IMG/VR virus record: IMGVR_UViG_3300022752_000285
Span: 1 to 29,660 of that record
Strand: one strand, 5' to 3'
DNA length: 29,660 bases
From: a virus
A model generated the notes under the pieces. The model ran no database searches, was not told where the DNA came from, and saw only the letters and a program-made list of their open reading frames with translations. The translations under genes and the position numbers were made by a program. Shown in pieces: positions 1 to 29,660 of the stretch; within the stretch, counting starts at the first letter, position 1; the number at the start of each line of letters is the position of its first letter.

Positions 1-278
1 AAGCAAAAAGTAAATTTTTTGCTGAAAAAGATTTTCAAGAATATGTAAAAGTTGGAATGATTAGATATATTGGACCGCATGAAAACAAAGAGGTACTTAT
101 GGAAAACAAGCTTATTCTTGATCAACCCAATATAGTGACCACTGAAGGCACTGTTGAACATGTATCTGTAGGACAAACTTGTAAGAAAAAAGTCCTAAAA
201 GAAGGCGAAGGCGAAAAACTTGACGAGGTTTTACTTGTTGAAAGTCCTTCGGCTGGGATAAAAATTATTAGGGATTAA
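1..278 (+). CDS. 3' end of an unrecognised gene (partial)
   Basis: The reading frame is open from the first bases of the window (codons from base 3) to a TAA at 276-278, so this is the C-terminal ~91 residues of a gene that starts outside. The ATG at 57 is internal: the upstream residues read as normal protein and no ribosome site precedes it. The fragment is hydrophilic and ends GIKIIRD. No motif was recognised. The end overlaps the convergent gene at 268-717 by 11 bases. A hairpin with a T-run at 335-367 could stop its transcript. Confidence 0.7.
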   Translation, partial: AKSKFFAEKDFQEYVKVGMIRYIGPHENKEVLMENKLILDQPNIVTTEGTVEHVSVGQTCKKKVLKEGEGEKLDEVLLVESPSAGIKIIRD

Positions 279-717
279 ATTTTAGTTTTCTAAAATTAGG
301 CACAAATCTATCTTTTTTGCCTTCTAAATCTTTCATAATATCCCTTAATTTAAGGGATATTATTTTTCCATTAATAGGATTATGTATCAGTTCTGTATCT
401 TGTATTGAAACAGTTCTATCCAATTTATTGTAAAATCCTTTTGAAATAGCAAAGTGGTCTTTTTCTTCATTGTAAGAGATCATTCCAACCCATTCACCAT
501 CATCCCAATTGCGTGAAGCAACTATTAATCGCAAAGGTTTTTCTGCAAAAACCAACTTCACATGATAGTTCATTTTTTTCATTGCAGCACTGACATATCC
601 CAACATAATTTTGGCATAAGACAACAAACATTCATCTTTTGTTGTGTCAAAATTAACTTCAACAGAATATCGAACATTCTGTGAGCCTTCATTAATTTTA
701 TTGAATTTGTTGTTCAT
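268..717 (-). CDS. Hypothetical phage protein, 149 aa
   Basis: Complete ORF with an ATG start, three bases downstream of the neck-like gene and probably co-transcribed with it. The middle is the most protein-like part (LRLIVASRNWDDGEWVG, then a KGFYNK segment); the C-terminus is basic (KDRFVPNFRKLKFNP). It has no signal peptide, membrane segment or catalytic motif I recognise. Its position next to a neck-like gene suggests a virion or assembly role, but that is inference only. Its coding strand also carries a terminator-like palindrome (335-363) that would act on the opposite strand. Confidence 0.8.
   Translation of the reverse strand: MNNKFNKINEGSQNVRYSVEVNFDTTKDECLLSYAKIMLGYVSAAMKKMNYHVKLVFAEKPLRLIVASRNWDDGEWVGMISYNEEKDHFAISKGFYNKLDRTVSIQDTELIHNPINGKIISLKLRDIMKDLEGKKDRFVPNFRKLKFNP
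335..367 (+). terminator. Probable terminator inside the facing gene
   Basis: A 12-bp perfect stem, 335-346 with 352-363 (ATAATATCCCTT / AAGGGATATTAT), has a 5-base loop and is followed by TTTT at 364-367. It lies 57 bases after the stop of the partial first gene, within the coding region of the convergent 149-residue gene. Its GC content is low. Confidence 0.55.
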
Positions 718-720
718 TTT

Positions 721-1608
721 TTATCCCATAGAAATATAAGGAATATCACCATATCTTGTGATCAATCTTTCTTCCCAATCTTTCTTTTCTTGCAGTCCTT
801 CTGTGATTAAGTCTTTTCCATCAAGTTGCACACCACCTTGCGCTCCCGGCAATGTGGTATATTTGCCTCTGATACGACCTAACATAATCTTGGCATGTGC
901 TAAAGCACCTTCTTGCATCGCCTGATTCACACGCTGCCAATCTTTGTTTTTTTGCAAATAATGAACAATTACAGCAACTGAATTTCTGGGAATAGGATAA
1001 AGCTTGATATTTTGATAATCTCCAAGCCATTCCCACCCACCAAGATTACTGGCAGAACGAGCGTAAGTTCTTTCATATTCTTTATATAAACTCCATTCAC
1101 CCACACGACCCCAAATTGGAGTTACAGAGTCGATCATTCCGCCAGTAATACTGGCATAAGCACCGCCCGGATAAAAATATTCAATTGGAATTGCGCCACC
1201 TAAGTCAGATGATGAAAAGCTAAATGTAGCCATTTGTTTGTAAAAAACATTACGAACAAAACCTACATCAGGGGGTAATGTATAAATGCTTTTGCCGGGA
1301 ATTGTGTTGAAAACATAATACTGAAAGAATTCTCTTGGAGCATAATCTTCATAAATCTGAAGTGATAGATCAACTGCTGCATCTAATTGCTGATCATCTA
1401 ATTCAATGGTTACAACAGGCGCACCAAGCATTAAAAGAATATAATCTCTTAATTGCGATTTAACTTTTGTCCTGTTTGGTCTTGGTGTTAATTGACCAAT
1501 ATCCAAAGGATCTGAAATTTTTAAATTATAGTTGTTTGTGCTACAGTTCATTGCTTCTGCTGTAGGACGCTTAAAATACATAGTGTTATTTGCACAAGAA
1601 TATGACAT
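721..1608 (-). CDS. Putative neck / head-tail connector protein (T4 gp13-like)
   Basis: 295 residues, ATG start. Residues ~50-115 show the pattern I associate with neck proteins of T4-like cyanophages: LRDYILLMLGAPVV, then an acidic ELDDQQLDAAVD helix, then an aromatic EDYAPREFFQYYVF segment and a YTLPPDVGFVRNVFY strand. The C-terminal third is helical and charged (EEKKDWEERLITRYGD). The family role is to close the head and join it to the tail; I infer that here from the pattern and from the nearby tail genes. It could instead be another connector or adaptor protein. It is divergent from the 728-residue gene across a 39-base gap containing a TATATATAA stretch. Confidence 0.5.
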   Translation of the reverse strand: MSYSCANNTMYFKRPTAEAMNCSTNNYNLKISDPLDIGQLTPRPNRTKVKSQLRDYILLMLGAPVVTIELDDQQLDAAVDLSLQIYEDYAPREFFQYYVFNTIPGKSIYTLPPDVGFVRNVFYKQMATFSFSSSDLGGAIPIEYFYPGGAYASITGGMIDSVTPIWGRVGEWSLYKEYERTYARSASNLGGWEWLGDYQNIKLYPIPRNSVAVIVHYLQKNKDWQRVNQAMQEGALAHAKIMLGRIRGKYTTLPGAQGGVQLDGKDLITEGLQEKKDWEERLITRYGDIPYISMG

Positions 1609-1647
1609 AATAGTATATATAATCGTGTCATCAAAATGAGGGACAAC

Positions 1648-3834
1648 ATGAAACTTTTCCTAGAATACTATGCAGGTCATATCAATCATGATTTTCATTT
1701 ATTTGGTGCAGATGACATAGAATTTCTTCGCCAACTACCAGATAGATTTTGGAAATATGCAATCATAGAGCGTTATTGTGTAGATTTACCCAGAGCTTTG
1801 GAAGGAAGGGACATAAAAAGAAGTGAATCATTAGATGGTTTCCGAACCACACAAAATTATAATGAATATATTGAATCAATAGCTGATTCTATTAAAAATC
1901 AATTGACATATCAAGGAAGAAACGATACAGAAGTAAAAAGAATAGACAAATTAACAAAAGATACTGCTAAAAATATGGTTGATAGTAGTTTGGCTGAATT
2001 TCAAGGTGGTGAAAATGATTGGATGACTGTTGACTATCAAAGAACAGAATATTTTGGACATAATATTCAAAACAATTATATCAAAGAATTAGTAAAACGA
2101 ATGGAGGATAAACCGGGAGGAAGTGTCAGAGGTTATGATTTAAGTAATATTCGGGATTACGATGAAGAAAGTGGAGAATGGAAAACTGATGGCTTTCAAT
2201 GTCCAAAAAAAGAAATTATAGGTAAAAACTTTATAGCTTGGATGGGTTATGCGTCACAAGGTTTATTGCATAATCCTGCTGAATTTTATACTGCTGGATT
2301 GCCAGAAGCCGGTGATGACGAACAAGCAAGGAGAGAAAAAGAGGAAGCAGCAACAGCAGCAAGAGAACAACACAGAATAGCGCCAAGAAAACATTACAAT
2401 CCAAATATAAGGGCGGGTGGAGAGTCAACTAATGAATATTTGGACGATTTGATTTACAGAAAAACTCTTAGAACAAAATACAGACGATTATTAGGAAGAT
2501 TGTCGGAAAAAATGGATAAGCCAGATGAAGAAGGCAGAGTTCAAGCAATTGAATATACTATACCAGATACTGATCCTGATTTAATTACTTTACAAGATCA
2601 ATTCAGAAAAAAAATTCCAGCAAAATACAAAAAATTGAGAAAAACCAATCCGAATTTCATAGATTATTCATCTGAATATTGCTATGAAGCTGCAAATAGG
2701 GGTCATTTTCCTGAGCAACTTGCTCAAGTCATGCCTACAGGAGAAGCACACACTTATAATGCGGATCAATTAAGGGATATGATAAAAAACATAGTTGGAA
2801 CAAATATCCCATTTACTAAAAACCTAATAGATGGTTTAGTTGATATAGAATTGATAGAACAAGGTGTAGTAAAATTCCATCCAGAAAGGCGACCAGAAAA
2901 ACTTAATATTTTACACAGAGAAAATCCGAGATTGAGAACTGCAACTGAATTCGAAAATATTTTGCATCCTAGTTTTGGTGATGTAACACAAACAGTTCCA
3001 ACAGGAGAAGGTGAAGATGCGCCTTCCGAATTGAGAAGTGGTAAGATACTTTTCCATATTGATTCTATTAGGGAAAGATTGCAGAAAAAATTAGACAAAG
3101 CACTAGCTTTGGGTCAAAATGAAAAAGCGGAAAAATTAAGAAATGCTTTGAATGAATTGAACTCAAAATTTGTAACAACTCATGGCGTAGGTCATCACTA
3201 TGATGTACTTGATCCAAGAAAGCCAAGAGGCAAATTGTTTTTACAATTTGGACATGAAAGCGAAGTTCCAAAATATGATGATGAAGATGAAGAAAGTGAT
3301 CAAATTTATGATATGAGATTGAAAAATTTAGCTGGTGGTATTAAGCCTAATCAAAATATGCCCGGAGCAAAAGGTCCAAAAACATCAACAAACATTGTTA
3401 ATTGCATGCGAAATTTGATGCCATTTTTTAATCAAAACGACAGTGATTTAAAAGATTTTGTGTCAAGTCATGCTTCTAAAAATTTCATGGGTGATTTCAA
3501 TATTATATTTAAAGCTTTTATGGATGGTTACGGAAGACCATTGAGTGGCAGGCAAGAAAGGGATACATACAATCTTTATATCAAGCTTATAAAAGATCAA
3601 TTAATGAGAAACATTGGTTTGTTTGATTTCAGAGATCGAAATGATCAACCTATTGAAAACAAGGAAAAAACTGAAAGTGAAATAATTAAAATTATTAATT
3701 CGACACTCAAAAATTTATTGGAAAAAGAAGTTGGTGATGCTGGCACTATGAGATTGCGAATCGGTGAATTGTCAAGTGTTCAAAAAGTAAAATCAATATT
3801 AACTGCCATGCTTAAAAAGATTAATGGTCGATAA
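1648..3834 (+). CDS. Large unrecognised protein with a CTS-like N-terminus, 728 aa
   Basis: An ATG at 1636 is in frame, but the one at 1648 has GAGGG six bases upstream and gives an N-terminus MKLFLEYY, like several other proteins here, so 1648 is preferred. The protein is highly charged and mostly helical, without membrane segments. Residues ~472-507 (EKLRNALNEL region) look faintly like a UVR helical hairpin, too weak to call. A short Glu/Ala-rich stretch lies near residues 228-240. No enzyme motif was recognised. The N-terminus resembles the T4 capsid-targeting sequence, which would make this a head-interior protein, although no clear hydrophobic-x-Glu cleavage site follows closely. It ends one base before the convergent gene at 3836. 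Confidence 0.75.
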   Translation: MKLFLEYYAGHINHDFHLFGADDIEFLRQLPDRFWKYAIIERYCVDLPRALEGRDIKRSESLDGFRTTQNYNEYIESIADSIKNQLTYQGRNDTEVKRIDKLTKDTAKNMVDSSLAEFQGGENDWMTVDYQRTEYFGHNIQNNYIKELVKRMEDKPGGSVRGYDLSNIRDYDEESGEWKTDGFQCPKKEIIGKNFIAWMGYASQGLLHNPAEFYTAGLPEAGDDEQARREKEEAATAAREQHRIAPRKHYNPNIRAGGESTNEYLDDLIYRKTLRTKYRRLLGRLSEKMDKPDEEGRVQAIEYTIPDTDPDLITLQDQFRKKIPAKYKKLRKTNPNFIDYSSEYCYEAANRGHFPEQLAQVMPTGEAHTYNADQLRDMIKNIVGTNIPFTKNLIDGLVDIELIEQGVVKFHPERRPEKLNILHRENPRLRTATEFENILHPSFGDVTQTVPTGEGEDAPSELRSGKILFHIDSIRERLQKKLDKALALGQNEKAEKLRNALNELNSKFVTTHGVGHHYDVLDPRKPRGKLFLQFGHESEVPKYDDEDEESDQIYDMRLKNLAGGIKPNQNMPGAKGPKTSTNIVNCMRNLMPFFNQNDSDLKDFVSSHASKNFMGDFNIIFKAFMDGYGRPLSGRQERDTYNLYIKLIKDQLMRNIGLFDFRDRNDQPIENKEKTESEIIKIINSTLKNLLEKEVGDAGTMRLRIGELSSVQKVKSILTAMLKKINGR

Positions 3835-3835
3835 T

Positions 3836-4441
3836 TTAAAAAGCCAAAGTGTTTTTAGTGGTTATACAAACTATTTTGTAGCCACCCGGAACACTTTCTA
3901 TTTCTTTAATTTCCCACCATCTTTTTGAATCATTTTGTGGAAACAAAACTGAACCTACTTTCAACTTATCAGTTGATGTCCAAATTGTCATAACAAAATC
4001 ATTTGTAGAAATAATTATGCATTCAAATGTAAATGAATCTACATATTTTTTTTTCAGCGAAACATCCTCGTAAAGCAAATCTTTTTTTTCTGTATATTCG
4101 ACTAAAGCACAATGCATAACGGTTTTAGGAAAACCTTCAAATTCATTTTTTCTATTTTGAACAATTGGTTTTGTATTTTCAATTTTTTCTTTTTCTGTAA
4201 CTGCAACAATTATTTTTTCTTCAATAACTTTTGTTTCTTCAATAATTGTTTTTTCTTCAGGAACTATTTTTTCTTCCTTTTTAGACCCAATTACAACATG
4301 CGGAATATTAGATTCCATTTTGAAATTAGACAAGTTTTGTAAATTATGACCAATAAATGATCCCCATTTTTCTTGAGTAACCATCAAATTATTAGGTCCA
4401 TTTAATTTGTAAACGCTTCCATCTTTTTTGTAAACTGCCAT
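3836..4441 (-). CDS. Hypothetical protein with Glu/Lys/Ile/Val-rich linker, 201 aa
   Basis: The frame stays open to 4564, but starting there would run into the divergent gene at 4478. The ATG at 4441 gives a sensible N-terminus (MAVYKKDGSVYKLNGPN) and a 36-base divergent gap. Three parts can be seen: a small N-terminal domain (~1-60), a low-complexity linker rich in EEK, IIEE and VIEE (~65-105), and a C-terminal domain (~110-201) with aromatic strands such as RWWEIKEIESVPGGYKIVC. No family was recognised. It is a lone minus-strand gene between plus-strand virion genes. The start has no clear ribosome site. Confidence 0.75.
   Translation of the reverse strand: MAVYKKDGSVYKLNGPNNLMVTQEKWGSFIGHNLQNLSNFKMESNIPHVVIGSKKEEKIVPEEKTIIEETKVIEEKIIVAVTEKEKIENTKPIVQNRKNEFEGFPKTVMHCALVEYTEKKDLLYEDVSLKKKYVDSFTFECIIISTNDFVMTIWTSTDKLKVGSVLFPQNDSKRWWEIKEIESVPGGYKIVCITTKNTLAF
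3846..3897. terminator. Nested hairpin at a convergent gene junction
   Basis: The outer stem AAAGTGTT (3846-3853) pairs with AACACTTT (3890-3897). Inside it, GTGG (3858-3861) pairs with CCAC (3882-3885) and the helix continues with one wobble and a bulge. Read on the minus strand, the outer stem is followed by GGCTTTTT; on the plus strand by CTATTTCTTTAATTT. It may stop both facing transcripts, the 728-residue gene and the 201-residue gene. Confidence 0.45.
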
Positions 4442-4477
4442 GACTATATATCTATTAGTAAATAGAAGGAGAATTTT

Positions 4478-4885
4478 ATGGCTCTTGTAATACCAAATGC
4501 TAGTGAAGTCAAATTGCTTAATAATTTGCTCAATATTACGCCTCCTACAAACACAGTTTTGCATTTGTATTCAAACAATTTAACTCCAAGTTCAACAACA
4601 GTAATAGGCGATGTAACTGAAGTAGCTTCTGGCGGGTACGCTTCTATTACATTAACTTCTTCAAGTTGGACAGTAGCAACCTCTGGTGGCGGTGTGACAA
4701 CAGCAAGTTATGCGGAGCAAACATTTAACATAACAACAAGTTCGACAATTTATGGCTATTATATAACTAATTTAGCTGGCGACTTATTGTGGATCGAACG
4801 ATTTACAGCAGCGCCATTTCAGCTTCCGGGGAGTGGAGGTCAAGTTTTAATTACTTCGCAAATATCACTTAACAGTTGTGCGTAA
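4478..4885 (+). CDS. Small beta-rich virion-like protein, 135 aa
   Basis: Good ribosome site (AGAAGGAG) before the ATG. The protein is almost entirely Ser/Thr/Gly-rich beta strand: an N-terminal helix (MALVIPNASEVKLLNNLLN), then VLHLYSNNLTP, GGYASITLTSSSW, YAEQTFNITTSS, YGYYITNLAGDLLWIERF and a Gly-rich tail. I have seen short proteins of this layout among phage virion genes, but I know no established function. It heads a plus-strand set with the next two genes, separated by 8-base gaps. Head decoration or a tail accessory role is inference. Confidence 0.8.
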   Translation: MALVIPNASEVKLLNNLLNITPPTNTVLHLYSNNLTPSSTTVIGDVTEVASGGYASITLTSSSWTVATSGGGVTTASYAEQTFNITTSSTIYGYYITNLAGDLLWIERFTAAPFQLPGSGGQVLITSQISLNSCA

Positions 4886-4893
4886 GGAAAAAT

Positions 4894-5430
4894 ATGACAA
4901 TATACAAGCCTGATGGAACACCTTTTTGCCCTACTGGCAGTTTGCAACAATTTGATGATAAAAATCCAGCAAGAGATTTGTTTAACATATATGATGAGGA
5001 AACAATCAGACTGGGTGGATCTCCACTTTTTTATTATGAATTATTTATAGACATAAACAATGTTGATCCACTTTATATTGAGTCTAGGGCAAAAGTATAC
5101 AGTCAAAATCCAATACAATTATGGTGTGTTTATGAACCAATACCATCACAAAATATGCAAACTGCTTTTGGAATTGACTCACCTGATGAAATGACATTTG
5201 AACTTAATTATAGAGCAGTTTTGACTGCAATAGGTCATCCTCCGAAAGTTGGCAGCAGGGTCAAAACACCATTTTTGAATGAGGACTGGATAATTATTGA
5301 AAGAAAATTGGGCGAATTTAAACTATATAATGCATTAAGAATACAATTAGTTTGTCAGAGGTTCCAAGAAGACGCTGTTAGCGGGACATCTGTTGGCAAA
5401 ACTGAAGATGCTGATTACAAGATTGTTTAG
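4894..5430 (+). CDS. Virion-associated protein, possibly neck/head-closure (T4 gp14-like)
   Basis: An in-frame ATG lies at 4876, but 4894 has AAGGAAAA just upstream and sits after the stop of the previous gene, giving 178 residues. Recognisable points: an FGIDSPDEMTFEL segment (~92-104), PPKVGSRVKTPFLNEDW (~117-133) and LYNALRIQLVCQRFQED near the C-terminus. The FG-x-x-S-x-D-E-x-T-F pattern followed by a beta domain is reminiscent of gp14-type neck proteins of T4-like phages, which act with gp13 to complete the head; a gp13-like gene lies 3.3 kb away. The similarity is by eye and weak. It could equally be a baseplate or tail completion protein. Confidence 0.4.
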   Translation: MTIYKPDGTPFCPTGSLQQFDDKNPARDLFNIYDEETIRLGGSPLFYYELFIDINNVDPLYIESRAKVYSQNPIQLWCVYEPIPSQNMQTAFGIDSPDEMTFELNYRAVLTAIGHPPKVGSRVKTPFLNEDWIIIERKLGEFKLYNALRIQLVCQRFQEDAVSGTSVGKTEDADYKIV

Positions 5431-5438
5431 GAGAAAAA

Positions 5439-6206
5439 ATGAAAACATTTTTTGAAATGTACAACTTGATTCGTAGTAAGAAATTAATTCGTGAACAAGA
5501 CATGGGCATGGGTGGTGGTATGCCTCCTATGGGTGGTCCCGGTGGCGGTATGCCTTCTATGGGTGGTCCCGGTGGTGGCATGCCTTCTATGGGTGGTCCC
5601 GGTGGTGGCATGCCTCCTATGGGTGGTCCCGGTGGTGGTAATTTTTCACCAAATTCACAGATACCTCCAGATCAAATGGGAACATTTAAAGATCAAAACG
5701 GTAAAGGCAAGAATAAATTTGATGCTGATGATGACAGCAATGTTGCGCCAAGTGAAGGTGGTGCTGATGAGGACACAGTGAAATCATCAATAGAGAATCT
5801 TAAAAACCAAATAGAAAACTTCAAATCACAAGATGAAGATAAAGGTCAACAATTTGAAGATTTGTTAAAACAACTTGAAGATTTAGTTGGAAGCATTTCT
5901 GGTGATGAAGAAGACGAAGATAAAGAAGAGGGCGATGAAGACAAAGAAGAAGGCGACGAACAAAAAGACAAGGGTGATGAAGGAAAATCTTCTGAAATGG
6001 GTAGTATGGGCGGTCCTCCTATGGGTGGCATGGGTGGTCCCGGTGGTGATATGGGCGGTCCCGGTGGTGGCATGGGTGGTGGCGATATGGCAGGAGGATT
6101 TGGTGGCGGAATGGGTGGAGGTGGCATGGGAGGCGGAATGGGCGGTGGCGGCATGGGTGCCCAATTTGGTGGTGGTGGAATGGGCGGCGGCTACGGCGGC
6201 GTTTAA
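5439..6206 (+). CDS. Gly/Met/Pro-rich acidic low-complexity protein with CTS-like N-terminus, 255 aa
   Basis: AGGAG precedes the ATG. Residues 1-22 (MKTFFEMYNLIR... then LIRE) look like a T4 capsid-targeting leader ending in a hydrophobic-x-Glu site. Residues 28-67 are four 10-residue repeats of the type MPPMGGPGGG. Residues ~85-190 are acidic, with a short coiled-coil stretch (IENLKNQIENFK) and then runs of Asp/Glu/Lys. Residues ~190-255 are GGM/GGP repeats ending GYGGV. There is no enzyme domain. In T4, small proteins with such leaders are packed inside the head. Here a scaffold, core or internal protein is the best guess. The stop TAA shares the tetramer TTAA with the stop of the convergent gene. 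Confidence 0.8.
   Translation: MKTFFEMYNLIRSKKLIREQDMGMGGGMPPMGGPGGGMPSMGGPGGGMPSMGGPGGGMPPMGGPGGGNFSPNSQIPPDQMGTFKDQNGKGKNKFDADDDSNVAPSEGGADEDTVKSSIENLKNQIENFKSQDEDKGQQFEDLLKQLEDLVGSISGDEEDEDKEEGDEDKEEGDEQKDKGDEGKSSEMGSMGGPPMGGMGGPGGDMGGPGGGMGGGDMAGGFGGGMGGGGMGGGMGGGGMGAQFGGGGMGGGYGGV
5520..5639 (+). repeat. Four tandem 30-bp repeats coding MP(P/S)MGGPGGG
   Basis: Units at 5520-5549, 5550-5579, 5580-5609 and 5610-5639 differ at only a few bases (cct/tct in the third codon and Gly third positions). Near-identity at DNA level suggests recent expansion by slippage or unequal recombination, so copy number may vary between relatives. Confidence 0.95.
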
Positions 6207-7039
6207 GCCTTCTTTTTATTAAGTTTTTTATAATTTACTAATTTATATCGTAGCTTGCTTTTTATAACAGGGCAAGCTACAATTTTTTCTAAAAACTCAT
6301 CAACTCCTTCGATGCCTTTCTTTTCAAAAATCATTTTTAATTGTTTGTATTTGTCATCAAATTCTTGATTTAAATTATCTTTCCAAACATGCTTTGCAAT
6401 TTTGCGTCTATTAGTAAAAACTATATCATTTCTTCTTTCTCTTTTCTTTTTCATTTCGCTTGACATTTCTTGGATATCATATTCCACTTTATTTGGCACA
6501 ATAAGTATTTGTGCATAAGGTTTACCTTTTTGGAAAATTTGTTGTTGACCTTCTAAAGGAGCTTTGAAAACAACAAAAAAAATGCTGCACCAAAATTCAG
6601 ATTTTATGTGTCCCGGTACAGCACAAGGAGTTGACCATGTCGGATCAGTATAAAAACTTGGATGAGGTTCTACCCTGACTGAATGTCCCGGTGGTGGCAA
6701 TATGTCTAAACTAGATGTAAAGCCATAATGTCCTTCAGCAAATGTTCCAAATGGTGGAATATTAGAATACTTCACATTTAATTTTTCTTTCGACCAATCA
6801 CCATCAAAAATAAGTTTGCCTTTTACATTTCTAACAATTGTTGTGGTTTCAAAATGATAAACTAATTCCAAACCATAAGTGCTTCCATCCACAAATGGCA
6901 AACAATGAAAAGGTTGTGCTTTGCTTCCATTTGTATGATCGTTTGATTCTCCCGCAAATCCCGGTATTTCAATTTTTATTTTTCTAGGACCGATACTAGT
7001 CCCATAAGTTCGATAAAGTACCTTGGTTTTTTTTTCCAT
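6203..7039 (-). CDS. DUF6065-like protein, 278 aa
   Basis: ATG start, lone minus-strand gene between virion genes. The layout matches what I recall of the DUF6065 group: an N-terminal HCLPFVDGSTYGLEL segment (~44-58), a central ILPPPGHSVRVEPHPSFY (~113-130), a strand WCSIFFVVFKAP (~150-161) and KGKPYAQILIVP (~172-183). The C-terminal ~90 residues are basic and helical (KKKRERR, KLNKKK). The family has no established function that I know. A cupin-like beta core is possible but not shown. Expression is presumably from the 45-base divergent gap before gp15. The 3' end carries an antisense terminator hairpin for the facing gene. Confidence 0.55.
   Translation of the reverse strand: MEKKTKVLYRTYGTSIGPRKIKIEIPGFAGESNDHTNGSKAQPFHCLPFVDGSTYGLELVYHFETTTIVRNVKGKLIFDGDWSKEKLNVKYSNIPPFGTFAEGHYGFTSSLDILPPPGHSVRVEPHPSFYTDPTWSTPCAVPGHIKSEFWCSIFFVVFKAPLEGQQQIFQKGKPYAQILIVPNKVEYDIQEMSSEMKKKRERRNDIVFTNRRKIAKHVWKDNLNQEFDDKYKQLKMIFEKKGIEGVDEFLEKIVACPVIKSKLRYKLVNYKKLNKKKA
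6250..6288 (+). terminator. Rho-independent terminator inside the facing gene
   Basis: A 9-bp perfect stem, 6250-6258 with 6272-6280 (GTAGCTTGC / GCAAGCTAC), is followed at once by AATTTTTTCT. It lies 44 bases after the stop of the Gly/Met-rich gene, within the last codons of the convergent minus-strand gene. This is the clearest intrinsic terminator in the window. Confidence 0.75.
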
Positions 7040-7084
7040 GCTCTAAATTAGTAAAAATAAAATGCAATAGTACTAAATAATTTT

Positions 7085-8083
7085 ATGCTACCAATTGGTC
7101 CTAATCCAAATCATTACGAAAAACAAATCAATCCTTGCCCTGATCCAAGCTTGTTAGGTCGTTCTAATAATCAAGATCCACCTCCCGGTATGGATTGTCA
7201 CATTCAACCCGACAATCAAAACAATATCGGTGACAATGGAACTGCTGATTGGCTAAGGGATAATTTTTCAAATAATTTAGGAAACGGTGCTGCCAATAAT
7301 TGCGATCCAATGCAAGCAGGCAAGATCGTAAATGATATAACAAACGATATAAGTAACAACACAGTATATCGATATTCTAAAGCTTTGCGTGGAACAGACG
7401 AAGCCATGATGGATCTTTTTAGAAATATTGTCGTAATTGACGAAAATGGCAAAGCGCATCCAGTTCCGATAATTTGGGCAACTCAAGAAAGAGCGGTCGC
7501 CGTAATTTTGCAAGAAAATGTTCGTAAAGATGAAACACTTGTGGTTGACAGAATAAATCTTCCAATGCTAGCAATAAGTGCTACTGGATATGAATTTGAT
7601 GCAAAAAGGTATACTTATCATCAAGCTATAGATTATGTTGATATTTATACAGGCAAATCTGCAACAAAAGGACCAAAGTACGAAAATAGCAGTACATTGT
7701 TTGGTATATCAAGAGGCATACCAATAAACATTACATATACTATGTATGCTTGGACTATGGCTGTTGAAGATATGAACCAAATATTTGAACAGATAGTAAC
7801 GAAATTTAGTTTGGTAGCATACCTAAAAGTAAGGGGAGTGTTACAAGAAGTTATTGTCAGATTAGATTCAATGGCTAGTAACTTAGAGACAGAACCGGGA
7901 GACGCTAAATCAAGAGTAGTTAAATTTCAGTTTTCCATGACTGCTGAAACATTTGTTCCTATGCCAGCAAAGATTTACGACTCTTTGATCAAAGTTGTTA
8001 AAGCAGATTTAGTAAATTCTGTTGATGAAGCAACTATAACGGAAGTGATATCTAAAATTGAGGAGATTGCACCAAACCCATGA
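7085..8083 (+). CDS. Tail sheath stabiliser / tail terminator (T4 gp15-like)
   Basis: 332 residues against 272 in T4. After a Pro/Asn-rich N-terminal ~80 residues, the core follows the gp15 pattern: DLFRNIVVIDENGK, then VPIIWATQERAVAV (T4 has a VPI-x-x-x-S-K-E motif here), LPMLAISATGYEFD, a P-I-N-I-T-Y-T-M strand, DMNQIFEQIVTKF, and a C-terminal KFQFSMTAETFVPMP. In T4, gp15 caps the finished tail, binds the last sheath and tube rings and joins the head. It is followed directly by the sheath cassette, which supports the call. Its TGA overlaps the ATG of the next gene (ATGA), indicating coupled translation. No strong ribosome site precedes its own ATG. Confidence 0.78.
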   Translation: MLPIGPNPNHYEKQINPCPDPSLLGRSNNQDPPPGMDCHIQPDNQNNIGDNGTADWLRDNFSNNLGNGAANNCDPMQAGKIVNDITNDISNNTVYRYSKALRGTDEAMMDLFRNIVVIDENGKAHPVPIIWATQERAVAVILQENVRKDETLVVDRINLPMLAISATGYEFDAKRYTYHQAIDYVDIYTGKSATKGPKYENSSTLFGISRGIPINITYTMYAWTMAVEDMNQIFEQIVTKFSLVAYLKVRGVLQEVIVRLDSMASNLETEPGDAKSRVVKFQFSMTAETFVPMPAKIYDSLIKVVKADLVNSVDEATITEVISKIEEIAPNP

Positions 8084-8307
8084 TAGAAATAACAAATGTT
8101 TGTAAACATCCTGTTCAAGTTGTTATAAAAAGCAAGAAAAAAGTAAATTCTTTTACAACATTGAATATACCGGGTGTTGGGTCTAAAAAAAATATTTATA
8201 ATTTGGAAGATGAAAGGTCTACTGCATATATAGAAAGAGTAGAAAAATTGGGTCTTATAAAGACTAAATATATACCTAATAATATTTTGACTGAGGGAGA
8301 AAAGTAA
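8080..8307 (+). CDS. Small protein between gp15 and the sheath gene, 75 aa
   Basis: It starts in a 4-base ATGA overlap with the gp15-like gene and ends one base before the sheath ATG, so it is part of the tail operon. Sequence features: a beta-like N-terminus (MIEITNVCKHPVQVVIKSKKK), a LNIPGVGSKKNIYNLEDER turn and a helical end. No known domain was recognised. Its location implies a tail assembly or tail-completion role; this is inferred from position only. Confidence 0.8.
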   Translation: MIEITNVCKHPVQVVIKSKKKVNSFTTLNIPGVGSKKNIYNLEDERSTAYIERVEKLGLIKTKYIPNNILTEGEK

Positions 8308-8308
8308 A

Positions 8309-10684
8309 ATGGCAACTTTACGAGGCTTTCCTGCAAGCAACACAATCAGCCCATCTGTAAGAATTACAGAAAATGATTTAACTTTTGTAAGTCCAACAAC
8401 AAGCTTCCACAAAGTCGCTTTGGTTGGATTTGCAAGCAAAGGTCCGATTAATACCCCAACTAGCGTTACAACTTTGACTGATCTCGTTGCAAAATTTGGT
8501 AATCCACATCCAGATACTAGTGATCCTTATTTGATTTATGCTGCTCAACAAGTTTTAAGGGTTTCTAGCGAAGTTGTCATTACCAGAGTCGCAGATACCG
8601 ATCCAACTAGTAATACCCAAGCAGTATCAGCATCGGTTGATGTGCCAGCAGCGGGCGGTATTGTGGACATCATTGGCAGCGAAACTGCACCTTATACATT
8701 TGCAGATGATTATTATTTTAGCTGGAAACTGAATGGAGTTCTTGCAAGCAAAATTCTTACTGTAAGAGCAGCTACATATGCTACTATTGATGATTTAGTT
8801 AATGAACTAAATAATCAACCAACTACTGCCGTGTTAACAGTAAAAGGTCCAAATGCTCTTGTTCCTGCAATTGATGGTATTGAATTTTATGAAACATCAA
8901 GTGGCACTCTTGGTTTAAGATCTGTTTGGGCTTATGGAACCGCTTCATCGATTGAATTGGTTTCTCACCAAGATTCAATTTATGGCGGCGCAAGTAGCAT
9001 TGTCGGCATGGGTATTTCTATGACTCAAGCTGAGTTAACTGGAACAGAAGATCATTATCCAGATGACATTTACACCTCTGCTGGTACTTGGAATTTCTCT
9101 GGTATTGGAACCGATGTTCTTGCAAGCGCCTTACAAGTCGTTGTTTCTGGAACAGGCAATGTGAACATCGATGATGTCGTTCAAGTCATCGACTTGTCTG
9201 CTCTTGCTAATGCATCTTGGACAACTGCTGAAGTTGTTACAGAAATTCAAACACAATTAGCATCTCTTCCGGGCGGATTTGATGTTGATGATGATGGTTC
9301 TGATCACCTTGTGTTTACCACTATGGCTTATGGTTCTGGTAGCAGATTGGTCGTTAAATCAGAAAGCACAATGGATGTTGTCTTTGGTCTAAGTAATACC
9401 ACCGCATTTGGTTCTTCTCCAGTCAGAGTTTCTGGAGGCGGGTCAACAGAAGAAGGCGGTATAGTAACTGGAAGCTCCAATACAGGAGGGTCAGTAAGCT
9501 TTACAGTTTACGCTGATAGCCCCGGTATTGAAGGAAATGCAACAATAATTGTGATTACAACTAATCAATACGATGGAACATTCCAGATTCAAGTGTACAA
9601 CAATGGGCAACAAGTTGAATCTTGGGGTAATTTAACAAAAAATCAAACTTCTTCTTTCTATGTAGAGTCTTATATCAATACTGTAAGCAATTACATCAGA
9701 GTAACTGACAATACTGCTGTTGCTGCCCCACCATCTAATACTGGCGCAACTGGTTTGGCTTTAAGTGGTGGCAAAGATGGTATACCTCTTGATCCAGATG
9801 CTCAAGATGATTTGATTATTGGAAATCCAACTGCTGGCACTGGTCTTTACACTTTCTCAGAACCAGAGCAGATTGATGTTGACTTAGTCGCTACTCCCGG
9901 CAGAAGTTCAACAGCAGTTGTAAGAGCTTTAATTGATCTTTGTGAGTCATATCGCCAAGATGCTTTGGCAATTATTGATCCTCCATTTGGATTAACTGTC
10001 AATGAAATAATTGATTGGCAAAATGGTGTTCATCCGCTTAACAACACCAGACTTAACACAGACTTTGCTGCTCTTTATTATCCTTGGGTTGAAATAACTG
10101 ATACCTTCAATAACATTCCTGTTTGGGTTCCTCCATCAGGATCAGTTCTTGCAGCAATTTGCCAAAGTGATTCAATCTCTGGTCCTTGGTACGCTCCAGC
10201 AGGCTTAACAAGAGGCATTGTTCCCAACATTAATAATGTGTTTAGCCGACCAACTTTGGCAGAGCGTGATCTTATGTATGGCAATAATAATGCCATCAAT
10301 CCAATTATCACTTATCCAGATATCAGTGGATTCGTAATTTGGGGTCAAAAAACACTTCAAAGAACACCAACCGCTCTTGATCGTGTCAATGTTCGTAGAA
10401 TGTTGTTTTATGTTGAAAAGAGCATCAAGAGCATTGCTAAACAATATTTGTTTGAACCTAATACAGCAGCAACTAGATCTGCTTTTATTACAGCTTGTTC
10501 ACAAGTACTTACTAATCTTGTTTCCAATAATGGAGCGCAAGACTTTGTGATTAAATGCGATGAAGAATTGAATACTTCTGATGTCATTGCAAGAAATGAA
10601 TTAAGGGCAAGAATCGGTATTGTGCCAGTTTATGCTATCGAATTCATATTTATTGAATTCAACTTAGTAAGGACATTGGCATAA
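8309..10684 (+). CDS. Contractile tail sheath protein (T4 gp18-like)
   Basis: 791 residues against 659 in T4. The N-terminal ~100 residues have the sheath signature (SPSVRITENDLTFVSPTTS, VALVGFASKGP, DLVAKFGNPHPDTSDPYLIYAAQQVL). The C-terminal ~280 residues carry the polymerisation core (ALAIIDPP, GFVIWGQKTLQRTPTALDRVNVRRML, ending VYAIEFIFIEFNLVRTLA). The middle is enlarged with beta-rich inserts (~110-236 and ~255-362) that look like two copies of one domain, each with a T-x-x-x-(L/V)-V-x-E-(L/I) helix followed by a strand pair. Sheath subunits surround the tube and contract to drive it into the cell. GAGGGAG lies upstream of the start. Confidence 0.95.
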   Translation: MATLRGFPASNTISPSVRITENDLTFVSPTTSFHKVALVGFASKGPINTPTSVTTLTDLVAKFGNPHPDTSDPYLIYAAQQVLRVSSEVVITRVADTDPTSNTQAVSASVDVPAAGGIVDIIGSETAPYTFADDYYFSWKLNGVLASKILTVRAATYATIDDLVNELNNQPTTAVLTVKGPNALVPAIDGIEFYETSSGTLGLRSVWAYGTASSIELVSHQDSIYGGASSIVGMGISMTQAELTGTEDHYPDDIYTSAGTWNFSGIGTDVLASALQVVVSGTGNVNIDDVVQVIDLSALANASWTTAEVVTEIQTQLASLPGGFDVDDDGSDHLVFTTMAYGSGSRLVVKSESTMDVVFGLSNTTAFGSSPVRVSGGGSTEEGGIVTGSSNTGGSVSFTVYADSPGIEGNATIIVITTNQYDGTFQIQVYNNGQQVESWGNLTKNQTSSFYVESYINTVSNYIRVTDNTAVAAPPSNTGATGLALSGGKDGIPLDPDAQDDLIIGNPTAGTGLYTFSEPEQIDVDLVATPGRSSTAVVRALIDLCESYRQDALAIIDPPFGLTVNEIIDWQNGVHPLNNTRLNTDFAALYYPWVEITDTFNNIPVWVPPSGSVLAAICQSDSISGPWYAPAGLTRGIVPNINNVFSRPTLAERDLMYGNNNAINPIITYPDISGFVIWGQKTLQRTPTALDRVNVRRMLFYVEKSIKSIAKQYLFEPNTAATRSAFITACSQVLTNLVSNNGAQDFVIKCDEELNTSDVIARNELRARIGIVPVYAIEFIFIEFNLVRTLA

Positions 10685-10690
10685 TTTTAA

Positions 10691-10714
10691 TATAATGAAA
10701 ATAAGGGAGGATTA
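10691..10714 (+). promoter_or_regulatory. TATAAT box and ribosome site before the tail tube gene
   Basis: The 30-base gap after the sheath gene contains TATAAT at 10691-10696 and a strong GGGAGG ribosome site eight bases before the ATG. No matching -35 box is present 16-18 bases upstream, so a promoter boosting tube expression is only a possibility. Confidence 0.3.
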
Positions 10715-11374
10715 ATGGCTAATACTATTAATAATATGGGCATCGGACCTTTGGGTAATGTCGCTTTCAAAAGAAAGTATAGATGGTTGTTTTCTGTCGA
10801 AAACATTGGTGGTGGTGGTCCCAATAGTTTCGGTGTTTCAGGAAAATATGTGAAGTCAGGTAACAGACCCCAACTTCAAATTGATGATAGTACGGAAATC
10901 AACTTTTTGAATGGTAAAACTTGGCTTCCCGGTAAAGGAACATTTCAGACCATCGAATTTGTTTACTACGATGTTGCAGTTCCCGGTGATACCACAGTAA
11001 CTAACTTGTTAAGATGGGTTAACAGAGCTTATAACTTTATTACTCCTGCTGGTGGAATTGCTGGATCTACTGAAATTTCAGCTACCCAAAGGAGTTATGC
11101 AATTGATCCTACTGGAGCAGGTAACGGTTATGCTGGCACTGGTAAACTCCTTATGCTTGATGGTTGCGGTTATGTTTTAGAGACTTGGACCTTGGTTAAC
11201 TGCTGGCCCCAAACTATCAACTTTGGTGACCTTAATTACTCTGAATCTGGTGAATGTAATATCAATCTCACTTTGAGATATTCATACGCTAAATACGAAA
11301 GCAATTGCTCTCCAATTGCTGGCGAACTTTGTAATACTCCTGTTTGCGGTGCTGCAATTGGAGCAAACTACTAA
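10715..11374 (+). CDS. Tail tube protein (T4 gp19-like)
   Basis: 219 residues against 163 in T4. Recognisable pattern: an N-terminal GIGPLGNVAFKRKYRWLFSVE, a KTWLPGKGTFQTIEFVYYDV strand pair, then LMLDGCGYVLETWTLVNCWP and a closing NINLTLRYSYAKYE strand typical of the gp19 beta-barrel. Hexameric rings stack inside the sheath to form the DNA channel. The gene lies directly after the sheath gene, as in T4, with a strong GGGAGG ribosome site. It ends with a Cys-containing tail (CNTPVCGAAIG) not expected from T4. Confidence 0.88.
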   Translation: MANTINNMGIGPLGNVAFKRKYRWLFSVENIGGGGPNSFGVSGKYVKSGNRPQLQIDDSTEINFLNGKTWLPGKGTFQTIEFVYYDVAVPGDTTVTNLLRWVNRAYNFITPAGGIAGSTEISATQRSYAIDPTGAGNGYAGTGKLLMLDGCGYVLETWTLVNCWPQTINFGDLNYSESGECNINLTLRYSYAKYESNCSPIAGELCNTPVCGAAIGANY

Positions 11375-11383
11375 GGAAATCAT

Positions 11384-11965
11384 ATGCCTAAAATGGGTAT
11401 TGGTTTTGCCTCTTCATTAATTTTTAAGAGGCAAAACCAATTTGTAATGCATATACCCGACATAACACATGTTGGTAGTAGTTCTGCTAGAATTTATAAT
11501 AAAGTTTTAATAGAAGAAACGGCAGCAAGACCTAAATTGTCATACAGTGAAATTGAAGTTAATCATGTTATAGAAAAAATAAGATTTGCTGGAAGACCTG
11601 ATTGGGACACTTTGAGAGTTAGTCTTTATGATGTTGCACAAACAAATCCTGCTTGGGGATGGATTACTTCAAATTACTATTTAAGAAGTGCCAATAATCC
11701 GAATCAAGTTTCCGTTGGTTATCTAGGTGGTGCTGCGCCCAATTTCAAAAGAAACATTCAAATATTCATGTTAGATGGTTGTGGTTTTGCATTAGAAGCA
11801 TGGAATTACATGAATGCTTATCCTGTAGATGTTGATTGGGGTCAGGTGGATATGGGTAGAACCGATGCAATGAGAGTAAACATGACTTTAAGATATGACA
11901 GAGCTTATTGGCAAATTTGTGACAAGAACATTGTAAATGTTGCCGCACAATATATGTTTCGTTAA
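11384..11965 (+). CDS. Second tail-tube-like protein (gp19 paralogue), 193 aa
   Basis: Clear homology by eye to the preceding tube protein: GIGFASSLIFKRQNQFVM matches its N-terminus, IFMLDGCGFALEAWNYMNAYP matches LMLDGCGYVLETWTLVNCWP, and the end VNMTLRYDRAYW matches INLTLRYSYAKY. AAGGAAATC precedes the ATG. T4 uses gp19-fold proteins, such as gp54, to start the tube at the baseplate, so this may be a tube initiator or terminal ring. It could also be a second tube subunit. A perfect 15-bp inverted repeat lies in codons 6-19. Its stop shares TTAA with the stop of the convergent gene. Confidence 0.8.
   Translation: MPKMGIGFASSLIFKRQNQFVMHIPDITHVGSSSARIYNKVLIEETAARPKLSYSEIEVNHVIEKIRFAGRPDWDTLRVSLYDVAQTNPAWGWITSNYYLRSANNPNQVSVGYLGGAAPNFKRNIQIFMLDGCGFALEAWNYMNAYPVDVDWGQVDMGRTDAMRVNMTLRYDRAYWQICDKNIVNVAAQYMFR
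11400..11440 (+). other. 15-bp perfect inverted repeat at the start of the tube paralogue
   Basis: TTGGTTTTGCCTCTT (11400-11414) pairs perfectly with 11426-11440, with an 11-base AT-rich loop. It starts 26 bases after the tube stop and lies inside codons 6-19 of the next gene. It is followed by TTTGTAATG rather than a real T-run, so attenuation, RNA processing or mRNA protection of the abundant tube message is possible. Confidence 0.6.
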
Positions 11966-12243
11966 CAATCTTCTTCGTTTTCTGTTCTTAGTGCTTCATA
12001 TTCTTGTTTATCTAAAAATTGATCTACTTCAAGTATTTTACGGCATTCTTCTAAAAAAGACTCTAATTCTTTATTTTTCATGTTAAGAATGCGACATGCA
12101 CCCGACTTGTTTAATCTGCCTTTTTTGGTATAAACTCTATTTTCATTAGACAGCAAAAGGCTTATTTTTTCTTTAAGATAACTGTTTTCAAGTATTTGAA
12201 GAAGTTCATTGTTTTCGATACCTTCCAAAAACCTATTCTTCAT
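11962..12243 (-). CDS. Small HTH-like hypothetical protein, 93 aa
   Basis: ATG start with GGAG ten bases upstream. The protein is almost all helical. A segment TKKGRLNKSGACRILNMKNK (~39-58) has the look of a helix-turn-helix: a short helix, a turn after Gly/Ala and a second helix, followed by an acidic C-terminal helix. No named family was recognised. It lies downstream of the late sigma factor on the same strand, so a transcription-related role is conceivable, but this is inference. The stop overlaps that of the tube paralogue. Confidence 0.7.
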   Translation of the reverse strand: MKNRFLEGIENNELLQILENSYLKEKISLLLSNENRVYTKKGRLNKSGACRILNMKNKELESFLEECRKILEVDQFLDKQEYEALRTENEEDC

Positions 12244-12323
12244 GCTATTATTTCTCCGTTGTTTTTTGCTAACAAACTAAGATAGTCATACAAATAAATA
12301 TCATAAAAAATTATTGTTTTAAC

Positions 12324-12812
12324 TCAAGTTCTTTTTATAGGAATTTCTTTGCTGACTTTAGTAAAGTAAAATTCTTGATACCTTTTTTTCAATTCCTCAA
12401 AATTTTTATTTGATCTATAAATTTGCCTTAAATGATGTATTAAGCAAGTCGTTAAAAAATTGAATGCTTTGCTGCCACGATGTGGATCAAATCTTTCTAT
12501 TTTTGCAAAACAGATGAAAACACCTTCTTGAACAGCATCATCATAATCAATTTTTTGAAAGTTTCTGAATCTGACAATATTTTCGGCAAGAGTAAAAAAT
12601 TCTTTAGCCAAATTGTCTTGGCTTTGTTTCAGCAAATTATCGTTTTGTATTATTTTTTCCTCATCTATTTTTAGTGTAATTTTATTTGCATTTTGTTTGT
12701 GTGATTCATAATCTTGTTTAATTAATTCGTATTTTTTTTTATTCTTTTTAGCTGTTTGGAAATCAATAATATTTTTTTCAAGATACTTATTATCAAGATA
12801 ATGGTTACTCAT
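12324..12812 (-). CDS. Late-transcription sigma factor (T4 gp55-like)
   Basis: The frame is open to 12947, but the ATG at 12812 avoids running into the divergent gene and gives 162 residues. Residues ~65-140 show sigma70 region 2: FFTLAENIVRFRNFQKIDYD, then DAVQEGVFICFAKIERFDP and FNFLTTCLIHHLRQIYRSN. No region 4 is present, as in T4 gp55, which needs sliding-clamp partners. The N-terminal ~60 residues are charged and helical. By family role it would bind host RNA polymerase core and direct it to late promoters of head and tail genes. No ribosome site is obvious; ACTATATTTCTAATAT lies directly at the start. Confidence 0.72.
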   Translation of the reverse strand: MSNHYLDNKYLEKNIIDFQTAKKNKKKYELIKQDYESHKQNANKITLKIDEEKIIQNDNLLKQSQDNLAKEFFTLAENIVRFRNFQKIDYDDAVQEGVFICFAKIERFDPHRGSKAFNFLTTCLIHHLRQIYRSNKNFEELKKRYQEFYFTKVSKEIPIKRT

Positions 12813-12834
12813 ATTAGAAATATAGTGAGAATAT

Positions 12835-13605
12835 ATGAAAATAAATTGTGCAATAATAGTAAATTGTTTAGAAGAACAAGAAAAATCTTTGAATAATTTC
12901 AAAGAAATAAAGAATAAAAATTTTTTTACATTTGACAGCAAAATCAAATCGTTAAATTTACTAAAAAGTAAAAAAAATTTTTTTAGTGAGTTATCAAAAT
13001 ATTTTGATGGAGAACAATTTTTCTACTTATATCCTGATGAAGAGTTGGTGCTTTTTGACGAGGAGGAAATATACAAATCGCATTACAATTTTATTGTGGA
13101 CGAATGGATTATTAAATTGAATAGAAGCAATTCAGAAAAAAATGAAGTTTCAAAAATTTTTATAAAAAGCAATTTTAAAAACATAAAAAAATTTGATGAT
13201 GACTGGTCTTCTTTTTATTGTGAAGATCATTTTGTGATTAATAAATTGCAAGAATACATTATGTTTAATGATATCAAAGAAAATGAATTGTATTTATATT
13301 ATCATTATGTTTTTGAAATACTGAAGCAGAAGAAAGCTTCTACAGAATTAAATAATTTTGTGAAATCGATTGTGCAGAAAAATCCAACATTTGTAGAATT
13401 GATTAATTTGTGGGGGGATTATTTATATGAAAATAATTTGTTTAATGATGCAAAAACATGTTATTTAAATGCTTTGAAAATGGCAGATCATAGGCAAATT
13501 TATGATTTTTTGCCTATGATCCCTCAGATGCATAAAAAGCATCCAGAAAAAATGGTAAACAATATTAATAATATTTTGAAAAAATATGATAACACATTAG
13601 ACTAA
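12835..13605 (+). CDS. Possible degenerate glycosyltransferase with TPR-like C-terminus, 256 aa
   Basis: Lys/Asn/Phe-rich and very AT-rich. Residues ~180-225 (FVELINLWGDYLYENNLFNDAKTCYLNALKMA) fit a TPR helix pair. The N-terminal half recalls the order in GT2 glycosyltransferases that carry TPRs: a starting strand INCAIIVNCLEEQEKSL, a middle ending in YLYPDEELVLFDEEE where such enzymes have a DADE motif, then a mixed region. The usual Asp-Thr-Gly and D-x-D features are not intact, so activity is doubtful. It could instead be an unrelated TPR adaptor. It is divergent from the sigma gene across 22 bases and its 3' end overlaps the convergent gene by 9 bases. Confidence 0.4.
   Translation: MKINCAIIVNCLEEQEKSLNNFKEIKNKNFFTFDSKIKSLNLLKSKKNFFSELSKYFDGEQFFYLYPDEELVLFDEEEIYKSHYNFIVDEWIIKLNRSNSEKNEVSKIFIKSNFKNIKKFDDDWSSFYCEDHFVINKLQEYIMFNDIKENELYLYYHYVFEILKQKKASTELNNFVKSIVQKNPTFVELINLWGDYLYENNLFNDAKTCYLNALKMADHRQIYDFLPMIPQMHKKHPEKMVNNINNILKKYDNTLD
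13486..13521. other. 13-bp perfect inverted repeat inside a coding region
   Basis: GATCATAGGCAAA (13486-13498) pairs with TTTGCCTATGATC (13509-13521) across a 10-base AT-rich loop. It lies in the last part of the TPR-like gene, 76 bases beyond the end of the facing minus-strand gene. Neither side has a proper T-run. Its position suggests an end-of-transcript role for the minus-strand cluster, but this is uncertain. Confidence 0.5.
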
Positions 13606-14010
13606 ATTATCAAGTTCATTAACAACAATTGTAACTTGATCTTCATATCTTGACATAGCTATTTGTTTTCTTCCTGCTGGCAACTTCTTTAATTCTTTTT
13701 CTAAATCACCAATTGAGCAATTTATAACTCGCCAGTTATTTTTAGAAAGCCTTTCAATTTCCTCCTCTTGAGACATGATTTCTTTTTCAGGAAAATATGC
13801 AAGCACTTGATCTTTTGCTTCTTTAATAATTTTTTTATAAACAGGGACATTGCAAGAACAGCTTGGATTGTTGATAAATTTTTGAACTTCTGGTGCAAGT
13901 GATTCGGGCAATGTGGCACGAAAATTTTCGTCCTTCATTGCTGTCTTTATATCCATTAAGGATACAAAGCTTTTAGTTTTGTTGTTGTTCTGGTTGTTTT
14001 GGTCGCTCAT
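13597..14010 (-). CDS. Hypothetical protein with a CSC motif, 137 aa
   Basis: ATG start, last of four minus-strand genes. Asn/Gln-rich first 12 residues, then a helical domain with DIKTAMKDENFRATLPESLAPEVQKFINNP, a conserved-looking CSCNVPVYKKIIKE segment (~52-65), and a C-terminal alpha/beta part (RVINCSIGDLEKELKKLPAGRKQIAM, then QVTIVVNEL). Cys pairs could bind metal, but there is only one cluster plus a lone Cys. No family was recognised. Its start lies 38 bases inside the end of the zinc-ribbon gene, so the two are probably translated together. Confidence 0.75.
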   Translation of the reverse strand: MSDQNNQNNNKTKSFVSLMDIKTAMKDENFRATLPESLAPEVQKFINNPSCSCNVPVYKKIIKEAKDQVLAYFPEKEIMSQEEEIERLSKNNWRVINCSIGDLEKELKKLPAGRKQIAMSRYEDQVTIVVNELDNLV

Positions 14011-14215
14011 AAGTTTTAATCCTCACAGTAAAGCCACATGATCTACATCTATACAGAGTTACTTGTTTTTTTAATTTTTCTTTATCTGTTTCTTTTTTGC
14101 CAATGTAGTTCTGTAATTCTGATCTTTTTATTTGATGAAGATCAGGCAGATCTTTTTCTTGATATTTTTTCCCACAATTTTCGCAAATGATTTGAATGTT
14201 AGTCTGAGATGACAC
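13973..14215 (-). CDS. Small zinc-ribbon protein, 80 aa (GTG start)
   Basis: The frame could start at a TTG at 14248, but the GTG at 14215 has GGAAG six bases upstream and cuts the overlap with the membrane-protein gene to 17 bases, so it is preferred. Two Cys pairs, C11-x-x-C14 (ICENCGKKY) and C57-x-x-C60 (YRCRSCGFT), are spaced as a zinc ribbon with a helical charged insert between them. The tail is rich in Pro and Gln. Such ribbons bind nucleic acid or partner proteins; the partner here is unknown. Confidence 0.7.
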   Translation of the reverse strand: MSSQTNIQIICENCGKKYQEKDLPDLHQIKRSELQNYIGKKETDKEKLKKQVTLYRCRSCGFTVRIKTYERPKQPEQQQN

Positions 14216-14513
14216 TGTTGGCTTCCAAATAAGTTTGAAGAAAAGCAAAAAATGTTGCTAAGAAACTAGTAGCGCATCCACCGAGAAAAATAAGATGTAA
14301 TTTATCAATGGTCCAGTTATTGAATAAGGCAAGAAGACCTGTTGTGAATACTCCAGACCAAAATCCTGAACATTGATAGCAATTAAGCATTTTCATAAAA
14401 AATTGAGGCAAATAAGGTTTTATTCTGTCCTTAACTGCTTTAGAAATGTCTGATTCAACAATAATGTTGGTCATGCCAATTGACCCTAAAACCCAAACGA
14501 CAATCTCAAACAT
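14199..14513 (-). CDS. DUF1360-like membrane protein, 104 aa
   Basis: ATG with AGGTG upstream. Three hydrophobic segments can be seen: ~1-20, ~50-64 and ~73-92. Between the first and second is LNCYQCSGFWSG (C44, C47), the Cys-x-x-Cys-x-Gly-Phe-Trp-x-Gly signature I associate with DUF1360, a family of small membrane proteins of unknown role found in phages and spore-formers. It is expected in the host inner membrane. Its 3' end overlaps the zinc-ribbon gene and it starts three bases after the upstream gene, so these minus-strand genes form an operon. Confidence 0.65.
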   Translation of the reverse strand: MFEIVVWVLGSIGMTNIIVESDISKAVKDRIKPYLPQFFMKMLNCYQCSGFWSGVFTTGLLALFNNWTIDKLHLIFLGGCATSFLATFFAFLQTYLEANSVISD

Positions 14514-14516
14514 TTT

Positions 14517-14885
14517 TCACCTCGTTGAAATTAAAAGTGATAGTTGTTCGCCTTTTCGATAAAGACAAAAATCACTTACATTAATATTAAGAGGTAATTG
14601 TAATTCAAAATCTTCAATATTTCCAACAATATTTTTGTGTGAACTGATATCTATTTTCATGATATTAATAGGAGATTTGAATATTTCTGAAATAATTTCA
14701 ATTTCTTTAGGTGTCACTGAATTAAGAAAATCAATTGTTGAACGAATGCCAAGACTACGCATTTGGGGTATTTTTTGTGATAGTTCCCAAGAATCAAAGA
14801 AATGTTTGTGTCTTGGCAACGATTTTTTTACTAATTGATTTTGAAATAATAATTCAGCAGCATTATGAAAACCAATTTCAATCAT
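14517..14885 (-). CDS. Hypothetical phage protein, 122 aa
   Basis: First gene of the minus-strand set, with AGGAG seven bases before its ATG. The N-terminal half is helical and rich in Phe and His (GFHNAAELLFQNQLVKKSLPRHKHFFDSW), followed by RSLGIRSTIDFLNSVTPKEIEIISEIF and a beta-rich C-terminus (FCLYRKGEQLSLLIS). No catalytic motif was recognised. It looks like a conserved small phage protein, but I cannot name a family. The promoter is presumably in the 80-base divergent gap upstream, where ACTATATTACGATAGG is found. Confidence 0.75.
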   Translation of the reverse strand: MIEIGFHNAAELLFQNQLVKKSLPRHKHFFDSWELSQKIPQMRSLGIRSTIDFLNSVTPKEIEIISEIFKSPINIMKIDISSHKNIVGNIEDFELQLPLNINVSDFCLYRKGEQLSLLISTR

Positions 14886-14965
14886 AAAAAATCTCCTATC
14901 GTAATATAGTTTTCAAATAGAATATACTAAGTTAAAATAAGGTTTTCATTATCAAAAGGTGAAAT

Positions 14966-16111
14966 ATGTCAGATGAAATTTATAGACCACAAAGACAAAA
15001 TGTTTCCAACAATCCAAACATGAATGTCCCGTCAAAAGACCAAATGATAGATTTGCCAGAAAATCATCCTTTAAAGCATCATAATCAATCAAGAAATCCA
15101 GAATATGGCAATTTGCCACCCGGAGTAGTTACAGGCAATGTTCCTCCGGGTGTTATGGGCAATGTTCCTCCAAATGTTATGGGCAATGTTCCTCCGGGTG
15201 TTATGGGTAGCATTCCTCCACAATTTAATATGCCACAAGGTGGTGTTTCAAATGGTTTTGCACCATTGCCAAAATCGCATATGGATGTTGATACAGCAAT
15301 GGTCATGATGAATGCAAATCCAGAATTAAATGCTATTCTCAATGCATTGAAGCAGAACAATATTAGTTATGAAGAAATAATGTTGCCTAGTAAGGGAAAA
15401 TTTTATGATGGAACTGATGGACCTACTAATGGAATAATTAATATTCGTCCAATGACAGGAGAAGAAGAGCAGATATTAGCAACTCCCAGATTCGTAAAAA
15501 GAGGAAATGCTATTAATATGATCTTTAATAAGTGTATCAGAGAAAATATTAATCCAGAGAATTTATTAAGCGAAGATAGAACATTTTTGTTGATTTATTT
15601 GCGTGGAATTAGTTATGGCACGGATTATGAAATACAAATAAAATGTCCTGATACAGAGAAGCAATTTAACACAACAATAGATTTGGATACATTGGAAGTT
15701 AAAAGGTGTCCAGATGATTTTGGACCCAACAGTTTAAGTGGTATATTGCCTAAAAGTGAATTAAGGTTCAGTTATAGATTAAGTCGTGGAAAAGACGATG
15801 CTGAAGTACAACAGTATCGTGAATCAAAAATAAAAGCTTATGGGGAAACTGCATCTGACGATACCATAACTTTCAGAATTGCACAATTAATCAATAGTAT
15901 TGGAAGCATTACCAATAAAGAAGAATTGAAAGTTTTGATAAGAAGTTTGCATATTCAAGATGTTAATTATATGAGAAACATCATAAACAACCCTCCTTTT
16001 GGCATGGATACGAATGTAAGTATTTTGTCTCCTTATTCAAATGAAGAATTTGATATTGATCTTCCTTTGGATAGCGGTTTTTTCTTCCCCAAGAACAAGA
16101 AGGCGAAATAA
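14966..16111 (+). CDS. Baseplate hub protein (T4 gp26-like), with frameshift site near its end
   Basis: 381 residues; AAAAGGTG precedes the ATG. Residues ~1-105 are Pro/Gly/Asn-rich, with repeats of GNVPPGVM (~57-80). Residues ~125-381 match the gp26-type baseplate family: an EEIMLPSKGKFYDG motif, INIRPMTGEEEQILATPR, a helix NAINMIFNKCI, LLIYLRGISYGTDYEIQIKCPDTEKQFNTTIDL, then a helical C-terminal part with the DVNYM segment. In T4, gp26 is needed for baseplate-hub assembly. Close to the stop, T TTT TTC (16078-16084) sits where a -1 shift would enter an open frame adding 72 codons. Confidence 0.72.
   Translation: MSDEIYRPQRQNVSNNPNMNVPSKDQMIDLPENHPLKHHNQSRNPEYGNLPPGVVTGNVPPGVMGNVPPNVMGNVPPGVMGSIPPQFNMPQGGVSNGFAPLPKSHMDVDTAMVMMNANPELNAILNALKQNNISYEEIMLPSKGKFYDGTDGPTNGIINIRPMTGEEEQILATPRFVKRGNAINMIFNKCIRENINPENLLSEDRTFLLIYLRGISYGTDYEIQIKCPDTEKQFNTTIDLDTLEVKRCPDDFGPNSLSGILPKSELRFSYRLSRGKDDAEVQQYRESKIKAYGETASDDTITFRIAQLINSIGSITNKEELKVLIRSLHIQDVNYMRNIINNPPFGMDTNVSILSPYSNEEFDIDLPLDSGFFFPKNKKAK
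15134..15205 (+). repeat. Three tandem 24-bp repeats coding GNVPP(G/N)VM
   Basis: Units at 15134-15157, 15158-15181 and 15182-15205 differ at two bases (ggg/aaa region of the sixth codon), and a diverged partial unit follows. They encode a flexible Pro-rich linker in the gp26-like protein. Confidence 0.9.
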
Positions 16112-16299
16112 GTCCAAGCCTGAAGTTATGGCAAGCGTTGATGGATGAAATGTTTTTCTTTCTCTATCATTTGCATGTCAAAAAACAAGACTTTATGCAA
16201 TACACTGTTGCTGAAAGAAGATATTTAATAGATAAGTTCATTGAACAGAAGAAGAAAGAAAAAGAAGAATACGACAGAGTTTTGAAGTCTAAAAACTAG
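16075..16299 (+). CDS. -1 frame extension of the gp26-like gene, or a separate ~52-residue protein
   Basis: This frame opens just after a TAG at 16072-16074 and runs to TAG at 16297. It overlaps the gp26 end in the -1 frame. It reads as a normal helical protein: SPSLKLWQALMDEMFFFLYHL, then an AERRYLIDKFIEQKKKEKEE end. The only ATG (16141) lies after clearly protein-like sequence and has no ribosome site. AAGAAGG at 16097-16103 would serve only an AUA at 16108. The size and Lys-rich helical end recall the frameshifted products of tail-assembly-chaperone genes. Whether it is made as a gp26 fusion by frameshifting is inference; a separate gp51-like role cannot be excluded. Confidence 0.6.
   Translation, partial: RFFLPQEQEGEISPSLKLWQALMDEMFFFLYHLHVKKQDFMQYTVAERRYLIDKFIEQKKKEKEEYDRVLKSKN
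16078..16084 (+). promoter_or_regulatory. Candidate -1 ribosomal frameshift heptamer T TTT TTC
   Basis: In the gp26 frame the codons are GGT TTT TTC, so the heptamer T TTT TTC fits the X XXY YYZ rule. The -1 frame is closed by TAG four bases upstream, and the zero frame ends at 16109-16111. I see no strong stem or pseudoknot right after it, only a weak TTCTT/AAGAA pairing around CCCC. The AAGAAGG at 16097-16103 lies 12 bases downstream, on the wrong side to act as the upstream Shine-Dalgarno stimulator known for -1 shifts. Confidence 0.5.
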
Positions 16300-16307
16300 G
16301 AGTTAAA

Positions 16308-17045
16308 ATGGCAACTAAAGAAAGATATCAAAATCCAGTTCCTAACGATACAGTTGTTCTGCGCTTGTTTGTTTACAATCAAAATTCTTTCTCTGATGTT
16401 CAGTCTATAGAAAAAGTTGAAATTTACAAAATACCAGACAATGAAAGTATTAATGATTTGTCTAAGGGAACACTTGTAACTACGATTGGATCGGAAAATG
16501 TAAAGCAAGATTCTACAGGAAAATATTATGTTGATTTGTTAGCAGAGTATCCTTTGTACACAACAGGAAAATATGTTGATGTTTGGCACATCACATTTAC
16601 AAGTGATGAAGGCACATCAGAAATAATCAATACATTTAATTTGTACCCTGACCTTTGGTATACTACTCCGATACCAGTTGTTTATGATTTCAGTTTTGTT
16701 TTTAGACCAAACAGATTCAGAAAGGGATCAAAACAATACATAATTTGTCAAATTACTCCTAATGTTCCAAGAGGAACAGATTTAGGACGCTATTATGAAA
16801 ATCTAATTATTAACTCAAATGTTAAAATAAGCATGGAACTAAATTGTGGTAATTGTGTTCCTGCGGAACAAGATTTGAGACTTATTTTAGATCAAGTTTC
16901 AACAGATTACCGTGAGAAAAATTATGCTTACTACATGCTTGATACAACAGAGTTAGAAGCAGGAATATATGATGTTTGGTTTACTATGGAAATGGGAGAA
17001 AACACATTCATTTCTGACAGGATGAAATTGCAAATTTACACTTGA
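16308..17045 (+). CDS. Beta-rich virion-like protein of unknown function, 245 aa
   Basis: AGGAG lies seven bases before the ATG and the gap from the frameshift ORF is eight bases, so it belongs to the gp26 operon. Two beta-sandwich-like halves can be seen: residues ~1-115 (VVLRLFVYNQNSFSDV, YYVDLLAEYPLYTTGKYVDVWHITF) and ~120-245 (FSFVFRPNRFRKGSKQYIICQI, then LEAGIYDVWFTMEMGENTFISD). A Cys pair CGNC lies near residue 185. The repeated pattern of a tyrosine-rich strand followed by GKY or AGIYDVWF suggests Ig-like domains. A baseplate or tail-fibre-base part is likely from the context, but no family was recognised. Confidence 0.75.
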   Translation: MATKERYQNPVPNDTVVLRLFVYNQNSFSDVQSIEKVEIYKIPDNESINDLSKGTLVTTIGSENVKQDSTGKYYVDLLAEYPLYTTGKYVDVWHITFTSDEGTSEIINTFNLYPDLWYTTPIPVVYDFSFVFRPNRFRKGSKQYIICQITPNVPRGTDLGRYYENLIINSNVKISMELNCGNCVPAEQDLRLILDQVSTDYREKNYAYYMLDTTELEAGIYDVWFTMEMGENTFISDRMKLQIYT

Positions 17046-17070
17046 CAATTTTTATGCATGTCCATAGCAT
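17042..17070 (+). promoter_or_regulatory. Sigma70-like promoter before the AAA+ / VWA pair
   Basis: TTGACA (17042-17047), then 17 bases, then TAGCAT (17065-17070; 4 of 6 matches to TATAAT). The heptamer ATGTCCA occurs twice around the -10 box, at 17058-17064 and 17075-17081, and could be an operator. A strong AAGGAGG ribosome site follows at 17085-17091, six bases before the start. Confidence 0.55.
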
Positions 17071-17096
17071 AGCAATGTCCAAACAAGGAGGTTGTT

Positions 17097-18476
17097 ATGA
17101 CTTTGGTGGAAAGACTTAAAAAGCATTTTGAAGCTAGCAGCAATGTCTTAATTACTGGCGCACATGGCGTTGGTAAAACTTCAATTATCAAACAAGTATT
17201 TGAAGACTATGGATTAGTTCTTAATGAATCTTGGTTGTATTTTTCGGGATCTACTCTCGATCCTTGGGTAGATTTTATCGGAATTCCTAAAGAAGTTGAA
17301 TATAACGGCAAGAAATGCATTGAAATTATTCCACCCAAAATACTTTCTGATGAAAGTAAAATACAAGCTATTTTTATTGATGAATTCAACCGTTCCCCTA
17401 GCAAAATCAGAAATGCTTTGCTTGAATTGTGTCAGTTTAAATCAATCAATGGAAGAAAATTTCCTAATTTAAAAGTTGTCTGGGCAGCTATCAATCCAGA
17501 AGATGAAGAAAACACCTATGATGTTGAAAGGCTTGATCCTGCACAAAAAGATCGTTTCCCCGGCAATCAAATATTTGTTCCATATGCTTGTGATACAGAT
17601 TATTTCGTCAAAAAATATGGCAAGGATATTGCTACCACAAGTATAAACTGGTGGAATGATTTGCCATCAGGAATTAAAAAGCATATTTCTCCTAGGCGAT
17701 TAGATTATGCTTTAGAATTTATGTCTAAAGGTGTACCTTTGGAAGACATCCTTCCCAAGGACAGCAACATAAACAAATTAAGACAAGACCTGACAAATGG
17801 TCCTGTAGATAAAAAATTGTCAAAATTATATGAAACAAAAAATATCAAAGAAGCAAAATTATTTCTTAATGTTGAGAACAATTACAATTCTTCAATAAAG
17901 ATAATAAGCAGTAATCCAGAATATATCAAATTTTTTGTTCCTTTGCTCAAGAAGGAAAAACTAAGTATTTTGATTGCAGATGAAAACCTTAATTTGTCAG
18001 ATTACATACTTTCTAATAAGGAAACATGCCAAGAATTTAAAGAAGTTGTTGAACAAATATTAACTGCTAATACTAACCCTAAAGCATTAATTAAAATAAG
18101 ATCTTATTTTGCGAACAAAGAACAAGAACCACAAAATCAAATAAAAAGTTATATCAGAGATCCAAAAACAAACATCGAATATATTAAAATTCTTGATAAC
18201 AGTAAGTCTGCTAAAGAATCTATGGATATTGTTATGAAGCATTTTCCTGATGATCCCGATCAGATAGCTGCGGAGATGACAATTAATTTTATATGTGAAT
18301 TTGTTTCTACTAAGTGGGAAGCAACTGTTAGACAATATGATTTGAATTTATTAGTTAAAATTTGGAACAAATGTTATGATGTTTCTGATACTAAAATTAA
18401 CAAATTGTCAAAAGAATTTGTAAGAAAATGTAATTCCATGAGCATAAGCACTCAAATGAAAGGATTAACCCTGTGA
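17097..18476 (+). CDS. MoxR-type AAA+ ATPase
   Basis: 459 residues with an ideal AAGGAGG ribosome site. Walker A GAHGVGKTS at 21-29; Walker B AIFIDEFNR at 91-99; a sensor-1-like strand VVWAAINPEDE at ~128-138, followed by RLDPAQKDRFPG with candidate Arg finger residues. The Asp-Glu-Phe-Asn-Arg Walker B and the Ala-x-x-Asn-Pro sensor are typical of MoxR/RavA-type ATPases. The C-terminal ~250 residues are helical and unlike any family I recognise. MoxR ATPases usually act with VWA-domain proteins to remodel or load metals into a target, and such a gene follows with overlapping start and stop (GTGA). The target is unknown. No nucleolytic motif is present. Confidence 0.8.
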   Translation: MTLVERLKKHFEASSNVLITGAHGVGKTSIIKQVFEDYGLVLNESWLYFSGSTLDPWVDFIGIPKEVEYNGKKCIEIIPPKILSDESKIQAIFIDEFNRSPSKIRNALLELCQFKSINGRKFPNLKVVWAAINPEDEENTYDVERLDPAQKDRFPGNQIFVPYACDTDYFVKKYGKDIATTSINWWNDLPSGIKKHISPRRLDYALEFMSKGVPLEDILPKDSNINKLRQDLTNGPVDKKLSKLYETKNIKEAKLFLNVENNYNSSIKIISSNPEYIKFFVPLLKKEKLSILIADENLNLSDYILSNKETCQEFKEVVEQILTANTNPKALIKIRSYFANKEQEPQNQIKSYIRDPKTNIEYIKILDNSKSAKESMDIVMKHFPDDPDQIAAEMTINFICEFVSTKWEATVRQYDLNLLVKIWNKCYDVSDTKINKLSKEFVRKCNSMSISTQMKGLTL

Positions 18477-19735
18477 ACATCAATGTTGATTGGGAAAAAT
18501 TGAAAGAAAAATTGGCTTGTCACCATAGCATTTTCTACAAAGTTGTAGAAATGGGGAAACCTTATTTGACGGATAAGATTCCCACGGCAGCAGTTCAATT
18601 TGACAAAGAAGGGAAATTCATCAATTTCCTTTTCAATGAAAAATTTTGGAAAGAATGCGATGATTACAAAAAAATGTTTGTTGTGTGTCATGAAGCACTT
18701 CACATCGTTTTGCAACATGGAACAAGATTTTTAGAAAATGTAGATAACAAGATAGCGAATATTGCTATGGACATTGTTGTAAACCATGCTTTAGTTAGAG
18801 ACTTTGGTTTTATTAGGTCGGAAATTGATTCTAACAATGATTATTGTTGGGTAGATACTGTTTTTAAAGACAAGAAGTATTTGGGACATTCTTATCCTGA
18901 CGATGAGTCAACAGAATTTTATTATAACGAAATAGAAAAACAAAAAAACAATGAAGATAATTGTGGTGGTGGAGAAAGTTCTGGCAATAAAAGTGGTAAG
19001 AATCAACTTGTTGATGATCATGAAGGAATATCTGACGAAGAATTAAAAGAAGTTGTCAAACAAGCAATTGAATCTTTAGATGAAAAAGAAAAGCAACAAT
19101 TAGGCAGTGCTTTGTCTAAGATAAAAAATGCCGGAATTGATTCTGGGGATTGGATTACTATCCAAGAAGTCAAGAAAACAAAAAATCGTAAATGGGAAAG
19201 CGTTATTAAAAAGTGGGAAATCCAATCGCTCAAACTAAGTGAATTTGAAAAAGAACAATGGGTAAGAAAATCAAGGAGAATGAACTCTTTTGACAATGGA
19301 TTGATATTACCTTGCAATGCAGAAATAGAATGTTTCCATAAAGAAAAAAATAAAATAAATGTTTATTTCTTCTTGGATACATCGGGTAGTTGCATTGGTT
19401 TAGCTGAAAGGTTTTTTACAGCAGCTAATAGCTTGCCTAAAGAAAAATTTGATGTTAGATTGTTTTGTTTTGATACTAAGGTTGAAGAAATTGATTTGAA
19501 TGCTAGAAAAATTTATGGAGGTGGCGGAACTTCTTTTGATATAATTGAAAAAACAATTCAATCAGAAAAACAAAAAACAAAAAAATATCCATCTGCCGTA
19601 TTCATTATAACTGATGGACAAGGAAACAAAGTCAATCCTGAACATCCTAATAGGTGGCATTGGTTTTTGTCAGAAAATTATAGAAAATGCATTCCTAATA
19701 ATTCTTATGTTTACGATCTGTGTGATTTCGAATAA
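18473..19735 (+). CDS. Metallopeptidase-like plus VWA domain protein (DUF2201-type), GTG start
   Basis: 420 residues. It starts at GTG 18473, sharing GTGA with the stop of the ATPase gene, so it is translationally coupled. Residues ~1-125 hold a zincin-like domain: H73-E-A-L-H77 (CHEALHIVLQH), then NIAMDIVVNHAL, the usual third-ligand helix. A Gly/Ser-rich linker and acidic helix (~160-215) follow. Residues ~295-420 form a VWA domain with the metal-ion site D302-x-S304-x-S306, T353 (GGGGTSF) and D381 (ITDGQG). This matches the DUF2201 N-terminal plus VWA-like pair known next to MoxR ATPases in bacteria. A substrate-binding partner for the ATPase is the likely role; peptidase activity is unproven. 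Confidence 0.78.
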   Translation: MNINVDWEKLKEKLACHHSIFYKVVEMGKPYLTDKIPTAAVQFDKEGKFINFLFNEKFWKECDDYKKMFVVCHEALHIVLQHGTRFLENVDNKIANIAMDIVVNHALVRDFGFIRSEIDSNNDYCWVDTVFKDKKYLGHSYPDDESTEFYYNEIEKQKNNEDNCGGGESSGNKSGKNQLVDDHEGISDEELKEVVKQAIESLDEKEKQQLGSALSKIKNAGIDSGDWITIQEVKKTKNRKWESVIKKWEIQSLKLSEFEKEQWVRKSRRMNSFDNGLILPCNAEIECFHKEKNKINVYFFLDTSGSCIGLAERFFTAANSLPKEKFDVRLFCFDTKVEEIDLNARKIYGGGGTSFDIIEKTIQSEKQKTKKYPSAVFIITDGQGNKVNPEHPNRWHWFLSENYRKCIPNNSYVYDLCDFE

Positions 19736-20284
19736 TTAACCAAACACATTAGTTTCATAAAAAAAAGTATCATTTAGCTTTAGAAGATTTTCTAAAGCTA
19801 TTCCTGTCCATTCTTTATAATTGATAGAATAATCAAATTTATGTGGTATTAAATCTTGAGTCAAAATAAAAGCCAACCAAGGCTTGTGATTTTTTTTCCA
19901 ACAAACCATAGGTTTTCTGCCACATCTTCTACTATCATCTAAAACTTGTTCCATAAAGCTTTCCAATTCAGAATTTCCTTTGATGAATATAGAATTGATG
20001 TCAATACTCTCATATCCTCCTTTGCTTTCCAAAACAAACTTAAATCCTTTAGGTACTACGATGTCGCCACTAAAAACTTGTGTGGCTTCAGCGGTCATTT
20101 TTTCGACTTGTGCCCAACGATTGCCACTACCAACAGAACGACTAAAAGGCATTTTAAATCGATCTGATAATATTTTGGTAAGTTCTAATTCTGTACGATT
20201 GCCCTTTTTCTTGCCATTTGTCTTTTTTGATTTTTTAGGAACAATGTCATCAATGTCAAGACCAGAAAAATCATTAGTACTCAA
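19736..20284 (-). CDS. PD-(D/E)XK nuclease, Holliday-junction-resolvase-like (TTG start)
   Basis: 182 residues. The start is TTG at 20284, with AGAGGT five bases upstream inside the end of the amidotransferase gene; no nearby in-frame ATG fits. After a Lys-rich N-terminus, the motif order fits a resolvase-like fold: GNRTELELTKIL (E32/E34), RSVGSGNR (~49-56), SGDIVVP (D74) and FVLESKGG (E86-x-K88), then FMEQVLDDSRRCGRKPMVCWKK. D74 and E-x-K supply the catalytic set. By family such enzymes cut branched or four-way DNA, which fits the nearby gp46/47 and helicase. It may instead be a different restriction-fold endonuclease. No DNA-binding add-on domain is seen. Confidence 0.65.
   Translation of the reverse strand: MSTNDFSGLDIDDIVPKKSKKTNGKKKGNRTELELTKILSDRFKMPFSRSVGSGNRWAQVEKMTAEATQVFSGDIVVPKGFKFVLESKGGYESIDINSIFIKGNSELESFMEQVLDDSRRCGRKPMVCWKKNHKPWLAFILTQDLIPHKFDYSINYKEWTGIALENLLKLNDTFFYETNVFG
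19775..19800. terminator. 11-bp perfect hairpin at a convergent junction
   Basis: TAGCTTTAGAA (19775-19785) pairs with TTCTAAAGCTA (19790-19800) around the tetraloop GATT. It lies 40 bases after the stop of the VWA gene, within the 3' end of the facing resolvase-like gene. The plus side continues TTCCTGTCC, a poor T-run. Read on the minus strand, a TTTTTTTT run follows after seven bases. Confidence 0.45.
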
Positions 20285-21065
20285 GCAACACCTCTTTATA
20301 CATTTTAATTGAGTAAAACTTCTTTGATATATTATTGTTATCGTATATTAGTTCACACAGTTTATAAGGAATCACTTTATAAAATTCACATTCATTTATT
20401 ATGGATTCTGATTTATTATAATAAGACAAGGCGTGTAAAAATATTTCTATAGTAGAGCAAAAAAATATTTGCCCAGTAATTTTACTCATGTCAAAAAAAT
20501 ACAAAGGTCTTGCGTGGTTCCTATAAAGATACAATTTTATTTTAGAATCTTCTAATTCACACAAAGATATTGCAAATTGACTTTTTGGTATTAATCCAGT
20601 TAATTTAGAAAAAGCTTTGTTAGTTGGATTATTATCTTTTTCAAAAAATCTAAGCAATACTTCTGAATCACAAGTTGACTCTGTAGGAAAAATTTCCTTC
20701 AACGATTCATATTCTGCTCGATCAATAACACCATTGTGTGCAAGTATTTTTTTGTTGTCATGGCTAATGAATGGATGATTATTAATGTTGTTTTCTGGTT
20801 CTCCGCAATTAGCTGTTGCGTGTCTTGCATGAAGCAAACACAACTTCATGTTGATACCTTTTAAATCTTGAAAAAAATTACTTTTTACAAATTCTGAAGA
20901 AGGTATTGGTTCTTTTTTAAAATAAGATTTGTCTTTATCGTCAATTGCATAAAGACCAGATGCGTGTATTCCACGATACTCAAGAAGTCTAAATATTCTT
21001 TTTGTAATATTATAGGTAAATTTGGGATTATTAGAAATACCTATAAAGCCAGCAATACCGCAAAT
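20274..21065 (-). CDS. Class II glutamine amidotransferase domain protein with AUU start
   Basis: From ATG 20849 the protein would lack its catalytic N-terminus. The same frame continues upstream and reads CGIAGFIGISNN at its start, the N-terminal nucleophile Cys pattern of class II amidotransferases. The codon just before Cys is ATT (21065-21063), six bases after AAGGAAGG, and no ATG, GTG, TTG or CTG exists upstream before a TAG. Other family marks: HARHATA with NNHPF (Arg/Asn substrate contacts) and LAHNGVI (oxyanion Asn-Gly). It is 263 residues with no synthetase or isomerase domain, so it hydrolyses glutamine alone or passes ammonia to a partner not seen here. AUU initiation is inference from the sequence. 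Confidence 0.7.
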   Translation of the reverse strand: MCGIAGFIGISNNPKFTYNITKRIFRLLEYRGIHASGLYAIDDKDKSYFKKEPIPSSEFVKSNFFQDLKGINMKLCLLHARHATANCGEPENNINNHPFISHDNKKILAHNGVIDRAEYESLKEIFPTESTCDSEVLLRFFEKDNNPTNKAFSKLTGLIPKSQFAISLCELEDSKIKLYLYRNHARPLYFFDMSKITGQIFFCSTIEIFLHALSYYNKSESIINECEFYKVIPYKLCELIYDNNNISKKFYSIKMYKEVLLEY

Positions 21066-21082
21066 AATGCACCTTCCTTGTT

Positions 21083-21565
21083 TTATTTTTGTGGCATTTC
21101 GCTAATTGGTGCAGATGCGGAGGTATCAAATCCACTAGCTGGCGGATTAGCTGGCGCAATATCTTGATTCGCCACATCTTTTGGCTTTTCAGTTTCAGGA
21201 GGCTTTTCGGTAATCTGAAAAGCGTTTACAGGAACACCCATTTTGTTAACAACTTGTTGTAAAGCACTTATTGTGCTTTTCAAAATATCTTCGATATTGT
21301 CATTTTCATCTATTGATTTAGCAAGAGCTACAGCACACTTTTGCAACTGCTTTAAATATTTTTTATTTTCGTTACCCCAATGACCTTGCAAGATACCTCT
21401 TGCTTTGTTTACTATGATTTGACCATACCTTACTAAATTTCTTGTTCCTATTTTATTTACTTCGTCAGATAATTCTTGTGCCGAATTTAAAACATCACCT
21501 ATCTCTTTAGCAAGATAAACTTTATTTTCATTCATCACAAATGTTCTAAAATTGAAATTTGTCAT
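21083..21565 (-). CDS. Small helical protein with a CTS-like N-terminus, 160 aa
   Basis: ATG start, no clear ribosome site. Residues ~4-20 (FNFRTFVMNENKVYLAKE) resemble the leader seen at the start of several other proteins in the window. Residues ~20-110 are helical (IGDVLNSAQELSDEVNKIG, then KKYLKQLQKCAVALAKSI). The C-terminal ~40 residues are Pro/Ala/Glu-rich and unstructured. No catalytic motif was recognised. A head-associated or internal protein is possible, based only on the leader. It lies 17 bases upstream of the amidotransferase, whose ribosome site is in the gap. CATAAATA, close to the T4 late promoter, lies five bases before its ATG. Confidence 0.7.
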   Translation of the reverse strand: MTNFNFRTFVMNENKVYLAKEIGDVLNSAQELSDEVNKIGTRNLVRYGQIIVNKARGILQGHWGNENKKYLKQLQKCAVALAKSIDENDNIEDILKSTISALQQVVNKMGVPVNAFQITEKPPETEKPKDVANQDIAPANPPASGFDTSASAPISEMPQK

Positions 21566-21600
21566 AATATTATTTATGTAGTAATCAAAACATTTTTAAT

Positions 21601-21646
21601 ATAACCATTAGTTGATGGTTTAAATATTCCATCAACTAATGGTTAT
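21601..21646. terminator. 18-bp perfect inverted repeat after the ribonucleotide reductase gene
   Basis: Bases 21601-21618 are the exact reverse complement of 21629-21646, with a 10-base AT loop. It lies 13 bases after the NrdJ stop on the minus strand. The minus-strand sequence after the stem is ATTAAAAATG, not a T-run, so this is either an unusual terminator or an RNA 3'-end structure. Confidence 0.6.
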
Positions 21647-21658
21647 CATTTTAATTAA

Positions 21659-24109
21659 TTAACCACACTTTGTCCAACCACAAGACTTGCAAAGAACACA
21701 TCCATCGTTTCTTTCAACTTGGCTACCTTGACAGCTAGGACATTCTTCACCATGTACTTTTGTACCGTCTTTAATAAATTTCTTCAAAGTTCTTGCCAAC
21801 ACTTTGCCAAGACTGACTAGATCGCCCTTGGTCTTTTCAAGCTGATGAACAACGAAGCTGATATCAGCACCATGTCGAAGTGCTGTGGACACCATACGAC
21901 ACAAAGCATCGCCATTCTCATGGTTGTTGATGTTGGTCAAAGTAAACTCTTCGTCTCCAACCTTAAACACATACTTGCCACGATTAAGCTTTTTCAGAAC
22001 TCCCTTGTGTTCTTTGGATTTAAACAAAGGATGACCGTTTTCGGTGTTTAAGCCAGCGAAAATCTCATATGGCTCACCACCAAGCAAACCAACAACGACA
22101 TAGTACGGTTCACCCTTAACAACAGAGAAATGAATCTCGGCATCGATATCAGATGGACGCTTTGGCGCATCATTCTTCGAAATTTTGACATCTTTCTTTT
22201 CTTCTTTCTTAGGTTTTTCAACCAATACACCAGTACGACAGTTTTTGCGATAAACAGTCATGCCTTTACAGCCATACTTCCAAGCTGCTTCGTAAATGCT
22301 TGCAACTTGCTCTTCTGTTACATTTTCAGGAAGATTAACTGTCTTAGAAATGGCATGGTCAATATACTTTTGAGCTTCTGCTTGCAGTTTGACAGCAGCA
22401 ACCCAATCGATATCTTCAGCGCAACAATTATACCAAGGTGATTTCTTTAGATCTTTTTCACCTGTAACTTCCATCCACATTTTAACCTTGGGATGGTAAA
22501 CTTCAAACTCTTGCCAATGATCACCATTTTGATCCACAAAGTCTGTTCTGGCATTCTTGTCGGTAGGATTGATCTTTTTACGACGAGTATATGGGAACAA
22601 CATAAACAATGGTTCTACGCCAGATGTAGTCTGTGTCATGATAGACACAGAACCAGTAGGAGCGATTGTTAGGTTAGCAATGTTCCTTCTTCCATGCTTT
22701 TGGATATCTTCATACAACTGAGGATCAATATCCTTAAGCATCAACAAAAATTGTGAATCTTTTTCTTTTGCCCAATCCCAAGCAGGGAACGGACCTGCAA
22801 CTTTAGCAATATCTACGCTAGAACGGAATGAACCAAGGCATAGAGTTTTGCAAATTCTGCCAGTAATATTGATGCTTTCTTCACTTCCATAAGCAACGCC
22901 TAAAGCAGCAAGAGCATCGCCAAGTGCGGTCAATCCTGTGCCAGTGCGCCTACCATTTTCGCACTTCTTGTGTACTTTTTCCCACAATTCCAGTTCATTA
23001 GCCTTAATGGTTTTAGATTCAGGATCTGATTTAATCTTCTTGATGATTGCTTCAACTTTCTCAAGTTCAAGATCAATCATGTCATCCATTAAACGCTGAC
23101 AAATTTTAGCGTGTTGTTCAAACAGTGTGAAATCAAACTTAGCATCTTTTTTAAAGGGATTAATCACATATGAGAACAAATTCAACAGCATTAAACGACA
23201 AGAATCGTAGCTGCAAAGGATTAATTCCGCACAAGGATTTGTTGATATATTAGCAAAACCATCTTCTGAATAACAATCTACAGCATTGTATTTTTTGATT
23301 CTGTCCCAAAACAATAGTCCCGGTTCTGCTCTTAACCATGCATTGTGAATCATTTTTTTCCACAATTCTCTTGCATCTACATAAACATCGTTATCACTTG
23401 GAGGAGCATCAACAGGGAAACGAAGACGGAATTTTTCTCCTTTTTCTACAGCTTGTAAAAATTCATCACTTAGTAAAACAGATATATTTGCTCCTGTAAC
23501 TTTTGTGTTATCGTTTTTTACAGTTACAAATTTTTCGATATCTTTATGAGCAACATGAATTGTAAGCATGAGTGCGCCACGGCGACCAGCCTGACCAACT
23601 TCACGAATAGTATTGCTGTATCTTTCCATCCATGAAGTAATGCCAGTACTAGTTCTAGCAGCATTTTTTACAGAAGAACCAGCAGGTCTAAGAGTAGATA
23701 TGTCTACACCAACGCCTCCTCTTCTTTTTGATATTTGAGCAAGCTCTTCGTCAGTTTTTAAGATGCCACCATAACTATCGATTGGGCTGTCAACCACATA
23801 ACAATTTGACAGAGAAACAACTTGATGATTATTGCCGATGCCAAACATCGGACTTCCTTGGGGAACGATATATTTGAACTTATGAAGTAATGCAAAAATT
23901 TGATCTTCTGTAAGCGGATCTATATGATTCTCTTTTTCGATTCTAGCAAATTCTTTAGCAATACGACGATGCATTTGATCTGGCGTTTCTTCTAACAAAT
24001 TGCCATCATTATCTTTTAAGGCGTACTTATCCAAAAATACTTTGGCAGCAAGCTCGTCTCCCTCAAAATAAGAAACGCACTTCTCAAAAGCATCGCTGTA
24101 CTGATACAT
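21659..24109 (-). CDS. nrdJ: Adenosylcobalamin-dependent ribonucleotide reductase (class II)
   Basis: The frame can start at a GTG (24115), but AAGGGG lies five bases before the ATG at 24109, giving 816 residues. Seen: SLSNCYVVDS (redox Cys ~103), KRRGGVGVDIS, STNPCAELIL (N-x-C-x-E active site, Cys ~293 carrying the thiyl radical), NIAPTGS-like IAPTGSVSIM, CKGMTVYR, a C-terminal Cys-pair tail and a zinc ribbon CPSCQGSQ...CKSCGWTKC. The enzyme makes deoxynucleotides with B12 as radical source and works without oxygen. T4 itself uses class I NrdAB, so this is a different solution, as in many cyanophages. The gene stands alone, bounded by hairpins on both sides. Confidence 0.93.
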   Translation of the reverse strand: MYQYSDAFEKCVSYFEGDELAAKVFLDKYALKDNDGNLLEETPDQMHRRIAKEFARIEKENHIDPLTEDQIFALLHKFKYIVPQGSPMFGIGNNHQVVSLSNCYVVDSPIDSYGGILKTDEELAQISKRRGGVGVDISTLRPAGSSVKNAARTSTGITSWMERYSNTIREVGQAGRRGALMLTIHVAHKDIEKFVTVKNDNTKVTGANISVLLSDEFLQAVEKGEKFRLRFPVDAPPSDNDVYVDARELWKKMIHNAWLRAEPGLLFWDRIKKYNAVDCYSEDGFANISTNPCAELILCSYDSCRLMLLNLFSYVINPFKKDAKFDFTLFEQHAKICQRLMDDMIDLELEKVEAIIKKIKSDPESKTIKANELELWEKVHKKCENGRRTGTGLTALGDALAALGVAYGSEESINITGRICKTLCLGSFRSSVDIAKVAGPFPAWDWAKEKDSQFLLMLKDIDPQLYEDIQKHGRRNIANLTIAPTGSVSIMTQTTSGVEPLFMLFPYTRRKKINPTDKNARTDFVDQNGDHWQEFEVYHPKVKMWMEVTGEKDLKKSPWYNCCAEDIDWVAAVKLQAEAQKYIDHAISKTVNLPENVTEEQVASIYEAAWKYGCKGMTVYRKNCRTGVLVEKPKKEEKKDVKISKNDAPKRPSDIDAEIHFSVVKGEPYYVVVGLLGGEPYEIFAGLNTENGHPLFKSKEHKGVLKKLNRGKYVFKVGDEEFTLTNINNHENGDALCRMVSTALRHGADISFVVHQLEKTKGDLVSLGKVLARTLKKFIKDGTKVHGEECPSCQGSQVERNDGCVLCKSCGWTKCG

Positions 24110-24166
24110 AAGCACCCCTTAGAAAAATAAAGTCCAATAAGATTTAAATTACTAATTATGAATCAT

Positions 24167-24198
24167 AAAGCAAGAAAAATACAGTGTTTTCTTGCTTT
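24167..24198 (-). terminator. Terminator-like hairpin after gp46
   Basis: AAAGCAAGAAAA (24167-24178) pairs perfectly with TTTTCTTGCTTT (24187-24198) around an 8-base loop. It lies 33 bases after the gp46 stop on the minus strand. The 122-base gap also must hold the NrdJ promoter, but no good -35/-10 pair was found there. Confidence 0.55.
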
Positions 24199-24231
24199 TG
24201 ATTGAAAACCTTATTTAAAGGCTAAAAAATT

Positions 24232-26235
24232 TTACCCATTATCTATGCTTGAAATCCCATTTTCCATCTTTAATTTTAATTGACCTGAATCACCAAGGAG
24301 TTGCAATAATTCCTGATCATGAGTTGTGACAAAAACCTGCTTGTTTTTAGATATATTTTTTATCAATTTGTATATTGCGTTGTTACCTTGAGAGTCCATA
24401 TTGATAGAAATTTCATCTAAGAAAACGATGTTTGGTGTTGATCCGCTGTTAAGTTCTCTTACATGAGCAAATGCTTGTGATACTGCCAGATTGATTCTTC
24501 TTTTCTGACCGTTTGATAATAAATCATAAATTATTGGCACAGAATCAGTTGCTTTTTGTATTTCTTCGTTAAATTCATTGTCAAATGACAACGATAAATT
24601 GTCATCGACAAGAATTGAAAGCATATTTGTTACAGAGTTGTTTAATAAAGGCAATATTTGATCTATTACGAATTTACGAACGCCTTTATCTCCAAATGCA
24701 TCGATCCAAAAATTTAGATAAGGTATCTTTGCTGTTAGTTCATCAAGTTTTTTCTGGCTTTCTTGTTTCTTATCTTGTGCTTCTTTTATTCTTGATTCAG
24801 CAGATTCAACAATATCACAGAATGGCGATTTACCATTTAATGATGTTTCTTTTTCCATAATTGTGATTTTGTTGACAGAAATTTTGTTATCGATCTTATC
24901 AATCAAATTTAAAGTTTCAGGTTTTTGAATTTTATTTAATTCTTTATTTTTCTCCTGTAAAGATTGAACTCTGTTCTTGTTTTCACTTAGCGAATCAACA
25001 ACTTTGTTTTTCAAATCAATTACTTTTGCTAAATCAACTTTGATTTCATTCAATTTTTCAGTTAATTCTGATAATTTCTTATCTTGAATATTTTTGATAT
25101 CAACTAATTCATCTTGTTTGGTTTTGCATTCTTGTTCAATGTGGGAATAATTATTTTTATCAATGACTGATAAACAATGATCGCAAGAAACGCCATCTTC
25201 TAATTTTAATATTTTTTCAATTTTTATTTTATTTTCTTTGATTTTGCCGTTAATGATTAATATTTCATTTTTAACACCATTAAGATTGTTGTTGCAATCA
25301 ATTAATACATTCTTGCCTTCTTCAATTTTGTTATCAATTTGATCTTTGGTCAAATCAAGCTTGTTGATCTTTTTGGTTACTTCTTCAATCAAAGTATTAT
25401 TTTTTTCAATTTCATTTTGAGCATTGTTGTATTTTTCGACTTGTGGATCAAAAGATTTTAAATCTTCGATTTGTTTAGACAAAATTGTTTGTTCATTTTT
25501 TAAAGTTTCAATTTCTTTTTCTATATTTTTTTTCCACATTTGTTTTTTGTCTACGATTTGATCTAATTGAAATTTTAAACCATCAATCGTTGATTGATTG
25601 TGATTGTTATCTTTTTCTACCAAAACAATTTCTGTTTTGATATTCTTCAATATTTCTTTGCTTTTATCGTTGTATATTCTATATTTTTCTAATCCTAGTA
25701 AATTTTCTACAATCGTTCTTCTTTCTGTGGAATTGGCTTCAAGATAAGAATCTGTGTTTGAATCCGTGAAAACACAAATAGATTTAAATGTTTCATAATT
25801 GAATCCCAATATAGATTCAATCATATCTTGTGTTTGTTTTATTTCGCCTCTAGTTAATTCTGTCGCTTCAGTAAATGTATCGTCATCAGATCGCCAAAGT
25901 TTTAATCCATCTGGTTTTCTAGATCTTAATATTTTTATATTATCAAAATATATTTCAATTGACATTTTTTTATTTGTCTTATTGTTGATGACATCTTTTA
26001 CGCCAATTTTTTTGGGATTCTTTAGTGTTTTACCAAATAATCCATAAAGCAAAGCATCCATGATGCTGCTTTTACCGCTGCCGTTGCTTGAATTTAGGTC
26101 ACCATCTTTTACATCTAGATTTTTGCCAGTTACAACAACAACAGGTCCATAAATTTTAAAATCAATCTCAATGCCTTGTTCACCAAAACACAAAAAATTT
26201 TGTACTTTTATTTTTTTGAATTCTATTTTACGCAC
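24232..26235 (-). CDS. Recombination nuclease subunit, Rad50/SbcC-like (T4 gp46)
   Basis: The frame is open to 26268, but the GTG at 26235 has AGGAG seven bases upstream (inside the end of gp47) and gives a typical N-terminus, VRKIEFKKIKVQNFLCFGE, 667 residues. Walker A NGSGKSS at 51-57, a long coiled coil (~190-500) broken by the zinc hook C-D-H-C at 351-354, the signature LLSNGQKRRINLAVSQAF (~585), Walker B NIVFLDEIS and a VTTHDQEL H-loop. With gp47 it resects double-strand ends for recombination-dependent replication and host DNA breakdown. It sits just after gp47 with a 4-base gap, the T4 order. Confidence 0.92.
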   Translation of the reverse strand: MRKIEFKKIKVQNFLCFGEQGIEIDFKIYGPVVVVTGKNLDVKDGDLNSSNGSGKSSIMDALLYGLFGKTLKNPKKIGVKDVINNKTNKKMSIEIYFDNIKILRSRKPDGLKLWRSDDDTFTEATELTRGEIKQTQDMIESILGFNYETFKSICVFTDSNTDSYLEANSTERRTIVENLLGLEKYRIYNDKSKEILKNIKTEIVLVEKDNNHNQSTIDGLKFQLDQIVDKKQMWKKNIEKEIETLKNEQTILSKQIEDLKSFDPQVEKYNNAQNEIEKNNTLIEEVTKKINKLDLTKDQIDNKIEEGKNVLIDCNNNLNGVKNEILIINGKIKENKIKIEKILKLEDGVSCDHCLSVIDKNNYSHIEQECKTKQDELVDIKNIQDKKLSELTEKLNEIKVDLAKVIDLKNKVVDSLSENKNRVQSLQEKNKELNKIQKPETLNLIDKIDNKISVNKITIMEKETSLNGKSPFCDIVESAESRIKEAQDKKQESQKKLDELTAKIPYLNFWIDAFGDKGVRKFVIDQILPLLNNSVTNMLSILVDDNLSLSFDNEFNEEIQKATDSVPIIYDLLSNGQKRRINLAVSQAFAHVRELNSGSTPNIVFLDEISINMDSQGNNAIYKLIKNISKNKQVFVTTHDQELLQLLGDSGQLKLKMENGISSIDNG

Positions 26236-26239
26236 CTTG

Positions 26240-27319
26240 TTACTCCTGAGATTGATTGATAATATCAAGACCGCATGTTACAAGCAAGTCCTTATCCAAT
26301 TCGGTTTGAGATATTTCTACAAATTTCTTTACCATTTTATCTGATTGGCTAAGGATGTCTTTTGCTATCTCTACTTGTTTCAACTCTTCATCTTTATTGT
26401 TTTCAGGAACAATTTTCTTTATTTTTACTGATTTTACGCCTTGTTGTTCTAATAATTTTATTTTTTTGTTTATTTCTTCTTTTTCTACATCATCAACTAA
26501 AATAGAAACAAAAGATTTTTTAAGTATATTCGGATCTAAATTCATCAAATTTTCAACGGTCCCTTCAAAATGCTGAGGACTAAAAGTATTTTCAATATAA
26601 TTCATTAAATATTCATCATTATCAACTTCTAGTATTATTATATGCTTAGTATCTTCAAGCTCACCAAATGATAGTTGAAGTGGACTGCCGATATATTCAA
26701 CATTGCTTGATATTATTTGAGCATTATGATAATGTCCAAGAAATGTATGTTTATAATTTTTGAAAACATTTGGGCTGACCTTAGTCATTTCTCCATCGTG
26801 TTCAATTTCAACATCTGCGGTTGAGCCTTTGGAGTTTAATTTAGCACCATCAACAGCCAGATGTCCTAGTAAGAAAGATTCTTTAGGATTGTATATTTCT
26901 AAGTCTTCTATATCTTTTATTGGATTGTGTGTAAATGGTACAAAATGCCAGCTAATATTATCAATAATAATTTGTTTTGGTTTATCAATAATATGAACAT
27001 TTGGAAATGCTGCTAATGCACTTGCTGAACTGATAGATGTTTTTTCAAAATACCAGAGATCATGATTACCAAGAAGAACATAAAAATTAACAGAACCATC
27101 TAGGTATTTTTTTAATATTGAAAATGTTTCATGTAGAACAATTGATTCTATTTTGCTGCGGTCATGGAAAAAATCACCACCAAAAAGAATGTTTTTAATA
27201 TTATGTTTTTTTGCTGTTTCAAAAACCCAAGCTAAACAAGACAAGCAATCATATAGTCTATCTTCATTTTTTTTATGAGGATGCAAATGAATATCCGTGA
27301 AAAGCAAAAACTTAATCAT
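26240..27319 (-). CDS. Recombination nuclease subunit, Mre11/SbcD-like (T4 gp47)
   Basis: 359 residues, ATG with AAGGTGA upstream. Metallophosphatase motifs in order: FTDIHLHPH (Asp/His metal ligands, ~8-16), LFGGDFFHDR (~45-54), LLGNHDLW (~82-89), LLGHLAVDG (~150-158) and TFLGHYHNAQ (~191-200). The C-terminal ~120 residues are Lys/Glu-rich and helical, fitting the part that binds the Rad50-type partner. It makes the endo/exonuclease that trims DNA ends with gp46. A sigma70-like promoter lies upstream at 27346-27374. Confidence 0.92.
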   Translation of the reverse strand: MIKFLLFTDIHLHPHKKNEDRLYDCLSCLAWVFETAKKHNIKNILFGGDFFHDRSKIESIVLHETFSILKKYLDGSVNFYVLLGNHDLWYFEKTSISSASALAAFPNVHIIDKPKQIIIDNISWHFVPFTHNPIKDIEDLEIYNPKESFLLGHLAVDGAKLNSKGSTADVEIEHDGEMTKVSPNVFKNYKHTFLGHYHNAQIISSNVEYIGSPLQLSFGELEDTKHIIILEVDNDEYLMNYIENTFSPQHFEGTVENLMNLDPNILKKSFVSILVDDVEKEEINKKIKLLEQQGVKSVKIKKIVPENNKDEELKQVEIAKDILSQSDKMVKKFVEISQTELDKDLLVTCGLDIINQSQE

Positions 27320-27345
27320 GCTTCACCTTGTTTTTAAGAAGCCAA

Positions 27346-27374
27346 ATTGTACTCTAATTAAAGGTAAGCTTCAA
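27346..27374 (-). promoter_or_regulatory. Sigma70-like promoter for gp47-gp46
   Basis: On the minus strand: TTGAAG (27374-27369), 17 bases, TACAAT (27351-27346; 5 of 6 matches). The start point would lie about 20 bases before the gp47 ATG, followed by AAGGTGA. It overlaps the 3' end of the Gly/Pro-rich gene on the same strand. Confidence 0.6.
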
Positions 27375-27708
27375 GAGGATCTTTTGTTTTTGTTTTATCA
27401 CTAAAGTATTTTTCTAATAAATCCCAAGCATTTAACTTTTTGATATCTGTTACAGCCGTTTGTGTGGCACCGCCAGCAGCACCACCAAGGCTTCCTCCCA
27501 GTCCGGTTAAATCGCCAGTAGGAGGCGGGGGGGCACCACCACCTCCTAATCCACCTAAATCTGGTGGTGGTGGTGTAGGTCCACCGCCAAGATCACCACC
27601 AATAGCAGGAGCGGGACCACCAGCAGGAGGGGCACCGCCGGGAAAAAGTGGGGGAGCATCTGCTTCTGTTAAAAAATATTTTGTTTTAAATTCATGAATT
27701 GTAATCAT
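27358..27708 (-). CDS. Gly/Pro-rich small protein with CTS-like leader, 116 aa
   Basis: ATG start. Residues 1-15 (MITIHEFKTKYFLTE) followed by ADAPP fit a T4 capsid-targeting leader, with a hydrophobic-Thr-Glu then Ala cleavage-like site. Residues ~16-85 are almost only Gly, Pro, Ala, Leu and Asp. The last ~30 residues form a helical tail (TDIKKLNAWDLLEKYF) ending DPLEAYL. No enzyme domain. Likely an internal head, core or assembly protein if the leader is real. It is divergent from the next gene across only 18 bases containing ATATATAT. Confidence 0.7.
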   Translation of the reverse strand: MITIHEFKTKYFLTEADAPPLFPGGAPPAGGPAPAIGGDLGGGPTPPPPDLGGLGGGGAPPPPTGDLTGLGGSLGGAAGGATQTAVTDIKKLNAWDLLEKYFSDKTKTKDPLEAYL

Positions 27709-27726
27709 ACAAAATATATATGTTTG

Positions 27727-28179
27727 ATGAAAACATTTTGGGAATATTTACAAAACGAAGAAACAGATTCACCAGTTAATCTAGATGGATCTGATTTACC
27801 ATCAGCAACGACAGATGCTAATCAACCTGCTGTTGCTGCACCACAACCAACTACACAAGGATTTAAGCCAAAAATTAGACCTTGGAAAGCTAAAAAATCA
27901 GATATTATGACTTTTTGGCGAAGTTTAGCTCCAAACATGCCATTACAATTAAAATCTATAGACAATACGCATAAAGGAAGTACACTTCAGCAAGATACAT
28001 TAAGAATTACAGGAAGCAAAGAATTTATAACAACTGTTTTATCAAGACTTAAAGATTTTATATCATACGAAAATGTTAATACAAAGCTTGTTTTAGATTA
28101 TAGACAAAACGCTAAAAGCTTGAAACCGGGAGAAAAAAATAGTTATCTATTTTATCTCAATGTTCGAAATAGGAAATAA
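27727..28179 (+). CDS. Small protein with CTS-like leader and compact C-terminal domain, 150 aa
   Basis: The frame is open from 27694, which would overlap the divergent gene's start; the ATG at 27727 gives MKTFWEYLQNEE, matching the leader seen elsewhere, so it is preferred. It has no ribosome site and could be leaderless. Residues ~13-55 are Pro/Ala/Thr/Gln-rich and disordered. Residues ~55-150 form a folded domain (IMTFWRSLAPNMPLQLKSI, TLRITGSKEFITTVLSRLKDF, SYLFYLNVRNRK) of alpha/beta type with a basic face. Function is not recognised; a head-internal DNA-binding role is a guess. It overlaps the convergent small gene by 33 bases. Confidence 0.7.
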   Translation: MKTFWEYLQNEETDSPVNLDGSDLPSATTDANQPAVAAPQPTTQGFKPKIRPWKAKKSDIMTFWRSLAPNMPLQLKSIDNTHKGSTLQQDTLRITGSKEFITTVLSRLKDFISYENVNTKLVLDYRQNAKSLKPGEKNSYLFYLNVRNRK

Positions 28180-28320
28180 TTTTTTTTTAATTTTTGTTTT
28201 GGCGTGATTAATTTCATCCATTTTTTCATCTATCTTTTTTTGTTTATCCGCTATTTTTTGAAGTTTTTCATCAAGGTTTTTCACGATAAAAATTGTTTCG
28301 TTAATGATTTCATCTATCAT
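28147..28320 (-). CDS. Small coiled-coil protein, 57 aa
   Basis: ATG at 28320 with GGAG seven bases upstream; an upstream TTG at 28368 has no such support. Residues ~1-50 form one charged amphipathic helix of heptad type (IVKNLDEKLQKIADKQKKIDEKMDEINHAKTK by segments), with a short C-terminal hydrophobic end. No known family. Small coiled-coil peptides in phages often act as adaptors or inhibitors, but nothing indicates a target. The 3' end overlaps the facing gene. Confidence 0.55.
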   Translation of the reverse strand: MIDEIINETIFIVKNLDEKLQKIADKQKKIDEKMDEINHAKTKIKKKLFPISNIEIK

Positions 28321-28361
28321 GATAAAACTCCAAAAAAATATAAAAATATTTATTATTAATC

Positions 28362-28390
28362 TTGACAAAATGTATTGAAAAATGAATAAT
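28362..28390 (+). promoter_or_regulatory. Sigma70-like promoter before the helicase gene
   Basis: TTGACA (28362-28367), exactly 17 bases, AATAAT (28385-28390; 5 of 6 matches). Start would be about 28397, close to a GAGGT ribosome site eight bases before the ATG. This is the best consensus promoter in the window and suggests early or middle expression by host polymerase. Confidence 0.65.
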
Positions 28391-28413
28391 TTTTATTATA
28401 GAGGTATTTTATT

Positions 28414-29660
28414 ATGGCAACATCGATTACAATAAATAATGATTTTTGTCAGTTGCAAACTGATAATTTAAAACTCATTGATTATCTTGTTGCTAATCTA
28501 AAATTCAGACAAAAAGGATATCAGTTTACGCCATTGTACAAATCAAAAAAATGGGATGGATATGTTAATTTTTTCTCTGTAAAAACAGGCAAATTTCTTA
28601 CCGGGATTCTTCCAGAAATTTGCATGATTGTCAAAAAATTCAATGAATCTTATGAATTTAATGATTTAAGAACACCAATCAAATTTAAATTTGATAAAAT
28701 TGATGAACATTTTTTACAGTATTACAACGAAGACATGAACACAAAAATAGAGCTAACTGACTATCAAGTTGATTTAGTTAATCAAGCAATCAAACATAAG
28801 CGTGGCATTATCGTTGCCCCTACCGCTTCAGGCAAAACATTTCTTATGTCGGCTTTATTAAAGGCTTTAGGCGAACATGAGCCAACATTAGTTTTGCAAA
28901 ATAGAAAATCATTGGCATCACAAAACTTTGATGAAATATCCAGATGGGGATTTAGAAAAATTGGATCTTGTTGGGGAGGAAGCAACAATCCAAATACAAT
29001 TACAGTAGCAACAGCACAATCAATTCATCATCTTGAAAACAAACTTGATGACATAAGAGTGCTTATTGTTGATGAAGTACACGACATGGTATCAGAAACA
29101 GCTAAGGATATATACAAAAAATTAAAAAATGCTGTGGTTAGAATTGGTTTGTCTGCAACGCCTTTCAAGCATGGAGAATCTGATAAAGTTCACAAATATA
29201 TGGTTAAAGGATTTTTTGGTCCAGTAATAAAAACAAGCACAACTTCTACGGGCAGAGTTACTACATCCGATTTGCAACAAAAAGGAAGATTGTCTCAATC
29301 AAAATGTATTTTTTATAAAATATCAGAACCAGATATTCAGCTTTCAATTTATACTGAAGCTGTTGATTTAGGAATTGTGAATAATATGAGTTTGCATAAA
29401 AAAGTTGTAGAATTGACTAATACGCTTACGGGAAGAACTTTAATTTTAGTAGATCGAATTGCTCACGGAGATCAATTGAAAAAATTAATTCCAACTGCTT
29501 ATTGGATTACTGGAAAAGATGATAATGATTCAAGAAAAGAAGTAATTAATATGTTGCAAAATTCAAAAACAAGTTGTATCGCAATTGCAACACAGCAAAT
29601 ATTTAATACAGGAATTAATGTAAAAATACATAACTTGATAAATGCTGCCGGTGGACAAGC
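28414..29660 (+). CDS. UvsW-like SF2 DNA helicase (partial, cut by the window edge)
   Basis: ATG with GAGGT eight bases upstream; 415 codons are seen and the frame is still open at the end. Residues ~1-105 form an N-terminal domain (KGYQFTPLYKSKKWDGYVNFF), as in T4 UvsW, followed by the Q-like LTDYQVDLVNQAI, motif I APTASGKTF (135-143), motif II VDEVHD (DEVH at 220-223) and motif III LSATP (~246-250). RecA domain 2 begins ~350 with TLILVDR and runs to INAAGGQ. In T4, UvsW unwinds branched DNA and R-loops, moving replication from origin- to recombination-dependent mode. It fits the recombination module upstream. Confidence 0.85.
   Translation, partial: MATSITINNDFCQLQTDNLKLIDYLVANLKFRQKGYQFTPLYKSKKWDGYVNFFSVKTGKFLTGILPEICMIVKKFNESYEFNDLRTPIKFKFDKIDEHFLQYYNEDMNTKIELTDYQVDLVNQAIKHKRGIIVAPTASGKTFLMSALLKALGEHEPTLVLQNRKSLASQNFDEISRWGFRKIGSCWGGSNNPNTITVATAQSIHHLENKLDDIRVLIVDEVHDMVSETAKDIYKKLKNAVVRIGLSATPFKHGESDKVHKYMVKGFFGPVIKTSTTSTGRVTTSDLQQKGRLSQSKCIFYKISEPDIQLSIYTEAVDLGIVNNMSLHKKVVELTNTLTGRTLILVDRIAHGDQLKKLIPTAYWITGKDDNDSRKEVINMLQNSKTSCIAIATQQIFNTGINVKIHNLINAAGGQ

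Follow-up and report, generated by a model that had tools for sequence, protein, structure and literature searches.

A gp26-like gene of an uncultivated, T4-related virus from an environmental metagenome very probably encodes both a short and a long tail-assembly chaperone of the T4 type, the long form arising by programmed -1 ribosomal frameshifting at a T_TTT_TTC heptamer. The gene lies in a 29,660-base virus record, the whole of which was analyzed and is referred to here as the window; family matches place a tail sheath stabilizer and a tail tube among its T4-like neighbors. The gp26-like protein matches the Pfam family T4_baseplate (PF12322; E = 1.2e-16; 61.5 bits, exceeding the gathering score of 24.5) and the PHROG family phrog_150 (E = 1.3e-19). 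Pfam and PHROG scans recognized no tape measure gene beside gp26 in the window, where the next gene encodes a 245-aa protein; in SP-15, LIS04, and immuto, the gene is flanked by tail tube (or tail completion) on one side and by a tape measure or large tail protein on the other. The low-complexity N-terminal extension of the window protein, which carries imperfect GNVPPGVM/GNVPPNVM repeats (15114-15240), is absent from T4 gp26 (208 aa).

The layout of the two reading frames is given in Table 1. A preliminary description of this DNA had proposed the frameshift from the heptamer in gp26 phase, from a TAG at 16072 that limits the shift to 16075-16111, and from a -1 frame ending in TAG that would yield a fusion of about 444 residues; all of these are borne out by the sequence. 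The -1 frame is open for 74 codons (16075-16296), and a shift on the heptamer is predicted to join 373 residues of the gp26 frame to 71 of the -1 frame, 444 in total. The same description took the ATG at 16141 to be the only one in the -1 frame, which is wrong: the frame has further Met codons, one at 16150 and one in DFMQY, and TTG 16138 is another possible start.

Table 1. Features of the gp26-like gene and its predicted -1 extension in the window
Feature	Position	Strand	Remarks
gp26-like gene, predicted short chaperone form (381 aa)	14966..16111	+	PF12322 T4_baseplate; phrog_150
Low-complexity N-terminal extension	residues 1 to about 110
TAG in -1 frame	16072..16074	+	Upstream limit on shift position
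Putative slippery heptamer T_TTT_TTC	16078..16084	+	TTT 16079 and TTC 16082 in gp26 frame, T 16078 before
-1 frame extension (71 codons)	16084..16296	+	C-terminal domain of predicted long form
Zero-frame stop TAA	16109..16111	+	End of short form
Internal ATG in -1 frame	16141..16143	+	Disfavored as start; no Shine-Dalgarno; inside helix 1
TAG	16297..16299	+	End of predicted long form
FFLPQEQEGEISPSLK			Stretch that a -1 fusion peptide would span, unlike a free small-ORF product

Relatives were collected at several depths. A tblastn search returned 60 phage records with a gp26 relative, the best being the uncultured 595-kb LR756511 (49% identity), and the region around the end of gp26 was inspected in 14 phage loci. 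Viral contigs searched with the window protein as the sole query gave no match; scans of IMG/VR used the LR756511 gp26 and then an alignment as the query. The window clade comprises 62 distinct sequences (window and LR756511 counted), most of them sharing about 45-78% identity with the window protein, and these have common ancestry, so that counts among them are not independent events. Scanning with the SP-15 gp26 recovered only that protein, and scanning with the gp26 of Stenotrophomonas phage CM1 yielded no new relatives; 80 P-SSM2-type loci were gathered in a separate scan.

Conservation of the heptamer among relatives had been suggested as a check, and it is extensive. T_TTT_TTC stands in phase 10-25 codons ahead of the gp26 stop in 60 of the 62 sequences (window included), and every one of these 60 continues in the -1 frame into a single conserved helical domain, while the zero-frame tail past the heptamer varies in both length (10-25 codons) and sequence. 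The Phe codons are TTT and then TTC in 60/60, and the preceding codon always ends in T (AAT in 44, GGT in 13, AGT in 3); elsewhere in these genes the usage is only 58% for TTT and 63% for AAT. Judging from these counts, synonymous codon choice at the heptamer is frozen. The same heptamer followed by a -1 extension is found in LR756511, Atu_ph07, Phosso, SCTP-2, SRB7757, and P-SSM2, and CM1 and XacN1 have T_TTT_TTT at the site. The only window-clade relatives lacking T_TTT_TTC are two near-identical loci (L125, at about 4880-4940, and L126) that read GCC_TTT_TTC; they nevertheless retain an unbroken -1 extension, which may be reached through a weaker slip or one of another kind. As a background set we took mechanically called ORFs of at least 100 codons from the window and its relatives, with five gp26 homologues removed: an in-phase T_TTT_TTC fell within the last 25 codons of 2 of these 778 ORFs, and neither was joined to a long -1 extension, which excludes chance. 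On the forward strand of the window, the gp26-like ORF is the only one of at least 100 codons with an in-phase heptamer.

We considered whether the frame could instead be changed by RNA polymerase slipping on the run of T residues. Such a run is present in every member and is longer (TTTTTTT) in a sister clade described below. However, the six T residues followed by C in 60/60 carriers are short for transcriptional slippage, the run keeps a fixed codon phase, that of the heptamer, and the C_TTT_TTC exception has only five T residues. We regard this explanation as very improbable relative to ribosomal slippage. Signals that might assist the ribosome were also sought. Over 48 sequences, RNAalifold found no pseudoknot-free consensus structure downstream of the site, and single-sequence folds were no better than shuffles (z = +0.4, +0.5, -1.0, and +0.3). 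By eye, no Shine-Dalgarno-like stimulator is evident upstream of the window's site. Structural or Shine-Dalgarno-like stimulators are often present at bacterial frameshift sites but are not obligatory.

The -1 extension itself is conserved across 49 aligned relatives, and the -1 reading in the 60 heptamer carriers follows the pattern FFLP...PSL.LW..L.EE.FFF.YH. Selection was estimated for the window and its four nearest sequences (L107, L109, L112, and L113). In this set, pN/pS in the -1 frame is 0.21 for the codons leading from the site up to the ATG and 0.19 for those beyond, whereas the other frames give 0.5-3.1. Upstream of the ATG at 16141, as far back as the gp26 stop, the -1 differences are exclusively synonymous (pN 0.00, pS 0.21), and the conservation of -1 codons upstream of 16141 that had been put forward as a further check is thus present. 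These values point to purifying selection on the extension in the -1 frame, including the part upstream of any start. When more divergent sets are compared, both frames show constraint over the stretch between the site and the gp26 stop, a result that also bears on whether a sequencing or assembly indel has split one gene into two frames. Such an error is conceivable at a homopolymer like this one, in a sequence taken from an IMG/VR virus record. However, 62 distinct contigs representing many samples have this two-frame layout, as do the 595-kb LR756511 assembly and the genomes of isolates belonging to other clades. Because independent assemblies share the layout, we consider a homopolymer indel refuted.

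A different possibility is that reinitiation or translational coupling at the ATG at 16141 (or the TTG at 16138) makes the small ORF a gene of its own, with a free peptide of ~52 residues as its product. In this vein, the gp26 stop overlaps a homologous ATG (TAATG or TGATG) in L001, L017, L019-L021, and L024, and P-SSM2-type phages have an ATG past the stop (TAAGTATG) and a separately annotated gene for gp51. The overlap in the former group is explained by Leu-Met codons in the -1 frame. Against a separate gene, 30 of the 60 relatives lack any ATG on the way from the site to the domain, and 19 lack GTG and TTG there as well, so an independent start cannot make the domain there. The position of the window's ATG is an Ala or Leu codon in half of the relatives. 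The preliminary description had held that relatives with a normal ATG and ribosome site for the small ORF, and with no slippery heptamer, would speak against a fusion; instead, half have no ATG there at all. It had also pointed out the lack of a ribosome site at 16141, and this is correct: AAGGTG precedes the gp26 start and GGAG the next gene, but no such sequence precedes this ATG. Furthermore, -1 frame selection reaches upstream of the ATG, and the first predicted helix of the extension has its start (residue 13) some nine residues ahead of it. A separate gene would also leave the synonymous invariance of the heptamer unexplained. Taken together, these observations make a separate gene very unlikely, only marginally less so than polymerase slippage, and favor the -1 frameshift.

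Under the frameshift reading, most ribosomes would terminate at 16111 and release the 381-residue gp26-like short form. In a minority, both tRNA-Phe would re-pair with UUU after a one-base backward slip at T_TTT_TTC, and translation would go on for 71 further codons to 16296, producing the 444-residue fusion with a helical C-terminal domain. If the pair works as gpG/gpGT does in lambda, the tape measure protein would be coated by the short form, and tail-tube subunits would be recruited by the rare extension. The slippage and how often it happens are inferences, as are the parts that the two products would play in tail assembly.

The AlphaFold2 model of the gp26 core (residues 117-381) has a mean pLDDT of 88.6, and that of the extension is helical with a mean pLDDT of 87.2. 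Compared with 995 aligned PDB chains, the gp26 core gave its two best, middling matches to YqbN (3KLU; Z = 6.2) and HK97 gp13 (2OB9; Z = 5.5), with the remaining chains at 4.0 or less. Both proteins are described as phage tail-assembly chaperones (PMC9603447). A Foldseek search of the core model against the PDB gave no significant match; among viral models the best match was SP-15 gp26 (E = 1.5e-20). The extension model matched nothing in the PDB at a Z of 2 or more, and family scans of the extension returned weak, unconvincing matches only (Tma16, DUF525, and DUF6760). Seven members of the extension family weakly match the last of these Pfam entries (best E = 0.024), a possible lead. Kinship with T4 gp26 and gp51 through PF12322, combined with the chaperone identity of the two best structural matches, suggests a chaperone pair of the lambda G/GT type. 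The gp26-like assignment made earlier agrees with the PF12322 match, and what was then called a "baseplate protein" is better read as a tail-assembly chaperone.

T4 provides the closest comparison. Its gp26 and gp51 both belong to PF12322 (E = 9e-64 and 4e-52, respectively). T4 gp51 covers phrog_150 columns 13-280 and T4 gp26 only 14-235; since gp51 reaches further along the family, it amounts to a gp26-like protein with a C-terminal extension. This is the architecture of the predicted 444-residue fusion, and the window extension sits at the position matching that of the gp51 extension. T4 differs in that genes 26 and 51 lie on opposite strands and the long form comes from a separate gene, whereas both forms are predicted to come from one gene in the window; as had been noted at the outset, frameshifting here is not a textbook feature of T4. 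At the level of the tails, the window-clade extension showed no significant similarity by hhalign to the P-SSM2 and T4 gp51 tails (P = 0.19 and 0.03), nor by profile comparison to the jumbo-phage extensions. Alignment A5 against the single T4 gp51 was likewise not significant by hhalign, although Pfam unites the two.

A related arrangement is found in P-SSM2-type phages. T_TTT_TTC stands three codons ahead of the gp26 stop in 80 of 80 contigs, and the -1 frame runs into gp51. The P-SSM2 gp51, a small protein, matches phrog_634 as well as the final part of phrog_150. Here the ATG of gp51 lies two bases past the stop, and coupling may occur at this start.

The direction of the shift appears to differ in other clades. 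A sister clade consists of MelJY01, immuto, and about 75 distinct IMG/VR loci (L188-L267, L003, L007, and L025), whose extension at the gp26 end is mostly offset by +1 (or, what is equivalent, by -2) at TTTTTTTGGCCT, TTTCTTTGGCCT, or TTCTTTTGGCCT; one of these motifs is present in 73 of 78 distinct loci. The RF2 frameshift site is CTT_TGA_C, and the TTTTTTTGGCCT site, of the form YTT_TGG_C, looks like a +1 site of this type. CTT_TGG_C is found as well, which would be easier to reconcile with the P-site tRNA slipping +1 onto UUU than with a -2 shift. In SP-15 (L002, about 3200-3425), LIS04 (L005, about 3130-3377), and GXN1 (L006, about 3190-3497), a +1 gp26 extension is found near a shared CCCGA and is either annotated as a short hypothetical gene or left unannotated; in the first two phages it directly precedes the gene for a tape measure or large tail protein. 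We lean, with some reservation, toward the view that frameshifting is the common route to the long form in the PF12322 family, that its direction changed between clades (-1 in the window clade, P-SSM2-type phages, and several jumbo phages; +1 or -2 in the sister clade), and that T4 is a derived exception through gene duplication (26 and 51).

Phage lambda likewise makes a short protein and a rarer long form with a C-terminal extension in the -1 frame from one gene (gpG/gpGT). Its G family and PF12322 are different protein families, and its heptamer is GGGAAAG, unlike the T_TTT_TTC of the window. The lambda gpG/gpGT frameshift is said to have been described by Xu, Hendrix, and Duda in 2004, and a 2022 article by Vladimirov, Gautam, and Davidson (Virology 566:9), going by its title, reportedly identifies the chaperone genes of T4-like phages. 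A 2016 review describes the lambda-type chaperone frameshift as widely conserved in long-tailed phages, T4 excepted (PMC5009743). As the 2022 work is summarized elsewhere, some T4-like phages dispense with frameshifting and encode the short form and the fused long form in separate genes (PMC10885494), and polyT slippery sites in T4-like chaperone genes are mentioned, with reference to the same work, as already known (PMC12846349). The latter source also reports a conserved -1 GTTTTT site in chaperone genes of Vandenendeviridae and Andersonviridae, inferred by comparison. As in the window clade, this is a T-run near the end of the short ORF with a -1 extension open in every genome, but the phage families and the heptamer context differ. 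Given the conservation of the lambda-type system and the reported polyT sites, the principle of a frameshifted T4-like chaperone gene is already known, and part of the present result may have been published.

Our results strongly support the original proposal of a -1 frameshift, as read from sequence comparison. In many T4-related phages, this uncultivated lineage included, it is the T4 gp26 homologue itself that appears to be frameshifted. Such a pattern favors the assignment of T4 gp26 as the short and gp51 as the long chaperone, and it makes testable the idea that the two T4 genes replaced an ancestral frameshift. In these genomes, the small ORF is best annotated as a product of ribosomal slippage, not as a separate gene or a gap.

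Two other regions of the window deserve mention. The ORF at 5439-6206 encodes a repetitive Gly/Met/Pro-rich protein with MGGPGGGMP repeats and an acidic middle. The gene at 18473-19735 has phrog_1314, labeled HNH endonuclease, as its best PHROG match. Its product carries a VWA-like FFLDTSGS motif and the gene comes after an AAA ATPase gene, which makes that label doubtful; the two genes may instead form an AAA/VWA pair.
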